Below are positions 1 through 64,000 of a stretch of 64,000 nt of DNA, piece by piece (positions within the stretch are counted from its first letter, which is position 1; every line of letters starts with the position of its first letter). Both the position numbers and the translations under genes were made by a program. Source of the stretch: Antarctobacter sediminis (GTDB lineage: Bacteria; Pseudomonadota; Alphaproteobacteria; Rhodobacterales; Rhodobacteraceae); contig NZ_JAHUZG010000001.1 of the NCBI RefSeq assembly GCF_019218285.1, forward strand, positions 806,001 to 870,000, in the 5' to 3' direction. The notes beneath the pieces were generated by a model. That model was not told the origin of the DNA, made no database searches, and saw only the letters and a list, made by a program, of their open reading frames with translations.

Positions 1-246
1 CCCGATGCCGCATTGGTGGGCGATGGCGAAGGCATCCTGATCATTGATGACCTCGTGGACAGCGGCAAGACGCTGGAACTGGTCCGCAGCCTTTATCCCA
101 AGGCGCATGTGGCCACCGTCTATGCCAAACCGCAGGGCCGTCCGCAGGTCGATACCTTCATCACCGAAGTCAGCCAGGACACCTGGATTTTCTTCCCGTG
201 GGACATGGCGCTGCAATACGTCAAACCCTATCGCGGCGACGATTGA
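1..246 (+). CDS. gpt: Xanthine phosphoribosyltransferase, C-terminal part
   Basis: Only the last 81 codons are in the window; the reading frame is open from base 1. The visible part carries the type I phosphoribosyltransferase PRPP-binding loop ([11 protein letters not shown]), followed by the short C-terminal strand and a WIFFPWD segment as in bacterial xanthine-guanine phosphoribosyltransferases. The enzyme salvages xanthine and guanine to their nucleotides in the cytosol. It stops at TGA 244-246 and is followed by a 62-base gap before a convergent gene. Family assignment is firm; xanthine rather than hypoxanthine specificity follows from overall similarity and is less certain. Confidence 0.85.
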
Positions 247-308
247 TCGCCTGATTGATCGCCTGTCAGGACGAGGCGCGTGGCGCGCCTCGCCCCGTGC
301 GTAATGGC

Positions 309-1175
309 TCAGGCAAGCGCCTCGTTCAGCGTGTCCTGCCACGCTGTGATCGGACGTCCGATCAGACGGCCAAGCGTGCCGTCGTCGCTGTCCAGTCCAC
401 CTACCGACGCACCGCGATCGCTTTCCGACAACAGTTTCGCCAGCCCTTCGGGCAGGCCCGCGCCCAAAAGGGTCTCTTTGAACTTGGCTTCGGTCATGTT
501 CACATAAGGAATGTCCTTGCCCGTGAGGCGAGACAGTTCTGCTGCGAACTCGGTCAGCGTATAGCCTGTGTCCCCGGCCAGCTCGTAGATCGTCCCGCTT
601 GCTGGCAGATCCCCCATCAGTACGGCGGCGGCAGCTTCGGCATAGTCCTTGCGGGCGGCGCTTGCGATCCGTCCGTCCCCGGCGGCCCCGATAAAGGCAC
701 CGTTTTCAATCGCGGGCGCGGCGCTCATCGCGTAGTTTTCCGTGTACCAGCCATTGCGCAGCACCGCGTAATGCAGGCCCGAGGCAGCAAGATCATCCTC
801 CGTTTCGATATGTTCCGCAGGCAGATCCCCCAGCGGTGACTCCTTGGCGCGGAGCAGCGAGGTATAAGCGATGAAATCCACGCCCGCAGCCTTGGCAGCC
901 TCGATCACGTTGCGGTGCTGCGGCGCACGTTGTCCGACCTCGGAAGAGGACACCAACAACAGTCTTTCAACACCGGTAAAGGCGGCGCGCAGTGCCTCGG
1001 TCGCGTCATAGCTGGCCACGCGCACGGCAACGCCGCGCGCTTCCAGCGCCGACGCGGCCTCCGGTCGGCGCACCAATGCGCCGATGGTTTCCGGCGCTTC
1101 GGTTTTCAGCAGCCTGTCGATGACCTGTGCGCCAAGTTGGCCAGAGGCGCCGGTGACGAGATACTTGAGGGACAT
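309..1175 (-). CDS. qorB: NAD(P)H:quinone oxidoreductase 2 type, NmrA/SDR family
   Basis: A 288-residue atypical short-chain dehydrogenase. An N-terminal Rossmann motif (TGASGQLG, about residues 8-15) binds NAD(P)H; an ALVRRPEA segment follows, typical of NmrA-like proteins. It resembles Escherichia coli QorB (YtfG), which reduces quinones. The start is ATG at 1175 with an AAGGAA ribosome site a few bases upstream. It is divergent from an HxlR regulator 97 bases away, the same pairing as qorB/qorR (ytfG/ytfH) in enterobacteria, which suggests control by that regulator. The substrate is inferred from family and context only. Confidence 0.8.
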   Translation of the reverse strand: MSLKYLVTGASGQLGAQVIDRLLKTEAPETIGALVRRPEAASALEARGVAVRVASYDATEALRAAFTGVERLLLVSSSEVGQRAPQHRNVIEAAKAAGVDFIAYTSLLRAKESPLGDLPAEHIETEDDLAASGLHYAVLRNGWYTENYAMSAAPAIENGAFIGAAGDGRIASAARKDYAEAAAAVLMGDLPASGTIYELAGDTGYTLTEFAAELSRLTGKDIPYVNMTEAKFKETLLGAGLPEGLAKLLSESDRGASVGGLDSDDGTLGRLIGRPITAWQDTLNEALA

Positions 1176-1222
1176 GGTATTTCCTTTTCACTGGATCTAA
1201 GTTTGGTCCCGATTCGGGATAT

Positions 1223-1239
1223 GGTCTCGGATGTAGACC
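1223..1239. promoter_or_regulatory. Candidate HxlR operator between divergent qorB and regulator gene
   Basis: The 97-base divergent intergenic region holds a perfect 5-bp dyad, GGTCT-N7-AGACC. Allowing a two-base slip it extends outward to GATATGGTCT and AGACCGCATATC (1218-1246). Its place between two divergent genes and upstream of the HxlR ribosome site (AAGGAGG, 1257-1263) fits a repressor site serving both promoters. Binding is inferred. Confidence 0.45.
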
Positions 1240-1272
1240 GCATATCGAAACTCGCCAAGGAGGCACAAATTC

Positions 1273-1674
1273 ATGACAAGGGCACAGCCGGGTAACCGCC
1301 TTTTCCCCGAAGTCTTTGACGAACCGCCCATGCGCGCCGAAAATTGCCCGGTACGCGATGTGCTGGACCGCGTGGGCCAGAAATGGACCCTGTTGATCCT
1401 CATCGCACTGGAGAACGGGCCGCAGAGGTTTTCCGCCCTGCAACGCAAGGTTGGCGATATTTCCAAGCGCATGCTGACCCAGACGCTGCGCGATCTGGAA
1501 CGGGACGGCATGATCAGCCGCACGGTCTATCCGACCAAACCGCCCGCGGTGGAATATGCGCTGACCGATCTGGGCCGCTCGGCCCTGTTGCCCATCGCTC
1601 AGCTGTCAGACTGGGCAAGCGCCAACCACGACGCCATTCGCGCCGCCCGTGCGGCCTTTGACGCCGACGCATGA
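1273..1674 (+). CDS. HxlR-family winged-helix transcriptional regulator
   Basis: 133 residues, the usual length for HxlR regulators. The family signature runs [15 protein letters not shown] (about residues 24-38), followed by the winged-helix core ([29 protein letters not shown] split across helices). The conserved Cys in CPV is the residue that senses electrophiles or oxidants in QorR/HypR-type members. The ATG at 1273 has a strong AAGGAGG 9 bases upstream. Divergent orientation from the quinone reductase gene suggests a redox-responsive repressor of itself and that enzyme. Family is firm; the signal is inferred. Confidence 0.85.
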
Positions 1675-1728
1675 CTTGCGCCCGCCGGCGGCGCTGATAG
1701 CTTCGCGTCAAATTTGCCGGAGAGCCCG

Positions 1729-2925
1729 ATGACCAGCCGCACAGACGCGACCTTTTTCCCACCCATCCCCGAGGCGCAGCGCTGGTTGAAAGGGGTCGTG
1801 TTTCCGGCCGACCGCCCGTTGATCAACCTCAGTCAGGCCGCGCCCGCCGATCCGCCGCCGCCTGCCATGCGCAAAGCCATGGCCGAAATGATGGAAGACC
1901 CCGCCAGCCATCTCTATGGACCGGTTCTGGGTTTGCCAGAACTGCGCAGGGCGCTGGCGGCAGAATGGCAAGGGCATTATGGAGGCCCGGTCGACGCTGC
2001 AGAAGTCGGGATCACGGCAGGCTGCAATCAGGCGTTTGCGGCCACCATCTCGGCCATTTGCGGCGAAGGAGACGAAGTCATCCTGCCGGTGCCGTGGTAT
2101 TTCAATCACAAGATGTGGCTGGACATGTCCGGGGTCCGCGCGGTGCCCCTGCCCTGTGGGTCTGACCTGATCCCCGATCCGCAAGCGGCCCGCGCCCTGA
2201 TCACCCCGCGGACACGGGCGATTGCACTGGTCACTCCGAACAATCCCTGCGGTGTCGAATATCCCGCCGAAGTACTGGATGGCTTCTACGATCTTTGCGC
2301 CGAACTGGGGCTCAAGCTGATCCTGGATGAAACCTATCGCGATTTCGACTCGCGCTTGGGCGCGCCGCACAGCCTGTTGTCCCGGCCCGAACGCGCCGGG
2401 GTTCTGATCCAGCTTTACAGCTTTTCCAAAGCCTACCGGTTGACGGGTCACCGTGTCGGCGCTGTCTTGGGGGATGCCGACCTGTTGCACCAGATCGAGA
2501 AGTTTCAGGACACGGTGGCGATCTGCGCCCCGTCATTGGGACAACGCGCGGCACTTTGGGGACTGGACCATCTGGCCCAGTGGAAAGCTGAACAGCGCGA
2601 CGAGATCCTCGACCGGCGCGCGGCCATCATCGAACATTTTGCCCCTCTGGAGGCACGCGGCTGGCGTTTGCTTGGGTGCGGAGCCTATTTCGCCTACATC
2701 GAACACCCCTTTGCCGAAGGATCGGCCGAACTGGCGCCCCGCCTTGTACAAGACGCCGGTGTGTTGATCCTGCCGGCCACCATGTTCACCCCAAAAGGCG
2801 ACGCCAGCGGCGACAGACAGTTCCGCGTGGCCTTTGCCAATACCGACCGCGCCGGCATCGCGGAATTCGCCCGCAGGCTGGCGCAGGTCGACGGGCCTCT
2901 TGCAGGCCCCGGGGGAGCCGCTTAG
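1729..2925 (+). CDS. Pyridoxal-phosphate aminotransferase, class I/II
   Basis: A 398-residue fold-type I aminotransferase. Visible motifs are the substrate segment VTPNNPCG (class I hallmark), the cofactor aspartate in ILDETYRDF, the Schiff-base lysine in SFSKAYRLTGHRVG, and a phosphate-binding/carboxylate arginine near the C-terminus (QFRVAFAN). It probably transfers amino groups between an amino acid and 2-oxoglutarate or pyruvate. ATG 1729 was chosen because GGAG lies six bases upstream; a TTG at 1714 is also in frame. The exact substrate cannot be read from the sequence. It may be co-transcribed with ppiD, which starts 31 bases after its stop. Confidence 0.85.
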   Translation: MTSRTDATFFPPIPEAQRWLKGVVFPADRPLINLSQAAPADPPPPAMRKAMAEMMEDPASHLYGPVLGLPELRRALAAEWQGHYGGPVDAAEVGITAGCNQAFAATISAICGEGDEVILPVPWYFNHKMWLDMSGVRAVPLPCGSDLIPDPQAARALITPRTRAIALVTPNNPCGVEYPAEVLDGFYDLCAELGLKLILDETYRDFDSRLGAPHSLLSRPERAGVLIQLYSFSKAYRLTGHRVGAVLGDADLLHQIEKFQDTVAICAPSLGQRAALWGLDHLAQWKAEQRDEILDRRAAIIEHFAPLEARGWRLLGCGAYFAYIEHPFAEGSAELAPRLVQDAGVLILPATMFTPKGDASGDRQFRVAFANTDRAGIAEFARRLAQVDGPLAGPGGAA

Positions 2926-2956
2926 ACAGGGGCAAATCCGAGAGCGGGAGGTCACG

Positions 2957-4819
2957 ATGGCGGACAAGAAAAGCGGCGCAGGCAAATTCCTGGTCTATGG
3001 CCTGTTGGGCCTTCTGCTGCTGGGGCTTGGCGGCTTCGGCGCCACCAATTTCTCTGGCACCGTGCGGTCGATCGGCAAGGTGGGCGAGGCCGAAATCTCG
3101 ACCAACGACTATTTCCGGTCGCTGCGCAACCAGATCAACACGCTGCAACAGCAGACCGGTCAGGCCTTGTCCTTTCAGCAGGCGCAGGCGCTTGGCCTGA
3201 CGCAACAGGTCCTGAGCCAGCTGGTCGTTACCGCCGCCCTGGAAAACGAGGCCGACGTTCTGGGGATTTCGATTGGCGACAGCCGCCTTGCCGAGGATCT
3301 GCGTGCCATTCGCGCCTTTCAGGGCGCCGACGGCAGCTTTAACCGCGATGCCTACAAGCTGACACTGGACAACGCCGGGCTGACCGAACGCGATTTCGAA
3401 GAAAAGCTGCGGAACGAAAGCGCCAGTTCGCTGCTGCAAGGGGCCGTTCTGGCCGGTGTCCGCTTGCCGGACACCTATGTGGACACGCTGATCGGATACA
3501 CCGGTGAACGCCGCAACATCACCTGGGCCGAAATCAATGCCGATGCCGTCGAACTGGACATCGCCGACCCGACCGAAGAAGCGTTGCGTGCGCATTACGA
3601 TGACAACATCGCGCTTTTCACCCGGCCTGAAACGCGCCAGATCACCTATGTGCTGCTGACCCCGGAAATGCTGGTGGACACGGTCGAGGTGGACGAGGAT
3701 TCGCTGCGCGCCGCCTACGACGAGCGCAAAGAAGAGTTCGACCTGCCCGAACGTCGCTTGGTGGAACGTCTGGTTTTCAACGACACCGCCGCCGCCGAAG
3801 CGGCGCTGGCCCGCGTGACCTCTGGCGAAATCGCTTTTGAGGATCTGGTCGAGGAACGCGGGTTGGAGCTTGCCGATACCGACATGGGCGACGTCACCCG
3901 CGGCGATCTGGCTGGTGCCGCCGATCTGGCTGGTGCCGCCGATCTGGTCTTTGGCGGCGAAGTCGGTCAGGTGGTCGGCCCCGCGCCCACCACGCTTGGC
4001 CCGGCCCTTTTCCGCATCAATGCCGTGCTTCCCGCCCAGTTGACGTCCTTCGAGGATGCCGTGCCCGGCCTGCGCGGTGAACTGGCGCTGGACCGCGCCC
4101 GCCGTGTGATCGAAACGCAGGCGCAGGGGTTCGACGATGAACTGGCCGCCGGGGTGACGCTGGAAGAGCTGGCCGACACCACCGACCTGACGCTGGGCAC
4201 CATCGGCTGGACCGGTGACAATGACGAGGACATTGCGGGCTACCCGGCGTTCCGCGACGCCGCGGACGATGTGCAGGACGGCGATTACCCGGCCATCGCG
4301 GCGCTTGGCGATGGCGGTGTCTTTGCCCTGCGGCTGGATCAGACCGATGCTCCGGCCCCGATCCCCTTCGACGAGGTCCGCGTTCGCGTCGAAGCCGACT
4401 GGCGTGCGGCACAAGAAGCGGACGCCTTGCTCAAACAGGCCGAAACGCTCGCAGCGCAACTGGGTGAAGGCGTGACTTTCGAAGGTCTCGATCTGACCCC
4501 GGCGACCGAGACCGACCTGACCCGCACCGCCCTTGGCGCCGTGCCGCGCCCGGTGCTGGACGCCATGTTCGAAATGACGCCCGGCGAGGTACGTGCGGTC
4601 CAGACCGGCGACAGCGCGATCATCGTGCGGCTGGACGACGTCCTTGAGGTCGACCGCGAAGGCGATCAGGCTCTGCAACTGGCACAGCTGTTCCGGGATC
4701 AGGCCGCTCAGGACGTGGCGCAGGACCTGTTCAGCGCCTTGGCCACGGACATCCAGGCGCGCGCTGGCGTCGAACTTGACCAGGCGGCGATCAATGCCGT
4801 TCACGCGAACTTCCAGTAA
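2957..4819 (+). CDS. ppiD: Peptidyl-prolyl isomerase PpiD, SurA N-terminal domain
   Basis: 620 residues: a short cytosolic start, one membrane helix (LVYGLLGLLLLGLGGFGA, about residues 11-28), then a periplasmic SurA_N-like chaperone region, a parvulin-like region (RQITYVLLTPEML... EFDLPERRLV) and a C-terminal helical part. PpiD anchors in the inner membrane near the Sec translocon and helps outer-membrane and secreted proteins fold. GGGAGG sits five bases before ATG 2957; an open frame continues upstream inside the aminotransferase but has no start support. It is five bases from trpE, so the two are probably co-transcribed. An exact 18-base duplication lies mid-gene (3905-3940). Confidence 0.85.
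   Translation: MADKKSGAGKFLVYGLLGLLLLGLGGFGATNFSGTVRSIGKVGEAEISTNDYFRSLRNQINTLQQQTGQALSFQQAQALGLTQQVLSQLVVTAALENEADVLGISIGDSRLAEDLRAIRAFQGADGSFNRDAYKLTLDNAGLTERDFEEKLRNESASSLLQGAVLAGVRLPDTYVDTLIGYTGERRNITWAEINADAVELDIADPTEEALRAHYDDNIALFTRPETRQITYVLLTPEMLVDTVEVDEDSLRAAYDERKEEFDLPERRLVERLVFNDTAAAEAALARVTSGEIAFEDLVEERGLELADTDMGDVTRGDLAGAADLAGAADLVFGGEVGQVVGPAPTTLGPALFRINAVLPAQLTSFEDAVPGLRGELALDRARRVIETQAQGFDDELAAGVTLEELADTTDLTLGTIGWTGDNDEDIAGYPAFRDAADDVQDGDYPAIAALGDGGVFALRLDQTDAPAPIPFDEVRVRVEADWRAAQEADALLKQAETLAAQLGEGVTFEGLDLTPATETDLTRTALGAVPRPVLDAMFEMTPGEVRAVQTGDSAIIVRLDDVLEVDREGDQALQLAQLFRDQAAQDVAQDLFSALATDIQARAGVELDQAAINAVHANFQ
3905..3940 (+). repeat. Perfect 18-bp tandem duplication inside ppiD
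   Basis: The unit GATCTGGCTGGTGCCGCC occurs twice without a mismatch and the first six bases of a third copy follow. It encodes DLAGAA twice, so the reading frame is kept. It lies within the periplasmic rotamase-like region. Confidence 0.95.
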
Positions 4820-4824
4820 GAGCC

Positions 4825-6339
4825 ATGGTACAACTGATCCCTTCCTTCGACGGCTTCGCCTCTGAATACGAGGCGGGCCGCAACCAGGTGGTCTATGCCC
4901 GTCTGGCCGCCGATCTCGACACGCCGGTGTCATTGATGCTGAAACTCACCGGCGCGGCACGCGATGCCTTCATGCTGGAATCCGTCACCGGCGGCGAAGT
5001 CCGGGGGCGGTATTCGATCATCGGCATGAAGCCCGACCTGATCTGGCAATGTCACGGCACGCAGGCACGGGTAAACCGCATGGCGCGCTTTGACCCGGAT
5101 GCCTTTGAGCCGCAGTCAGAGGATCCGCTGAACGCGCTCCGGGCCTTGCTGGCCGAAAGCAGGATCGACCTGCCCGAAGATCTGCCGCAGGCCGCCGCCG
5201 GGCTGTTCGGCTACCTTGGCTACGACATGATCCGGCTGGTCGAACATCTGCCGAACGTGAACCCCGATCCGCTGGGTCTGCCTGATGCCCTGATGATGCG
5301 GCCCTCGGTTGTGGCCGTGCTGGATGGCGTCAAGGGAGAGGTCACGGTGGTCTCTCCGGCCTGGGTGCAGGATGGGCTGTCGGCCCGCGCGGCCTATGCA
5401 CAGGCGGCAGAACGGGTCATGGATGCGGTGCGCGATCTGGAACGTGCCCTGCCGCAAGCCTCGCGCGATCTGGGCGATGCGGCGGATCTGGGCGAACCGG
5501 TGTCCAACTTTGCCCATGCGGACTATCTCGCCGCGGTGGAAAAGGCCAAGGAATACATCCGGGCGGGCGACATTTTTCAGGTTGTGCCGTCCCAGCGCTG
5601 GACGCAGGACTTCCCGCTGCCGCCGTTCACGCTCTACCGCAGCTTGCGACGGACCAACCCGTCGCCCTTTATGTTCTACTTCAACTTCGGCGGGTTCCAG
5701 GTTGTCGGCGCATCGCCCGAAATCCTCGTGCGGGTCTTTGGAGACGAGGTGACGATCCGCCCGATCGCCGGCACCCGCCCGCGCGGCGCCACCCCGGCCG
5801 AGGACAAGGCGCTCGAAGCGGACTTGCTGGCCGACAAGAAAGAACTGGCCGAACACCTGATGCTGCTGGACCTCGGTCGCAACGACACTGGCCGCGTGTC
5901 CAAGATCGGAACAGTCAAGCCTACCGAGCAATTTATCATCGAACGCTACAGCCACGTGATGCATATCGTATCGAACGTGGTCGGTGAACTTTCCGAAGAC
6001 CAAGATGCCCTGTCCGCCCTTTTGGCAGGCCTGCCGGCCGGAACGGTTTCCGGCGCCCCCAAGGTCCGCGCGATGGAGATCATCGACGAGTTGGAACCCG
6101 AAAAGCGGGGTGTCTATGGCGGCGGGGTGGGCTATTTCAGCGCCGGCGGCGATATGGACATGTGCATCGCCCTGCGGACGGCCTTGGTGAAGGATCAGAA
6201 ACTCTACATCCAGGCCGGCGGCGGCGTGGTCTATGACAGTGATCCCGAAGCCGAGTATCAGGAAACGGTTCACAAATCCAACGCCATCCGGCGCGCGGCC
6301 GCCAACGCAGCGCGCTTCACCGGCAACGGCAACCACTGA
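4825..6339 (+). CDS. trpE: Anthranilate synthase component I
   Basis: 504 residues, normal for TrpE. It converts chorismate to anthranilate with ammonia supplied by TrpG, the first step of tryptophan synthesis. Seen are the N-terminal tryptophan-binding region (LLESVTGGE-like MLESVTGGEVRGRYSI), and the chorismate-binding half with PIAGTRPRG, LLDLGRNDTGRVSKIG, GLPAGTVSGAPKVRAMEII and YGGGVGY. No trpG, trpD or trpC lies next to it. It starts five bases after ppiD, leaving no room for a leader peptide or attenuator of its own. The downstream repeat element at 6352 probably ends the transcript. Confidence 0.97.
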   Translation: MVQLIPSFDGFASEYEAGRNQVVYARLAADLDTPVSLMLKLTGAARDAFMLESVTGGEVRGRYSIIGMKPDLIWQCHGTQARVNRMARFDPDAFEPQSEDPLNALRALLAESRIDLPEDLPQAAAGLFGYLGYDMIRLVEHLPNVNPDPLGLPDALMMRPSVVAVLDGVKGEVTVVSPAWVQDGLSARAAYAQAAERVMDAVRDLERALPQASRDLGDAADLGEPVSNFAHADYLAAVEKAKEYIRAGDIFQVVPSQRWTQDFPLPPFTLYRSLRRTNPSPFMFYFNFGGFQVVGASPEILVRVFGDEVTIRPIAGTRPRGATPAEDKALEADLLADKKELAEHLMLLDLGRNDTGRVSKIGTVKPTEQFIIERYSHVMHIVSNVVGELSEDQDALSALLAGLPAGTVSGAPKVRAMEIIDELEPEKRGVYGGGVGYFSAGGDMDMCIALRTALVKDQKLYIQAGGGVVYDSDPEAEYQETVHKSNAIRRAAANAARFTGNGNH

Positions 6340-6351
6340 CCGAGCCGATGA

Positions 6352-6413
6352 AGGGGGGCTCTGCCCCCCGCGCCTTCGGCGCGCCCCCCGAGGTATTTTC
6401 AGAACCAAAGAAG
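6352..6413 (+). repeat. GC-hairpin repeat, tail type B, downstream of trpE
   Basis: Two hairpins, GGGGGGC-TCT-GCCCCCC and CGCGCC-TTC-GGCGCG, are followed by CCCCCCGAGGTATTTTC and then AACCAAAGAAG. The tail is nearly the same as in the inverted element at 6557-6625. It sits 12 bases after the trpE stop and could act as a terminator or mRNA-end hairpin. Confidence 0.8.
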
Positions 6414-6490
6414 CAAGGGTTTGTTAACCTCGTTGAGCGATCATACTGACACGGTACAGGCTGAGGAGCCGATGACCGTAACCGAAGAAG

Positions 6491-6515
6491 CCCCCTGTCG
6501 CATGTCGGCAGGGGG
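6491..6515. terminator. Hairpin CCCCCTG...CAGGGGG between trpE and sufE
   Basis: Seven-bp arms around an 11-base loop, followed on the + strand by TATTTCGTTT. It lies between two inverted repeat elements in the convergent trpE/sufE gap. It may be a weak terminator for the + strand; the T-run is interrupted. Confidence 0.4.
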
Positions 6516-6556
6516 TATTTCGTTTCAGTAAACGGTTCATTGCGAAAATCGGCTGC

Positions 6557-6625
6557 TCTTCTTTGGTTTTCCAAATACCTCGGGGGAGTCCGGGACGACT
6601 GTCCCGGGCGGGGGCAGAGCCCCCT
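6557..6625 (-). repeat. GC-hairpin repeat, tail type B, downstream of sufE
   Basis: Read on the - strand: GGGGGC-TCT-GCCCCC, a second hairpin CCGGGAC-AGTC-GTCCCGG, then CCCCCGAGGTATTTGG and AACCAAAGAAG. Same organisation and tail as the element at 6352-6413, in opposite orientation, so the pair faces inward over the 285-base convergent gap. It begins at the sufE stop codon. Confidence 0.8.
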
Positions 6626-7029
6626 CAACCGGCGCTCTGGCTGCGAATCCGTTCGATCATCGCGCGCAGACCGTTGGATCGCTGCGCTGAGAGGTGTTCG
6701 TTCAGTCCCAGCCGCCCAAGTTCGGCACGGGCGTCGACATTGGCCACTTCATCCAGCGGCAGACCGTCATATAACCGATGCAACAGAGCGATGAGGCCCT
6801 TGACGATCAGAGCATCGCTGTCGCCTTGGAAGTGGAAGTTGCCGTCTTCCGGAGCCATGTGCAGCCAGACCTGGCTGGCGCAGCCTTCGACCTTGGTGGC
6901 GGGGACTTTGAGGGCTTCGGGCATGGGCGCCATGTCCTTGCCCATCTCGATCACCATACGGTAGCGGTCTTCCCAGTCCTCAAGGAATTCGAAATCCTCG
7001 ACCACGTCTTCGAATGCTGCCTGTGCCAT
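6625..7029 (-). CDS. sufE: Cysteine desulfuration protein SufE
   Basis: 134 residues, the family length. SufE accepts persulfide sulfur from the cysteine desulfurase SufS and passes it to the SufBCD scaffold for iron-sulfur cluster assembly. The acceptor cysteine is in the conserved VEGCASQVWL segment (about residue 50). The start at 7029 follows a GGAGGTC ribosome site; an open frame continues further upstream but overlaps the lipoprotein gene and lacks start support. It is divergent from the lipoprotein gene at 7159, and no other suf genes are nearby. Confidence 0.92.
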   Translation of the reverse strand: MAQAAFEDVVEDFEFLEDWEDRYRMVIEMGKDMAPMPEALKVPATKVEGCASQVWLHMAPEDGNFHFQGDSDALIVKGLIALLHRLYDGLPLDEVANVDARAELGRLGLNEHLSAQRSNGLRAMIERIRSQSAG

Positions 7030-7158
7030 TGCGACCTCCGTTTGCGGCAGACCTAGGCACATGCGGCCCGAAGGTCCAGCCCCTGCCCTTGCCGCGAGGT
7101 GCTTTTCATCGCCCGCGATCTGCGCTAACCCTCCGAGAAACCTTCCAGGGGGCGCGTC

Positions 7159-7665
7159 ATGTTCAAACCGGTATCCACCCTCGTTCTTGCGGCCCTTGTG
7201 CTGACCAGTTGCGGCACTGTGCGCGACAGCCGCCTCAACCCGATCAACTGGTTCGGGCGGAGCGAATCCCTGCGCGTGGCAACACCCAACGAAGAGGTGA
7301 ACACGCTGATCCCGCGCGGGCGTGAATCGATCTTCCGGAAGGAAAAGGACACCACTTACCGTGGCACCGACATGGGCGAAATCACCGAACTGGTGGTGGA
7401 ACGTCGCCCCGGCGGGGCGATCATCCGGGCCACCACCGTGGCGGATTATCAGGGCGCCTTTGATGTCCAATTGGTCAAGATCGAGGAAGAAAGCACCGGT
7501 GGCACGCTGGCCTATGCGTTCCGGGGGTATCAGCCGCGCGGGCCGAAAGGATCGGATCTGTCGCGCACCCACACGGCCGCCGTATGGTTGACGGACAACC
7601 AGTTGGCCGGGATTCGCACGATCCAGGTCAAGGGGCGGCACAACATTCGGAATGTGCGCCGCTGA
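7159..7665 (+). CDS. Putative lipoprotein, unknown function
   Basis: 168 residues beginning with a lipoprotein signal peptide (hydrophobic ALVLAALVLTSC, Cys about residue 19 as the lipidation site), then GTVRDSRLNPINWFGRS. The remainder is soluble, basic and has no motif that I recognise. It is expected to be anchored in a membrane facing the periplasm. The start ATG 7159 has only a G-rich upstream stretch (AGGGGGC). Its stop is seven bases from the convergent rnd stop. Only localisation can be supported. Confidence 0.7.
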   Translation: MFKPVSTLVLAALVLTSCGTVRDSRLNPINWFGRSESLRVATPNEEVNTLIPRGRESIFRKEKDTTYRGTDMGEITELVVERRPGGAIIRATTVADYQGAFDVQLVKIEEESTGGTLAYAFRGYQPRGPKGSDLSRTHTAAVWLTDNQLAGIRTIQVKGRHNIRNVRR

Positions 7666-7671
7666 CCCTGG

Positions 7672-8829
7672 TCAGATGTCGATGACCTTCACGGTTTTGC
7701 CCTTGGCACCGAGGGCAATCTTGCCGTCACACAGGCGCAGGGCGTCTTCGCCGAAGACTTCGCGGCGCCAGCCGCTGAGTGCCGGGACGTCGCGCTGACC
7801 TGCTGCAATTGCATCAAGGTCCGAGGACGGTGCGATGAGTTTGGAGGCGACACCGTAGTCTTCGGTTTTGGCCTTCAGCAGAACACGCAGCAGATCGGAC
7901 AGAGCCGGGTTCACCTGCAACTTGTCCTTGTCATTGGTGACTTTCGGCAAATCTTCTTTTGGGCACTCCATCCCGGCGGCGATGGCGGAGAGGATTCCCT
8001 CGGCAATCGCGCCTTTGCGGGCTTCGCGCAGCAACAACCGTGAGCGGCCCAGATCGTTCATCGTCACGGGCTTGGTCGAGGCCAGTTCCACCAGCGCGTC
8101 ATCCTTGAACACCCTGTTGCGCGGCACGTTGCGCTCTTGCGCATAGGCTTCTCGGAAGGCGGCCAGTTCGCGCACGATGGCAAGGAACCGTGGCGAGTTG
8201 GACCGGGTCTTGACGCGCTTCCATGCGTCTTCGGGACGGGTGATATAGGTTTGGGGATCGGTCAGCGTCGCCAGTTCCTCGCCGACCCAGCGGGCGCGCC
8301 CGGTTTCTTGCAGCTTTTGATCCAGGAATTCGTAGATCTGGCGCAGATGCGTCACATCGGCCAGCGCATAGGTCTTTTGCGCATCCGTCAGCGGGCGGCG
8401 GGACCAATCGGTAAAGCGCGAGCTTTTGTCCAACTGCTGTTTGGCGATCCGCTTGACCAGTGTCTCATAGCCCACCTGTTCGCCAAATCCGCAAACCATC
8501 GCGGCAACCTGCGTATCGAACAGCGGCTTGGGGATCACACCATTGTCGATGAAAAAGATTTCAAGATCCTGCCGCGCGGCGTGGAAGACCTTGACCACAT
8601 TTTCGTTGCGGAACAGGTCCATCAACGGATCCAGTGACAGACCGTCCTCCAGCGGATCGACCAGAACCGCGTCTGAGTCGTCCCGTCCCGGCAAGGCCAG
8701 CTGAATCAGGCACAGTTTTGAGTAATAGGTGCGTTCGCGCAGAAATTCCGTATCCACGGTCACGTAAGGAACAGAGGCAGCGGCCTCGCAGAAGGCCGCA
8801 AGCTCTTCTGTCGTCTTCAAGGTCTTCAT
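7672..8829 (-). CDS. rnd: Ribonuclease D
   Basis: 385 residues. The DEDD exonuclease domain shows VTVDTEFLRE (Exo I, Asp and Glu), FHAARQDLEIF (Exo II) and a YALADVTHL segment with the Exo III Tyr/Asp. The HRDC region follows (SPRFLAIVRELAAFREAYAQ... NVPRNRVFKDD). RNase D trims 3' ends of tRNAs and other stable RNAs. ATG 8829 was chosen because GGAG lies five bases upstream; a longer start at 8850 has no ribosome site. The 251-base region upstream, shared with the divergent small gene, holds short dyads (CATCAC-N5-GTGATG at 8985-9001) of unknown meaning. Confidence 0.93.
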   Translation of the reverse strand: MKTLKTTEELAAFCEAAASVPYVTVDTEFLRERTYYSKLCLIQLALPGRDDSDAVLVDPLEDGLSLDPLMDLFRNENVVKVFHAARQDLEIFFIDNGVIPKPLFDTQVAAMVCGFGEQVGYETLVKRIAKQQLDKSSRFTDWSRRPLTDAQKTYALADVTHLRQIYEFLDQKLQETGRARWVGEELATLTDPQTYITRPEDAWKRVKTRSNSPRFLAIVRELAAFREAYAQERNVPRNRVFKDDALVELASTKPVTMNDLGRSRLLLREARKGAIAEGILSAIAAGMECPKEDLPKVTNDKDKLQVNPALSDLLRVLLKAKTEDYGVASKLIAPSSDLDAIAAGQRDVPALSGWRREVFGEDALRLCDGKIALGAKGKTVKVIDI

Positions 8830-9080
8830 CCGGGCTCCGGCAGGATACACGGGCCGGAAGCGGCCCGCTCCGTGAAAGGTCAGGCAAGGTCTTGGCGCCC
8901 AACGCCGCCTTGCGTCGGATCACCATAGAGCAAACCCCGGAGACATTCAAAGCCCCCGTCGATCACGACATAGCAGGTTTGCGACATCACAAAACGTGAT
9001 GCACAGCGCGCCAAACATTCATTTCAAGAATGGCCTGTCGGGACCTATCTGAGCGTCATCGCAAACAGGAGTACCCTGAA

Positions 9081-9272
9081 ATGACTGCCCTCGTACATCC
9101 CCTCACCCGCGACCACCAAGTGTCGGACGCGGGCCTGCGCCGTGCAGGCGGCATCGCGCTGCTTGTGCTTGTCGCCTTTATGGCCGTGACCGCGATTACG
9201 GCACCACATGCCGTGGCCGATGCAGAGACCTGGCACGGCAATTCTGCCGCGATGCGGACGGTGGCGCGTTGA
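9081..9272 (+). CDS. Small single-span membrane protein, unknown
   Basis: 63 residues: a soluble N-terminal segment of about 20 residues, one strongly hydrophobic helix (GGIALLVLVAFMAVTAITA, about residues 23-41) and a short polar tail. AGGAG lies nine bases before the ATG at 9081, which supports translation. No family is recognised. It is convergent with purN, whose stop is 15 bases away. It may be a small inner-membrane protein; nothing in the sequence gives a function. Confidence 0.6.
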   Translation: MTALVHPLTRDHQVSDAGLRRAGGIALLVLVAFMAVTAITAPHAVADAETWHGNSAAMRTVAR

Positions 9273-9286
9273 CCGGGGCCGCGTTG

Positions 9287-9877
9287 TCAGGGCAACAGCA
9301 CCGGGGTTCGGTCGCCCGCTGCGAACCGTCGGAGCACCGCCGGGTATAGCTGATGTTCCATGCGCAGCACCCGTGCGGCGAGGCTGTCCGGCGTATCATC
9401 CGGCTGGATCGGAACGCGGGCCTGCCCAAGGATCGGCCCGTCGTCCAGTTCCGGCGTGACCTCATGCACGGTGCAACCGGCCTCGCAATCGCCAGCGTCG
9501 ATCGCCCGCGCGTGGGTGTGTAGCCCTCGGTACTTGGGCAAGAGCGAAGGATGGATGTTCAGCATCCGCCCTTCCCACGGCGTTACGAATCCCGCCGTCA
9601 GGACACGCATGAACCCGGCAAGGCAGAGGATGTCCGGGGCGTGGGGCGCAAGGGTTTCCTGCAACGCCTCTTCAAAGGCAGCGCGATCCTGACCAAAAGG
9701 ACGATGGTCGACGACAGCCGTGGGCACGCCCCGCTCCGCCGCCTTTTGCAGGCCGCCCGCGTCGGCATTGTTGGACAGCACCAGAACGGGACGGGCCGGA
9801 TGGTCGCCGGTCATGCTGTCCACCAGCGTGACCATGTTGGATCCACCGCCCGAAACAAAGATCGCGACGCGCTTCAT
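9287..9877 (-). CDS. purN: Phosphoribosylglycinamide formyltransferase
   Basis: 196 residues. It transfers the formyl group of 10-formyltetrahydrofolate to GAR, the third step of purine synthesis. Visible are the N-terminal FVSGGGSNM phosphate loop, the catalytic Asn-His pair in MLNIHPSLLPKYRGLH, and the downstream Asp in TPELDDGPIL. AAGGAGG eight bases before the ATG overlaps the stop of the DUF1963 gene (TAAGGAGG), so it is the third gene of purM-DUF1963-purN, probably translationally linked. Confidence 0.96.
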   Translation of the reverse strand: MKRVAIFVSGGGSNMVTLVDSMTGDHPARPVLVLSNNADAGGLQKAAERGVPTAVVDHRPFGQDRAAFEEALQETLAPHAPDILCLAGFMRVLTAGFVTPWEGRMLNIHPSLLPKYRGLHTHARAIDAGDCEAGCTVHEVTPELDDGPILGQARVPIQPDDTPDSLAARVLRMEHQLYPAVLRRFAAGDRTPVLLP

Positions 9878-9890
9878 CGCAGACGCCTCC

Positions 9891-10799
9891 TTAAAAACAT
9901 TGCAGGATGACCCGGGCCTTGCTGAAATCGCGGTTCGTCAGGTCCGTTTCGCGAATCCAGACGTACAGCTGACCGCCATCGCCCCATTCCCTGTCATCGT
10001 CCGAGGCGATCTGGCACAGCAGCCGCCAGTCGGTTTGCGATGCAATGGCGGCCCTGCCCCGATCCGAGTGATACTGCGCCGGGTCACCCGCGCTGATTCC
10101 GTTGGCCACAAGGGCGCATTCCGCTTCCATTTCGCCTTGGATCGGGCTGGGCCATCCGCCGAATTGATCGGGCAAACCGGAATCCTCAAGGTCGTCGAGC
10201 GCCTCGTCATAGGCCGTGACCACGTCGTAAGGCAGGCCAAGTGCCGAAAACCTCGCCGAAGAGACCGGAATCCTCGATGTCTCCGGGTAGAAACCGATGG
10301 GAAATTCGGTCAGAGGGCCCACAAGGGGATCAAAGATCGGTGGAGTTCCACGCTGCAAGACGGTGTCCGGCGCGGCATGGATCACGGCGAAGCCGCGGTC
10401 ATGTGACGGCTCGTATCCCCAGGGTTGCCAGATCGTATCGTAAAAGAGGAACAGGTGGCCCTTGTCCGGGAGACCCGGCAGCGCCGCCTGCGGATCCGGA
10501 ACCTCAGCCAGGTTGACCTGCAGGACAAGGCTCATTGGCTGAGGCGCGGACAGATAGGCTCTCATATCGTCCGAAACACCATCGTGGATGTCTGCCTCGG
10601 TCAAGGCGGGACGCACGGGCCAGTCCAGACCGACAGGCAAATTCGGCTCGCCGCCGAATTTGCTTTGGCCCGGCTGTGCGACGTCATCGGTCAAGGGCAC
10701 CATCCGAAAGCTGTCGCGGGCCTCTGCTGCAAGAGTGGCTGCATACTCTTGCAACCCCAAGCCGCGCAGGTCCGCTTCCAGCTTGTCGATGCCTGTCAC
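9891..10799 (-). CDS. DUF1963 (YwqG-like) protein
   Basis: 302 residues. The conserved DUF1963 features are [16 protein letters not shown] near residue 40, [27 protein letters not shown] and a C-terminal [11 protein letters not shown]. Proteins of this family (Bacillus YwqG) have no settled function. GTG 10799 was chosen since it overlaps the purM stop as GTGA; the frame stays open upstream, antiparallel to nothing but inside purM, which is a shadow. It lies between purM and purN in one transcription unit, a position that suggests a housekeeping or purely positional link rather than a known purine step. Confidence 0.75.
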
Positions 10800-11842
10800 T
10801 TCAGCCCACCGCTGTACGAAACGCCCTGCCCCTTGGTCACCGTGCCAAGGCGATGGACGGTTTCGCCCATCCCGCGCAGCAATTCGTCCACCGCGTATTC
10901 GCTTTCCGGTTCCACCACGAGGATCATGCCGATCCCGCAGTTGAAGGTCTTGAGCATCTCCCCCTCGGCGATGCCGCCGACGCCGCGCATCCATTTGAAC
11001 AGATCCGGAAGATCCCATGCGCCAAGGTCGATCTCTGCGCCAAGCCCCTCGGGCAGGACGCGCGGCAGGTTTTCGGTCAGACCCCCGCCGGTGATATGCG
11101 CCAGCGCGTGGACCTCTCCGGCTTCGATGGCGGCAAGGGCCGGTTTGACATAAAGCCGCGTCGGCGCCAGCAGCGCCTCGCCCAGCGTGCTGCCACCCCA
11201 AGGGCACGGCGCGTCCCAGCCCAGACCCGACAGTTCCACCAGCTTGCGCACGAGGCTGTAGCCATTGGAATGCACGCCGTCCGAGCCAAGCCCCAAGAGA
11301 ACGTCCCCTTCCTTCACACCGTCAGGCAGCGCCGCACCGCGTTCCATCGCGCCAACGGCGAAACCGGCAAGGTCGAAATCGCCTTCGGGGTACATGCCGG
11401 GCATCTCGGCGGTTTCGCCGCCAATCAGCGCACAGCCCGAGCGGACGCAACCTTCGGCGATACCTTCGACCACGCGGGCGGCAATCTCGGTCTCCAGCTT
11501 GCCCGTGGCGAAATAGTCGAGGAAGAACAGCGGCTCTGCCCCTTGGCACACCAGATCGTTCACGCACATGGCGACAAGGTCGATGCCCACGCCATCCACA
11601 TGGCCGGTGTCGATCGCGATCCGCAGCTTGGTGCCCACGCCATCGGTGGCGGCGACCAGAACCGGGTCGGAATAGCCCGCAGCCTTGAGATCGAACAGCG
11701 CGCCGAATCCGCCCAGCCCGCTCATCACGCCGCTGCGGTTGGTCCGCTTGGCGGCGGGCTTGATCCGTTCCACCAGCGCGTTGCCCGCGTCGATATCCAC
11801 ACCCGCCTGGGCATAGGTCAGCCCGTTCTTGCCGTCGCTCAT
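10796..11842 (-). CDS. purM: Phosphoribosylformylglycinamidine cyclo-ligase
   Basis: 348 residues, typical of PurM. It closes the imidazole ring of AIR using ATP in purine synthesis. Conserved segments: [12 protein letters not shown] at the N-terminus, [57 protein letters not shown] and [15 protein letters not shown] 11842 is preceded by GGAAGGG; a start at 11866 is less likely. It overlaps the next gene by four bases (GTGA), heading the purM-DUF1963-purN group. Confidence 0.97.
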
Positions 11843-11963
11843 GTCGGTCCCTTCCAGATGATGCACACGCGCTTAGACCAAAGCGCCGCGCGCTGCAATT
11901 GCCCGCCCCGACGCCGCGTCACGAAGCTGCACGGTTTCGCGGCTGCCAAGAATTTTCTGCATG

Positions 11964-11996
11964 TGCAATGCAGCTATTCGCTGCCGCAGCATTGCA
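11964..11996. promoter_or_regulatory. Perfect 8-bp dyad upstream of the peroxiredoxin gene
   Basis: TGCAATGC (11964-11971) and GCATTGCA (11989-11996) form an exact inverted repeat with 17 bases between. The centres of the arms are 25 bases apart. It lies 57-89 bases upstream of the peroxiredoxin start, where an activator or repressor would bind. Confidence 0.45.
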
Positions 11997-12001
11997 GCCA
12001 G

Positions 12002-12018
12002 TTGAGAACGGTTCTAGG
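12002..12018. promoter_or_regulatory. Irr/ICE-box-like palindrome upstream of the peroxiredoxin gene
   Basis: TTGAGAACGGTTCTAGG contains the perfect palindrome AGAAC-G-GTTCT and resembles the iron-control element of alphaproteobacterial Irr (TTTAGAA-N3-TTCTAAA as I recall it), with three mismatches at the ends. It is 35 bases upstream of the ATG, in the core promoter area. Irr control is inferred. Confidence 0.35.
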
Positions 12019-12052
12019 TCGGAGAAAGTTCAATCGTTTCAGGGAATCAGAC

Positions 12053-12598
12053 ATGAATACCGGCTCCAAGCTTCCCCAGGTGACCTTCCACACCCGCGTG
12101 CGCGACGACAGCATCGAAGGCCCGAACCCCTTCCGTTGGGAAGACAAGACCACCGCTGATTACTTTGCCGGCAAGCGCGTGATCCTGTTCTCGCTGCCCG
12201 GTGCCTTCACCCCGACCTGCTCGACCTACCAGCTGCCCGGCTACGAAAACGGATTCGCCGATTTTCAGGAACAGGGCATCGACGCGATCTATTGCATGTC
12301 GGTCAACGACAGCTTTGTCATGAACAAATGGGCCGAAGCCCAGGGCATCAAGAACGTTCAGGTGATCCCCGATGGTTCGGGTGAGTTCACCCGCAAGGTC
12401 GGCATGCTGGTCGCCAAGGACAACCTTGGCTTTGGCATGCGGTCGTGGCGCTATGCAGCCGTCGTGAACGATGGCGTCGTCGAAGCTTGGTTCCAGGAAC
12501 CCGGTCTGGGCGACAACCACCCCGAAGACCCCTATGGCGAAAGCGCGCCGGAAAACCTGCTGGCCTACCTCAAGGCAGCCGAAGAAAAAGCGGCCTGA
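12053..12598 (+). CDS. Peroxiredoxin, Prx5 type (thiol peroxidase)
   Basis: 181 residues. The peroxidatic motif PGAFTPTCSTYQLPGYE (Cys about residue 52) is that of Prx5/hybrid peroxiredoxins; there is no fused glutaredoxin domain. It reduces hydrogen peroxide and organic hydroperoxides, probably with glutathione/glutaredoxin or thioredoxin as donor. A second Cys (IYCMSV) lies about 30 residues on. ATG 12053 is preceded by AGGGAA. Two palindromes sit upstream (11964 and 12002), suggesting redox or iron control, and a strong terminator follows at 12622. Confidence 0.92.
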   Translation: MNTGSKLPQVTFHTRVRDDSIEGPNPFRWEDKTTADYFAGKRVILFSLPGAFTPTCSTYQLPGYENGFADFQEQGIDAIYCMSVNDSFVMNKWAEAQGIKNVQVIPDGSGEFTRKVGMLVAKDNLGFGMRSWRYAAVVNDGVVEAWFQEPGLGDNHPEDPYGESAPENLLAYLKAAEEKAA

Positions 12599-12621
12599 CC
12601 GGTCCCGACTTACCTCAGTCG

Positions 12622-12651
12622 AAAGGGCGTCGCGGATCGCGGCGCCCTTTT
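12622..12651 (+). terminator. Rho-independent terminator of the peroxiredoxin gene
   Basis: Stem AAAGGGCG / CGCCCTTT with an inner CGCG-GAT-CGCG stem, ending in TTTT. It lies 23 bases after the stop codon. Confidence 0.85.
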
Positions 12652-12667
12652 GCGTTTCGGCAGGCGC

Positions 12668-12695
12668 TTGACCTTGCGCCTGCCTCTGGTACTGC
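12668..12695 (+). promoter_or_regulatory. Sigma-70 promoter of the CAU tRNA
   Basis: TTGACC (12668-12673), 16-base spacer, TACTGC (12690-12695). The expected start is a few bases before the mature tRNA 5' end at 12709. Confidence 0.5.
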
Positions 12696-12708
12696 TCTGC
12701 GACACGGT

Positions 12709-12785
12709 GGGCCTGTAGCTCAATTGGTTAGAGCAGGGCGCTCATAACGCCTTGGTTGCGGGTTCAAGTCCTGCCGGGCCTACCA
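12709..12785 (+). tRNA. tRNA with CAU anticodon, probably tRNA-Ile2 (lysidine type)
   Basis: A 77-nt cloverleaf with encoded CCA. Acceptor arms GGGCCTG / CGGGCCT (G1-U72 wobble), D arm GCTC-GAGC, anticodon stem GGGCG / CGCCT with loop CTCATAA (anticodon 12743-12745), T arm GCGGG-TTCAAGT-CCTGC. CAU can be initiator Met, elongator Met or Ile2. The CTCATAA loop with the TTGGTTGC variable/T region resembles E. coli tRNA-Ile2 more than alphaproteobacterial elongator Met as I remember it, and the paired 1-72 end excludes the usual initiator. Ile2 would need TilS to make lysidine at C34 to read AUA. Confidence 0.85.
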
Positions 12786-12815
12786 GTGATCCTGAAAACC
12801 GCGACACGCCGGACA

Positions 12816-14597
12816 TCACTTGCCCGGCAGAATCGGTATATGCGGCGTTTCCCGTGGTCCGCCAAAGATCGCGTGACGTTTGTCCACCTCGATATCGATT
12901 TCCACGCCGCGCGGGTCGGAAAGCGGGCTGTGCACAAGGATCGCATCGCCCAGCCGATTGGTTCTTACGTCCAGCAAATCATCGGGTCCGGCGACCCGCG
13001 GCTTGAGGTATTTCTCGGCCCGGATCCAATATTCGCCGTCGGGGAGATCGTCGATCAATAGCTGATAGCTGCCATCCGGACGCGAGGCGGTTTCGGCATG
13101 GATATCGCTGTCGGCGGTGTTATGCGCCATGACCATGACACCCCCAACCCCCTTGTCCCTGTAGATCACCCGCCCCCAGATATGGCCGTCTTTGGGTTTG
13201 GGGCGGGTAACAAAGACCGTCACCACCGCAGTCTTGTGGTCCCAGACCGGTGGACTTTTGGAATAAAGCCCGGTTTCCAGTCCCAGCGTGATCGGCGTGG
13301 ACCACCATGTCTTGGTCTTATCCAGACTGTAGCCCTGCGGAAAATCCGGGGGCACGACACTGCGCGCCTCTACCCAATAGATCCCTTTGGGAAGATTGCG
13401 AAATTCGAAACGGCCATCAGGCCCGACGCGAAACCGCTGCCGTTCGCCCGGCGTCTTGCCGCGCGGGATCAGTTCCAGAACGGCGCTGCGCGGACGGGCA
13501 CCCCGCATGGCGGGCAGCGACGGATCGAAATCAAAGACCACCACACCTGAAATGCTGCCCAGCGGTTCGTCCAGTTTGACTTGCACCCGTCCTTGCACCT
13601 CGTCCTCGAACTCTTCGATCCTGATCTTGACCGCGAAAGGGATTTCTTTCTCATCTTTGACCATGGCCGAGAGCTTCAGCTTGCCGTCGAGGATTTCCAG
13701 TTCCGGCGGCAAGACCCATTGCAGGTTCTCATCCGGCACCCTGCGATCCGACGCGCCGCTGTCGTCACCAATCAAGGCGATCACCCAAGGCAAGCGTCTG
13801 GAATCGCCCGGTTTCAGGAACAGTATTCCGGGGGTCAGTTCCAGCCCCGTGACCTGATCCGGGTCGATCGGATCGCGCCACGGGAGGCGCGGCTTGTCAT
13901 CCTTGTCCCCTGCCCCGTCCGGATCGTCATCATCCTTGGCCCCGGGTACGACCGGGTCTTCATCATCGGTGGGAAAGACATAGGCCCCCGCCGACGGGTC
14001 CTCGATCAATTCGCGCCCGGCGGGTTTGAAATTCCAGCCATAGCGCCCGCGTTCCCCGATGATCCGCAGATGCATCACCGGGTCGAAATAGCCGTCATCC
14101 TTGAGGAAAAACTCCATCGACCCGTGATTGTGGACATCCGAGCCGCAAAAATGTTCGGTGCCCTTCCAGTCTCCGGTGATCCGGGCATCCTTGCTTTCCC
14201 AAGCACCGGACAGCTGCGCACGCAAGGTCAGGTCGGCACCGCCAAGGCGGACATTCGTTTCGCAAACCCCTTGAATCCACACGGTTCCGGTAACCGTCGG
14301 CCCCGAAAAGATCAGCGTGATCCGAGCCTTGCGCCCATCGCCCGCCGCCTGCCCGTAATAGGTGATCCTGGTATGACCCTCGTCCGTCCGTCCGACCTGC
14401 GGTGCGGACCAGCTGTTGCCCTCGGGCGTGGCGACGCGTGGCGTGGCCGGGACTGGCGGCAGAGGGGCGACATCCGGTGTCCCGGATTCCCCCCGCAGCA
14501 GGTCATTGATGGCATCCGCCCCCTGCGCCCCGGCCTGTAACGGCAGCAGGAATGAAAGGCAGGCAAGCGCCCGCAACAGGATCAAAAGACGGCTCAT
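12816..14597 (-). CDS. Large secreted protein with carboxypeptidase-regulatory-like domains
   Basis: 593 residues with a cleavable signal peptide (LLRALACLSFLLPLQAGAQG). The first half contains a beta-rich domain (residues about 55-190) with ITYYGQ and a Cys pair (GVCETN, EHFCGSD). An acidic linker rich in Asp (DDEDPVVPGAKDDDD) follows. The second half shows two transthyretin-like/Cna-B-like repeats (SGVVVFDFD... GRFEFRNLPKGIYWVEA and GRVIYRDKGVGGVMV... DGSYQLLIDDLPDGEYWI). ATG 14597 begins the signal peptide. It probably acts in the periplasm or outside the cell as a binding or structural protein; no catalytic motif is visible. Asp/Lys-rich stretches could bind calcium, which is inference. 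Confidence 0.65.
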   Translation of the reverse strand: MSRLLILLRALACLSFLLPLQAGAQGADAINDLLRGESGTPDVAPLPPVPATPRVATPEGNSWSAPQVGRTDEGHTRITYYGQAAGDGRKARITLIFSGPTVTGTVWIQGVCETNVRLGGADLTLRAQLSGAWESKDARITGDWKGTEHFCGSDVHNHGSMEFFLKDDGYFDPVMHLRIIGERGRYGWNFKPAGRELIEDPSAGAYVFPTDDEDPVVPGAKDDDDPDGAGDKDDKPRLPWRDPIDPDQVTGLELTPGILFLKPGDSRRLPWVIALIGDDSGASDRRVPDENLQWVLPPELEILDGKLKLSAMVKDEKEIPFAVKIRIEEFEDEVQGRVQVKLDEPLGSISGVVVFDFDPSLPAMRGARPRSAVLELIPRGKTPGERQRFRVGPDGRFEFRNLPKGIYWVEARSVVPPDFPQGYSLDKTKTWWSTPITLGLETGLYSKSPPVWDHKTAVVTVFVTRPKPKDGHIWGRVIYRDKGVGGVMVMAHNTADSDIHAETASRPDGSYQLLIDDLPDGEYWIRAEKYLKPRVAGPDDLLDVRTNRLGDAILVHSPLSDPRGVEIDIEVDKRHAIFGGPRETPHIPILPGK

Positions 14598-14681
14598 GGA
14601 TCTTCTACCCCGGATCACGAGTGAAGATCAGCCAAGCGCATTGGCACCCGGCCCGCCTTGACATGGCGCAAGCCCGTCCGG

Positions 14682-16217
14682 TCAGCGCCCTTTGAACAGG
14701 CCGCCCAGAACGCCGCGCACAATGCGCCGCCCGGTTGTTCCGGTCAGTTCCTTCATCACCATATCGCCCATGGCCCGGCCAAAGCTCTTGCCCTTGCGCA
14801 CGGGACGCGAGGTCGAACGGCTGACCCGCGTGCCGCTATAGCGACGACCGGCACGGAACTCGCCGCTGCCGGTCTCTTCCTCCGCGCGCTCGGCCTCTGC
14901 TGCGGCCTGTGCCGCCTTGTCGGCCCGCGCCTTGAGGATCTCATGCGCCGAATGGCGATCCACAGAAGTATCGTATTTCCCCGCCATGTCAGAGGCTTGA
15001 AGGATCGCGCCGCGTTCGGCCCCTGAGATTGGACCCAATTGCGACGAGGGCGGACGGATCAGTGTGCGCTGCGCCACGCCCGGCGCACCCTTGCGTTCCA
15101 GAAAAGAGGTCACGGCCTCTCCCACGCCAACGGTGCGGATGGCCTCTTCGATGTCGAAATCGGGGTTCTCGCGATAGGTTTCCGCCGCCAGCCGCAAGGC
15201 CCGTTTGTCGCGCGCGGTAAAGGCGCGCAAGGCATGCTGAACACGGTTTCCCAACTGGCCCAGCACGTCCTCGGGGATGTCATCGGGCGACTGCGACACG
15301 AAATACACGCCCACGCCTTTGGACCGGATCAGCCGCGCCACCTGTTCCACCTTGTCGATCAAGGCCTTGGGCGCATCGTCGAACAGCAAGTGCGCCTCGT
15401 CGAAAAAGAACACCAACCGCGGTTTTTCCGGATCGCCGACTTCGGGGAGGGCTTCGAAAAGTTCGGACATCAGCCACAGCAGGAAGGTCGCGTACAGCCG
15501 TGGCCGCCCCATCAGCTTGTCTGCTGCAAGGATGTTGACCATCCCGCGCCCGTCGGGCGCCAGTTGCATCAGGTCATCCAGTTCCAGTGCGGGTTCACCA
15601 AAAAAACCTGCGCCCCCCTCGTTTTCCAGTACGAGGAGCCGGCGCTGAATCGCTCCGATGGAGGCGATGGAGATGTTTCCGTACCGCAAAGACAACTCTT
15701 TGCGGTTCTCGCCCAGCCAGACCAGCATCGACCGCAGGTCTGCCAGATCCAGCAGGGCCAGCCCCTCTTCGTCGGACAGGCGGAAAGCGATGTTCAGAAT
15801 GCCTTCCTGCGCTTCCGTCAGTTCCAGAAGCCGTGCCAGCATCAGCGGCCCCATCTCGGTCACCGTGGTCCGGACCGGATGCCCCTGTTCACCGAACAGG
15901 TCCCAAAAACGCACCGGAAATCCTTGGTAGGCGAAATCGTCAAAGCCGATGGTGGCGCAACGCTCCATGAACGCTTCATGCAGCTTGTGGCTCTCGCTGC
16001 CCGCCTTGGCCAACCCGGACAGGTCGCCCTTAACATCGGCAAGGAAAACCGGAACACCGGCGGCGGAAAACCCTTCGGTCAGGATCTGCAAGGTCACCGT
16101 CTTGCCTGTCCCGGTCGCCCCGGCGACCAGCCCGTGACGGTTTGCATATCCAAGATCGAGATGCTGCTTGACGCCATAGCCAGCGCCCGCGCCGCCGACG
16201 AAAACCGGTTTGACCAT
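14682..16217 (-). CDS. HerA-like ATPase, DUF853 (YjgR) family
   Basis: 511 residues. Walker A is AGATGTGKTVTLQ (about residues 32-44); Walker B is RLVFFFDEAHLLF (about 265-277); a sensor segment VYFVSQSPDDIPEDVLGQLGNRVQHALRAF follows. This is the DUF853 branch of the HerA/FtsK superfamily, proteins annotated as helicase-like with unproven roles in DNA translocation. The C-terminal 100 residues are Ala/Glu-rich then Arg/Lys-rich, possibly nucleic-acid binding. The start at 16217 has no neighbouring gene upstream on the same strand; the upstream gap holds the small-RNA candidates. Confidence 0.88.
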   Translation of the reverse strand: MVKPVFVGGAGAGYGVKQHLDLGYANRHGLVAGATGTGKTVTLQILTEGFSAAGVPVFLADVKGDLSGLAKAGSESHKLHEAFMERCATIGFDDFAYQGFPVRFWDLFGEQGHPVRTTVTEMGPLMLARLLELTEAQEGILNIAFRLSDEEGLALLDLADLRSMLVWLGENRKELSLRYGNISIASIGAIQRRLLVLENEGGAGFFGEPALELDDLMQLAPDGRGMVNILAADKLMGRPRLYATFLLWLMSELFEALPEVGDPEKPRLVFFFDEAHLLFDDAPKALIDKVEQVARLIRSKGVGVYFVSQSPDDIPEDVLGQLGNRVQHALRAFTARDKRALRLAAETYRENPDFDIEEAIRTVGVGEAVTSFLERKGAPGVAQRTLIRPPSSQLGPISGAERGAILQASDMAGKYDTSVDRHSAHEILKARADKAAQAAAEAERAEEETGSGEFRAGRRYSGTRVSRSTSRPVRKGKSFGRAMGDMVMKELTGTTGRRIVRGVLGGLFKGR

Positions 16218-16240
16218 GCTCTACCCCCTGTCTTCCTTGG

Positions 16241-16281
16241 GGAAACATACATCCTTAACCAATTGATGCCAGTATGTTTCC
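16241..16281. promoter_or_regulatory. Perfect 10-bp inverted repeat upstream of the HerA-like gene
   Basis: GGAAACATAC (16241-16250) and GTATGTTTCC (16272-16281) are exact inverted copies, 21 bases apart and 31 bases centre to centre, about three helical turns. It starts 24 bases upstream of the HerA-like ATG and ends beside the first small-RNA candidate. It could be an operator for either transcript or a stem in a leader RNA. Confidence 0.5.
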
Positions 16282-16284
16282 AGT

Positions 16285-16363
16285 TCGGGGCGTCATGTCC
16301 TCTCCTGCCCCGGACGGACTTCCTCCCTGTCAGACTGGCCGCGCCCAAGGGCGCGGCTTTTTT
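16285..16363 (+). ncRNA. Candidate small RNA 1 with pyrimidine-rich loops
   Basis: On the + strand, where no gene is present, three hairpins follow each other. CGGGGC/GCCCCG (16286-16312) has a loop containing CCTCTCCT. GACGG/CTGTC (16313-16331) has a loop ACTTCCTCC. The last is GCCGCGCCC-AA-GGGCGCGGC plus TTTTTT. CU-rich loops able to pair with Shine-Dalgarno sequences are known from Rhodobacteraceae small RNAs (CcsR/cuckoo type), which this resembles without matching the CCUCCUCCC motif exactly. The 5' end is not defined; no clear -35/-10 pair is seen. The complementary strand shows AGGAG sites, so a leader of the HerA-like gene is an alternative. Confidence 0.4.
16338..16363 (+). terminator. 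Rho-independent terminator 1 in the HerA-like/ialB gap
   Basis: Perfect 9-bp stem GCCGCGCCC / GGGCGCGGC with an AA loop core, followed by six T residues. No protein gene precedes it on this strand. Confidence 0.8.
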
Positions 16364-16413
16364 CTTTGTTTCAAAATCCGGGGCATCGCGAAAAAAGAAG
16401 GTCGAAAACCCTG

Positions 16414-16442
16414 TTGACCGCGGGAAATTCTTCTCGTAGCGT
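16414..16442 (+). promoter_or_regulatory. Sigma-70 promoter of small-RNA candidate 2
   Basis: TTGACC (16414-16419), 17-base spacer, TAGCGT (16437-16442). The -35 equals that of other promoters in the window. Transcription would begin near 16449. Confidence 0.55.
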
Positions 16443-16448
16443 CACGAC

Positions 16449-16516
16449 CAATGACAAAGTCGGCCGGTCCGACAGGGAGTGAAATGGAAAGGGGCCCCCG
16501 GGCCCCTTTCCTTTTT
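16449..16516 (+). ncRNA. Candidate small RNA 2 (about 68 nt)
   Basis: Between the promoter at 16414 and a strong terminator ending at 16516 there is no room for a normal gene. The RNA would hold a GTCGG-N5-CCGAC hairpin (about 16459-16473), then AGGGAG and an ATG at 16484 directly entering the terminator stem. The SD-ATG before a terminator could instead mark a tiny leader ORF that reads through toward ialB (open for about 40 codons). Nothing else fills the gap to ialB (16517-16666). Confidence 0.45.
16486..16516 (+). terminator. Rho-independent terminator 2 in the HerA-like/ialB gap
   Basis: GGAAAGGGGCCC and GGGCCCCTTTCC are perfect 12-base inverted arms separated by CC, followed by TTTTT (16512-16516). 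Confidence 0.85.
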
Positions 16517-16666
16517 GTTTGCGGGCGCTTCGCTCCTTGGACCGGGTCGGTGAACGGGCGGCATTCCGCCAATCGGCGCGGCGGTGCGGCGGATTTTCTT
16601 CCCTGACACTCCGCCCGCCCCATGTTAAGCGACACACAGGCAACTGACCGGATTATTGAGGACAAC

Positions 16667-17266
16667 ATGAAGAAACCGCTTATCCTTTTGTCGTTGATCG
16701 CCTCGCTGGGCGCCGGCGCGGGCTTCGCACAATCCGCCGATGGGGACGATCCGGCGACTCCGCCGTCGGGTGGCCTTGATCTGGGCGAACCGGTTGCAGC
16801 ACAGCCGCGCCGGGCAGACGTTCCCGAAACCTACGTCAAGGAAGTCTTCAAGGACTGGAGCCTTCAGTGCGTCAAGGTGAGCGAAGAGCGTGAGCTGTGC
16901 CAGATGTACCAGCTGCTTCAGGATGAAGAAGGCACCAAACTGGCGGATGTCTATATCTTCAAGGTTGAAAACGCGGGTCAGGCCGTGGCCGCCGGTGTCT
17001 TTACCGTGCCGCTGGAAACCTTGCTGCCGGCCAAGATGACCGTGCAGGTGGATACCCGCGAAGCCAAGCGCTATGACTATTCCTTCTGCAACCAGCAGGG
17101 CTGCTTCGCGCGCGTCGGATTTACCGCCGAGGATATCGACCGTTTCAAGGCAGGTAGCGCGGCAACGGTTTCCATCGTTCCGATGCTGGCCCCGGACAAG
17201 CCGGTCGCCCTGTCGATGTCGCTGTCAGGCTTTACTGCCGCCTTCGATGAGACCAGCGCCCGCTGA
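16667..17266 (+). CDS. Invasion-associated locus B (IalB) family protein
   Basis: 199 residues with a signal peptide (LILLSLIASLGAGAGFAQS). The IalB core follows: FKDWSLQCVKVSEERELCQMYQ with two cysteines, VFTVPLETLLPAKMTVQVD, and YSFCNQQGCFARVGFT with two more cysteines; four Cys could form two disulfides in the periplasm. IalB proteins were named in Bartonella for red-cell invasion but are widespread in free-living alphaproteobacteria with unknown roles. ATG 16667 was chosen as the signal peptide start with GAGGA upstream; an in-frame ATG at 16622 would place 15 polar residues before the signal. Confidence 0.88.
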   Translation: MKKPLILLSLIASLGAGAGFAQSADGDDPATPPSGGLDLGEPVAAQPRRADVPETYVKEVFKDWSLQCVKVSEERELCQMYQLLQDEEGTKLADVYIFKVENAGQAVAAGVFTVPLETLLPAKMTVQVDTREAKRYDYSFCNQQGCFARVGFTAEDIDRFKAGSAATVSIVPMLAPDKPVALSMSLSGFTAAFDETSAR

Positions 17267-17287
17267 GGCCTGCGACCGGATCAAACG

Positions 17288-17320
17288 AAACGGCGCGCCC
17301 GATCCGGGCGCGCCGTTTTC
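17288..17320. terminator. Bidirectional terminator between ialB and DUF808 gene
   Basis: AAACGGCGCGCCC (17288-17300), loop GATCC, GGGCGCGCCGTTT (17306-17318): a perfect 13-bp stem with A/T flanks on both sides, in a convergent gap. Confidence 0.85.
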
Positions 17321-17356
17321 TTTTGGACCCGCGCGTTGGGGCCGATGCCCAGCCGC

Positions 17357-18325
17357 CTAGTGCGCCCCGGCCTTGTCACCGCCAAAGATCCGGCCCCAGA
17401 TCGGTGCGATCACCTTGGTTCCGACCGGAATCAGGATCAGCCCGACAACGAATCCGATCACGAAATCAATGCCTGCGGTGACGCCCCATTCCAGCGCCGC
17501 GTTCCCCTGCCCGATCGAATGCGCGATCTCATGCACGGTCTCCTCGGGCCAGTGCCAGCCCATCTCGTGACTGGAATGCACCATGATCGATCCACCGACC
17601 CAAAGCATCGCGGCCGTGCCGATGATCGCCAGCGCCTTGAGCAACCAAGGCATGAACTTCACGATGAATCGGCCAAATCCGCGCGTGACACCAAGCCGCC
17701 CGCGCTGGCTCAACCACAGGCCGACATCATCCATTTTGACGATGATCGCCACCGCGCCGTAGACGACAAATGTGATCAGCACCGCAACCACGGCCAGGGT
17801 TGCCGCCTGCATGATGAAATTCGGCGCCTCGATGGCCGAAAGAGAGATCACCATGATCTCGGCCGAGAGGATGAAATCGGTCTTGATCGCGCCTTTGACC
17901 TTGGCCTCTTCAAGATGCTGCGGATCGCCGACATCGTGGCTGCCGTCCGGCCCGCCGGAATGCTCGTCATGCGGCATCAACACGTGAACGATCTTTTCCG
18001 CGCCCTCGAAGGCAAGGTAACATCCGCCAAGGATCAGCAAGGGCCAGACCAGCCATGGCGCAAAGGCCGCCATCAGCAAGGCCGCCGGCATCAGGAACAC
18101 CAGTTTGTTGATCAGCGACCCACGGGCGATGCGCCAGATGATCGGCAATTCGCGGGCTGGTTCGAACCCCTGCACATATTTCGGCGTTACCGCCGCATCG
18201 TCGATGATGACACCCGCCGTCTTGGACCCGGCTTTCATCGCCGCCGCGCCGATGTCATCGACCGAAGCCGCCGCAACCTTGGCGATGGCCGCCACATCGT
18301 CCAATAGTGCCAGAAGTCCGCTCAT
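17357..18325 (-). CDS. DUF808 family inner-membrane protein
   Basis: 322 residues with the DUF808 N-terminus (SGLLALLDDVAAIAKVAAASVDDIGAAAMKAGSKTAGVIIDDAAVTP, here split by motif) and about five to six membrane helices, including LVFLMPAALLMAAFAPWLVWPLLILGGCYLAFEG and the C-terminal VIGFVVGLILIPVG. E. coli YedI is a relative. The function is unknown. ATG 18325 has GGGAGAG upstream; a longer start at 18358 is not supported. It ends against the shared terminator with ialB. Confidence 0.88.
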   Translation of the reverse strand: MSGLLALLDDVAAIAKVAAASVDDIGAAAMKAGSKTAGVIIDDAAVTPKYVQGFEPARELPIIWRIARGSLINKLVFLMPAALLMAAFAPWLVWPLLILGGCYLAFEGAEKIVHVLMPHDEHSGGPDGSHDVGDPQHLEEAKVKGAIKTDFILSAEIMVISLSAIEAPNFIMQAATLAVVAVLITFVVYGAVAIIVKMDDVGLWLSQRGRLGVTRGFGRFIVKFMPWLLKALAIIGTAAMLWVGGSIMVHSSHEMGWHWPEETVHEIAHSIGQGNAALEWGVTAGIDFVIGFVVGLILIPVGTKVIAPIWGRIFGGDKAGAH

Positions 18326-18420
18326 ACCGCTCTCCCTTGCCCGCGCACGCCGCGCCACCCTAGCCCCTCACCCTTCAAGTTCAAGCCGGGCGATTCTGTT
18401 CCCGCGGGGGCATGGCCCGA

Positions 18421-18487
18421 CGTTATCGCAAACGGCCCCGGACGGTTAGCGCCACCAAGGGGCAGCTTGCCACGTTTACCGCTAACA
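18421..18487. promoter_or_regulatory. Three LacI-type operator-like palindromes upstream of gap
   Basis: Three 14-base sites with a central CG fit TGTTA-N-CG-N-TAACA to different degrees: CGTTATCGCAAACG (18421-18434), GGTTAGCGCCACCA (18444-18457) and GTTTACCGCTAACA (18474-18487, the best, 10 of 12 specified bases). A further TAAC-A-GTTA palindrome is at 18498-18506. LacI-family CceR controls central carbon genes, including gap, in Rhodobacter; that link is inferred here. Confidence 0.45.
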
Positions 18488-18570
18488 TACTGACGGATAA
18501 CAGTTAATGACCTTTCCAGATCAGGCCGCTCTCCGTATATGGGGGCAACAGGATTTTCCAGGAGGCGAGC

Positions 18571-19575
18571 ATGACCGTCACGATCGGTATCAATGGATTT
18601 GGCCGGATTGGCCGCTGCACTCTCGCGCATATCGCGGAATCGGCGCGCAATGACGTTCAGGTCGTCAAGATCAACGCTCCGGGCCCGATCGAAACCCATG
18701 CCCACCTGCTGCGCTATGACTCGGTCCATGGCCGTTTCGCTGGCGAAGTCACCGTCAAGGATCAGGCCATCGACCTTGGTCGCGGTCCGATCGACGTCAT
18801 GTCGTCCTACGAATTGTCCGAACTGGATTGGGGCGGCTGCGACGTTGTTCTGGAATGCACCGGCAAGTTCAACGACGGCGAAAAGGCCAACGCGCATCTG
18901 GGGCGCGGTGCCAAATCCGTCCTGATCTCGGCCCCGGCCAAGAACGTGCAGCGCACCGTTGTCTATGGGGTCAACCACCGCGACCTTGAGAAGGGCGATG
19001 TGATGGTGTCGAACGGTTCCTGCACCACCAACTGCCTTGCTCCGCTGGCCAAGGTTCTGGACGAAGGCATCGGGATCGAATCCGGTATCATGACCACGAT
19101 CCACAGCTATACCGGCGACCAGCCGACGCTGGATCGTCGCCACAAGGATCTGTACCGCGCCCGCGCAGGTGCCATGGCAATGATCCCCACCTCGACCGGT
19201 GCCGCCAAAGCGCTGGGTGAAGTGCTGCCGAACCTCAAGGGCAAGCTGGACGGGTCCGCTGTCCGCGTGCCCACGCCGAACGTCTCTGCCGTCGATCTGA
19301 CTTTCTTTGCCAAGAAGGACGTGACCGTCGAGGACGTAAACGAAATCGTCGCCGAAGCCGCCGCAGGCCGTATGGGCGCGGTTCTGGCCTATGACCCGGA
19401 ACCCAAGGTCTCGATCGACTTCAACCACACCACGCAATCGTCGATCTTTGCCCCCGACCAGACCAAGGTTGTTGGTGGCCGCATGGTTCGCGTGATGGCA
19501 TGGTACGACAATGAATGGGGTTTCTCGGCGCGTATGGCCGATGTGGCCGCCGCCATGGGCCGCCTTCTGCACTGA
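18571..19575 (+). CDS. gap: Glyceraldehyde-3-phosphate dehydrogenase, type I
   Basis: 334 residues. It oxidises glyceraldehyde-3-phosphate to 1,3-bisphosphoglycerate with NAD(P) in glycolysis and its reversal. GINGFGRIGR is the nucleotide-binding start; the catalytic Cys is in SNGSCTTNCLAP; the catalytic His in HSYTGDQ; WYDNEWGFS marks the C-terminal part. AGGAGG stands seven bases before ATG 18571. Upstream are LacI-type palindromes and downstream a strong terminator, so it is a single-gene unit. Whether it serves the glycolytic or Calvin/gluconeogenic direction cannot be told. Confidence 0.97.
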   Translation: MTVTIGINGFGRIGRCTLAHIAESARNDVQVVKINAPGPIETHAHLLRYDSVHGRFAGEVTVKDQAIDLGRGPIDVMSSYELSELDWGGCDVVLECTGKFNDGEKANAHLGRGAKSVLISAPAKNVQRTVVYGVNHRDLEKGDVMVSNGSCTTNCLAPLAKVLDEGIGIESGIMTTIHSYTGDQPTLDRRHKDLYRARAGAMAMIPTSTGAAKALGEVLPNLKGKLDGSAVRVPTPNVSAVDLTFFAKKDVTVEDVNEIVAEAAAGRMGAVLAYDPEPKVSIDFNHTTQSSIFAPDQTKVVGGRMVRVMAWYDNEWGFSARMADVAAAMGRLLH

Positions 19576-19599
19576 TCGCAGTCCCATCCCCTGCATGAT

Positions 19600-19632
19600 A
19601 GCGCCGCGCCCCCGTAAAAAGGGCGCGGCGCT
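19600..19632 (+). terminator. Rho-independent terminator of gap
   Basis: AGCGCCGCGCCC and GGGCGCGGCGCT form a perfect 12-bp stem around CCGTAAAAA. The downstream T content is low (CTGGTTTC), so efficiency is uncertain. Confidence 0.7.
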
Positions 19633-19774
19633 CTGGTTTCAGGCCTTCGACCGTTTCCTTGCCCCGGCTTGGCCCTTTTCTCGCCGAGGTTACCCGGGAT
19701 CTGCGCCAGTGGTTTGATGGCGATCTAACCACCGACCTTCACGACACAGCAGGCCAAAGGATTGACGACTGGGC

Positions 19775-20356
19775 CTAACGGTCGTGCATCCCTTTGCCGA
19801 CCAGTATTCGGAGACGGTGCTTTTCGATCCGGGCCGCGCGGGTTGTGGCCTGCTTTGCACCGGTGAAATACAGCAAATAGCCGCGCCGTCGCCCCGGGGT
19901 CAGAGCATCGAAAGCCGTGCGAAACGCCTCATCCCGTTCAAGGGCTTCGGTCAGTTCCTCGGGATGGTCGAGATCATCCTTGGCGAAATTCACCTTGGCA
20001 CCGGACTCTTGAACCGCGATGGCGCGCGCCACGTAGTCATGAACCTGCGCTGCGCGGGCCTGAACCTCGTCCACCGAGCAAAAGCGCAAGTACATGGACG
20101 CCCGCGACCTTGGCCCCGTCAGGATCAGCGCCTCTTCGGGATCGGGGATTAACGTGCCTTTGAAAAACGCCAGCCTGCACCCGTCCGAAAACCCGCCAAG
20201 AATAGCCACGTTGGCCCCTTGGCAGGTGTAACAGGCCGCCCCCCATTTCAGAGTCTCGTCCAGCGGTGTTGCCGCAAGGATCCCGCGAAGGGCCCGCAGT
20301 TCAGCGCCCCAGCGTTGATCGTCGAAAAACGTCGCAAGATCCCCGGCGCGGGGCAT
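19775..20356 (-). CDS. YdeI/OmpD-associated family protein (DUF1801-like)
   Basis: 193 residues. The first part resembles DUF1801 (ETLKWGAACYTCQGANVAILGGFSDGCRLAFFKG), and the C-terminus has the OmdA/YdeI helical segment (FDALTPGRRRGYLLYFTGAKQATTRAARIEKH). Such proteins have been linked with bacteriocin or peptide resistance, without an established mechanism. Its ATG overlaps the dctD stop by one base (TGATG), so it is probably translated by coupling at the end of the dctB-dctD unit. The functional tie to dicarboxylate sensing is unclear. Confidence 0.8.
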   Translation of the reverse strand: MPRAGDLATFFDDQRWGAELRALRGILAATPLDETLKWGAACYTCQGANVAILGGFSDGCRLAFFKGTLIPDPEEALILTGPRSRASMYLRFCSVDEVQARAAQVHDYVARAIAVQESGAKVNFAKDDLDHPEELTEALERDEAFRTAFDALTPGRRRGYLLYFTGAKQATTRAARIEKHRLRILVGKGMHDR

Positions 20357-21690
20357 CAGAGGTAATCGGCGCGCGCCAACCCGTATTTCGCCATTTTCTC
20401 GTTCAGGGTTCGGCGCGGCAGGCAGAGCTCTTCCATGACCGCCGAGATTGATCCTTTGTGCCTGCGCATGGTGTTGTCGATCAACATGCGTTCAAAGGCC
20501 TCGACATATTCCTTGAGCGGCTTGCCCTCGGTGGTCATGACCGGTTGCATGTCGTCATGGTCATTCATCAAAAGCGAGGCGATGGTCCCCTGCCCGCGCC
20601 GCGATTGCAGGACCGCGCGTTCGGCAAGGTTGATAAGCTGGCGCACGTTCCCCGGCCATGGTGCCTGCAAAAGCTGCGCGGCCTCCTGCGCCGACACCTT
20701 GGGGGCCTCGCAGCCGTATTCATCCGCATAGCTTTCACTAAGCCGGGTGAACAGCGTCAGGATGTCTTCGCCGCGCGACCGCAGCGGCGGCACGGTGATC
20801 TTGAGCGCCGCAAGCCGGTAATAAAGGTCCGGGCGTAGCGCCTGTTCGCAGGTCCGGCCTTCTTCCTGAAGGTTTGAAATGGCAACGATACGGGTTTCCG
20901 GCGGCGACCCCTGATCGTTGATCGCCGACAACAGGCGCGCCTGAAGCGGGTCGGACAGCACCTCGATATCTTCCAGAACCAGCGTTCCGCCCCGTGCCTC
21001 TTCCAGTGCGGGCAACCGGGTTTCTTCCGGCTGCATCGGTCCGAACAGGCGGCGCGTCAGGGTTTCTTCATCCATGGCACTACAGGAGACCAGGGTGAAT
21101 TTCTTGCCCGCACGTGTTCCGACCGCATGCAGCGCATGCGCCACCAGCGTTTTTCCGGTGCCGGTTTCACCTTCGATCAGGACGTGGCCATCGGCCTGCC
21201 CTAGGTCAAGGATGTCCTCGCGCAGGCGTTCCATCGCCGGGCTGGCGCCGATGAGCTTGGACATGATCTGCCCGCCATCCGCCAGTTCGCGGCGCAGCGC
21301 CCGCGTGTCCAGCGTCATCCGGCGCGCCTGCGTTGCCTTCTTGGCCAGTTCCGACATGCGATCCGGGTTGAAGGGCTTTTCAAGGAAATCAAAGGCCCCG
21401 ATCCGCATCGCTTCGACCGCCATGGGCACATCGCCGTGCCCGGTGATCATGATGACCGGCAAGGCGCTGTCCGCCCCCATCAGTTTCTTGAGGAACTGGA
21501 TCCCATCCATGCCCGGCATCTTGATGTCCGAGATCACGATGCCCGGGAAATCCGCGTTGAGAGCGCCAAGCGCCTCTTCGGCGCTGGCAAATGTCTCGGT
21601 GTCATAGCCGGACAGGGCCAGCCACTGGCTGATGGATTGGCGCATGTCCTGTTCGTCATCAACGATGGCGATCTTCATTGCATTGGCCAT
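20356..21690 (-). CDS. dctD: DctD-like response regulator lacking the GAFTGA loop
   Basis: 444 residues. Receiver domain: acidic pocket D11/D12, phosphoacceptor D55, K105. AAA+ domain: Walker A GETGTGKT (about 174-181), Walker B-like LVLEDIE (about 238-243) and an arginine-finger region RPDLYYRL. A C-terminal Fis-type helix-turn-helix (SAVMEELCLPRRTLNEKM) binds DNA. Between LFG (215-217) and Walker B the sigma-54-contacting GAFTGA loop is missing and replaced by MQPEETRLPALEEA. It partners DctB, encoded seven bases upstream, in sensing C4-dicarboxylates. Without GAFTGA it may act with sigma-70, as NtrC does in Rhodobacter capsulatus; this is inference. Confidence 0.85.
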   Translation of the reverse strand: MANAMKIAIVDDEQDMRQSISQWLALSGYDTETFASAEEALGALNADFPGIVISDIKMPGMDGIQFLKKLMGADSALPVIMITGHGDVPMAVEAMRIGAFDFLEKPFNPDRMSELAKKATQARRMTLDTRALRRELADGGQIMSKLIGASPAMERLREDILDLGQADGHVLIEGETGTGKTLVAHALHAVGTRAGKKFTLVSCSAMDEETLTRRLFGPMQPEETRLPALEEARGGTLVLEDIEVLSDPLQARLLSAINDQGSPPETRIVAISNLQEEGRTCEQALRPDLYYRLAALKITVPPLRSRGEDILTLFTRLSESYADEYGCEAPKVSAQEAAQLLQAPWPGNVRQLINLAERAVLQSRRGQGTIASLLMNDHDDMQPVMTTEGKPLKEYVEAFERMLIDNTMRRHKGSISAVMEELCLPRRTLNEKMAKYGLARADYL

Positions 21691-21697
21691 GGCACGT

Positions 21698-23458
21698 TTA
21701 CTCCGCTGCTTCTGTGGTTTCGTTCAGAACCGGCAATTGCATTTCAAAGACGGCACCGCCGTCCTCGCCATTGCGGGCGGTCAGCCGCCCTCCCAGTTCG
21801 GTCACGATGCCCGAGGAAATGGCAAGGCCGAGGCCAACACCGTCGCCGGGCTGTTTCGTCGTGTAAAAGGGTTCAAAGAGCGCATCGAGGTCTTCGATCC
21901 CGGTTCCATTGTCGCGCACGGTCAACGTGGCGGTTTCTCCTGCCGCGAGGATGATGTCCACCTGCGGGTCATCGACGGATTTGGTGGCGTCGAGCGCGTT
22001 CCGCAAGAGGTTGACCAGAACCTGCTCGATCCGCATCCGGTCCCCCATGACACGCACTGGCGTGTCCGGCAGGATCTTGGTGATCTTGACGCGCCGCGAC
22101 CGAAGCTGCGGTTCCATCATCGCCAGCGACGAGGCAAGCGCCTCTCCCATGTCGACGGGGCTGAGTTGCTCCTGCCCCTTGCGGGCAAAACTCTTCAGCT
22201 GGCGGGTAATGGCGCCCATGCGTTCGATCAGATCGTCGATGCGGTGAAAGGCGGACAGCGCCTCGTCAGGCCGGTTGCGGCGCAACAGCAGCCGCGCACC
22301 GGCAAGATAGGTCTTCATCGCGGCAAGCGGTTGGTTCAATTCGTGGCTGACCGCTGCGGACATTTCCCCCAGCGCCGCCAGTTTCGAGCTTTGCGCCAGC
22401 GATTGTTCAGCGACGGCAAGGTTCTTTTGCACCCTCTCCCGTTCGGCGATTTCGCGCTGGAGCCGCGCATTCAGCGCGCGCAGTTCATTGGCGTCACGCT
22501 GAAACAGCGCCATGCGGATCGCTGTCTTGCGCGACAGCGCGTAGAACACCAGCGCCGCCAAAAGCGCGAACCCCATGATCTCCAGCGCCAGAACGGCGTT
22601 CACCCGTTCGCGGACAGATGAATAGGTGGTGAAGGTGATCAGCGTCCAGCCGCGGAATGGAATGCGCCCGTCGATGCGCATCACGGCCTCACCGCGCAGA
22701 TAGGCGTCGGCCTGCTGCGCGGTCCAGTCGGCGGTGGCGCGGATGGCGCGTTCGATGGCACCCTCGGCCGGTTGGCGTTGCAGCGCCTCTTCGGGGGTCA
22801 GGCTGCGCCAGCGCGGTTCCGTCGCAAGGATGATCTGACCTTCAGAGTTGGTGACCATGACCGCATCGGTGATCCCGGCCCATGCGCGTTCGAACTTGGC
22901 CAGATCGACTTCGACCATGATGACGCCGACCGTGTCGCCGCCACTTTCCATGCGCCGCGCATAGGTAAAGGAAAAATTCCCGGTCTCCTGCGGCAAGGCG
23001 GTAAAAACGGTGGTGTTGGATCGCAGCGCATCGACGAAATAGGCGGCTTCGCGGTGGGGTTCACCCAGTCGGTTGCGGTCAGTTGCGGCCACGGTTCGCC
23101 CGTCACGATCCAACAGCATCAGCGAGGCGGCGCCGATCTCGTCCACGAAGGAAATCAGGCGTTGCGAACTTTGGCTGTAGTCACCCGAGTTCAGCGCCGC
23201 GATCAGCGCCGGGTCACGTGCCAGCAGTTGTGGCACGATGGCATTGCGGCGCAGTTCGGAAATCAGGTTGCCGGAATACAGCGCCAGCCGCAGTTCGGCA
23301 CGGTTGCGGACGGTTTCGGTAAACCGGTCTGTCAGCAACCAGTTGGTAACCCAGACAGTGCCGACCGCCGCAAGCAGCAGCAGGACAAGCGCAATACGCG
23401 CACGCCCCGAAAACGGGCCTGCGCGTCGCAATCCGGATCTTGTGCCATTCGAAACCAT
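21698..23458 (-). CDS. dctB: C4-dicarboxylate sensor histidine kinase DctB
   Basis: 586 residues: an N-terminal membrane helix (RIALVLLLLAAVGTVWVTNWLL), a periplasmic double-PAS/Cache region to about residue 295, a second helix (VLALEIMGFALLAALVFYAL), a coiled coil (LRALNARLQREIAERERVQKNLA), then the kinase. The H-box is EMSAAVSHELNQPLAAMKTY, the N-box NLLRNALDATK, and G-boxes DNGTGI and GVGLGLAIS. It phosphorylates DctD on sensing succinate, fumarate or malate. ATG 23458 lacks a clear ribosome site; an in-frame TTG at 23494 is the alternative. It lies 37 bases after purQ on the same strand. Confidence 0.9.
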   Translation of the reverse strand: MVSNGTRSGLRRAGPFSGRARIALVLLLLAAVGTVWVTNWLLTDRFTETVRNRAELRLALYSGNLISELRRNAIVPQLLARDPALIAALNSGDYSQSSQRLISFVDEIGAASLMLLDRDGRTVAATDRNRLGEPHREAAYFVDALRSNTTVFTALPQETGNFSFTYARRMESGGDTVGVIMVEVDLAKFERAWAGITDAVMVTNSEGQIILATEPRWRSLTPEEALQRQPAEGAIERAIRATADWTAQQADAYLRGEAVMRIDGRIPFRGWTLITFTTYSSVRERVNAVLALEIMGFALLAALVFYALSRKTAIRMALFQRDANELRALNARLQREIAERERVQKNLAVAEQSLAQSSKLAALGEMSAAVSHELNQPLAAMKTYLAGARLLLRRNRPDEALSAFHRIDDLIERMGAITRQLKSFARKGQEQLSPVDMGEALASSLAMMEPQLRSRRVKITKILPDTPVRVMGDRMRIEQVLVNLLRNALDATKSVDDPQVDIILAAGETATLTVRDNGTGIEDLDALFEPFYTTKQPGDGVGLGLAISSGIVTELGGRLTARNGEDGGAVFEMQLPVLNETTEAAE

Positions 23459-23495
23459 GGCGGCCAGAATACGCTGCGGGCGCGCGGCCCTCAAG

Positions 23496-24161
23496 TCAGG
23501 CCGAGGTCAGCGCCTCGGTCAGATGGGCGAAAAGGCGCGCACCATCTTCATTGCCATGCGCCGTGTCGCTTGCCCGCTCGGGGTGCGGCATCATGCCCAA
23601 CACGCGACGGTTCGCGGAAAACACCCCCGCAATGTCGCGGGCCGACCCGTTGGGGTTGTCGGTATAACGGAACGCCACGCGGTCATCGCCTTCCAGCATG
23701 TCCAGTGTCGCATCATCCGCGAAATAATTACCGTCATGGTGCGCGATCGGCAGGGCAATCTCTGTGCCGCGGCCGTAGCCTTGGGTAAAGACACTGTCGC
23801 CTTCGGTGCGCAGCCCGATGGTCCGGCAAATATATTTCAGCCCCGCATTGCGCAGCAACGCCCCCGGCAGCAAACCAGTTTCGGTCAGCACCTGAAACCC
23901 GTTGCAGATCCCCAGAGCATAACCGCCCCGATCCGCATGGGCCTTGACCGCGCCAACGATGGGCGCGTTGGCCGCGATGGCCCCGCAACGCAGGTAGTCG
24001 CCAAAGGAAAACCCGCCCGGAATGCCGACAATGTCGACGCCCTCGGGCAGATCCGTATCCTTGTGCCAGACCATCTGCACTTGCAGTCCGGCCTGCTCGA
24101 AGGCGACGGCCAGATCACGGTCGCAGTTCGACCCGGGAAAAACGATGACAGCGGCTTTCAT
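23496..24161 (-). CDS. purQ: Phosphoribosylformylglycinamidine synthase, glutaminase subunit
   Basis: 221 residues, a class I glutamine amidotransferase. It supplies ammonia to PurL in the FGAR to FGAM step. FPGSNCDRD is the typical start, GICNGFQVL holds the nucleophile Cys, and MPHPERASD carries the His of the triad with Glu. PurS is encoded 149 bases upstream on the same strand; PurL is not in the window. The gap between purS and purQ shows no gene or clear signal. Confidence 0.97.
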
Positions 24162-24310
24162 CTGGGATCTCCATTGGCAACGGGCGTGGATCCTGCCCTA
24201 GCCTCTTGGCCTGCCCTGCGCAAGGGCGGCCCGGTTCAACAGGTGCCGCCGGCAACCACATCCCGCAAAGGGCCGCGACTGCCGGGGTTCTGCGCCTAAG
24301 CGCAACGCGA

Positions 24311-24541
24311 TCAGAGCAATTCGATCCGGTAGCTTTCGATCACCGTGTTGGCCAGCAGCTTTTCGCACATCTCGCCAATCGTCGCCTCGGACGTGCCATC
24401 GGCCAGATCCATCTCGATCACCTTGCCTTGACGCACCGAACCGACGCCGTCGAAACCAAGCGCCCCAAGCGCATGGCGGACCGCCTCGCCCTGCGGATCC
24501 AGAACCCCGTCCTTGAGCATCACATGCACGCGCACTTTCAT
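24311..24541 (-). CDS. purS: Phosphoribosylformylglycinamidine synthase subunit PurS
   Basis: 76 residues, the family length. Features are KVRVHVMLKDGVLDPQGEAVRHALGALGF in blocks and VIEMDLADG. PurS links PurQ to PurL in the three-part FGAM synthase of non-enteric bacteria. It lies just outside the protease cluster: the next gene upstream on this strand is the beta-helix protease, whose terminator at 24606 separates them. In many relatives purC and purS are close neighbours, so the cluster appears inserted; this comparison is from memory. Confidence 0.95.
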   Translation of the reverse strand: MKVRVHVMLKDGVLDPQGEAVRHALGALGFDGVGSVRQGKVIEMDLADGTSEATIGEMCEKLLANTVIESYRIELL

Positions 24542-24605
24542 GATCGTCCCCTTCTTGGCTTTGCTGGCAGGAACCGCATCACGCGGGGGAATGCAAGGGC
24601 AAAGA

Positions 24606-24633
24606 AAAACGCCGCCCCCGAGGGGACGGCGCC
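24606..24633 (-). terminator. Terminator of the beta-helix protease gene
   Basis: On the - strand GCCGTCCCC-TC-GGGGGCGGC (one bulge) is followed by GTTTTTCTTT. It lies 22 bases after the protease stop and before purS. Confidence 0.75.
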
Positions 24634-24654
24634 AAAGCGAACCTGTGGCTTCGC

Positions 24655-27600
24655 TTATTCCTTGTTGCCACGGCGGATGACGTTGCCGGCGTCCGCCTCG
24701 ATCCGGAAGGTGCCGGCGGTGTTTCCGGCCAGATCGTTGTTTTCGTAGGTGCCGCCACCGCCTTCGCGGATGCGGATCGCCTCGTAGACATTGGCGAAGA
24801 TCTTGTTGCCGCGCACCAGCGGGGTCGAGTCACCCTTGACCGAGAGACCGTAGAACCCGTTGCGGAAGATCTCGTTGTTCTCGATCACGCCGCGGCCACC
24901 GCTGTGGACATAGATGCCCGACTGCTGACCATCGCGCAGGATGTTGTCAAAGACCTGCGGGTTGGCGTTGGTCTTGATCTCGATCCCGGCGTAGGCGTTG
25001 CCGTAGATCTCGTTCTTGGTGATCCGGGCGATGCTGCCTTCCGAGGCCATGATGCCACCCTGCTGACCGTCGCGGACAGTATTGCCCGAAATCAGCGGAT
25101 CGTCCGCGGCCTTCACCTCGATGCCGGACAGGGCGTTGTTGAAGATCGTGTTGCCTTCGAACCGGCCCTTGCCGCCTTCGTTGATGAAGATGCCCGAACC
25201 GCCGCCGTCGCGGAACGTATTGTCCTTGACGGTCGGGTCCGCGCCTTCCTTGAGCTCCAGACCAGCCAGCGAGTTGCCGAAGATCGTGTTGCCCTCGATC
25301 GTGGCCTTGCCGGCCTCGAACATGAAGATACCGCCCTGTGCACCGTCATGGATGACGTTGCGACGCACGGTCGCCCCTTTGTTGGCACGGATCGCGAGAA
25401 CAGCCAGACCTTTCGAGGTCAGGTCGTTGTCTTCGATGATGACGGAACCGCCTGCAACGTGGAAGTTGAAGTACTTGCCGCCATCCTGGTGGATCGACAG
25501 GCGCGCCACACGGCCCGATTCGGCGGTCCAGCGGATCGCATTGTCGTCCTTGACCTTCAGGATGATGTCCTTGACCGGACCCACACCCACGATTTCCAGC
25601 GGCTTCGACACGTCGATACCGGTGGTGTAGGTGCCCGGGTAAACTTCGATCCGGGCATTGGGTTCGGCAGCGCGGACCGCATCCGCAAGGCTGGAGTAGT
25701 CACCACCACCCGAAGCCTTCACCGTCAGAACGTTCACGTTCTTGGGCTCGGGCGTCTTGGTTTTCTGACCCGGACCTTCGATATTGCCGATCCGGATGAC
25801 CTTGCCGGCATCGGGTTCGATGCGGAAGGTGCCGGCGGTGTTGCCCGACAGGTCATTGCGCTCATAGGTGCCGCCACCGCCTTCGCGGATGCGGATCGCC
25901 TCGTAGACATTGCCCGAGATCACATTGTCACGGACGGTCGGGTTCGAGTCACCCTTGACCGAGATACCGTAGAACCCGTTGCGGAAGATCTCGTTGTTCT
26001 CGATCACGCCGCGACCACCGCTGTGCACATAGATGCCCGACTGCTGACCGTCGCGCAGGATGTTGTCATAGACCTGCGGGTTTGCATCGGCCTTGATCTC
26101 GATCCCGGCATAGGCATTGCCGTAGATCTCGTTCTTGGTGATGCGCGCCACGGTGCCCTCAGAGGCCATGATGCCACCCTGTTTGCCGTCCCGGATCGTA
26201 TTGCCCGAAATCAGCGGGTTGTCCGCGGCCTTCACCTCGATGCCGGACAGAGCATTGTTGAAGATCGTGTTGCCTTCGAACCGGCCCTTGCCGCCTTCGT
26301 TAATGAAGATACCCGAACCGCCGCCGTCACGGAAAGTGTTTCCGGACACGATGGGATCTGCGCCTTCCTTGAGTTCCAGGCCCGCCAGCGAGTTGCCGAA
26401 GATCGTATTGCCTTCGATCGACGCCTTGCCGCTTTCGAACATGAAGATACCGCCCTGCGCGCCGTCATGAATGACGTTGTTACGCACGGTTGCACCCTGG
26501 TTGGCCCGGATCGCCAGCACGGCGAGGCCCTTCGAGGTCAGATCGTTGTTCTCGATGATGACCGAACCGCCAGCAACGTGGAAGTTGAAGAACTTGCCGC
26601 CATCCTGATGGATCGACAGGTTCGCCACACGGCCCGATTCAGCGGTCCAGCGGATCGCATTGTCCTCGGCCACTTTCAGGACGATGTCCCGCTTGTTGCC
26701 GACGCCGATGATTTCCAGCGGCTTCGACACGTCGATACCGGTGGTGTAGGTCCCCGGGTAAACTTCGATCCGGGTGCCCGGCTCTGCCGCCGAGACTGCC
26801 GCCGAAAGATCCGAGTAATCGCCGCCCGACGCCTTGACCGTCAGGACCGGACCGCCGTGTTCGGGCGGATCAACCTTGACCGTCTTGTTGTCAGGAATGC
26901 CGCACTCACGCTCGATGATACGCTGTGCCATCGGGGCAAAGGTGTGATCGGAACATTCCGAGGCATAGACCTCGTATCCCGAACAGCCAAGGATCTTGGC
27001 TTCGGCCCACATCGCGGAACAGGCCTGCGCATGTTCGCGATCCGGATCGATATCGATTTTCTTCTTTTTCGGACCGGGATCGACGACGACACCGCCATCA
27101 GCGGTCGCCTTGAGCACACGGCTTTGCGGCAGGATCCGGGTCATCGGGATGGCCATGTTGTACCCGGTGCGGCTGTCGCCCGCGTGGTGCAGGCCGACAA
27201 CGGCATTGTCGCTCAGACGAATGACAGGCGAGCCCGAGTTGCCGCCCAGCGTGTCACAGCTGTGCATCAGCTTGCCCTCGGCGGAAATTGCCGGGATCGC
27301 GGCGGCACAGCCTTCGCGGCTGATGTGCTGCGCCTGGCCCTGCGGGTGGCCGATGATCCAGAGAAACTCGCTGTCCTGCGGATCGGCTTCGGCCAGCTTC
27401 AGCATGCCGTATTTGGTGGAGGGATTACCAAAGACGCGCAGCACGGTGTAATCCAGCTCGCGGTTGGTTTCGATGATCTGCGGGCTGACGGTGTAACGGT
27501 CGACGCCTTCCGAGCTGCCCGGCTTGATAAAGCCTGCAACGAACTGAGCCGCCTGCACACCGCTGTCACGACCGGTGGGATCACCGTCCATGCCGGGAAT

Positions 27601-27936
27601 GCAGTGGTGGTTGGTCAGGATGTGCTGGTCATCGACGATGAAAGCCGTGCAAAAGCCGGTCTTGCCGTTCTGGAACAGCATGTCCAGACGACCGATCGGG
27701 CGACCCAGCTTTACGATCGGGCTGGCTTCGCCGTACTTGATGATCGGTTCGTTCTGGTAGTCGCCAAAGGCCTGCTCAAAAACAAGACCGCCGCCACCGG
27801 CCGACTGACGAGGCTGGATGACAATCTTGCCAAAGTCGGCTGGATCGAATTCTGCGGGTGCTTGCTGTGCAGAGAGAGGGCCGACTGCGGCCGCTGCCCC
27901 TGCACATAGCGCAAGTGCTGAGATGAGTTGACGCAT
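24655..27936 (-). CDS. Secreted trypsin-like protease with duplicated beta-helix domain
   Basis: 1093 residues. A signal peptide (LISALALCAGAAAAVGPLSAQ) precedes an S1-type protease domain with His111 (TNHHC), Asp162 (ELDYTVL) and Ser234 (GGNSGSP). A short four-cysteine module spans residues 306-345. Two copies of a roughly 355-residue right-handed beta-helix follow (about 364-719 and 735-1090) with repeated turns such as GGIFMFE, SGIFINEGGKG and GIEIKA. The start has GGGGAC upstream. It is likely exported and could bind polysaccharide or another surface through the helices while cleaving protein. It shares its protease and Cys module with the next gene upstream. Target and role are unknown. 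Confidence 0.85.
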   Translation of the reverse strand: MRQLISALALCAGAAAAVGPLSAQQAPAEFDPADFGKIVIQPRQSAGGGGLVFEQAFGDYQNEPIIKYGEASPIVKLGRPIGRLDMLFQNGKTGFCTAFIVDDQHILTNHHCIPGMDGDPTGRDSGVQAAQFVAGFIKPGSSEGVDRYTVSPQIIETNRELDYTVLRVFGNPSTKYGMLKLAEADPQDSEFLWIIGHPQGQAQHISREGCAAAIPAISAEGKLMHSCDTLGGNSGSPVIRLSDNAVVGLHHAGDSRTGYNMAIPMTRILPQSRVLKATADGGVVVDPGPKKKKIDIDPDREHAQACSAMWAEAKILGCSGYEVYASECSDHTFAPMAQRIIERECGIPDNKTVKVDPPEHGGPVLTVKASGGDYSDLSAAVSAAEPGTRIEVYPGTYTTGIDVSKPLEIIGVGNKRDIVLKVAEDNAIRWTAESGRVANLSIHQDGGKFFNFHVAGGSVIIENNDLTSKGLAVLAIRANQGATVRNNVIHDGAQGGIFMFESGKASIEGNTIFGNSLAGLELKEGADPIVSGNTFRDGGGSGIFINEGGKGRFEGNTIFNNALSGIEVKAADNPLISGNTIRDGKQGGIMASEGTVARITKNEIYGNAYAGIEIKADANPQVYDNILRDGQQSGIYVHSGGRGVIENNEIFRNGFYGISVKGDSNPTVRDNVISGNVYEAIRIREGGGGTYERNDLSGNTAGTFRIEPDAGKVIRIGNIEGPGQKTKTPEPKNVNVLTVKASGGGDYSSLADAVRAAEPNARIEVYPGTYTTGIDVSKPLEIVGVGPVKDIILKVKDDNAIRWTAESGRVARLSIHQDGGKYFNFHVAGGSVIIEDNDLTSKGLAVLAIRANKGATVRRNVIHDGAQGGIFMFEAGKATIEGNTIFGNSLAGLELKEGADPTVKDNTFRDGGGSGIFINEGGKGRFEGNTIFNNALSGIEVKAADDPLISGNTVRDGQQGGIMASEGSIARITKNEIYGNAYAGIEIKTNANPQVFDNILRDGQQSGIYVHSGGRGVIENNEIFRNGFYGLSVKGDSTPLVRGNKIFANVYEAIRIREGGGGTYENNDLAGNTAGTFRIEADAGNVIRRGNKE
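24661..26847 (-). repeat. Two tandem copies of a 1.07-kb beta-helix coding unit
   Basis: Copy 1 runs about 25780-26847 and copy 2 about 24661-25733. Long stretches are almost identical in DNA as well as protein, for example the blocks around CGGATGCGGATCGCCTCGTA and GGCCCTTGCCGCCTTCGTT. Both start with VLTVKASGG and end with a VIRIGN/VIRRGN strand. The near identity points to recent duplication or gene conversion. Confidence 0.9.
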
Positions 27937-28128
27937 GATAATGTCCCCGTTGGTAAAGAATACTGCTTAAAACTACTTTGATCCCGCCTGTGCCGCCAAG
28001 TAAAGAATTCCTTGCCTGCGACGGTGAAGTCCCGTGACTCCGGGGGCTTGCGGCAACGATCATGGTGTTTCGAAACGCGAAACAGCGACGCGCTGCGCCG
28101 CCGTTCCGCCCGTGTCACGCTTGCGTGA

Positions 28129-30732
28129 TCAACGCTGATCGGGTCGTGGCGCAGCCGCCACCAACCGTTCCAGCGCACCGCGCGTGGTCGGCCCAAAGAC
28201 GCCATCCACGTCCCCGGGCCGCAAGTAGCCCCGCGCTACAAGGTCCCGCTGGATCTCGCGCGTTGTGGCATTGGGCAGTTTGTGCAGCTGGGTGATCGGA
28301 TGGGCATAGCCATCGGCAATGGACTCGACGAGGTATTTCGCCGCCAGCGCATGATCGGTGCGGACCGCTCGGCCAAGGCTGTAATAGACGCCAAGGGAAA
28401 ACTTGCCCTGAGGCAGCCCGGCACCCGCCGTTTCGCGATAGATCTCCAGCGCCAGGTCATAGTTTTTGCGCAGGCCCAGACCGCTGTTATAGGCCACACC
28501 CAGCGAATAGCGCGCAGGCAGGAAATTCCCCATACGCGGGTTGCGCAGGATCGGGATCGCCTCGCTGTAACGTTTCTTGGTGATCAGGGCACGGGCATAG
28601 CCATAGTGAACGGCGGGCTCATCGCTGATCTTGCGGGCCGCGCTACAGGCCAATTCCGCAGCATCCGCGTCGAAATCAACGCGTGAGACACCGGCAATGC
28701 CCTCGACCGCGAATTGCGGCATCGAAACCTCAAGGCACTGGGTCACGATCGGGGCGCGCGCGGCCTGTTGGTCGGCCGCCTTGCGCAAAGCCAAGGCCTC
28801 TTTTTCGGTTTCGGATATGCGCCGTTCTGCAAGGGCCACCTGCGCGATGATCTGGTTCAGCCACTGGGCGGAAAGATCGCCGGTGTTGTCCACCCGCAAC
28901 AGGGACTGTGTCACCACGGCCTCGTCCTTGGCCTTGGCGATTGCGTCCAGCCCGGTGTCGACAACCTTGGCAAGGCGTTCCATCCCTTCGGCGCGGGACT
29001 GCACCCTCAGCAAGTCGCCGGCCAGACCACGGGCAAGGGCTTCCCAAAGTTCGGCCACCTGCGTATCGCCGGGGCCGCCGGTCTCTCTTGCCTCCTGAGC
29101 CAGCACATAGACGCGGGCCACAATTTCTTCGTAGGCCGCGACCTGTTTCAGGGCGAGCGCCTGAACCTCGTCCATGGATTTGCGCGTGGCGTTGCCTTTG
29201 ACCAAGGCCGCGTCGATGCTGCGGCGCAGGGCGGCGGCGCGCGGGTCTTCGGTCTGACGGTTCACCGCGTCCTGCAACAGGGCCAGCGCTTCGGCCTCGC
29301 CCTCCTTGAACAGCGCCTCCGCCATTGTCTTGCGAGCGGAAACAAAGGCCAGCCTTTCGCGGCTCGACTCGGCCAGCGTTCCCGCCCGTTTCAAGGCCGA
29401 GTCGATCTCGGCCTCAGTCGTCGCGGCGCGCAGAACGTCGAGTTCCGCGTCCATCGACGCCAACAGCCCGGACATGGCGCGCACACGTTCCTGGGCATCG
29501 GTCAGCGGTGCTGACAGGCGCTGCGTGATCCCGGTCCACAGCGCGGTCACCTCGGCGCTGCCCGGATCGACCGAGCTTTCGGCATCTCCGGCGCGGGCCC
29601 GGGCGCGGTTGACCGTCCCTTCAAGGCTAAGCACCGCGCGGTTTGCGGCGGTGATTTCGCGCGCGATCTCGGCGCGGCGACCTTCGGCAGTGCGCAGCGC
29701 CGTGTCGATGCTGTCCTTCAGCGGATTGACGGCCGGACCGGTATCGGGCGGCGTGCCACCGCCCGCCGCCTTGCAGGACCGATCCGCCAGCCCACGGGCC
29801 AGCGGCGCAAGCGGGTGCGCGCCGCATTGCTCAAGGAAGGTCTGATATCCAAGGCAACCATGCTGTTCCGCCGCGCCCCAGAGAATTTCGCAGGCCCCCT
29901 GCCCCTTGGGCGGTTCCGGCGGGCTCACCGGCGCGGCGGCCTTGAGGATCTGGCTTTCCTGTAGAATCCGCGTCATCGGGATGGCAAAGTTGAACCCGGT
30001 CCGGTTGTCACCCGCATGGTGCAAGGCCACCACCTGACGGTCCGAGATCCGGAACACAGGGGATCCCGAGTTACCGCCAAGCGTATCGCAGGTATGCACC
30101 ACCTTCCCCTCGGTCGAGACGGGTGGATCACCCGCGGCACAGCCTTCGCGGCTGATGTGCTGGGCCTGCCCCTGCGGGTGGCCGATGATCCACAGAAACT
30201 CTGACGGGTCGGGATCGGCATTGGCCAGCAGCACCTTGCCATACCGGGCGGACGGGTCGCCAAAGACCCGCAGAACCGAATAATCCAGCGCGGCGCTGGT
30301 TTCCAACGGCTCCAGGCCAACCTGAAATTTCTCGGCCTTGTCGGGATGGGCCGCATCGACATAGCCCACCACGAACTGCGCCGCCTGCACTCCAACGCCG
30401 TCGATGCCGGGGATACAGTGGTTGTTGGTCACAAGATGTTCGGTATCGACGATGAAGGCGGTGCAATAGCCGGTTTTGCCATTCTTGTAGAGCACGTCCA
30501 GCCGCCCAACCGGCCGGCCCAGCCGCCGGGCGATGCTCTTTTCGCCATAAGAAATCACCGGCTCGTTCTGGTAATCGCCAAAGGCCTGTTCCAGCACGAA
30601 ACCCGTGCCCGAAGACTGGCGCGGGGCCACCACGATCTTGCCGAAATCGGAGGGATCAAATTCCACCGGCTGCGCCGCAAGCGGCGCGGCCAAGACGGCC
30701 AACAGCAGGGATTTCAGGGCAACACGGCGCAT
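28129..30732 (-). CDS. Secreted trypsin-like protease with coiled-coil, Sel1 and peptidoglycan-binding parts
   Basis: 867 residues. Signal peptide (VALKSLLLAVLAAPLAAQ), then a trypsin-like domain with His105, Asp150 and Ser222 (GGNSGSP). The four-cysteine module has Cys at 281, 293, 303 and 320. A long Ala/Glu/Arg-rich, probably coiled-coil region follows (about 340-640). Then come Sel1-like repeats (ARYSLGVAYNSGLGLRKNYDLALEIY and GKFSLGVYYSLGRAVRTDHALA) and a C-terminal peptidoglycan-binding-like segment (IQRDLVARGYLRPGDVDGVFG). ATG 30732 starts the signal peptide with GAGG upstream. It probably works at the cell wall. The N-terminal half is clearly paralogous to the neighbouring proteases. 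Confidence 0.82.
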   Translation of the reverse strand: MRRVALKSLLLAVLAAPLAAQPVEFDPSDFGKIVVAPRQSSGTGFVLEQAFGDYQNEPVISYGEKSIARRLGRPVGRLDVLYKNGKTGYCTAFIVDTEHLVTNNHCIPGIDGVGVQAAQFVVGYVDAAHPDKAEKFQVGLEPLETSAALDYSVLRVFGDPSARYGKVLLANADPDPSEFLWIIGHPQGQAQHISREGCAAGDPPVSTEGKVVHTCDTLGGNSGSPVFRISDRQVVALHHAGDNRTGFNFAIPMTRILQESQILKAAAPVSPPEPPKGQGACEILWGAAEQHGCLGYQTFLEQCGAHPLAPLARGLADRSCKAAGGGTPPDTGPAVNPLKDSIDTALRTAEGRRAEIAREITAANRAVLSLEGTVNRARARAGDAESSVDPGSAEVTALWTGITQRLSAPLTDAQERVRAMSGLLASMDAELDVLRAATTEAEIDSALKRAGTLAESSRERLAFVSARKTMAEALFKEGEAEALALLQDAVNRQTEDPRAAALRRSIDAALVKGNATRKSMDEVQALALKQVAAYEEIVARVYVLAQEARETGGPGDTQVAELWEALARGLAGDLLRVQSRAEGMERLAKVVDTGLDAIAKAKDEAVVTQSLLRVDNTGDLSAQWLNQIIAQVALAERRISETEKEALALRKAADQQAARAPIVTQCLEVSMPQFAVEGIAGVSRVDFDADAAELACSAARKISDEPAVHYGYARALITKKRYSEAIPILRNPRMGNFLPARYSLGVAYNSGLGLRKNYDLALEIYRETAGAGLPQGKFSLGVYYSLGRAVRTDHALAAKYLVESIADGYAHPITQLHKLPNATTREIQRDLVARGYLRPGDVDGVFGPTTRGALERLVAAAPRPDQR

Positions 30733-30832
30733 GTTCAGGGCCTCGCAGATCCGGTTGACGACAGGGTAACGCGCTGAACAGTCGCCCGCCAAGTCATGAA
30801 ATCCTCGCCATTCGGCACGGCGCGGGCCGCGA

Positions 30833-31689
30833 TTACTTGGTTGCGTCGATCAAGATCTGTTCGCTTTCGGCCTTGCGCAACTGTGACCGGGCCACGTTCA
30901 GCAACCCCGAGACCCCGGAAGCCACCTTCCCGACCTTTTCAACCTGCGCCTCGATTCCTGTCACGATCTTGCGGGCCGCGGCCCCACGACCTTGCGATCC
31001 GATACCCGAAACACCGGCAAGCCGGAATTTCCGCCCAGCGTGTCGCAACTGTGGACCAGCTTGCCCTCGGGCGACACCGCCGGGTCATCCGCGGCACACC
31101 CTTCACGGCTGATGTGCTGCGCCTGCCCTTGCGGGTGTCCGATGATCCAAAGCGGCTCGCCGTTTTCCGGCGGGTCAGAGACCAGTTCGACCGCACCAAA
31201 TTTGGCCGAGGGATCGCCAAAGACCCTGAGGACGGAGTAATCAAGCGGCACGCTGGTTTCCACCGGCTGAACGGCCACCTGGAACTTTTCGGCGCCGCGA
31301 CCGTGCCCGCCGTCGACGTAACCCGCCACGAACTGGGCCGCCTGAACGCCAAGGCCGCCGATGCCCGGAATACAGTGGTTGTTGGTCAGGATGTGCTGAT
31401 GATCGACGATGAAAGCGGTGCAAACCCCGGTCTTGCCGTTGGAATACAGCACATCCAACCGCCCAACCGGCCGCCCGACCCGGCGCGGCAGGCTATTTTG
31501 GGAATAGGTGATGATCGGTTCGTTCTGATAGTCGCCAAAAGCCTGTTCGAAAGTTAGCCCGTTAGCTCCGGCCGACTGGCGTGGGGCAAGGACGAGCTTG
31601 CCGAAATCCGACGGATCGAATTCGACCGCTTGCGCAGAGGCAAGCGTCCCCCAGACACAACAGGACAACATCAAGGCAGACCGAAACAT
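30833..31689 (-). pseudogene. Broken trypsin-like protease paralogue
   Basis: An intact start (MFRSALMLSCC signal peptide, ATG 31689) and protease domain with His105, Asp150 and Ser222 (GGNSGLP; Ser to Leu two residues on) run to DRKVVG. There the frame turns into PRPARS and stops at 30961 (242 residues). In the paralogues VVG/VVA continues LHHAGD-RTG and the last protease strands, which are absent. One frame over, the sequence continues as an open helical tail (ARKIVTGIEAQVEKVGKVAS... to the stop at 30833). This looks like an internal deletion that joined a protease start out of frame to the tail of the old gene. A short secreted product may still be made. Confidence 0.65.
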
Positions 31690-31787
31690 GACATCCCCAC
31701 AAGGCACAGCGCGACGTTGCAGGCAACGTTAGACGCCGTCGCGGATCAAGTCACGTCGCTATGATCGTAGGGTGTTTGCGACGGGTT

Positions 31788-32127
31788 TCAGCCCTGTGCC
31801 GGACGGGTCCAGCCCTCGTAGGACCAGCGCCAGCCTTCCAGCGCCTTTTCAAGCTCGGCTGTGCGGGAGTCGAAATCGGCGCCCGCCACGGCGCGTTTTT
31901 CGGCAAAGTCAAACCCGCCGCTTTCGCCCGGGACAACCTCGAACCCTTGAATCGCCAGAAAATCCTGAACGACGGTCGAGTTGATGTCGCCCGCCGGGCT
32001 TGGCACGGTGCGGTGGATCACCCGCCGCACCCGTAGAGCCGTCATCGCCTTTTGCCGCAAGCTCGGCCCGGATGGCATCATTACGCGCCACGTTCGGATC
32101 CTTGCGCTTGCGGAACAGGCCGAACAT
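31788..32127 (-). pseudogene. RraB-like (RNase E inhibitor family) gene with a frameshift
   Basis: ATG 32127 overlaps the purC stop by one base (TGATG). The frame gives [20 protein letters not shown]... then GDDGST, after which it diverges. A frame one base over continues RRVIHRTVPSPAGDINSTVV... and ends FDSRTAELEKALEGWRWSYEGWT, resembling RraB proteins. Removing one G from the GGG run at 32030-32032 joins both into a single protein of about 112 residues. Either the gene is broken, the base is a sequencing error, or the shift is corrected in translation. The second frame also has its own ATG at 32081 with no clear ribosome site. RraB identity is moderate. Confidence 0.55.
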
Positions 32128-32888
32128 CAGTTGATGAGTTTCGGCTTGTTGATGTGGGTGGCCGACTTGGGCATCACGCCCAGACGGCGCGCAACCTCGG
32201 TATAGGCATCCGCAAGATTGCCAAGGTCGTGGCGAAACACATCCTTGTCCAGCTTCTTGCCGGTTTCGATGTCCCACAGACGGCAGCTATCGGGCGAGAT
32301 TTCATCCGCAACGATCAGGCGCTGATAATCGCCGTCATAGACCCGGCCAATCTCGATCTTGAAATCCACAAGGCGGATGCCGACGCCATACATCAGGCCC
32401 GACAGATAGTCGTTCACCCGCAGGGCAAGCGCCACGACATCGTCCATGTCCTGCTGGCTGGCCCAGCCAAAGGCGGCGATATGTTCCTCGGTGACCAGCG
32501 GATCGCCCAGCTTGTCGTCCTTGTAGCAGTATTCGACGATCGGACGTGGCAGCGCGGTGCCTTCCTCGATGCCCAGACGCTTGGACAGCGACCCGGCGGC
32601 ATAGTTACGCACGATCACTTCCAACGGAATGATCTCGCAGGCGCGGACCAGTTGCTCGCGCATGTTCAGCCGCTTGATGAAATGGGTCGGCACGCCGATG
32701 CCGTTCAGCCCGGTCATGAAGAATTCGCTCAGGCGGTTGTTCAGAACACCCTTGCCTTCGATCACGTCCTTCTTTTCGGCGTTGAAGGCGGTGGCGTCAT
32801 CCTTGAAATATTGCACGATTGTGCCGGGTTCGGGGCCTTCGTACAGGATCTTTGCCTTGCCTTCGTAAATTTTCTTGCGCCGTGCCAT
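32127..32888 (-). CDS. purC: Phosphoribosylaminoimidazole-succinocarboxamide synthase
   Basis: 253 residues, the short bacterial form. It joins aspartate to CAIR with ATP in purine synthesis. Conserved parts: [62 protein letters not shown], and [16 protein letters not shown] 32888 is preceded by GGAAAGGG; the frame stays open upstream without other support. It is divergent from the zeta-inhibitor gene (181 bases between) and overlaps the RraB-like start. Confidence 0.97.
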
Positions 32889-33069
32889 CGGGGCCCTTTC
32901 CAAACGGATAAGCCGCGCTGGGAGAATCCAAGCGCGGGCTGCGCCCCCAATAAAGCACGCGCCAGCTTGCTGCAAGCACCGCCCGGCTGCGGCGCTTCTT
33001 CCCCTTGCGCCGCGCGCGTCGTGGCGGCATATCCGATAGGAAAGCCACGTTGCCGAGGGAGCCGAGCTC

Positions 33070-33384
33070 ATGACCACCTTCGACGATCGCGAAAATGCGT
33101 TCGAAAACAAATACGCCCACGACGAAGAAATGAAGTTCAAGGCCGAAGCCCGCGCCAACAAGCTGCTGGGCATCTGGGCTGCGGAACTTCTGGGCAAAAG
33201 CGGCGACGACGCCAATGCCTATGCCATCGAAGTCGTGAAGGCAGACTTCGAAGAAGCCGGCCACGAGGACGTGGTGCGCAAGGTCGCAGGCGACCTTGGC
33301 GACAAGGCCACTGCGGACGAAATCCGCGCCAAGCGCGCCGCGCTGCTGGTGGTCGCAAAGGACCAGATCATGAAAGAGGCCTGA
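33070..33384 (+). CDS. DUF1476 protein, ATP synthase zeta-type inhibitor
   Basis: 104 residues of the DUF1476 family ([31 protein letters not shown], here in two parts, then GLWAAELLG-like [12 protein letters not shown]). In Paracoccus denitrificans this family is the zeta subunit, which blocks ATP hydrolysis by the F1 sector through its N-terminal helix. Helical, acidic and soluble, as expected. GGGAG stands upstream of ATG 33070, and a clear terminator follows, so it is a single-gene unit. Activity as an inhibitor varies among relatives. Confidence 0.9.
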
Positions 33385-33408
33385 GCGCCTCTGCCTCATG
33401 CCTATCAG

Positions 33409-33436
33409 GGCCGACCGGTTTCGGTCGGCCTTTTTT
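33409..33436 (+). terminator. Rho-independent terminator after the zeta-inhibitor gene
   Basis: GGCCGACCG-GTTT-CGGTCGGCC followed by TTTTTT. Confidence 0.92.
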
Positions 33437-33461
33437 GTTTGCCCAATTCACGAGTGCCCGC

Positions 33462-34184
33462 ATGAAGCGCCTGTTCAACCTGTTGCGCCCGCGATTTTCC
33501 TCGCCTCGCGTGGTGGCCAGGGGCAACCACGAGGAAAATCTTGCCGCGCATCCACATGTTCAGATCCAACCGGTCGACACACTGGCAGAGTTTGACGTGC
33601 CGGTCTGGATCGATATCGCCCCGGACCAGCCCAGCGAAACCACTTATGAACATCTGCTATGGGAGATCGAACCCTACGGCGAGTATCTGTACCACTTGTC
33701 AGGCGATTTTCCCCGCAATGAAAAGGGCCTGTTGCGTTATGCCTCCGCCTCGCTCAGCGCAGAGGTCCACGTCAGTTTTGAATCCGACATCATCAATGTG
33801 GCGCTGCACGACCAGCCGCGCTATGCGGATCTGGCACGAACGTCAGCCTGCGAAGCGGCGGACCTTGCCTCGCTGACCGTTGCGGCGGCGCAGGCCCTTT
33901 TGGCGCAAGGCACCGGATACGCCTTGCTGAACGGCACACCGGGCTGGAGCCATGTCGAAGGGCGTGCTTGGGTTGGACCGTTGGACCGGGTCCACCGCAA
34001 GGCGATTACATTGACCACTTGCCTGATCGACAACGCGGCGCCCCGACCGCGCATGACGATGGTCCGAACGACCTGCTCACGCGCGGATCAGCAGGTGGGC
34101 GCCCTGACCCGGCACCATTTGGCCCTTGTCGACCGCTATCGCGCGATAGTTCCCTTGCAGCTGACCGGCGCGATCCGCATGTGA
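33462..34184 (+). CDS. Hypothetical protein, 240 residues
   Basis: No family recognised. The N-terminus is basic (MKRLFNLLRPRFSSPRVVARG), the rest is mixed alpha/beta with no membrane helix, and segments such as WIDIAPDQPSETTYEHLLWEIEPYGEYLYHL look well formed. Codon use is like the neighbours (G/C at third positions), and the frame does not continue usefully upstream because a terminator precedes it. The ribosome site before ATG 33462 is poor (ACGAG). The role is unknown. Confidence 0.55.
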   Translation: MKRLFNLLRPRFSSPRVVARGNHEENLAAHPHVQIQPVDTLAEFDVPVWIDIAPDQPSETTYEHLLWEIEPYGEYLYHLSGDFPRNEKGLLRYASASLSAEVHVSFESDIINVALHDQPRYADLARTSACEAADLASLTVAAAQALLAQGTGYALLNGTPGWSHVEGRAWVGPLDRVHRKAITLTTCLIDNAAPRPRMTMVRTTCSRADQQVGALTRHHLALVDRYRAIVPLQLTGAIRM

Positions 34185-34296
34185 CCGCGTAGCGTCCCGC
34201 ACCGGGGGTGTCAGACCGCCCTGCCTGCTGTCGGCTGGACAATCCGGCGCCGCTCTGCACAGATGCGCGGCAGAACAGGGACGGGATTTTCCCAAA

Positions 34297-35160
34297 ATGC
34301 ATGACACATTGCGCGGCTGCCTCTGGATGACGGGGGCAATCGCCTCTTTTACAATCATGGCCATCGCCGGACGAGCGGTCAGCCTTGACCTCGACACGTT
34401 CGAGATCATGCTGTTCCGGTCATTGATCGGGATTGTGATCGTCGTCGGGGCGGCGTCGCTGGCCGGGACGCTGGGGGATATCAACCGCAACCGCATGCGC
34501 ACCCATCTGTTGCGCAACCTGTTCCATTTCAGCGGTCAGAACCTGTGGTTCTTCTCGATCACCGCAATCCCGCTGGCACAGGTTTTTGCGCTGGAATTCA
34601 CCTCGCCCTTCTGGGTCATGGTGCTGAGCGCGCTGATCCTTGGCGAACGGCTGACCAAAAACCGTGTCGCCGCCGCCGTGCTTGGGTTCGTCGGCATTCT
34701 CATTGTCACGCGACCTTCGCCGGAAACAGCGCATATCGGGCAGCTGACAGCGGCGCTGGCGGCCATCGGCTTTGCCGGTTCGGCGGTCTACACGCGCCTT
34801 TTGACACGTACCGAAAAAATCACCTGCATCCTGTTCTGGCTCACGGTCATGCAAGCCGGGTTTGGCCTGATCTGCGCCGGGATCGACGGTGACATCGCCC
34901 TGCCCGCCGTCAGTTCGCTGCCATGGGTCGCGCTGATCGCCGTTGCCGGGCTGGTTGCGCATTTCTGCCTGACGACCGCGCTTTCGCTGGCTCCGGCGAC
35001 GGTCGTCATGCCCATCGATTTTGCCCGTTTGCCGGTGATCGCGCTGGTCGGCGTTGCCCTTTACGCAGAGCCACTGGACCCTCTGGTGCTATTGGGCGCG
35101 GTCATCATCTTTGGCGCAAATTACGCCAATATCTGGTTGGAAACCCGAAAAACTGCCTGA
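34297..35160 (+). CDS. EamA-type (DMT superfamily) transporter
   Basis: 287 residues with about ten membrane helices in two EamA repeats; the first begins GCLWMTGAIASFTIMAIAG and the second near IGQLTAALAAIGFAGSAVYT. RSLIGIVIVV and ALEFTSPFWVMVLSALILGERL are typical of this family. It exports or imports a small metabolite that cannot be predicted. It may follow the hypothetical gene upstream (112 bases). GGGA precedes ATG 34297. Confidence 0.88.
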   Translation: MHDTLRGCLWMTGAIASFTIMAIAGRAVSLDLDTFEIMLFRSLIGIVIVVGAASLAGTLGDINRNRMRTHLLRNLFHFSGQNLWFFSITAIPLAQVFALEFTSPFWVMVLSALILGERLTKNRVAAAVLGFVGILIVTRPSPETAHIGQLTAALAAIGFAGSAVYTRLLTRTEKITCILFWLTVMQAGFGLICAGIDGDIALPAVSSLPWVALIAVAGLVAHFCLTTALSLAPATVVMPIDFARLPVIALVGVALYAEPLDPLVLLGAVIIFGANYANIWLETRKTA

Positions 35161-35205
35161 AAACCCAGAGAATTTCCGTGTTCACGGCCCCGAACGGGCA
35201 GTGTG

Positions 35206-35246
35206 ACGAATTCGTGACGTTGCGTAGCGGACACGTAAGCTTACGT
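35206..35246. promoter_or_regulatory. Two palindromes upstream of the FadL promoter
   Basis: ACGAATTCGT (35206-35215) and the perfect 14-bp ACGTAAGCTTACGT (35233-35246) both begin ACG and end CGT. The second ends 11 bases before the -35 box at 35258. Position and symmetry suggest binding sites for a dimeric regulator. Confidence 0.45.
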
Positions 35247-35257
35247 TTCGTCAAAGA

Positions 35258-35287
35258 TTGACCGTTTCAAATCGTGCCCAATACCCT
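35258..35287 (+). promoter_or_regulatory. Sigma-70 promoter of the FadL-family gene
   Basis: TTGACC (35258-35263), 18-base spacer, TACCCT (35282-35287), 38 bases upstream of the ATG. Confidence 0.55.
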
Positions 35288-35325
35288 ATCCACAGGAGAC
35301 ACCCACACTCAGGGGTTGAGGGACA

Positions 35326-36498
35326 ATGAAAAAACTATACTTGGGGGCCAGCGCGCTGGCCTTTTCGACTGTTATGGCACAAGCGGGCGGCGTTGACCGT
35401 TCCGGGCAGTCCATGGGCGTCATCTTTGAAAAGGGCACCTATGCCGAATTTTCGTTCGGTTCGGTGTCGCCCGATGTTTCGGGCACGCAGCTGGTAACAT
35501 TCCCGGCGGCGCTTGGCGGTTCGACCGCGGGCAGCAAATCCGACGACATGACCGAGCGTTTTCACCAGATCGGCGCGGCCATGAAATTCGACTACAACGA
35601 AAAGCTGTCGATGGCGCTGATCTTCGACCAGCCCTTTGGCGCGGACGTGAACTATGCCTCCGGCACGGGTTATTTTGCCGCTGGCGCCACCGCGCAGCTG
35701 GACTCGAGCGCGATGACCACGATCGCCCGCTACAAGTTCAACGACAACTTCAGCGTCCACGGCGGTCTGCGCTACCAGCGTCTGTCGGCCGAAGCCTTCA
35801 TTCCATACATCACCCTGCCTGCCGGACCACTGGCCGGGGCCGCCTATGAGGTCGATGGTTCGCGGGACGAAGGCTGGGGCTATGTGCTGGGCGTCGCCTA
35901 TGAACGGCCCGAAATCGCCATGCGGGTCGCGCTGACCTACAACTCGAAGATCAAGCATCAGCTCGACACGGTCGAAACCTCGGCCATCGGCATTGCCAAT
36001 GCATCGACCACGGACATCGACACGCCGCAATCGCTGAACCTCGAATTCCAGACCGGCATCGCCAAGGACACGCTGCTGTTCGGCTCGGTGCGGTGGGTCG
36101 ACTGGAGCGAGTTCTCGATTGCACCGGCCGATTACGACACGGTAACCGGCATCCTCGCCGGCACCGGCTCTGGCGTGCCGCTGGTGTCCTACAAGGATGA
36201 CACCTACAGCTACACGCTGGGCGTGGGCCGTCGTTTCAACGACAAATGGGCCGGGTCCGTTTCGGTCGGCTATGAACCGGCGAACAGCAACTTTGCCTCC
36301 AACCTCGGCCCGACCAATGGCAACTGGAGCGTTGGGGTCGGCGCGGCCTACACGATCAACAATGTCGAGATCTCGGGCGGTGTGCGGTACATCCACATCG
36401 GCGAGGCCAAGACCGAAGTTGGTCCCTTCTCGCCCGCTGCGTCCTTTGACGACAACAGCGCTGTCGGCGTCGGCTTCAAGATCGCGGTCAACTTCTGA
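35326..36498 (+). CDS. FadL/OMPP1 family outer-membrane transport protein
   Basis: 390 residues. A signal peptide (LYLGASALAFSTVMAQA) leads to a mature start GGVDRSGQSMGVIFEKG; the FadL hatch usually starts similarly. The rest is rich in alternating aromatic/hydrophobic strands (RVALTYNSKIKHQL, SLNLEFQTGI, VRWVDWSEF, NVEISGGVRYIHIGEA) and ends in a strand with terminal Phe, as expected for an outer-membrane beta-barrel. FadL proteins take up long-chain fatty acids and other hydrophobic compounds. GAGGGAC precedes ATG 35326. A dedicated promoter, palindromes upstream and a terminator downstream make it a single regulated unit. Confidence 0.88.
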   Translation: MKKLYLGASALAFSTVMAQAGGVDRSGQSMGVIFEKGTYAEFSFGSVSPDVSGTQLVTFPAALGGSTAGSKSDDMTERFHQIGAAMKFDYNEKLSMALIFDQPFGADVNYASGTGYFAAGATAQLDSSAMTTIARYKFNDNFSVHGGLRYQRLSAEAFIPYITLPAGPLAGAAYEVDGSRDEGWGYVLGVAYERPEIAMRVALTYNSKIKHQLDTVETSAIGIANASTTDIDTPQSLNLEFQTGIAKDTLLFGSVRWVDWSEFSIAPADYDTVTGILAGTGSGVPLVSYKDDTYSYTLGVGRRFNDKWAGSVSVGYEPANSNFASNLGPTNGNWSVGVGAAYTINNVEISGGVRYIHIGEAKTEVGPFSPAASFDDNSAVGVGFKIAVNF

Positions 36499-36524
36499 TC
36501 CCAAGCCCTTTGCGGCCCTTCCAG

Positions 36525-36550
36525 ACGCGCCCCGAACGGGGCGCGTTTTT
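36525..36550 (+). terminator. Rho-independent terminator of the FadL-family gene
   Basis: ACGCGCCCCG-AA-CGGGGCGCGT, ten perfect pairs, followed by TTTT. Confidence 0.9.
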
Positions 36551-36613
36551 CTTGGTCGCGGAAAGCGCAATTTCCGGATCGCGCCGCCCCCGCGCAGAGA
36601 TTAGTCAGGCGGC

Positions 36614-37519
36614 ATGACACAAACATCCCTTTCCCCCCGCGCATGGACCGAGATGGTCCTTCTGGCGCTGATCTGGGGCGGTTCCTTTTTGGCGATCCGC
36701 ACCGCGCTGGACGAAATCGGTCCGTTAACCTCGGTCCTGTTCCGGACCGGTATCGCTGCGGCGGTTCTCTGGCCGCTGATCCTGTGGCGCCGCATTGCGC
36801 TGCCACGCGGCTGGCGGATCTGGTCGGCGCTGCTGGTGATGGGCCTGCTGAACAACGTGATCCCCTTTTCGCTGATTGCATGGGGGCAGTTGCATATCCC
36901 GACCGGGCTGACCTCGATCTTTAATGCGACCACGGCCATCTTTGGCGTGGTGGTGGCGGCGATGGTCTTTGCGGACGAACGTCTGACCCCGCGCAAGGCC
37001 ATCGGCGTGGGGCTGGGCTTTGCCGGAGTGGTGACGGCCATCGGACCCTCGGCCCTGTTGACGCTGGACCTGACATCCGCCGCGCAACTGGCCGTGATCG
37101 CCGGAACACTGTCTTATGCGTTGGCCGCGGCCTGGGCGCGCATTCATCTCAAGGGGCTGGCGCCGCTCGCCGCGGCGACCGGGATGCTGACCAGTTCCAC
37201 GGCCGTCATGATCCCGCTGACCCTGCTGACCGAGGGCGTGCCTTCGCCGGACATGGCGCCGGCCACATGGGCGGGCATCCTTTACTATGCGCTGATCGCA
37301 ACGGCGCTGGCCTACCTGATTTTCTACCGCGTTCTGGCCATGGCGGGATCAGGCAACACCATGCTGGTCACACTGCTGATCCCGCCCGTTGCCATCACGC
37401 TGGGCGCATTGGTTCGGGGCGAGGCACTGGCCCCAAGCGCCTATGTCGGGCTGGGCTTGCTGGCCTTCGGGCTCAGCGTGCTGGACGGCCGATTGTATCG
37501 GCGCGCCGTCAGGGTTTGA
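36614..37519 (+). CDS. EamA-type (DMT superfamily) transporter
   Basis: 301 residues with about ten membrane helices in two EamA halves. MVLLALIWGGSFLAIRTAL, NNVIPFSLIAWGQLHIPTG and LTSIFNATTAIFGVVVAAM are the conserved signature region; the second half has YYALIATALAYLIFYRVL. It differs clearly from the EamA protein at 34297, so the two are not recent duplicates. Substrate unknown. It is 56 bases upstream of the P-loop gene on the same strand. Confidence 0.9.
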   Translation: MTQTSLSPRAWTEMVLLALIWGGSFLAIRTALDEIGPLTSVLFRTGIAAAVLWPLILWRRIALPRGWRIWSALLVMGLLNNVIPFSLIAWGQLHIPTGLTSIFNATTAIFGVVVAAMVFADERLTPRKAIGVGLGFAGVVTAIGPSALLTLDLTSAAQLAVIAGTLSYALAAAWARIHLKGLAPLAAATGMLTSSTAVMIPLTLLTEGVPSPDMAPATWAGILYYALIATALAYLIFYRVLAMAGSGNTMLVTLLIPPVAITLGALVRGEALAPSAYVGLGLLAFGLSVLDGRLYRRAVRV

Positions 37520-37575
37520 CGTGACGCCACCCGCCGCGTAATCCATCGCGAAACCGAAATCAGGACCGGCCCGAA

Positions 37576-38436
37576 ATGCTCTATCCCACTGCCTCCGCCT
37601 GGCGCGACGCGCCGCACAAACGTGTCGTGCTTTTTGCCATGTCGGGGCTGGGCAAAACCCATGTCTCGAACCTGCTGCGTGAGGCGGGCGGCTGGTTTCA
37701 CTATTCGATCGATTACCGCATCGGCACCCGTTACATGGGCGAATACATCGCCGACAACGCCAAGCGGCACGCCATGCAGGTCCCCTTTCTGCGCGAGCTT
37801 CTGCTGTCGGATTCGATCTACATCGGCTCCAATATCTCGTTCCATAACCTAACACCGGTTTCGACCTACCTTGGCAAACCGGGTGATCCCACCCGGGGCG
37901 GTCTGCCGATGGACGAATACCGCACCCGGCAGGCCCAGTTCGAACGGGCCGAGCGTCTGGCCCTTCTGGATACCGAATATTTCATCCAGCGGGCCGAGGA
38001 TCTGTACGGCTATCCGCATTTCATCTGCGACACCGGCGGCAGCATCTGCGAATGGGTCGATCCCCAAAACCCCCGGGACGATATCCTGACCGCGCTCAGC
38101 CAGCAGGCGCTGATGGTCTGGATCAAGGGCAGTGACGCCCATACCGAAGAGTTGATCCGACGCTTTGACCGCGCGCCGAAACCGATGGCCTACCGCCCTG
38201 ATTTCCTTGCGTCCGGATGGGCGCAATACCTTGCCGAGACCGGCCAAGCCGAGACCGAGGTCAACCCAGATGCCTTTATTCGCTGGACCTATGCCCGCGC
38301 GCTGGCCCATCGCCAACCGATCTACGAGGAAATGGCCCGCAACTGGGGTGTCACGGTGGAAGCAACACAGATGGCGCAGGTCAAATCCGAGTCCGATTTC
38401 ACCGACTTGATCGCCGACGCCCTGCCAAAAGGATGA
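37576..38436 (+). CDS. P-loop ATPase/kinase-like protein, unknown function
   Basis: 286 residues. A Walker A-like loop AMSGLGKTHVSNLL (about residues 22-35) is followed by SIDYRIGTRYMGEY, which resembles the substrate-binding part of small-molecule kinases. FICDTGGSICEWV could hold a Walker B aspartate. No known family beyond the P-loop class can be named. It sits between an EamA transporter and metA, all on the + strand. Confidence 0.6.
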   Translation: MLYPTASAWRDAPHKRVVLFAMSGLGKTHVSNLLREAGGWFHYSIDYRIGTRYMGEYIADNAKRHAMQVPFLRELLLSDSIYIGSNISFHNLTPVSTYLGKPGDPTRGGLPMDEYRTRQAQFERAERLALLDTEYFIQRAEDLYGYPHFICDTGGSICEWVDPQNPRDDILTALSQQALMVWIKGSDAHTEELIRRFDRAPKPMAYRPDFLASGWAQYLAETGQAETEVNPDAFIRWTYARALAHRQPIYEEMARNWGVTVEATQMAQVKSESDFTDLIADALPKG

Positions 38437-38559
38437 CGTCACACCGGGGGCACCGTGCGGTCGTCGCGAAAACGTGCAACACCGCCGCCCCCGCGCCTAC
38501 CTTGCCCCCGACCCGCCGATCCCCTATCTAATCGCCTCTTCGTCAAAAGGACCTGACCA

Positions 38560-39495
38560 ATGCCGATCAAACTTCCCGCCGACCTGCCCGCCTTCGACGT
38601 GCTGACGCGCGAAGGTGTCATGGTCATGGCCGAGGAACAGGCGGCGCGGCAGGACATCCGGCCGCTGCGCATCGGGTTGCTCAACCTGATGCCCAAGAAG
38701 ATCCAGACCGAAAACCAGTTTGCGCGCCTGATCGGTGCCACGCCCTTGCAGATCGAGCTGTCTCTGATCCGCATGAGCGAGCACCAGACCAAGAATACGG
38801 CCGCCGAACATATGGAGACCTTCTATCGGCCCTTCTCCGAAGTGGCCGAAACCGGCGAGAAATTCGACGGGCTGATCATCACCGGCGCCCCGATCGAACA
38901 TCTCCCTTTCGAAGACGTGACCTATTGGGACGAACTGACCCAGGTTTTTGACTGGACGCAGGACCACGTGCATTCCACCTTTGGCGTCTGCTGGGGCGGG
39001 ATGGCGATGATCAACTATTTCCATGGCGTAGAGAAACACCTGTTGGACGCCAAGGCCTTTGGTGCCGTGCGGCACAGCAATCTTGCGCCTGCTTCGCCCT
39101 ATCTTCGCGGTTTTTCCGACGACATGGTGATCCCGGTGTCACGCTGGACCGAGATCCGTCGGAACGAGGTGGATGCCGCGGGGCTGCCGGTTCTGATCGA
39201 CTCGTCAGAAACCGGCCCCTGTCTGGTCGAAGACCCGTGCCATCGCGCGCTCTATATCTTCAACCACCTCGAATATGACAGCGGCACGCTGAAGGAAGAA
39301 TACGATCGCGACGTCGCCGCCGGGAAACCGATCAACGTACCCGCCAACTACTATCCGGGTGACGATCCGTCAAAACAGCCACAGAACCGCTGGCGCAGCC
39401 ACGCACATCTTCTTTACGGCAACTGGATCAACCAGATCTACCAGTCGACGCCTTTCGAACTATCCTTGATCGGTAAGGCCACCAACACGGCCTGA
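38560..39495 (+). CDS. metAA: Homoserine O-acetyltransferase, MetA fold
   Basis: 311 residues of the MetA family, which activates homoserine for methionine synthesis. The catalytic Cys144 ([10 protein letters not shown]) corresponds to E. coli Cys142; His and Glu follow in IFNHLEYD. At the position equivalent to residue 111, which sets acyl donor choice, this protein has Glu113 (TGAPIEHL), the form found in acetyl-CoA-using members, rather than the Gly of succinyl-CoA enzymes. AAAGGA stands nine bases before the ATG. No SAM-II riboswitch core was found in the 123 bases upstream. Confidence 0.9.
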
Positions 39496-39514
39496 CAAGC
39501 CATGGAGTGATGAG

Positions 39515-40483
39515 GTGGTGCGTATTCTGGGAGCGGTTCTCCTCCTTTTGGTTCTGGGCGGTTGTGCGGTCACGCAGATCCGCGCCGACCGTGCCGAACG
39601 CGAAGCCGAGACGCGCTGGCCCCCGGTGGGCCAGTTCGTCGAGGTCGGCGGATTGCGGGTTCATTATGTCCAGAAAGGCAGCGGCCCCGACGTTGTGCTG
39701 CTGCATGGCGCAAGCGGCAACCTGCGGGACTTTACCTTCAAACTGGTGGATCTTCTGGCCAAGGACTACCGTGTCACCGCATTCGACAGGCCCGGACTGG
39801 GATACACGACGCGCGAGGCACGGTTCGCCGGGGCCTTCAACGCCAGCGCCGAAACCCCGCCGGATCAGGCCGCCATCCTTGCGCGTGCCGCGGCAGAACT
39901 GGGCGTGCGCAGACCGATCGTTGTCGGCCATTCCTTCGGAGGCGCGGTCGCCATGGCCTGGGGGCTGGATCAGGAGGCCGCCGCGGTGGTGTCGCTTGGC
40001 GGGGCGATCATGCCATGGCCCGGCGCGCTGGACAGCCAGTATCAGGTGCTTGGCAACCCATTGGGCGGTGCCATCGTGCCGCAATTCGTCACCGCGTGGT
40101 ACGGCGAGGACCGCATCGAACAGGCTGTGTCGGGCATCTTTGCGCCACAGGCCGCGCCGCCGGGATACATCCAACACATCGGTCCGGGCCTGAGCCTGCG
40201 GCGTGAAACGATCCGCGCGAACGGCCGTCAGGTGGCCAGCCTGCGCCCCGCGCTGGTCGAGATGTCAAAACGTTACCCCGGCCTGACCATTCCCGTAGAG
40301 CTCGTCCATGGCACCGCCGACACCACGGTCGGCTTTGAAATTCACACGGTCGCCGCAGCAAAACTGTTGCCCGACGCCCGCGTCACCCCCTTGCAAGGCG
40401 TCGGCCACATGCCGCAACACGCGCGACCGGGCGCCGTGATCGAGGCCATCAACCGCGCCGCCGACCGTGCTGGTCTGCGATGA
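39515..40483 (+). CDS. Alpha/beta hydrolase, probable lipoprotein
   Basis: 322 residues. A lipoprotein-type signal (LGAVLLLLVLGGC) places it at a membrane. The hydrolase core follows: VVLLHGASGNLRDF (oxyanion region), GHSFGGAVAMAWG (nucleophile elbow, Ser), PVELVHGTADTTVGF (Asp) and GVGHMPQHA (His). Substrate unknown. Two in-frame GTG codons (39515, 39518) compete; GGAG seven bases upstream favours the first. It begins 19 bases after metA and may share its transcript. Confidence 0.85.
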   Translation: MVRILGAVLLLLVLGGCAVTQIRADRAEREAETRWPPVGQFVEVGGLRVHYVQKGSGPDVVLLHGASGNLRDFTFKLVDLLAKDYRVTAFDRPGLGYTTREARFAGAFNASAETPPDQAAILARAAAELGVRRPIVVGHSFGGAVAMAWGLDQEAAAVVSLGGAIMPWPGALDSQYQVLGNPLGGAIVPQFVTAWYGEDRIEQAVSGIFAPQAAPPGYIQHIGPGLSLRRETIRANGRQVASLRPALVEMSKRYPGLTIPVELVHGTADTTVGFEIHTVAAAKLLPDARVTPLQGVGHMPQHARPGAVIEAINRAADRAGLR

Positions 40484-40529
40484 CAACCGCGTACCAATGG
40501 TTTGCGTTAACCGGATTAACATCCCATAG

Positions 40530-40550
40530 TGTCAGTCACTTCGACTGACA
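40530..40550. promoter_or_regulatory. Hairpin/palindrome just upstream of ppk2
   Basis: TGTCAGTC-ACTTC-GACTGACA, eight perfect pairs, ends ten bases before the ppk2 ATG and directly before its AGAGG ribosome site. A second dyad, GTTAA-N5-TTAAC, lies at 40506-40520. It may be a 5' UTR stem or an operator. Confidence 0.45.
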
Positions 40551-40559
40551 GAGGCTCTC

Positions 40560-41429
40560 ATGACGCTCCCTTTCGACGGCGCCATCTCCAGCTATTACGA
40601 GCATGACGCCCCCAAAACCGTCCGCGAGGCGATCCAGCGCGCGGACAAGGACGACATCCTCGACACCAGCTATCCTTATTCCGAAGGCATGAAATCCAAG
40701 GCCTACGACAAGGAAATGGAGCGTCTGCAAATCGAACTGGTCAAGATGCAGGCCTGGGCCAAGCAAACCGGCGCCCGTCTGGCCCTGGTGTTCGAAGGCA
40801 GGGATGCCGCCGGAAAAGGCGGAACAATCAAACGCTTCCGGATGAATCTTAATCCTCGTGGCGCGCGCGTCGTTGCGCTTGGGAAACCATCGGATCGCGA
40901 ACAGACCCAATGGTATTTCCAGCGCTATATCGACCACCTGCCCGCCGCGGGCGAGATCGTCTTTTTCGACCGGTCGTGGTACAACCGTGGCGTCGTCGAA
41001 CATGTCTTCGGCTTTACCGACAACGCCTCGCGGGAACATTTCTTCAGCCAAGTGCCGGCCTTTGAAAAGATGCTGGTGGACGAAGGCATACACCTGTTCA
41101 AATTCTGGCTGAACGTCGGACGTTCGGAACAGTTGCGGCGTTTTATGAAACGTGAAAGCGATCCGCTAAAGCAATGGAAACTCAGCCATATCGACGTCGA
41201 GGGGCTTGCGCGTTGGGATGCCTATTCCATCGCGATACAGGAAACGCTGGCGCGCAGCCATACCGCGCCTGCGCCATGGACGGTGATCCGTTCGGATGAC
41301 AAGAAACGCGCCCGGCTCGCGGCGATCCGTCACGTACTGACCCATCTCGACTATGCCCGCAAAGACCCCAAATCCGTAGGAACGGTAGATCCCAAGGTCT
41401 TGGGCGGGCCGGAGATATGGGAAGCCTGA
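40560..41429 (+). CDS. ppk2: Polyphosphate kinase 2
   Basis: 289 residues of the single-domain PPK2 family. Walker A-like [16 protein letters not shown] (about residues 80-95), then the lid region and Walker B-like [18 protein letters not shown], with [11 protein letters not shown] between. PPK2 moves phosphate between polyphosphate and nucleoside mono- or diphosphates; the subclass cannot be fixed from motifs alone. A hairpin sits immediately before its ribosome site. The TetR gene starts 17 bases after its stop and may share its transcript. Confidence 0.95.
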
Positions 41430-41446
41430 AGGCACCGCCAACAATC

Positions 41447-42067
41447 ATGGTCAAGAAACGCGGATACCATCACGGCAACCTGCGCCAGGCGTTGGTCGAA
41501 GGCGCTCTGAAGCTGATCGAAGAGAAAGGCCCGTCTGGTTTCACCCTTTCAGAGGCCGCAAAACAGGCCGGCGTGACACCGGCCGCTGTCTACCGCCATT
41601 TTTCAGGCCGCGAGGACCTGATCGCCGAGGCCGCGCGCCAAGGTTATGAGATCTTCGCCGATGTCATGCAGTACGCCTATGACAAAGGTCAACCCTCGGC
41701 CCTTGCGGCTTTCGAGGCGACAGGACGTGCCTATCTTGCCTTCGCCCGGCGCTATCCCGGTCACTACATCGCGATGTTCGAGTCCGGCGTGTCGGTCAAC
41801 CATTCGCCTGAACTGGCCGCGGTATCGGCTCGGGCCCGGGGCGTTCTGGAAAAAGCCGCCGAGCAACTGTCGCAGCACATCCCACCGGAAAAACGCCCGC
41901 CTCCGGCGATGTTCTCGGCCCACATCTGGGCGCTAAGTCACGGCGTGGTCGAACTTTTCGCCCGAAACTCCCCCGGCACCCAAGCGCCGTTTCCCCCCGA
42001 AGACCTGCTGGAAACCGGTATCGGCGTTTACCTGCGCGGGCTGGGTCTTTTGCCGGCGGATAAATGA
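41447..42067 (+). CDS. TetR-family regulator with WHG-type C-terminal domain
   Basis: 206 residues. The N-terminal helix-turn-helix is typical (HHGNLRQALVEGALKLIEEKG, FTLSEAAKQAGVTPAAVYRHF split here by the turn). The C-terminal part has WALSHGVVELF, as in the TetR_C_33/WHG group, which binds small ligands. ATG 41447 was chosen because MVKKRGYHHGN matches the family start; an ATG at 41417 would overlap ppk2 and has GGAG only two bases away. Target genes are not evident from context; ppk2 is the closest candidate. Confidence 0.85.
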   Translation: MVKKRGYHHGNLRQALVEGALKLIEEKGPSGFTLSEAAKQAGVTPAAVYRHFSGREDLIAEAARQGYEIFADVMQYAYDKGQPSALAAFEATGRAYLAFARRYPGHYIAMFESGVSVNHSPELAAVSARARGVLEKAAEQLSQHIPPEKRPPPAMFSAHIWALSHGVVELFARNSPGTQAPFPPEDLLETGIGVYLRGLGLLPADK

Positions 42068-42167
42068 TCGCCGGTCATTAAACCGCGACCCGGCGCGCAC
42101 CATGCGCTAGAACCACGCGCGGGAGAGTCGCCAGACAGACGACCGGAATTCAGACAACGGGGGCCGC

Positions 42168-43028
42168 GTGACCAAAACCTTTTTCCTTGGCCTTGGCGGG
42201 CAGAAATGCGGATCCACCTGGATTCAGGCCTATCTTGCGCGGCAACCCGGATCGGATTTTGGCCGCCTCGGCGAATACCAGACCTGGGAACACCATCTGG
42301 GCGGCGTCTTTGCGCGTTACCGTGCGGCAGAGCCTTCGTTGTTAGGCAAGCTTCGGGCCCGTGCGAAAACCACCTTCGGCGCGCTGGAACCCGCCGCGCA
42401 TCTGCGCTGGCGCCTGCAAAAGGATCCGAACCAGTATTTCGATTATTTCGCAGGCCTCCTGTCGCGCGACGGGATCACGCGCACCGGTGACATCACCCCG
42501 TCTTACGCCGAACTCCCCGCCGAACGGCTTCAGTCGATCATTGACGGGTTCAGGACCCGCGGGATTACGGTCAAACTCCTGTTTTCCATGCGCGATCCGG
42601 TGGATCGGCTGCGCTCGCAACTGCGCATGGAGATGGAAAAAGGGCGCCTGCCGGAAAGTCCGGACAACGACGGCCCCATGCGGGCCTTCTATGCCACAAC
42701 CGAGGCCGAGGCGCGCAGCCGATACGATCGAACGCTAAACCGGATCGAAGCCGTTTTTGCCCCGCAAGACGTCTTTCTGACCCCGTTCGAAACGCTCTTC
42801 ACCGCTGACGGCATCGCCGGTTTATCGCGTTTTGCAAACGTGCCTGTCGATGCTCAGGCCGGCATGCGCGCGGTCAACAGCCGGGCCAAAGGATCGGGCC
42901 TGTCCGAAGAGCTCGAATCCGAAATTGCCCGCCACTATGCCCCGGTCTACGAGGCCACCGCGCACCGCCTGCCACAGGTCCGCGAGGCATGGCCGTCGGC
43001 GCGCTTTGTCTGGCCCACAGCCGCATGA
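42168..43028 (+). CDS. Sulfotransferase family protein
   Basis: 286 residues. The 5'-phosphosulfate loop GLGGQKCGSTWIQAYL lies at residues 8-23 and the 3'-phosphate-binding area at LLFSMRDPVDRLRSQLRME. These are PAPS-dependent sulfotransferases; acceptors are usually carbohydrates or lipids. GTG 42168 is the start, with a G-rich but weak ribosome site. It is convergent with a glycosyltransferase gene seven bases away; both could modify surface glycans, an inference from pairing. Confidence 0.8.
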   Translation: MTKTFFLGLGGQKCGSTWIQAYLARQPGSDFGRLGEYQTWEHHLGGVFARYRAAEPSLLGKLRARAKTTFGALEPAAHLRWRLQKDPNQYFDYFAGLLSRDGITRTGDITPSYAELPAERLQSIIDGFRTRGITVKLLFSMRDPVDRLRSQLRMEMEKGRLPESPDNDGPMRAFYATTEAEARSRYDRTLNRIEAVFAPQDVFLTPFETLFTADGIAGLSRFANVPVDAQAGMRAVNSRAKGSGLSEELESEIARHYAPVYEATAHRLPQVREAWPSARFVWPTAA

Positions 43029-43035
43029 TGCCAGC

Positions 43036-44076
43036 CTACCAGCGCATCAAACCACAGTCGATCAGCCCCTCCGGCCCATCGTAAGCCACCGAATTATCGT
43101 CAAGAAATCCATTCTCGACGCCATCCATACGCTCCAGCAATTCGGCGTAGTAACGATATTTCGCCGCCGCATTGGCATGCGCCCCCCATGCGGTGGCGCG
43201 CGCGATCTTGTCGGCAAATTGCGCGGTAAAGACGAAATGCGCCACGGTCAGCAAAACATCGGACGACGGTGGCAGATTGCCAAAATGCGATCCGGTCAGC
43301 CGGCTTTGCGCACTGCGCAAAACGATGGGCGTCTTATGGCGCGGCGATTTCTGGAACTGCTGCGCCTTCTTTTCCCGCGAGGACATCCAGACTTTCTGCC
43401 AGCCCCGTCGAACAACTTTAGGTTCAATCTCGAACGTACTGAAAAGGCGAGCCGTTTTCGCCTTGCCAATCAGATCGGGCTGCGCCCCTTCACGCAAGGC
43501 GACCAGCTTTTCACACTGGTAATAGGGATAGGCCGCGATCAACCCCTCGAAACTTTGCGGTAAGGGGCCCGCCAGACCTGACGCCGCGGCCGGAAAGAAC
43601 TCCACCACAGAGGCAATGGCCGAAGGCGCCCCAACCCCTTTCAGCCGCGCAATCACCTCTGCCACCGACCCAACCCCCGGCGGAAGGATCAGGAACTCAT
43701 CCGCATCCACATAAGAAACATAAGCCCCGTCAAAGAACAGATGCGGCAGAGCGATCTTCATATAGGTGCCAAGCCGCTCTTCCCGGCTTTCCCCCTCCGG
43801 ATCCCGGAACTTCAGCAGGCTGCCGAAACCAAGCCCCTCTGATCGCATGACAACCACATCCGGCTGCGCACGCAGATAATCAAAGGACCCGTCATTGCTG
43901 CTGTCGTCCCAGATCAGGAACTGTTCAAACCCGATACCGCGATGATGCGCCAGCCACGCCGGCAGAAACCCCATCTCGTTCTTCATGGTCGAAAACAGCG
44001 TCAGACGCGCCGGATCCACCTCACCCGAGACCACCCGCGCCAGCCGCCCCGCATCCTCGATCCCATAAGTCTCCAT
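43036..44076 (-). CDS. Glycosyltransferase family 2 protein
   Basis: 346 residues. LFSTMKNEMGFLPAWLAHHRGIGFEQFLIWDDSS is the nucleotide-sugar-binding start of the Glyco_tranf_2_4 group, and YVSYVDADEFLIL contains the DxD metal site. Such enzymes add sugars to surface polysaccharide. ATG 44076 has GAGG four bases upstream; earlier in-frame codons fall in the GC-rich repeat element and are unlikely. It follows the repeat and rpsI terminator on the same strand. Acceptor and donor sugars are unknown. Confidence 0.85.
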   Translation of the reverse strand: METYGIEDAGRLARVVSGEVDPARLTLFSTMKNEMGFLPAWLAHHRGIGFEQFLIWDDSSNDGSFDYLRAQPDVVVMRSEGLGFGSLLKFRDPEGESREERLGTYMKIALPHLFFDGAYVSYVDADEFLILPPGVGSVAEVIARLKGVGAPSAIASVVEFFPAAASGLAGPLPQSFEGLIAAYPYYQCEKLVALREGAQPDLIGKAKTARLFSTFEIEPKVVRRGWQKVWMSSREKKAQQFQKSPRHKTPIVLRSAQSRLTGSHFGNLPPSSDVLLTVAHFVFTAQFADKIARATAWGAHANAAAKYRYYAELLERMDGVENGFLDDNSVAYDGPEGLIDCGLMRW

Positions 44077-44083
44077 GACGCCT

Positions 44084-44169
44084 CGCCGTTTCTTCTGTCT
44101 GCAAATATCCCGGGGGGCTTGCCGCAGGCAAGTGGGGGCAGCGCCCCCGCGCCGCCTCGCAGAGGCGGC
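44084..44169 (-). repeat. GC-hairpin repeat, tail type A, between rpsI and glycosyltransferase gene
   Basis: On the - strand: GCCGCCTC-TGC-GAGGCGGC, then GGGGGCGCTGCCCCC, then CTTGCC-TGC-GGCAAG, then CCCCGGGATATTTGC and GACAGAAGAAACGGCG. The tail equals that of the element at 48506-48577 apart from two bases. Confidence 0.8.
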
Positions 44170-44173
44170 CACC

Positions 44174-44200
44174 AAAAAAGAAGGGGCCCCGAAGGGCCCC
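44174..44200 (-). terminator. Rho-independent terminator of rplM-rpsI
   Basis: On the - strand GGGGCCC-TTCG-GGGCCCC is followed by TTCTTTTTT. It lies 24 bases after the rpsI stop. Confidence 0.88.
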
Positions 44201-44223
44201 TGCAATCTGCCAATTCGAAACGA

Positions 44224-44712
44224 TCAGCGCTTCGAGAACTGGAACGAACGACGCGCCTTGCGCTTACCGAACTTCTTCCGTTCCACGACACGGCTGTCGC
44301 GGGTCAGGAAGCCGGCTGCCTTGAGCGCACCGCGCAGGGCCGGGTTGTACAGTTGCAGCGCCTTCGAGATGCCGTGCTTGACCGCACCGGCCTGACCGGT
44401 CAGGCCACCGCCCTTGACGGTTGCCATGACGTCGAATTCACCTTCGACACCGGCCACCTGGAACGGCTGACGCAGGATCAGCTGCAGAACCGGACGCGCG
44501 AAATATTTGTCCATTTCCTTGCCGTTCACGGTCACCTTGCCCGAACCCGGCTTGATCCAGACGCGGGCCACCGCGTCCTTCCGCTTGCCGGTTGCATAGG
44601 AACGGCCCAGTTCGTCACGAACCGGCTCACGCGGGGCTTCTTCGACGACGACAGCGGCGTCAACGCCAGCTGCGGCGCCCAGCTCTTCCAGAGAGTTGAT
44701 CTGATCAGCCAT
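44224..44712 (-). CDS. rpsI: Ribosomal protein S9
   Basis: 162 residues. The S9 core begins at [26 protein letters not shown], continues with [19 protein letters not shown] and ends with the basic tail [14 protein letters not shown] that reaches the ribosomal P-site tRNA. An acidic/Ala N-terminal extension of about 30 residues precedes the core, common in alphaproteobacteria. Its ATG overlaps the rplM stop by one base (TAATG), so the two are translationally coupled. Confidence 0.98.
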
Positions 44713-45176
44713 TACTGTGCCACCCGGGTGTTCTTGGAGTTCTTCGATTTCACGTCCAGAACCTCGGGGTTCTGAGCGTCATGCGGGTGCTCGGCGCCCG
44801 CGTAGATGCGCAGGTTGGTCAGCTGCTTGCGCGACAGGCGGTTGCCCGGCAGCATGCGCTTGACGGCCTGAAAGACCACACGCTCGGGGTGCGCGCCTTC
44901 GAGGATCTGCGCCTTGGTGCGCGACTTGATGCCGCCCGGGTGGCCGGTGTGCCAGTAGAAGTTCTCTTCGCGCTTCTTGCCGGTCAGCTGCACCTTGTCC
45001 GCGTTCACGATGATGACATTGTCACCCATGTCCATGTGCGGGGTGAAGGAGGGCTTGTGCTTGCCGCGCAGCCGCATGGCGACGATCGAGGCGAGACGGC
45101 CGAGAACGATGCCTTCGGCGTCGATCACGATCCATTTCTTGTCGATGTCTGCCGGAGTTGCAGAGTAGGTTTTCAT
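44712..45176 (-). CDS. rplM: Ribosomal protein L13
   Basis: 154 residues. [53 protein letters not shown]-like [13 protein letters not shown] and [20 protein letters not shown] are the L13 landmarks. It binds 23S rRNA early in 50S assembly. ATG 45176 gives the family start MKTYSATP; the ribosome site is weak. The strong promoter at 45243-45270 lies about 65 bases upstream. Confidence 0.98.
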
Positions 45177-45242
45177 CAGGGTCTGGTCCGTTCGATTGAG
45201 AAGGGCCAAGGCATGCGCCCCGGCCCGAAATTCGATTGCGCC

Positions 45243-45270
45243 GTTATACGCAGGCAAATTTTCCAGTCAA
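45243..45270 (-). promoter_or_regulatory. Strong sigma-70 promoter of rplM-rpsI
   Basis: On the - strand TTGACT (45265-45270), 16-base spacer, TATAAC (45243-45248). Both boxes are near consensus and the expected start is about 45236, 60 bases before the rplM ATG. Confidence 0.75.
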
Positions 45271-45453
45271 GCGCCGCAAGCCTGAAATTACCAAGCAAAA
45301 ACAATCGGTTAAAATTACGGTATCTATATACCCCAAAAGTTCACCCCCTCCGTCAAGCTCGGGGCCGGCAAACAGGTCAGGGATTACCGCCTTGCAGAGC
45401 CTTCCCGCCCCATGCAGTCTTGCCCGAACGAACACAAGACCATCACGGACCAA

Positions 45454-45777
45454 ATGACTTTCCTTCCCGCCGTCGGCCCCATTCTGGCCGGTCTTGCCCT
45501 TCTGGGGCTCTCTACCGCGACCGGCGCGGGCGCGATGCGCAAGCTGGTCCGCGTCTACGAAGCCAAACACGAACTCAAACAGGGCTCGGCGGGCTTTTTC
45601 CGCACCCTTGCCGGCTGGTCATGGATCGGCATCTGGGCCATGGCCACATGGTTTTTCGCCACCATCATAGGGGACTGGGCAATCTCGGGCGATCTGTCGG
45701 CGGCGGTCGCGCGCTCGTGGTTGCGGCTGGAAATCCTGCTGCATATCGCCAGCGCCCTGTCGGAGGCGGATTCGTGA
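45454..45777 (+). CDS. Small membrane protein with two helices, unknown
   Basis: 107 residues with hydrophobic helices ILAGLALLGLSTATGAGAM and GWSWIGIWAMATWFFATIIG, plus a third weaker one near the end (LRLEILLHIASAL). No known family. ATG 45454 was chosen for a compact N-terminus (GGA five bases before); an ATG at 45412 is in frame. Its stop overlaps the next gene (GTGA), and AGGAGG for that gene lies in its last codons, so the two are translated together. Confidence 0.65.
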   Translation: MTFLPAVGPILAGLALLGLSTATGAGAMRKLVRVYEAKHELKQGSAGFFRTLAGWSWIGIWAMATWFFATIIGDWAISGDLSAAVARSWLRLEILLHIASALSEADS

Positions 45778-46820
45778 GCGCGCTGGATGCGACCCAATCC
45801 GAGCTGAGCTGCCCGGCCTGCGGCGGCCAATGCCTTTACGACCCCGGTGTTCAATCCCTCCAATGCACCAGTTGCGGCACCACGCGCAGCCTTGAAACGC
45901 CATGGGACAGCGCCGCCAGCGCCGAGACCGACTATCACGAAGACACCGAAGAAACCCTGCCCCCGGTCCTGCCCGACAGCCGCGCCCATCGGTGCGAAAC
46001 CTGCGGCGGCGAAGTGGTCTTTACCGGTGCGGCGCTTTCGGATCGCTGCCCTTATTGCGATGGCGCCGTGGTGCTGTCCTCGGCCGACACCGGCTATCGC
46101 ACGACAGCTCTGATCCCGTTCCGGGTGCCGGAAAAGGACGCGCAGGCCCATGCGCTGAAATGGATACGCGGACGGCTGGCCGCGCCGCGCGGGTTGGCGG
46201 ATGTGGTGGCCAAGGGCCGCGTGGCCGGGCTCTATGCGCCGTTCTGGACCTTCGACAGCACCGAGGTCGTGGACTACTGGGCCAGCTATACCGAAGGCAG
46301 CGGCAAGAACAAACGCAGGCGCAAGACCAAGGGCAAGATGACCGTCGAATTCGACGATCTCTTGATGCCGGCAAGCCCGCATGTGACCCCGCTGATCCGC
46401 GATGGCATCCTGCATCATTTCGACCCGCGCCGCCTGCGCCCCTATCGGGCCGGATACCTTGCCGGTTTTGCCGCCGAACGCCACCACCAAAGCGTCGCCG
46501 ATGGGCTGGCCGCCAATGCCGCCGACAAGAAACTGCTGATCCGCAACCGCATCAAACGACACATCAACAAGAGCGGCGTATCGAACATCGGCTTCAACGC
46601 CGACACCAGCGGCATCCGTTACCGACGGATCCTGCTGCCGGTCTGGATCCTGCACTATCGCTGGGACGACAAACCGATGAAGGTTGTGGTCTCGGGGCTG
46701 GATGGGCGCACCTTTGGCGAACGCCCGTTCTGCCGCTGGAAGCTGACCGGTTACGCCGCTGCGGCCAGCCTTGCGATCATCGCTTTCGGGTTGGCCTGGG
46801 GGGCCGGTGCGGCGCCATAG
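45774..46820 (+). CDS. Zinc-ribbon membrane protein
   Basis: 348 residues. Two Cys4-type ribbons lie in the first 95 residues: CPACGG... CTSCG and CETCGG... CPYCDG. A conserved middle (LIPFRVPEKDAQAHALKWIRGR, YAPFWTFDSTEV) and LLPVWILHYRWDDKPMKVVVSGLDGR follow, and one membrane helix is at the C-terminus (AAASLAIIAFGLAWGAGA). Similar proteins are often called primosomal N'-like, a label the sequence does not support. GGAGG stands seven bases before GTG 45774, which overlaps the preceding stop. Probable membrane partner of that small protein; role unknown. Confidence 0.75.
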   Translation: MSALDATQSELSCPACGGQCLYDPGVQSLQCTSCGTTRSLETPWDSAASAETDYHEDTEETLPPVLPDSRAHRCETCGGEVVFTGAALSDRCPYCDGAVVLSSADTGYRTTALIPFRVPEKDAQAHALKWIRGRLAAPRGLADVVAKGRVAGLYAPFWTFDSTEVVDYWASYTEGSGKNKRRRKTKGKMTVEFDDLLMPASPHVTPLIRDGILHHFDPRRLRPYRAGYLAGFAAERHHQSVADGLAANAADKKLLIRNRIKRHINKSGVSNIGFNADTSGIRYRRILLPVWILHYRWDDKPMKVVVSGLDGRTFGERPFCRWKLTGYAAAASLAIIAFGLAWGAGAAP

Positions 46821-46924
46821 TGCCGGGATCACAGGTTTTTCGCGCATGCAGCAAGAAAGCCCTTGAACGACTCGGGCCGGGCTCTTAGGTGGGCCTCACT
46901 TTCGGAACCGATCCCAACCCGGAC

Positions 46925-46943
46925 GCCCAGCCCATCGCTGGGC
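46925..46943 (+). promoter_or_regulatory. Hairpin in the 189-base leader of speD
   Basis: GCCCAGC-CCATC-GCTGGGC, seven perfect pairs, in the long gap before speD. It is followed by an ATG (46946) opening about 39 codons that overlap the speD start out of frame, and preceded by a six-codon ATG ORF near 46846. Such short upstream frames could couple speD translation to polyamine levels; this is inference. Confidence 0.35.
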
Positions 46944-47009
46944 TTATGTGTCTCTGGGGGGCGCTAAGGGACCGACTGGAACGCACTGCTGGATTGAAGG
47001 AGGCACGTC

Positions 47010-47531
47010 ATGAAAGACGTAAACCTCTTCCAACTGGGGTACGGTCTGGAGACAGGCGCCCATGAGGAAGACACCACCCGGGGTCTGACCCCTGCAAATG
47101 AGTCCGTTTCGCCGCGCGACGTCTTTGACGAAGACCGCGAGGACCATTTCATCCGCCGCGACGGCAATGTCTTTGCCGGAACGCATCTGATCATCGAAGT
47201 GGTCAACGGCAAGGGGCTGGACGACGAAGCCCGCATTCAACAGGCCTTTCGCGATTGCGTCGACACCTGCGGCGCGACGCTGCTGCATATCCACACGCAC
47301 AAGTTCAGCCCGCAGGGCGTGAGCGGCGTGGCCGTGCTGGCCGAAAGCCACATCTCGGTCCACACATGGCCGGAAATCGGCTATGGAGCCTTTGACGTAT
47401 TCATGTGCGGCGATGCGCAACCGTGGAAAGCGGTCGATGTGCTGGGACGCGCATTTGCCACTTCGGACGTGCGCGTCAAGGAACTGTTGCGCGGCGAAGG
47501 CGTCGTGTCCGAGGCTGGCGTTGCGGCCTGA
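47010..47531 (+). CDS. speD: S-adenosylmethionine decarboxylase proenzyme
   Basis: 173 residues. The self-cleavage site is at AESHISVHTWPE, between Glu112 and Ser113; Ser113 becomes the pyruvoyl cofactor. It yields decarboxylated SAM, the aminopropyl donor used by SpeE downstream. AAGGAGG lies seven bases before ATG 47010. The N-terminal 45 residues are an extension relative to the short bacterial form, which is about 120-130 residues. A terminator separates it from speE, although both are on one strand. Confidence 0.95.
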   Translation: MKDVNLFQLGYGLETGAHEEDTTRGLTPANESVSPRDVFDEDREDHFIRRDGNVFAGTHLIIEVVNGKGLDDEARIQQAFRDCVDTCGATLLHIHTHKFSPQGVSGVAVLAESHISVHTWPEIGYGAFDVFMCGDAQPWKAVDVLGRAFATSDVRVKELLRGEGVVSEAGVAA

Positions 47532-47558
47532 ACAAGGTCCGCCCGCACCACGTCAACC

Positions 47559-47583
47559 AAAGGGCGGCCCGGCCGCCCTTTTT
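47559..47583 (+). terminator. Rho-independent terminator between speD and speE
   Basis: AAAGGGCGGC-CCG-GCCGCCCTTT followed by TT and CATG. Ten perfect pairs. Confidence 0.8.
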
Positions 47584-47650
47584 CATGTCCAGAGTTGAGA
47601 TACCCGCCGCGCCCCCTATCCTGCGCGGCGACCAGAGGCAGGAGACCCGC

Positions 47651-48505
47651 ATGACCGATCACCCCGAATGGATGCGCGAACAGCTGCACCGCCACTATGC
47701 GCAGGGCTTTACCGTCGACAAGCTGCTGTATGACAGCGAAACCGACCACCAGCGCCTGCGCGTTTTCGAAAACGGCAGCTTTGGCCGCATCCTGACGCTG
47801 GACGACGTGATCCAGACCACCGAAGGCGACAATTTCATCTATCACGAGATGCTGACACATGTGCCGATCCTTGCCCACGGCGCGGCGCGGCGCGTCTGCA
47901 TCGTCGGCGGCGGCGATGGCGGCATGGCCCGCGAAGTCCTGAAGCACAGCAGTGTGAATCATGTCACCATGGTGGAAATCGACGCCGGTGTGGTGGAATT
48001 CTCCAAGGAATACCTGCCGATGCTCAGCCAGGGCGCCTTTGACGATCCGCGGCTGGAGCTGGTGATCGCCGATGGCGCAGAGTTCATGAAGACCACACAG
48101 GGCGGCTATGATGTCATCATTGTCGACAGCACCGATCCGATCGGGCCGGGTGAAGTGTTGTTCACCGATACATTCTATGGTCACGCCAAGCGCGCGCTGA
48201 CCCCCGGCGGCATCCTGGTCACCCAGAACGGCGTGCCCTTCATGCAGGGCGACGAGCTGACCAACACCATGCGTGCCTTCAAGGCGCTGTTCGCCGATGC
48301 CAGCTGTTACATGGCCACCGTCCCCACATATGCCGGCGGCCCCATGGCCTTTGGCTGGGGCACCGATAGCGAGGCGCGTCAGGTGTCGCTGCCGGATCTT
48401 CAGGCCCGGTTTGCCGCATCCCGCCTTGCGCCCGATTATTACACCCCGGAGGTTCACAAGGCCGCCTTTGCCCTGCCGGGCTATGTGCTGAAACTCATGC
48501 CATAG
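47651..48505 (+). CDS. speE: Spermidine synthase
   Basis: 284 residues. GRILTLDDVIQTTEGDNFIYHEML, VCIVGGGDGGMAREVLKH (decarboxylated SAM binding), VEIDAGVVEFSKEYLP and IIVDSTDPIGPGEVLF (catalytic Asp) are the SpeE landmarks. It transfers an aminopropyl group to putrescine. AGGAGA precedes ATG 47651; the frame is open further upstream inside speD, a shadow. It may be read from its own promoter after the speD terminator. A type A hairpin repeat begins at its stop codon. Confidence 0.97.
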   Translation: MTDHPEWMREQLHRHYAQGFTVDKLLYDSETDHQRLRVFENGSFGRILTLDDVIQTTEGDNFIYHEMLTHVPILAHGAARRVCIVGGGDGGMAREVLKHSSVNHVTMVEIDAGVVEFSKEYLPMLSQGAFDDPRLELVIADGAEFMKTTQGGYDVIIVDSTDPIGPGEVLFTDTFYGHAKRALTPGGILVTQNGVPFMQGDELTNTMRAFKALFADASCYMATVPTYAGGPMAFGWGTDSEARQVSLPDLQARFAASRLAPDYYTPEVHKAAFALPGYVLKLMP

Positions 48506-48577
48506 CGGGGGGCGCTGCCCCCTCTTGGCCATACGGCCAATTCACCCCCGGGATATTTGAGGACAGAAGAAACGGCG
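48506..48577 (+). repeat. GC-hairpin repeat, tail type A, downstream of speE
   Basis: GGGGGGCGCTGCCCCC, then TTGGCC-ATAC-GGCCAA, then CCCCCGGGATATTTGA and GGACAGAAGAAACGGCG. Same tail as the element at 44084-44169, opposite orientation. It begins one base after the speE stop. Confidence 0.8.
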
Positions 48578-48592
48578 ATCCTTGCGTGGCGT

Positions 48593-48625
48593 TGTTGTGC
48601 CGATGTTGTGCCGGTGTTGTGCCGG
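48593..48625 (+). repeat. Three tandem 11-bp units
   Basis: TGTTGTGCCGA, TGTTGTGCCGG and TGTTGTGCCGG follow without gaps in the region before the crotonase gene. The period is close to one helical turn. Confidence 0.9.
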
Positions 48626-48722
48626 ACCGGGACGGTGGCGCCCTCTGGGCACGTGACGTCACGGGTTTCCGCGCCATGGCCCCTCCCGCTATCGTTCCAG
48701 AGTGGAATTCGGGAGGGCAGGC

Positions 48723-49517
48723 ATGTTGGACACAGTGAACATTTTCGAGGCGGATGGCATCGCGGAGGTCGTTCTGAACCGTCCCGACAAGCACAATGCC
48801 GTGGACATGTCGGTGTTCGAAGGGCTGGCACGCGCCGGTGAGAAGCTGAAACAGGCCGAGGGTTTGCGCGCGGTGATCCTGCGGGGCGAGGGTGCGCATT
48901 TTTGTTCCGGGATCGACACGGGCCTGTTTACCGCCGAGCGTGACATGCAGGCGCTGGTCGCGCAGATCCTTGAGGTTCCCGACGGGGAAGCGGCCAATTT
49001 CTTTCAGAAGCCGTGTATCGTCTGGCAGGAGTTGGAGGTTCCGGTCATCGCCGCCCTTCACGGCGTTGCCTATGGCGCGGGGTTGCAGATTGCGCTTGGG
49101 GCCGACATCCGGCTGGCAGCGCGTGATGCCCGCATGTCCGTGATGGAGATTGCCTGGGGCCTGATCCCCGACATGGGGATTACCGCCACCCTGCCCCGGC
49201 TCATGCGTGCGGATCTGGCGAAGGAATTGATCTTTACCGGGCGAATCGTCGAGGCGGACGAAGCCGCCCGGCTGGGTCTGGTTACGCGGGTTTGCGACGA
49301 TCCACTGGCCGAGGCGCGCAGCCTGGCGGCGGCGATGGCCGGGAACAACCCCGATGCCATGCGTCGGAACAAACGGCTGATCAACGAGACATGGCAGATG
49401 GACCGCGCCGATGCGCTGCGGCTGGAGGCCGTGTTGCAGGCCGAGGTCATCGGTCAGCCAAACCAGATCGAGGCCGTTATGGCGCGCATACAGAAACGCG
49501 CGCCGGTCTTTCGTTAG
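48723..49517 (+). CDS. Enoyl-CoA hydratase/isomerase (crotonase) family protein
   Basis: 264 residues. The oxyanion-hole segments are GEGAHFCSGIDTGLF and HGVAYGAGLQIALGADI. At the two positions of the catalytic glutamates of rat crotonase it has Gln (GLQIA) and Glu (VMEIAWG), a pattern seen in isomerase-like members. A CoA thioester acts as substrate; the exact one is unknown. ATG 48723 has GGGAGGG upstream. Its stop overlaps the convergent thioesterase stop by four bases. Confidence 0.85.
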   Translation: MLDTVNIFEADGIAEVVLNRPDKHNAVDMSVFEGLARAGEKLKQAEGLRAVILRGEGAHFCSGIDTGLFTAERDMQALVAQILEVPDGEAANFFQKPCIVWQELEVPVIAALHGVAYGAGLQIALGADIRLAARDARMSVMEIAWGLIPDMGITATLPRLMRADLAKELIFTGRIVEADEAARLGLVTRVCDDPLAEARSLAAAMAGNNPDAMRRNKRLINETWQMDRADALRLEAVLQAEVIGQPNQIEAVMARIQKRAPVFR

Positions 49518-49936
49518 CGCTTGGGCGGGATCGAATAGGTGAGCGAGGCATGGGCCAGCGGCTTTGGATCGCCTTCGGAGAACAGCAGCACATCCAGCAC
49601 CGCAAGGCTGCGGCCCAGTTTCAGCACCCGCGTTTCCGCGATCACGTCGACACCGGCAGGCGGTTTGCGCATGAAATCGATCGAGCAATGGGTGGTGACG
49701 GTCAGCGCCTCGCGTCCGATCCGCGCCAGAACGGCCACATAGGCCGACACATCCGCGAGGCTGAACATCGCGGGGCCGGATACCGTGCCCCCCGGGCGCA
49801 GGTACCGGTCATTCTGCAACAGCCGCATCACCAGCAGATCTTCGTCGAGGCGGTCGATACCAAAGACCCCCTTCACCTCGGGAAACACCTCGTCGAGGTA
49901 GGGCATCATCTCTTCATGCGGGATCTTCAGCGGCAC
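49514..49936 (-). CDS. PaaI-family hotdog thioesterase
   Basis: 140 residues with the hotdog pattern: LRPGGTVSGPAMFSLADVSAYVAVLARIG contains the central helix and active-site Asp region, and TTHCSIDFMRKPPAGVDVIAETRVLKLGRSLAVLDVLL forms the sheet. It would release acyl groups from CoA. GTG 49936 is preceded by AAGGAGG eight bases away. It stands between two crotonase genes on the opposite strand, which suggests a joint role in acyl-CoA breakdown, for example of aromatic or fatty acids; this is inference. Confidence 0.85.
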   Translation of the reverse strand: MPLKIPHEEMMPYLDEVFPEVKGVFGIDRLDEDLLVMRLLQNDRYLRPGGTVSGPAMFSLADVSAYVAVLARIGREALTVTTHCSIDFMRKPPAGVDVIAETRVLKLGRSLAVLDVLLFSEGDPKPLAHASLTYSIPPKR

Positions 49937-49990
49937 GGTCTTTCCTCCTTGGCTGGGCGCACCTAAGCTGCCCCAAACACGGAGGACAAG

Positions 49991-50782
49991 ATGGAAATCC
50001 TGGAACGTCGCGACGCCGGTGGCATCGCATATCTGCACATGAACTCTCCGGACCGGCTGAATGCCCTCTCGGACGAGATGCTGGCCGCGCTACAGGGCCA
50101 GATCGACGCGCTGGCGGAGGATCGGGACACGCGCGTGGTGGTGATTTCCGGTGCCGGCAAGGCTTTTTGCGCGGGGCACGACCTGAAACAAATGCAGGCC
50201 GGACGGCAGGCCGAGGATGGCGGCAAGGCCTATTTCACGGACCTTTTTGGACGCTGTGCCAAGGTCATGACCGGCCTGACCCGCCTGCCCCAGCCAGTGA
50301 TCGCGCAGGTCCATGGAATCGCCACGGCTGCCGGGTGCCAGATGGTTGCCTCTTGCGATCTGGCCGTGGCTGCCGAAGGCACGCGATTTGGGGTGAACGG
50401 GGTGAATATCGGCTTGTTCTGTTCGACCCCGATGGTGGCCCTGTCGCGCAATGTGCACCGCAAGAAAGCCTTCGAAATGCTGACGACCGGCCGTTTCCTG
50501 TCTGCCCAGGAGGCCGAGAGCGCCGGTTTGATCAACAAGGTTGTTGCGGCGGAACACCTGGCGACCACCACGCAGGAACTGGCTGACACGCTGGCAGGCA
50601 AGCTGACGGCGGCGGTCAAGATCGGCAAATCCGCCTTTTACGAACAGATGACCATGGGGCTGGACGAAGCCTATGCCTACACCGGCCAAGTCATGGTGGA
50701 AAACATGCTCTGGCGCGACACCGACGAAGGGATCTCGGCCTTCCTTGAAAAGCGCCCGCCGGACTGGGCACCCAAGGGCTAA
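49991..50782 (+). CDS. Crotonase-fold protein, ECHDC3-like, lacking catalytic Glu
   Basis: 263 residues. Oxyanion segments are AGKAFCAGHDLKQM and HGIATAAGCQMVASCDLAVAA. Both catalytic glutamate positions of enoyl-CoA hydratase are changed (Gln in GCQMV; NGVNIGLFCSTP in place of QPE). NGVNIGLFCSTPMVALSRNV is typical of the ECHDC3-like group, which probably does not hydrate enoyl-CoA. GGAGG stands seven bases before ATG 49991. The reaction is unknown. Confidence 0.85.
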   Translation: MEILERRDAGGIAYLHMNSPDRLNALSDEMLAALQGQIDALAEDRDTRVVVISGAGKAFCAGHDLKQMQAGRQAEDGGKAYFTDLFGRCAKVMTGLTRLPQPVIAQVHGIATAAGCQMVASCDLAVAAEGTRFGVNGVNIGLFCSTPMVALSRNVHRKKAFEMLTTGRFLSAQEAESAGLINKVVAAEHLATTTQELADTLAGKLTAAVKIGKSAFYEQMTMGLDEAYAYTGQVMVENMLWRDTDEGISAFLEKRPPDWAPKG

Positions 50783-50886
50783 GCCCCGCATCGTTGCCTG
50801 ACCGGTTGCCTTTGGCCTAGGCTGACGACAAGCGGAAACCACCAAGGGGCCTTGGCAGAACGCCTGCCATGGCCTAGATGCGCGCC

Positions 50887-52251
50887 ATGACAGAGAAATT
50901 GCATATCGTCGGCGGCGGCATGGCCGGGTCCGAAGCGGCCTGGCAGGCTGCCAACTTGGGTGTCGAGGTGGTCCTGCACGAGATGCGCCCAAAGGTGAAA
51001 ACCTTTGCGCATCAGACTGGAAACCTTGGGGAAATGGTCTGCTCCAACTCGTTCCGCTCGGACGATTCCGAACAGAACGCGGTTGGGTTGCTGCATTGGG
51101 AGATGTTGCAAGCCGGTGGGCTGATCATGTCGACGGCCTATGACAAGCGCCTGCCCGCGGGCGGCGCGTTGGCCGTGGATCGAGAAGGATTTGCAGAGGC
51201 GGTGACCGCAAAGCTGCGGGCGCATCCCTCCATCCAGATTTCATACGACGAGGTGACCGACCTGCCGGACGAGGGGCAGTGGATTTTTGCCACCGGGCCG
51301 CTGACCTCTCCCGCCCTTGGCGACGCAATCCAGCGCGAGACCGGTTCGGACCGGTTGGCCTTTTTCGATGCCATCGCGCCCATTGTCTATGCCGAAAGCA
51401 TCGACATGTCCGTCGCCTGGCGGCAATCGCGCTATGACAAGGGCGAGACCGAAGAAGAGCAGAAAGCCTATCTTAACTGTCCGATGACAAGGGACCAGTA
51501 CGAGGCATTCATCGACGCGCTTCTGGCCGCCGACAAGACGGAATTCCACGAGGGTGAAACCGCGGGCTATTTCGATGGCTGCCTGCCTATCGAAGTGATG
51601 GCGGAACGCGGCCGTGAGACCCTGCGCCACGGTCCGATGAAACCGATTGGCCTGACAAATGCGCATAAACCCGAGGAAAAACCCTACGCCGTGGTCCAGC
51701 TGCGCCGGGACAATGCCCTGGGGACGCTATACAATATCGTCGGCTTTCAGACAAAGATGAAGTATGGCGCGCAAGCCTCTGTTTTCAAAATGATTCCCGG
51801 TCTGGAAAATGCCAGCTTTGCGCGTCTTGGCGGCATCCACCGCAATACGTTCCTGAACAGCCCGACGTTGCTGGACAACCAGATGCGTCTGCGCTCCAAG
51901 CCCAATATTCGCTTCGCCGGACAGGTCACCGGTGTCGAGGGTTACGTGGAATCCGCGGCAATGGGCCTGCTGGCCGGGCGCATGGCTGCGGCCGAAATCC
52001 TTGGCAAACCGATGCCCGAGGTTCCGCAGGACAGCGCCCATGGCGCCCTGATCCACCACATCACCGGTGGCGCCGAAGCCAAGACCTTTCAACCGATGAA
52101 CGTTAACTTTGGCCTGTTCCGCCCGCTGGAAGGGCTTCGCGGAGGACGCAAGGGCCGCCGGGAACGTTACAAAGGATATACAGACCGCGCGAAAGAGGTC
52201 TGGGGCGCGTGGCTGGCCGAACAAGGCCTTGACGAACAGGCGGCGGAGTAG
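50887..52251 (+). CDS. trmFO: Folate/FAD-dependent tRNA (uracil-54-C5)-methyltransferase
   Basis: 454 residues. FAD-binding [16 protein letters not shown] at the N-terminus, then [34 protein letters not shown] and the catalytic-site Cys region MVCSNSFRS are TrmFO hallmarks. It makes ribothymidine at U54 of the T-loop with methylene-tetrahydrofolate as the carbon donor. ATG 50887 is preferred; an ATG at 50878 adds three residues. The methyltransferase gene follows 12 bases on. Confidence 0.96.
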
Positions 52252-52263
52252 AACCCTGACGGT

Positions 52264-52869
52264 ATGAGCGACGATCATTTCGACAAGGTCTACAAGGCGC
52301 GGAACGAGGCAGAGACTCGCGCGCTATATGACGACTGGGCCAAAACCTACGAGGCATCGGTCGAGGCAGAGGGCTATGCGACGCCGGGCCGATGCGCGGC
52401 GGCGCTTCATGCCTTCGTGACCAACCCGGACGCGCCGATACTCGATTTTGGCTGCGGCACGGGCTTGTCTGGACTGGCGCTGCGATTGGCCGGTTTCACC
52501 ACCATTGACGGTGTGGACCTGTCGCCGGGCATGCTGGAAAAAGCCGGCGAAAAGAACATCTACCGGAAACTCACCGCCATCGACCCGGATCAGCCGGTGC
52601 CGGGTGGCTACGCTGCGATTGCCGCAATCGGTGTGATCGGGCTGGGTGCCGCGCCTCTCTCTGCGCTCCAGCGGATTTTCGATGCTTTGGACACGGGTGA
52701 GAAATGCGTGTTTTCCTTCAATGATCACACATTGGAAGATCCGCAGTTTCAAGGCTGTGTCGACACGGTACTGGCCGAGGGCCGGTTTCGCGAACTGTTC
52801 CGGGAACATGGCGATCACCTGCCCGGACTTGACATGAAGTCCACCGTCTACGTTCTTGAAAAATTGTGA
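52264..52869 (+). CDS. Class I SAM-dependent methyltransferase
   Basis: 201 residues. Motif I is ILDFGCGTGLSGLAL; motif II/III is IDGVDLSPGMLEKAGEK, followed by YRKLTAIDPDQP and YAAIAAIGVIGLGAAP. The N-terminal YDDWAKTYEASVEAEGY resembles ubiquinone/WBSCR27-type methyltransferases. Substrate unknown. Its stop overlaps the gluQ GTG by four bases, so the two are translated together after trmFO. Confidence 0.82.
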   Translation: MSDDHFDKVYKARNEAETRALYDDWAKTYEASVEAEGYATPGRCAAALHAFVTNPDAPILDFGCGTGLSGLALRLAGFTTIDGVDLSPGMLEKAGEKNIYRKLTAIDPDQPVPGGYAAIAAIGVIGLGAAPLSALQRIFDALDTGEKCVFSFNDHTLEDPQFQGCVDTVLAEGRFRELFREHGDHLPGLDMKSTVYVLEKL

Positions 52870-53738
52870 CATTCACCACCCGCTTTGCACCGTCCCCAAC
52901 CGGTCCGCTGCATTTGGGGCACGCCTATTCTGCGCTGTTGGCGCATGATATGACGCGTCAGGCCAATGGACGCTTTCTGCTTCGGATCGAAGACATTGAC
53001 CACACCCGCTCTCGTCCCGCTTGGGAGCAGCAGATCTACGATGACCTGACATGGCTGGGTGTGACATGGGACGCGCCGCCGATGCGTCAATCGGACAGGC
53101 AAGCGGCCTATCGTGAAGGGTTGCACGACCTCTGGGCACGCGGCCTGCTCTATGCTTGCACCTGCACGCGCCGGGATATTGCCGCCGCCGTTTCGGCCCC
53201 CCAGGAAGGCGCAGAGCCGATGCATGGACCGGACGGACTGATCTATCCCGGCACCTGCCGTCACCGCTATCCGCGAAACACCGCACAACCGCCCGAAGGC
53301 ACCGCTCTGCGGCTGGACATGGAGGCCGCCCTTGCCAGCCTGAACGGGGCGTCTTTGCGCTATTGCGAAACAGGCCCGGCAGGCACCCGACCGGGACAGA
53401 CCATCGCGCCCCCTGCCCGTCACATGACTTTAAATATTGGCGATATCGTTCTGTCCAGAAAGGATTTTCTTGGATCGTACCACCTGTCGGTCGTGCTGGA
53501 CGATGCCGCACAGGGGATCACCGATGTGATCCGTGGACAGGATCTTGCCGACGCCACGGCGATCCACGTCCTGTTGCAGGCACTGCTTGGGTTGCCGACC
53601 CCGACCTACTTGCATCACCGCCTGATCCGGGACGAAACCGGGCGTCGCCTAGCCAAACGCGACGACGCCCGATCCATTGCCACCTACCGCGCCGAGGGGC
53701 TGTCACCCTCCGATATTCGCACGAAAGTCGGCTTGTAA
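52866..53738 (+). CDS. gluQ: Glutamyl-queuosine tRNA(Asp) synthetase
   Basis: 290 residues, a truncated glutamyl-tRNA synthetase without the anticodon-binding domain. TTRFAPSPTGPLHLGHAYSAL is the HIGH region, RIEDIDHTRSRP follows, a zinc site is formed by CTCTR (two Cys) and GTCRHRYP, and RRLAKRDDARSI is the KMSKS-like part. It attaches glutamate to queuosine at position 34 of tRNA-Asp. GTG 52866 overlaps the previous stop. It ends 15 bases from convergent hisI. Confidence 0.95.
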   Translation: MTFTTRFAPSPTGPLHLGHAYSALLAHDMTRQANGRFLLRIEDIDHTRSRPAWEQQIYDDLTWLGVTWDAPPMRQSDRQAAYREGLHDLWARGLLYACTCTRRDIAAAVSAPQEGAEPMHGPDGLIYPGTCRHRYPRNTAQPPEGTALRLDMEAALASLNGASLRYCETGPAGTRPGQTIAPPARHMTLNIGDIVLSRKDFLGSYHLSVVLDDAAQGITDVIRGQDLADATAIHVLLQALLGLPTPTYLHHRLIRDETGRRLAKRDDARSIATYRAEGLSPSDIRTKVGL

Positions 53739-53753
53739 GCTATTGCTTTAACT

Positions 53754-54113
53754 TTATTCCATCGGCTTCATCAGCTCGACTTCCTCGCCATCGCGCACGG
53801 CCGTGTAAAAACAGGACCGCCGATTGGTGTGGCAGGCCGGACCGGTCTGACGCACCAGCGCCAAGAGGCAATCCCGGTCACAATCGACCCGGAAATCCAC
53901 CAGTTCCTGGACATGCCCCGAGGTTTCGCCCTTGATCCAAAAGGCCTGCCGGGACCGCGACCAATAGGTGACACGCCCGGTTTCCAGCGTCTTGGCCACA
54001 GATTCGGCATTCATCCACGCCATCATCAGCACCTCGCCGCCATCGGCGTCCTGGGCAATGCAGGGGATCAGCCCGCTGTCGTCGTACTTTAGTGTAGAGG
54101 GATCAAAAGCCAT
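53754..54113 (-). CDS. hisI: Phosphoribosyl-AMP cyclohydrolase
   Basis: 119 residues, a stand-alone HisI without the HisE half. GEVLMMAWMNAESVAKTLETGRVTYWSRSRQAFWIKGETSGH is split by motif; DCDRDCLLALVRQTGPACHTNRRSCFY supplies the zinc/magnesium-binding Asp and Cys residues. It opens the adenine ring of PR-AMP, the third step of histidine synthesis. ATG 54113 is favoured by AAGG eight bases upstream; an ATG at 54131 lacks a ribosome site. Other his genes are absent. Confidence 0.96.
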   Translation of the reverse strand: MAFDPSTLKYDDSGLIPCIAQDADGGEVLMMAWMNAESVAKTLETGRVTYWSRSRQAFWIKGETSGHVQELVDFRVDCDRDCLLALVRQTGPACHTNRRSCFYTAVRDGEEVELMKPME

Positions 54114-54179
54114 GGGAAAAACCTTTTGCATCGGGGGACTCGCCGCCTATGTATGGGAGACCCGAAGCAGGAGAAAGCC

Positions 54180-54632
54180 ATGAGCGGCGAAACCGACCTG
54201 ATCAAACTCTATTCCGGTCGCATCCTCGAACTGGCGGCGGATATTCCGAACAACCAGCGGCTTGACGATCCGCAAGTCAGCGTCAAGAAGCGGTCGCCGC
54301 TGTGCGGGTCGACCGTGACCGTGGACCTGAGCATGCAGGACGGCAAGGTTTCTGCCTTTGGTCAGGACGTAAAGGCCTGCGCCCTCGGTCAAGCAGCGGC
54401 ATCGGTTGTCGGGTCGGCCATCGTCGGCCGCAGCGCCGAGGAAATCCTCGCCGCGCGCGATGCGCTGCGTGCCATGCTCAAGGAAGACGGCCCCACGCCG
54501 CCCGCCCCCTTTGACGGGCTCGAAGTCCTGCGCCCGGCGGCGGCCTACAAGAACCGCCATGCTTCGATCATGTTGGCGCTGGATGCGGCCAGCGAAGCCG
54601 TTCAGGAAGCCCGGGAAACGCATTCGGCTTAA
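54180..54632 (+). CDS. IscU-like iron-sulfur cluster scaffold protein
   Basis: 150 residues. The scaffold signature has KLYSGRILELAADIP, a first Cys in SPLCGSTVTVDLSM and a second in KACALGQAAASV; a third Cys in the usual place is not present. NCBI-type annotation calls such alphaproteobacterial proteins iron-sulfur assembly scaffold; whether it carries clusters with two cysteines is unproved. AGGAG lies six bases before ATG 54180. It is divergent from hisI and 49 bases upstream of the chemoreceptor. Confidence 0.8.
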   Translation: MSGETDLIKLYSGRILELAADIPNNQRLDDPQVSVKKRSPLCGSTVTVDLSMQDGKVSAFGQDVKACALGQAAASVVGSAIVGRSAEEILAARDALRAMLKEDGPTPPAPFDGLEVLRPAAAYKNRHASIMLALDAASEAVQEARETHSA

Positions 54633-54681
54633 CCCTCTGTTGGTCTTCCTGCCGTAGGCAGGCAGAAAACAGAGGCACGCC

Positions 54682-56085
54682 ATGCAGCACCCCCAGAATC
54701 TGACCACACCTGACCAGACACAGGAACTTGCCCAGTTGACCGAGGCCGCCAGCGGGCTTGGCCGCGAAACCGTGGACATCGGCGGCTTTCTTCAGGATCT
54801 GGACAACCGGTGCCAACAGCAACTGTCTGAACTGTCAGACGCGGGCCAACAGACGGCGACCCTTGCCGAAGTCAGCGCACGCATGTTGCAAGCCGTGGAC
54901 CAGATGGCGGGCACGGCGGACGAAACACTTGGCCGGGTCCAATCTTCGGTGCGCATGATCGGAGAAAGCGGCCAGAACTCACAAGTTCTTGCGGAGTGGG
55001 TCCGTTCTGTCCACGCAGGCAGCGCCGAGGTCGAGGAGATGCTGAACGCGGTCCAAAGCTCGAACACGCTGATTTCGGACATCGCCTGGCAGGTTCACAT
55101 CCTTGCCGTCAACGCCAAGATCGAGGCCGCGCGCGCCGGGCAGGCTGGCAAAGGTTTTGCCATCGTTGCGGAATCCGTCAAGGATCTCAGTCAGAAGACC
55201 GCAGATGCGGCGCAGAAGATCGATGAAACGGTGGCGCGTCTTTCCGAGTGGATGTCGCGCCTGCACAATGAGGCGCGGACAACGGCGCAACAGGCCGACA
55301 GCGTCTTGTCGCAGGCCGGTGAAACCGATCATGCGCTGGCCGACATCCAGCAAGGTATCGGCACGCTGCGGGACGGGGCTCAGGGACTGTCGACAGAGGC
55401 AGAACAGGCACGCGCAGCAGTGGACAGCACCCGCGCCGGTGTCGACCGCATCTCAGCCTCTGTCACCAAGGTGGCCGCCGGCGTGGATGAGGCTTCGCGC
55501 CGCTGTTTCAGCCTGATCGACACCTCGGAAGAGATCCTGCAACACGCTGTGGCGCTTGGTGGCAACGGCGCGGACGGCGCTATGATCACGCTGGTGCAGG
55601 ATCTGGCCGGACAGGTGGCGCAGGCCATGACCCGGGCACTGGACAAGGGGCGCATTACCGAAAGCGACCTGTTCGCGCGCCAGTATCGCCCCATCCCGGG
55701 CACAGATCCGGAACAGGTGCTGGCCCCGTTCACCCGTCTGACAGATGAAATCCTGCCGCCCATCCAGGACCCGGTTCTGCAACAGGACACACGGATCGTC
55801 TTTTGCGCAGCCGTGGATCAGAATGGTTATCTGCCAACCCATAACCGCCAGTTTTCGCACCCGCAGGGACAGGATCCGGTCTGGAACGCCGCCCACTGCC
55901 GCAATCGACGCATGTTCGATGACCGTGTCGGGTTGAAAGCCGGGCGCAGCACCAAGCCGTTCCTTTTGCAGGTCTATCGACGCGACATGGGCGGTGAAAC
56001 CTTTGTTATGATGAAAGATCTGTCTGCCCCGATCACCGTCCGCGGTCGCCATTGGGGCGGCCTGCGCCTCGCCTACAAGTTCTGA
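54682..56085 (+). CDS. Soluble methyl-accepting chemotaxis protein
   Basis: 467 residues with no signal peptide or membrane helix. The helical signalling hairpin shows [23 protein letters not shown] then [17 protein letters not shown], the site that binds CheA/CheW. From about residue 330 a separate C-terminal domain follows, with [48 protein letters not shown] and a [30 protein letters not shown] end, a sensor-like module known on other alphaproteobacterial receptors. It would sense a cytosolic signal. No che or fla genes are nearby. Confidence 0.88.
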
Positions 56086-56094
56086 GCGGCCCAT

Positions 56095-56133
56095 AAAAAA
56101 GCCGCCGCTCTCCGGGACAGGGAGGGCGGCGGC
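56095..56133 (-). terminator. Rho-independent terminator of the 40-residue peptide gene
   Basis: On the - strand GCCGCCGC ... GCGGCGGC with further inner pairs, followed by TTTTTT (56095-56100). It faces the + strand chemoreceptor stop. Confidence 0.8.
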
Positions 56134-56270
56134 AAGGGGCGTGTCGCTCCATAGACCCGGGGGTGTGATCGGTCACAGGCAGGCAAACCGACTTGGGGAC
56201 AGGTGGCACATCGGGACAGGAGATGTGCAAAGACCCCGGGCTACAGACACGCAGGCAGAAACCGGAAAAC

Positions 56271-56393
56271 TCAGAGAACGGATGGCAGGTGCAACGCCCC
56301 GAAGAAGATCACCACCAAGGACATGGCGCCCAGCGTATCCTGCCACAGCGTGGCGTGCTGGCGCTGAAGGGCGGTCTTGACGGTATCGATCAT
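56271..56393 (-). CDS. 40-residue single-span membrane peptide
   Basis: An amphipathic start (MIDTVKTALQRQHATLWQD), a helix (TLGAMSLVVIFFGALHL) and a PSVL tail. GGAG seven bases before the ATG, an AT-rich regulatory region upstream with three TGTTCTCA-type sites, and a strong terminator 138 bases downstream all support a real gene. I recall similar short proteins in Rhodobacterales genomes but cannot name a family. It probably inserts in the inner membrane; a regulatory or stress role is possible. Confidence 0.65.
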   Translation of the reverse strand: MIDTVKTALQRQHATLWQDTLGAMSLVVIFFGALHLPSVL

Positions 56394-56426
56394 GGCGCTG
56401 CTCCAATGTTCCGTTTGTTGACCCTT

Positions 56427-56480
56427 TGTTCTCATATTCTTAACGTCGTGTAAAGAACTTAATGAGAACATTTGAGAACA
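56427..56480. promoter_or_regulatory. Triple TGTTCTCA sites upstream of the 40-residue peptide gene
   Basis: TGTTCTCAT (56427-56435) is inverted exactly as ATGAGAACA (56462-56470), and TTGAGAACA follows at 56472-56480, ten bases further on. TTAA-N7-TAAA (56440-56454), close to a CtrA site, lies in the middle. The stretch is far richer in A and T than the rest of the window. Confidence 0.5.
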
Positions 56481-56579
56481 AATTGAGCTCAAGCGGTAAA
56501 CAGGCTGGAAACCAAGCGCGCGCTGCCTTGGTCGCCACCTCTTGTGTGCCCCCGGACGATGCACCGGAACAGGGATGGA

Positions 56580-60946
<4,367 letters not shown>

Positions 60947-60991
60947 TCACTTGTCAGAGTGATAGGCGCGCCGCGTGGCAAGGTCCAGCGT

Positions 60992-61708
60992 TCAGCCGTT
61001 TGCGGCGATGGCCTTGGGCTCATCCTGACTGGGTTCTGGATCGCGCAGCACATAGCCGCGGCCCCAGACCGTTTCGATGTAATTGTCATCGCCCGTCGCC
61101 TCGGACAGCTTTTTGCGCAACTTGCAGATAAAGACGTCGATGATCTTCAGTTCCGGTTCGTCCATACCGCCGTACAGATGATTGAGGAACATCTCTTTGG
61201 TCAAGGTCGTTCCCTTGCGCAAAGACAGCAGTTCCAGCATCTGGTATTCCTTGCCGGTCAGGTGCACCGGCTTGCTGGCCACCTCCACCGTTTTCGCGTC
61301 AAGGTTGACCGAGATCTTGCCGGTTCGAATGATCGACTGCGAGTGCCCCTTGGACCGCCGAATGATCGCGTGGATGCGCGCCACCAGTTCATCGCGGTGG
61401 AAAGGCTTGGTCATGTAGTCGTCCGCGCCAAAGCCGAAACCCTTGATCTTGGACTGGGTGTCATCCTCGCCGGTCAGGATCAGGATCGGCGTGTCGATCC
61501 GTGCCACGCGCAACTGCCGCAGAACCTCGTGTCCGTTCATGTCCGGCAGGTTGAGATCCAGCAAAATAAGGTCGTAATCGTAGAGCTTTGCCAGATCGAT
61601 CCCTTCTTCGCCCATGTCGGTGGAATAGACGTTGAGGTTCGCGTGGCTCAGCATCAACTCGATGCTTTTCGACGTGGTCGGATCATCTTCAACCAACAGG
61701 ATGCGCAT
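60992..61708 (-). CDS. ctrA: Cell-cycle response regulator CtrA
   Basis: 238 residues, OmpR type. The phosphoacceptor is Asp51 ([13 protein letters not shown]), with K and T pocket residues in LILTGEDD and DYMTKPFH. The DNA-binding half ([54 protein letters not shown], in parts) is practically the same as in Caulobacter CtrA. In Rhodobacterales it controls motility, quorum-linked traits and gene transfer agents rather than being essential. GGAGA precedes ATG 61708. A CtrA-like site upstream suggests autoregulation, and the inhibitor sciP is the next gene upstream. Confidence 0.97.
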
Positions 61709-61760
61709 GTGCTGTCTCCAGGCAATGTCTTCGGGTTGAACTCAAGTTGCGCGAAAAAGG

Positions 61761-61775
61761 TTAACGCCCCCTTAC
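61761..61775. promoter_or_regulatory. CtrA-like box upstream of ctrA
   Basis: TTAA-CGCCCCC-TTAC matches TTAA-N7-TTAA in seven of eight bases, 53 bases before the ctrA start. Autoregulation is a known feature of ctrA in relatives. Confidence 0.55.
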
Positions 61776-61802
61776 CATAACTGCCCGCTTTAAGATTTCA
61801 AC

Positions 61803-62081
61803 TCATGGTTGACGATATTTTTGCACCCGGGTGACCTTCAAGGCGTCCTCACCGTGTTGCGTCGCGGCCTTGACCCACTCCAGCAGTTCCTCGTCACTCA
61901 GGCTGTAGCGGTCCTTGGCCTGATCATGGGTCAAGAGCCCGAATGTCACCGCCTTGACCACCGCCGCCTTGCGAGAAGCCACCCACCGGCGGGTTTCCTT
62001 CGGAGGCAGATCGGCGCGGGTCATCGTGCTGCCATCGGGAAGCCTGACCGCGCGCGGACCGTCGATCTTCTTGAGAAACAT
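61803..62081 (-). CDS. sciP: CtrA inhibitor SciP (DUF1153)
   Basis: 92 residues. The DUF1153 pattern LKKIDGPRAVRLPDGSTMTRADLPP, RRWVASRKAAVVKAVTFGLLT and YSLSDEELLEWVKAATQHGEDALKVTRVQKYRQ covers nearly the whole protein, including a helix-turn-helix. In Caulobacter SciP binds CtrA-bound promoters and blocks transcription. GGAG eight bases before ATG 62081 chose the start; an open frame extends upstream to 62129. It sits 94 bases upstream of ctrA, so activator and inhibitor are neighbours. Confidence 0.92.
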   Translation of the reverse strand: MFLKKIDGPRAVRLPDGSTMTRADLPPKETRRWVASRKAAVVKAVTFGLLTHDQAKDRYSLSDEELLEWVKAATQHGEDALKVTRVQKYRQP

Positions 62082-62129
62082 GCTGCCAACTCCAAAAACT
62101 GCGTTGGAAGGCATAAAGCCACGCGGCAC

Positions 62130-62144
62130 TTAACGACGACTGAA
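62130..62144. promoter_or_regulatory. CtrA-like box upstream of sciP
   Basis: TTAA-CGACGAC-TGAA matches the CtrA consensus in seven of eight bases. It lies 49 bases upstream of sciP and also close to the mnmA promoter. Confidence 0.4.
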
Positions 62145-62152
62145 ACGCCCCC

Positions 62153-62180
62153 TTGAGAGTATTTCGGATTTTCCTATATT
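62153..62180 (+). promoter_or_regulatory. Sigma-70 promoter of mnmA
   Basis: TTGAGA (62153-62158), 16-base spacer, TATATT (62175-62180), 25 bases upstream of the ATG. Confidence 0.65.
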
Positions 62181-62205
62181 CCCCGGCATTCCAAGGAGAG
62201 ACGTC

Positions 62206-63348
62206 ATGCCGCTCGACACGCGCCCGCTGAATTCGCTGGGCCTGCCCAAACCGCCGTCCGAAACCCGTGTCGTCGTCGCCATGTCCGGCGGCGTGGACAG
62301 TTCCGTGGTGGCCGCCATGCTGAAGGAAGAAGGCTATGATGTGGTCGGCGTGACCCTTCAGCTTTATGACCACGGCGCGGCGCTGGCCAAGAAAGGCGCC
62401 TGCTGCGCGGGAATCGACATCCACGATGCGCGCCGCGTGGCGGAATCCATGGGATTCCCGCATTACGTTCTGGACTATGAAAACATCTTCCGCGAGGCGG
62501 TGATCGACGAATTCGCCGACAGCTACCTTGGCGGCGCAACGCCGGTGCCCTGTATCCGCTGCAATGAACGCGTCAAGTTCAAGGACCTTCTGGAAACCGC
62601 CAAGGATCTGGATGCCGATTGCATGGCCACCGGCCATTACATCCAGCGCAAACAAGGCGCGCATGGCCCCGAGCTGCATTCGGCCGAAGACGCCTCGCGC
62701 GACCAAAGCTATTTCCTGTTCTCGACCACACCGGAGCAGTTGGATTTCCTGCGTTTCCCGCTGGGCCACCTGCCCTCCAAGGACGAAACCCGCGCGCTGG
62801 CGGCGAAATATGGTCTGAGCGTGGCGATGAAGCCCGACAGTCAGGACATCTGCTTTGTTCCCGACGGCAACTACGCCGCCGTGATCGAAAAGCTGCGCCC
62901 CGGCGCTGCCGAACCGGGTGAGATCGTCCATGCGGACGGCCGCGTTCTGGGTGAACACAATGGCGTCATCCATTACACCATCGGCCAGCGGCGCGGCCTT
63001 GGCATCGGTGGCCTGTCCGATCCGCTCTACGTGGTGAAACTGGACGTCGAGAACCGCAAGGTGGTGGTCGGCCCGAAAGAGATGTTGGCCACACGCAAGA
63101 TTCCCGTGCGCGAAATCAACTGGCTGGGTGACGATCCCTTCACCAGCCGCGACGAATGGGAACTGCTGGTCAAGGTCCGCTCAACCCGCCCCCCGCGTGA
63201 GGCCGTCATCCGCCCGATTTCGGACACCGAGGCCGAAATCGAATTGCTGGTGGCCGAAGAGGGCGTCAGCCCGGGGCAGGCCTGCGTTTTCTACGCGCCC
63301 GAGGGCTCACGCATCTTCGGCGGCGGCTGGATCTGGCGCGGATACTGA
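62206..63348 (+). CDS. mnmA: tRNA-specific 2-thiouridylase MnmA
   Basis: 380 residues. The PP-loop [18 protein letters not shown] binds [20 protein letters not shown] follows; the first catalytic Cys is in [14 protein letters not shown] and the second in [12 protein letters not shown]. It thiolates U34 of tRNAs for Lys, Glu and Gln. AAGGAGAG lies eight bases before ATG 62206, a sigma-70 promoter stands upstream and a terminator at 63408 closes the unit. It is divergent from sciP. Confidence 0.97.
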
Positions 63349-63407
63349 CCCGCAAAGCCACCCTCTGCGGGCTTCTGCCCGAAGCCCCTGCCACCGGTTA
63401 ACAATCA

Positions 63408-63436
63408 CCGCGCCCCCATGTCCGGGGCGCGGTTTT
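63408..63436. terminator. Terminator between mnmA and phoD
   Basis: CCGCGCCCC and GGGGCGCGG around a seven-base loop, followed by TTTTCTTT on the + strand, in the convergent gap. Confidence 0.82.
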
Positions 63437-63457
63437 CTTTCCAAAGGAAGCTTGGCG

Positions 63458-64000
63458 TCAGGCGCGTTCCGGGTCCAGCGTGACCGACCAAAGCTCGACA
63501 TCCGCGCGATCCATCAGGCGCACTTTCATCTGCTCGGTGGCACCGTCGATATCCACGAGACCAAAGAACTGTAGCCCCATCGACGGCGGCAGGTTCGCGC
63601 CCTGCTCGGCAGTCGGCGCTTTTACGAATTTCACTTCGGGGCCAAAAGTCATGTCCAGACCGTTGGGGCCAAAAGTGCCCGCGTGGATCGGCCCCGAAAC
63701 GAATTCCCAGAACGGTTCAAAGTCCTGAAAAGCCGCCCGGTCGGGCGAATAATGATGCGCCGCCGTGTAATGCACATCGGCGGTCAGCCAGACCGTGTTC
63801 TTGACGCCCGCCGTCTTGATAAAGCGCAGAAGGTCCGCAATTTCCAACTCACGGCCCTTGGCATCGCCGTCGTCACCGTTTGCGATGGCTTCGACACCGG
63901 ATTGCGTGGCCCACTGATCCCAGACAATGACACCGATCGGCATATCCGAGGCGATCACTTTCCAAGTGGCATCGGATTGCGCCAGCTCCCGCTTCAGCCA
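63458..64000 (-). CDS. phoD: PhoD-family alkaline phosphatase, C-terminal part
   Basis: The last 180 codons are in the window; the start lies beyond 64000. Visible PhoD features are VWDQWATQSGVE, IKTAGVKNTVWLTADVHYTAAHHYSPDRA (Asp and His metal ligands) and FWEFVSGPIHAGTFGP. PhoD is a secreted, Tat-exported, calcium/iron-dependent phosphodiesterase-phosphatase that releases phosphate outside the cytosol. It is convergent with mnmA. The N-terminal half and signal cannot be checked here. Confidence 0.85.
   Translation of the reverse strand, partial: WLKRELAQSDATWKVIASDMPIGVIVWDQWATQSGVEAIANGDDGDAKGRELEIADLLRFIKTAGVKNTVWLTADVHYTAAHHYSPDRAAFQDFEPFWEFVSGPIHAGTFGPNGLDMTFGPEVKFVKAPTAEQGANLPPSMGLQFFGLVDIDGATEQMKVRLMDRADVELWSVTLDPERA

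Follow-up and report, generated by a model that had tools for sequence, protein, structure and literature searches.

Genomic context

Why should three related and predicted exported proteases be encoded between two genes of purine synthesis, and why do their C-terminal parts differ? Within the window, by which we mean the whole analysed stretch of 64,000 nucleotides from Antarctobacter sediminis, genes A, B and C lie on one strand between purC and purS. An earlier note on this DNA had placed them at exactly these positions, with purS, purQ and purC as neighbours, and had ascribed to them a common signal-peptide-like start and trypsin-like domain, two beta-helices in A, a coiled coil with Sel1-like and peptidoglycan-binding parts in B, and a broken third gene, all of which our analysis bore out. 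The features, all on the reverse strand, are the following:

24311..24541, reverse strand, purS, left border of the insertion
24608..24633, reverse strand, terminator-like stem-loop with T run, directly after gene A and before purS, matching the consensus
24655..27936, reverse strand, gene A, 1093 aa: signal-peptide-like start, conserved N-terminal region, trypsin-like protease, four-cysteine module, two beta-helices
27070..27936, reverse strand, protease part of A including the N-terminal start, with a complete His-Asp-Ser triad
28129..30732, reverse strand, gene B, 867 aa counted from the ATG: signal-peptide-like start, trypsin-like protease, four-cysteine module, long helical coil, TPR/Sel1-like repeats, peptidoglycan-binding domain
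29902..30732, reverse strand, protease part of B including the N-terminal start, with a complete His-Asp-Ser triad
30835..30970, reverse strand, remnant of 47 codons behind gene C, coiled-coil-like and out of frame
30961..31689, reverse strand, gene C, 242 aa: signal-peptide-like start and protease domain; pseudogene, frame lost
32127..32888, reverse strand, purC, right border of the insertion

Most analyses of gene B used a start at 30738 (two more residues), and those of gene C a start at 31692 (one more residue). Terminator-like sites were not in excess (10 against 9.3 in shuffled sequence), and the promoter scan returned one site against 2.1 in shuffles. The frame of gene C stops at 30961, just past the catalytic-serine motif and before the final protease strands. 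Its protease groups in the tree with a Pseudoponticoccus copy (support 98/72), and among the M. alba genes Mameliella C is the closest to it in DNA comparison (78.8%). The remnant behind gene C has no significant match among the proteins of the set (best E 0.48), and the idea that gene C once carried the tail of the Mameliella gene C was therefore dropped.

The protease domain

The protease domains of B and C are 65% and 62% identical to that of A, and all three match the Pfam family Trypsin_2 (A, 67.7 bits, E 2.4e-18; B, 53.5 bits, E 5.6e-14; C, 58.6 bits, E 1.5e-15) above its cut-off of 27.6. His, Asp and Ser follow each other in the right order, in complete domains in A and B, while C retains all three and is truncated after the Ser. 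The triad is intact in 70 of the 77 family domains, which are a selection from which several weak or distant matches (among them G004:C26:28045, G005:C27:354364 and some copies of ~32% identity) were left out. Among solved sequences the best hits are to glutamyl endopeptidases, FAM111A and Spl. Along the protease domain the window proteins resemble S1 proteases of the V8/glutamyl endopeptidase type, and Spl proteases as well (E values from 3.4e-06 to 0.0038), and have the catalytic His-Asp-Ser in common with them; they differ in adding a long conserved N-terminal region, the four-cysteine module and large C-terminal modules. In both A and B the residue five positions ahead of the catalytic Ser is a Thr, and a His lies in the LHHAG stretch; these are the positions of the determinants of acidic substrates in V8. 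As judged from these residues, A and B may prefer to cleave after Glu or Asp. In the AlphaFold models the protease region has low pLDDT (in A <50 at every residue from 1 to 298, in B mostly 30-66), and the structure matches of both models fall mostly on the tails.

The C-terminal modules

The tail of A consists of two beta-helices that are 87% identical (R1, ~residues 361-728; R2, 729-1093), are recognised by the Pfam Beta_helix/NosD families (7.7e-93 and 1.1e-80) and are modelled at ~360-720 and 735-1093 with a pLDDT mostly around 90. In predicted structure they have the fold of alginate epimerases and lyases. The DPH motif of alginate epimerases is absent from protein A by string search. In B, PG_binding_1 scores just above its cut-off (8.2e-05; 23.2 bits vs. 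23) and Sel1 falls under its own (1.2e-04). AlphaFold places long helices at residues 339-660; for this coil Foldseek gave no match at E<=0.001, and the matches from VIA were all of a generic kind, helical or TPR.

Age of the insertion

purC and purS normally adjoin, as the earlier note had said: the gap between them has a median of 76.5 bp in 48 relatives without the proteases, and measures 2.4-8.9 kb in seven with them. An A-type (beta-helix) gene precedes purS in all 17 named loci, from several genera, a set that was located via the protease and is thus uninformative on relatives lacking it, and of which ten loci are the same contigs as in the sampled genomes, so that the two sets are not independent. 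Within the genus, A and B carry the same tails in six of six genomes, and C is like-tailed in three, broken in the window genome and not found in two. The occurrence of the A-type gene before purS at 17/17 loci and the fixed tails of A and B indicate that the insertion is old. The earlier note had set its reading against an arrangement with the same genes and tails in most relatives; such an arrangement was found in part, for A and, within the genus, for B, and it did not extend to C. A recent or mobile insertion was rejected in view of the A-type gene at every named locus, and free shuffling of tails at purC-purS was not seen. Also against a recent or mobile origin, the GC content shows no clear break at the insertion, phage records gave no match, and the only two plasmid matches were both weak.

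Tail exchange and constraint in the wider family

The family is rare: of the 295 genera sampled, 10 gave a match at E<=1e-40. Within this genus each genome has 7-13 matches to the protease head. At least four further close paralogues lie elsewhere in the window genome, each with a different tail, and this, together with family members in relatives, confirms the expectation that the protease would occur elsewhere with other tails. Recognised tails of the family are binding or repeat modules. At one sister locus (C1:34757) the tail has been replaced in place behind an orthologous conserved protease: it is unrelated in two of six genomes, with protease and both flanks aligning at 83-89% identity. 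Orthologues at this locus bear a PG-binding tail, a WD40 tail or a coil followed by PG-binding. The tail that the window genome has here is found in a different genus too, attached to a caspase-like head.

That the protease is conserved while the attached parts diverge, as proposed from the window alone, agrees with dN/dS values of 0.03-0.10 for the proteases of A, B and C vs. 0.13-0.35 for the tails of A and B. Mapping 11 tail labels on the protease tree, from which two fragments of one Mameliella locus and a stop-interrupted copy (L047) were left out, required 18 changes, compared to a mean of 53.5 after shuffling (0/200 as low), and tails therefore mostly follow the protease. In the beta-helix and SH3 orthologue groups they are fixed over several genera. 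Finally, three genomes have, at two loci, tail-less copies that lack the catalytic triad and adjoin active ones, and these copies probably regulate or decoy their active neighbours.

Function of the proteases

A fixed cutting part with differing and sometimes replaced tails suggests one activity that is aimed at different targets. We give a probability of about 0.6 to the reading that these are exported V8-like proteases addressed by interchangeable tails, with purC-purS as the home site of one branch. The family would comprise lineage-restricted, S1-type serine proteases, predicted to be exported, of bacteria of the Roseobacter group. The first protease gene to settle between purC and purS, in a common ancestor, may have been the beta-helix-tailed gene A. 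Tandem duplication on the spot might then have produced B and C, which have other tails (in B of the helical/TPR/peptidoglycan-binding kind), and gene C would have decayed later. The conserved domain would do the cutting and the C-terminal modules would hold it at different places, putatively at acidic polysaccharide (beta-helix), at the cell wall (peptidoglycan-binding, SH3) or at partner proteins (Sel1/TPR, WD40, PDZ). The swap at the sister locus would then be an instance of tails acting as exchangeable units. A further-reaching version is put forward only tentatively: a predicted exported, conserved head would be re-aimed in evolution by in-place exchange of the whole C-terminal cassette, taken from a stock of tails that caspase-like heads use as well, and the neighbouring tail-less, triad-dead copies would restrain it.

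Alternatively, the genes might encode degradative exoproteases, an enlarged repertoire of secreted peptidases for feeding on the protein of algae or hosts, whose tails anchor them to particles or to the cell surface with no choice of target. The resemblance of the beta-helix to alginate-acting folds and the wall-binding types among several tails would fit, as would the genera of the named relatives, which are known as marine. However, the strong constraint on the proteases and the fixation of beta-helix and SH3 tails better suit specific substrates, PG_binding, SH3, Sel1 and PDZ suggest the periplasm, and keeping triad-dead copies would be senseless for digestion, so that we regard this alternative as rather unlikely. 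An HtrA/DegP-like periplasmic set for the quality control of misfolded protein, in which the tails replace PDZ as substrate-binding domains, seems more improbable still. HtrA/Deg proteins are likewise trypsin-like proteases with C-terminal interaction modules and are exported, as is predicted here, and two other members of the family do have PDZ_2 domains, one or two apiece; but Pfam finds no PDZ domain in A or B, HtrA is not among the solved-sequence matches, and the rarity of the family contrasts with the universality of quality control. The alphaproteobacterial, HtrA-like pair MamE/MamO does illustrate that an inactive copy can be needed by an active one, as in the dead copies here an inactive homologue together with an active one (PMC4794232, in the part considered). 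According to the same part, however, MamO requires its TauE domain for the activation of MamE, a domain that the tail-less copies lack, and physical contact between the two was not detected.

In-place tail replacement, dead neighbours and fast-evolving tails are also what would be expected of conflict effectors, used in attack on other cells or phages or in defence against them, with an arms race changing the tails and dead copies as protective partners; in the portion of PMC7159879 drawn on here, trypsin and caspase heads stand in for one another as effectors of conflict systems, and in one position they are often inactive. PADLOC matches, however, cover only the protease part of RT-Protease_XI (profile ~344-506 of 506/510), and since Pfam detects a reverse-transcriptase domain in none of the three genes, they do not represent that fusion; those to LmuA and PDC-S45 are weak (E 0.001-0.01). 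Polymorphic toxin systems similarly combine a conserved front part with a C-terminal part replaced in place, but in the family described here it is the enzyme that is conserved, what varies is a module for binding or made of repeats, and neither a toxin tip nor an immunity gene was found among the recognised parts, as would characterise such systems. With no toxin-type C-terminus recognised, the scarcity of phage and plasmid matches, and conserved loci adjoining purine genes, a role in conflict appears very improbable.

Addressed proteases, our preferred reading, have parallels in other multidomain systems. A prokaryotic survey (PMC2605481) lists trypsin domains joined to Sel1, PDZ and cell-wall- or carbohydrate-binding modules, the kinds seen in this family; it gives architectures with example proteins, and in-place tail replacement and dead neighbours are not described in the part considered. 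Prokaryotic metacaspases combine their head with WD40, TPR, Sel1 or peptidoglycan-binding partners (PMC3501461, likewise in part), and one such head has a tail that is 45% identical to the tail of a member of the present family, although metacaspases have the caspase fold and a Cys nucleophile and the family here is S1-type. The family itself was not found among the matches listed in literature searches on the architecture, on secreted proteases of Mameliella and on domain shuffling.

The family offers, ready-made, protease domains that closely resemble one another but bear different tails, in part at one and the same locus of sister species. Whether it is the tail that selects what an exported bacterial protease cuts can thereby be tested directly, the natural chimeras serving as controls. 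A further idea open to test comes from the triad-dead neighbours, namely the regulation of active proteases by inactive homologues, and MamO and MamE (PMC4794232) are a precedent for it.

Protease Genes Between purC and purS

Three related trypsin-like protease genes, A, B and C, lie between purC and purS in the window:

Genes of the purC-purS interval
32127-32888, minus strand: purC, one border of the three-protease cluster
30961-31689, minus strand: gene C, a decayed protease gene
28129-30732, minus strand: gene B, intact
24655-27936, minus strand: gene A, intact
24311-24541, minus strand: purS, the other border of the cluster

As claimed in the earlier note, these minus-strand genes share a start that by eye resembles a signal peptide, then VEFDPSDFGK or a sequence close to it, and a similar protease domain, which matches Trypsin_2 (Pfam) in all three and is 65% identical between A and B and 62% between A and C. 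C-terminal of the protease, A and B carry a small four-cysteine module (C-x11-C-x9-C-x16-C), which in the window genome is otherwise matched in a paralogue at C3:524 kb (contig:position; E ≤ 2.6e-19 for the three) and, beyond these, by one stretch at E 0.5. The remaining tail of A matches beta-helix/NosD, and that of B matches PG_binding_1 and, weakly, Sel1/TPR (Pfam). Gene C is a decayed gene, because its frame ends shortly past the catalytic-serine motif and a coiled-coil-like stretch of 47 codons follows in a different frame.

The space between gene C and purC contains a small open frame (31788-32081, minus strand) that has no Pfam match and is 68-71% identical in three genomes taken as Mameliella. 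Opposite gene A, on the plus strand, runs an open frame of 1001 aa (24904-27909), which probably arises from the beta-helix repeats of gene A.

Age and Distribution of the Insertion

In a family-level sample of 295 genomes (one per genus), 282 yielded a PurS match and 288 a PurC match. Spacing was determined for the best 62 PurC rows, for 58 of which PurS was among the matches listed, in 55 cases on the same contig. The expectation that purS and purC adjoin in relatives without the cluster was borne out in this set: the gap is ≤200 bp in 44 and ≤500 bp in 47 of 48 protease-free cases (median 76.5 bp), compared with 2353-8866 bp in the seven with proteases. The protease itself (gene B domain as query, E ≤ 1e-40) was found in 10 of the 295 genomes, eight of which have it at purC-purS; of 385 genomes in a class-level sample, two gave a match (profile A1, E ≤ 1e-30), one of them the window genome itself.

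Seventeen loci were found in the named genome collection, all via the protease and ten of them on contigs that, judged by length, also belong to the sampled genomes. They belong to Mameliella, Antarctobacter, Maliponia, Tropicibacter, Pelagimonas, Cognatishimia, Pacificoceanicola and Pseudoponticoccus, in addition to a record labelled Enemella and bins. An A-type gene stands ahead of purS in all 17 (distance 79-681 bp), and purC lies upstream of the cluster in 16, the remaining locus beginning at a contig end. The A-type gene has two beta-helices at the Mameliella and Antarctobacter loci and one at the other named loci; all six genomes of the window's genus have the doubled-length tail. The earlier note had taken the same genes with the same tails in relatives as the mark of an old, fixed arrangement, and within the genus this is what we find for the A-type and B-type tails (6/6 each), but not for the C-type gene, which is intact in only three genomes. 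On the domain tree, the non-dead proteases of the site (dead meaning loss of the His-Asp-Ser triad) form one clade (27 rows, 89/85). Since the A-type gene precedes purS throughout, tails are kept in the genus and the site proteases form one clade, the simplest reading is a single occupation of the site, followed by tandem duplication into copies with other tails. Among the sampled genera, the one whose PurC is closest to that of the window (96%) shows a purC-purS gap of 48 bp and no protease match in its genome (84% complete), so loss or a non-vertical history is also in play.

In six of the compared loci (L061-L063, L066, L069, L070) purS and purQ are spaced about 1 to 2.3 kb as well, and this may be a second insertion site in relatives. 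The record titled Enemella evansiae (L068) has a family protease, and purS and purQ 86-88% identical to those of the window; it is probably a mislabelled or contaminated assembly. One genome taken as Pelagimonas (L049) has two adjacent DUF1476-like genes near purC.

Family Members Elsewhere and Their Tails

The window genome contains 13 protease matches (E ≤ 0.001), and the six genomes of the genus 7-13 each at E ≤ 1e-20, counting dead copies and fragments. That the protease domain would recur elsewhere with other tails proved correct: four paralogues in the window genome, on three contigs and 43-50% identical to A, end in SH3_3, in Sel1 and PG_binding_1, in PG_binding_1 and a C-terminal domain of no named family, and in a likewise unnamed 147-residue tail; neither of the two PG_binding_1 matches reaches the cut-off. 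WD40 propellers, one or two PDZ domains, IalB and YARHG occur across the whole set. The 11 tail labels need 18 changes on the 77-domain tree, against a shuffled mean of 53.5 (0/200 that low); tails are mostly inherited along with the protease. A further family copy of the window genome (L047, C1:1163.9 kb) has a TAG stop within the matched protease stretch.

At C1:34757 of the window genome tails have been replaced in place. The locus is syntenic in 6/6 genomes of the genus; four have like tails (62-81% identical), while two have tails unrelated to the common one, WD40 in G001 and a coil with a peptidoglycan-binding part in G003. Between G003 and G005, the 5' flank, protease and 3' flank are 89, 86 and 89% identical (coverage 93, 91 and 100%), and between G001 and G002 89, 83 and 89% (coverage 97-100%), with a tail coverage of 0% in both comparisons. 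Homology breaks 5-12 bp past the model-defined protease end and returns 6-21 bp past the last codon. The front coils of the two replacement tails share 58% identity across 90 columns, and the G003 coil also has a 68% match in a different protease of that genome, so shared coils may serve as joints for tail recombination.

A tail related to the common one is also found behind another kind of head. In genome G010, where no protease of the trypsin-like family was detected at E ≤ 1e-20, a C14 caspase-like protein (Peptidase_C14, E 8.8e-27) with a signal-peptide-like start carries a tail that shares 45% identity with the tail of the C1:34757 copy in the window genome (E 9.8e-34). The sole C14 caspase match of the window genome (L098:1432-3114, C3:604 kb; E 4.4e-7) lies in a protein of 561 aa that has a signal-peptide-like start, a degenerate-looking caspase part and, by eye, a peptidoglycan-binding-like middle and end; a congener's protein (L094) looks alike by eye and has PG_binding_1.

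Copies That Lost the Catalytic Triad

Of the 77 domains, 70 have all three triad residues, a count in which truncated gene C is scored intact. Six of the seven dead copies are tail-less (≤23 residues past the protease domain) and belong to G003-G005, taken as three Mameliella genomes: three at the purC end of the cluster have lost His and Asp and kept Ser, and three adjoining the Sel1-tailed protease have lost all three residues. By simple Nei-Gojobori estimates their dN/dS is 0.26-0.47, compared with 0.03-0.07 for the active domains that these genomes carry at the C and Sel1 positions and 0.09-0.12 at the C1:34757 position; the tail-less dead copies are under looser constraint than active domains, but their values stay below 1. 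The neighbour of the Sel1-tailed site in G001 and G002 is a predicted active-type protease (triad intact) with a different tail, and the window genome has no such neighbour at this site. The seventh dead copy is a protein of the window genome (L048:393-3245, C5:154 kb) whose trypsin-like domain lacks all three residues; behind this domain lie a WD40-like propeller and, at the end, a weak peptidoglycan-binding part.

Fusions of trypsin-like domains with Sel1, PDZ or wall-binding modules have been described (PMC2605481), and metacaspases draw on a similar tail set (PMC3501461). Among the open-access matches listed, we found no account of this trypsin-like family, of tails exchanged in place within it or of its dead neighbours, which is weak evidence of absence. 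The purC-purS locus by itself is an old, ordinary-looking cluster; the surprise lies in the behaviour of the whole family.
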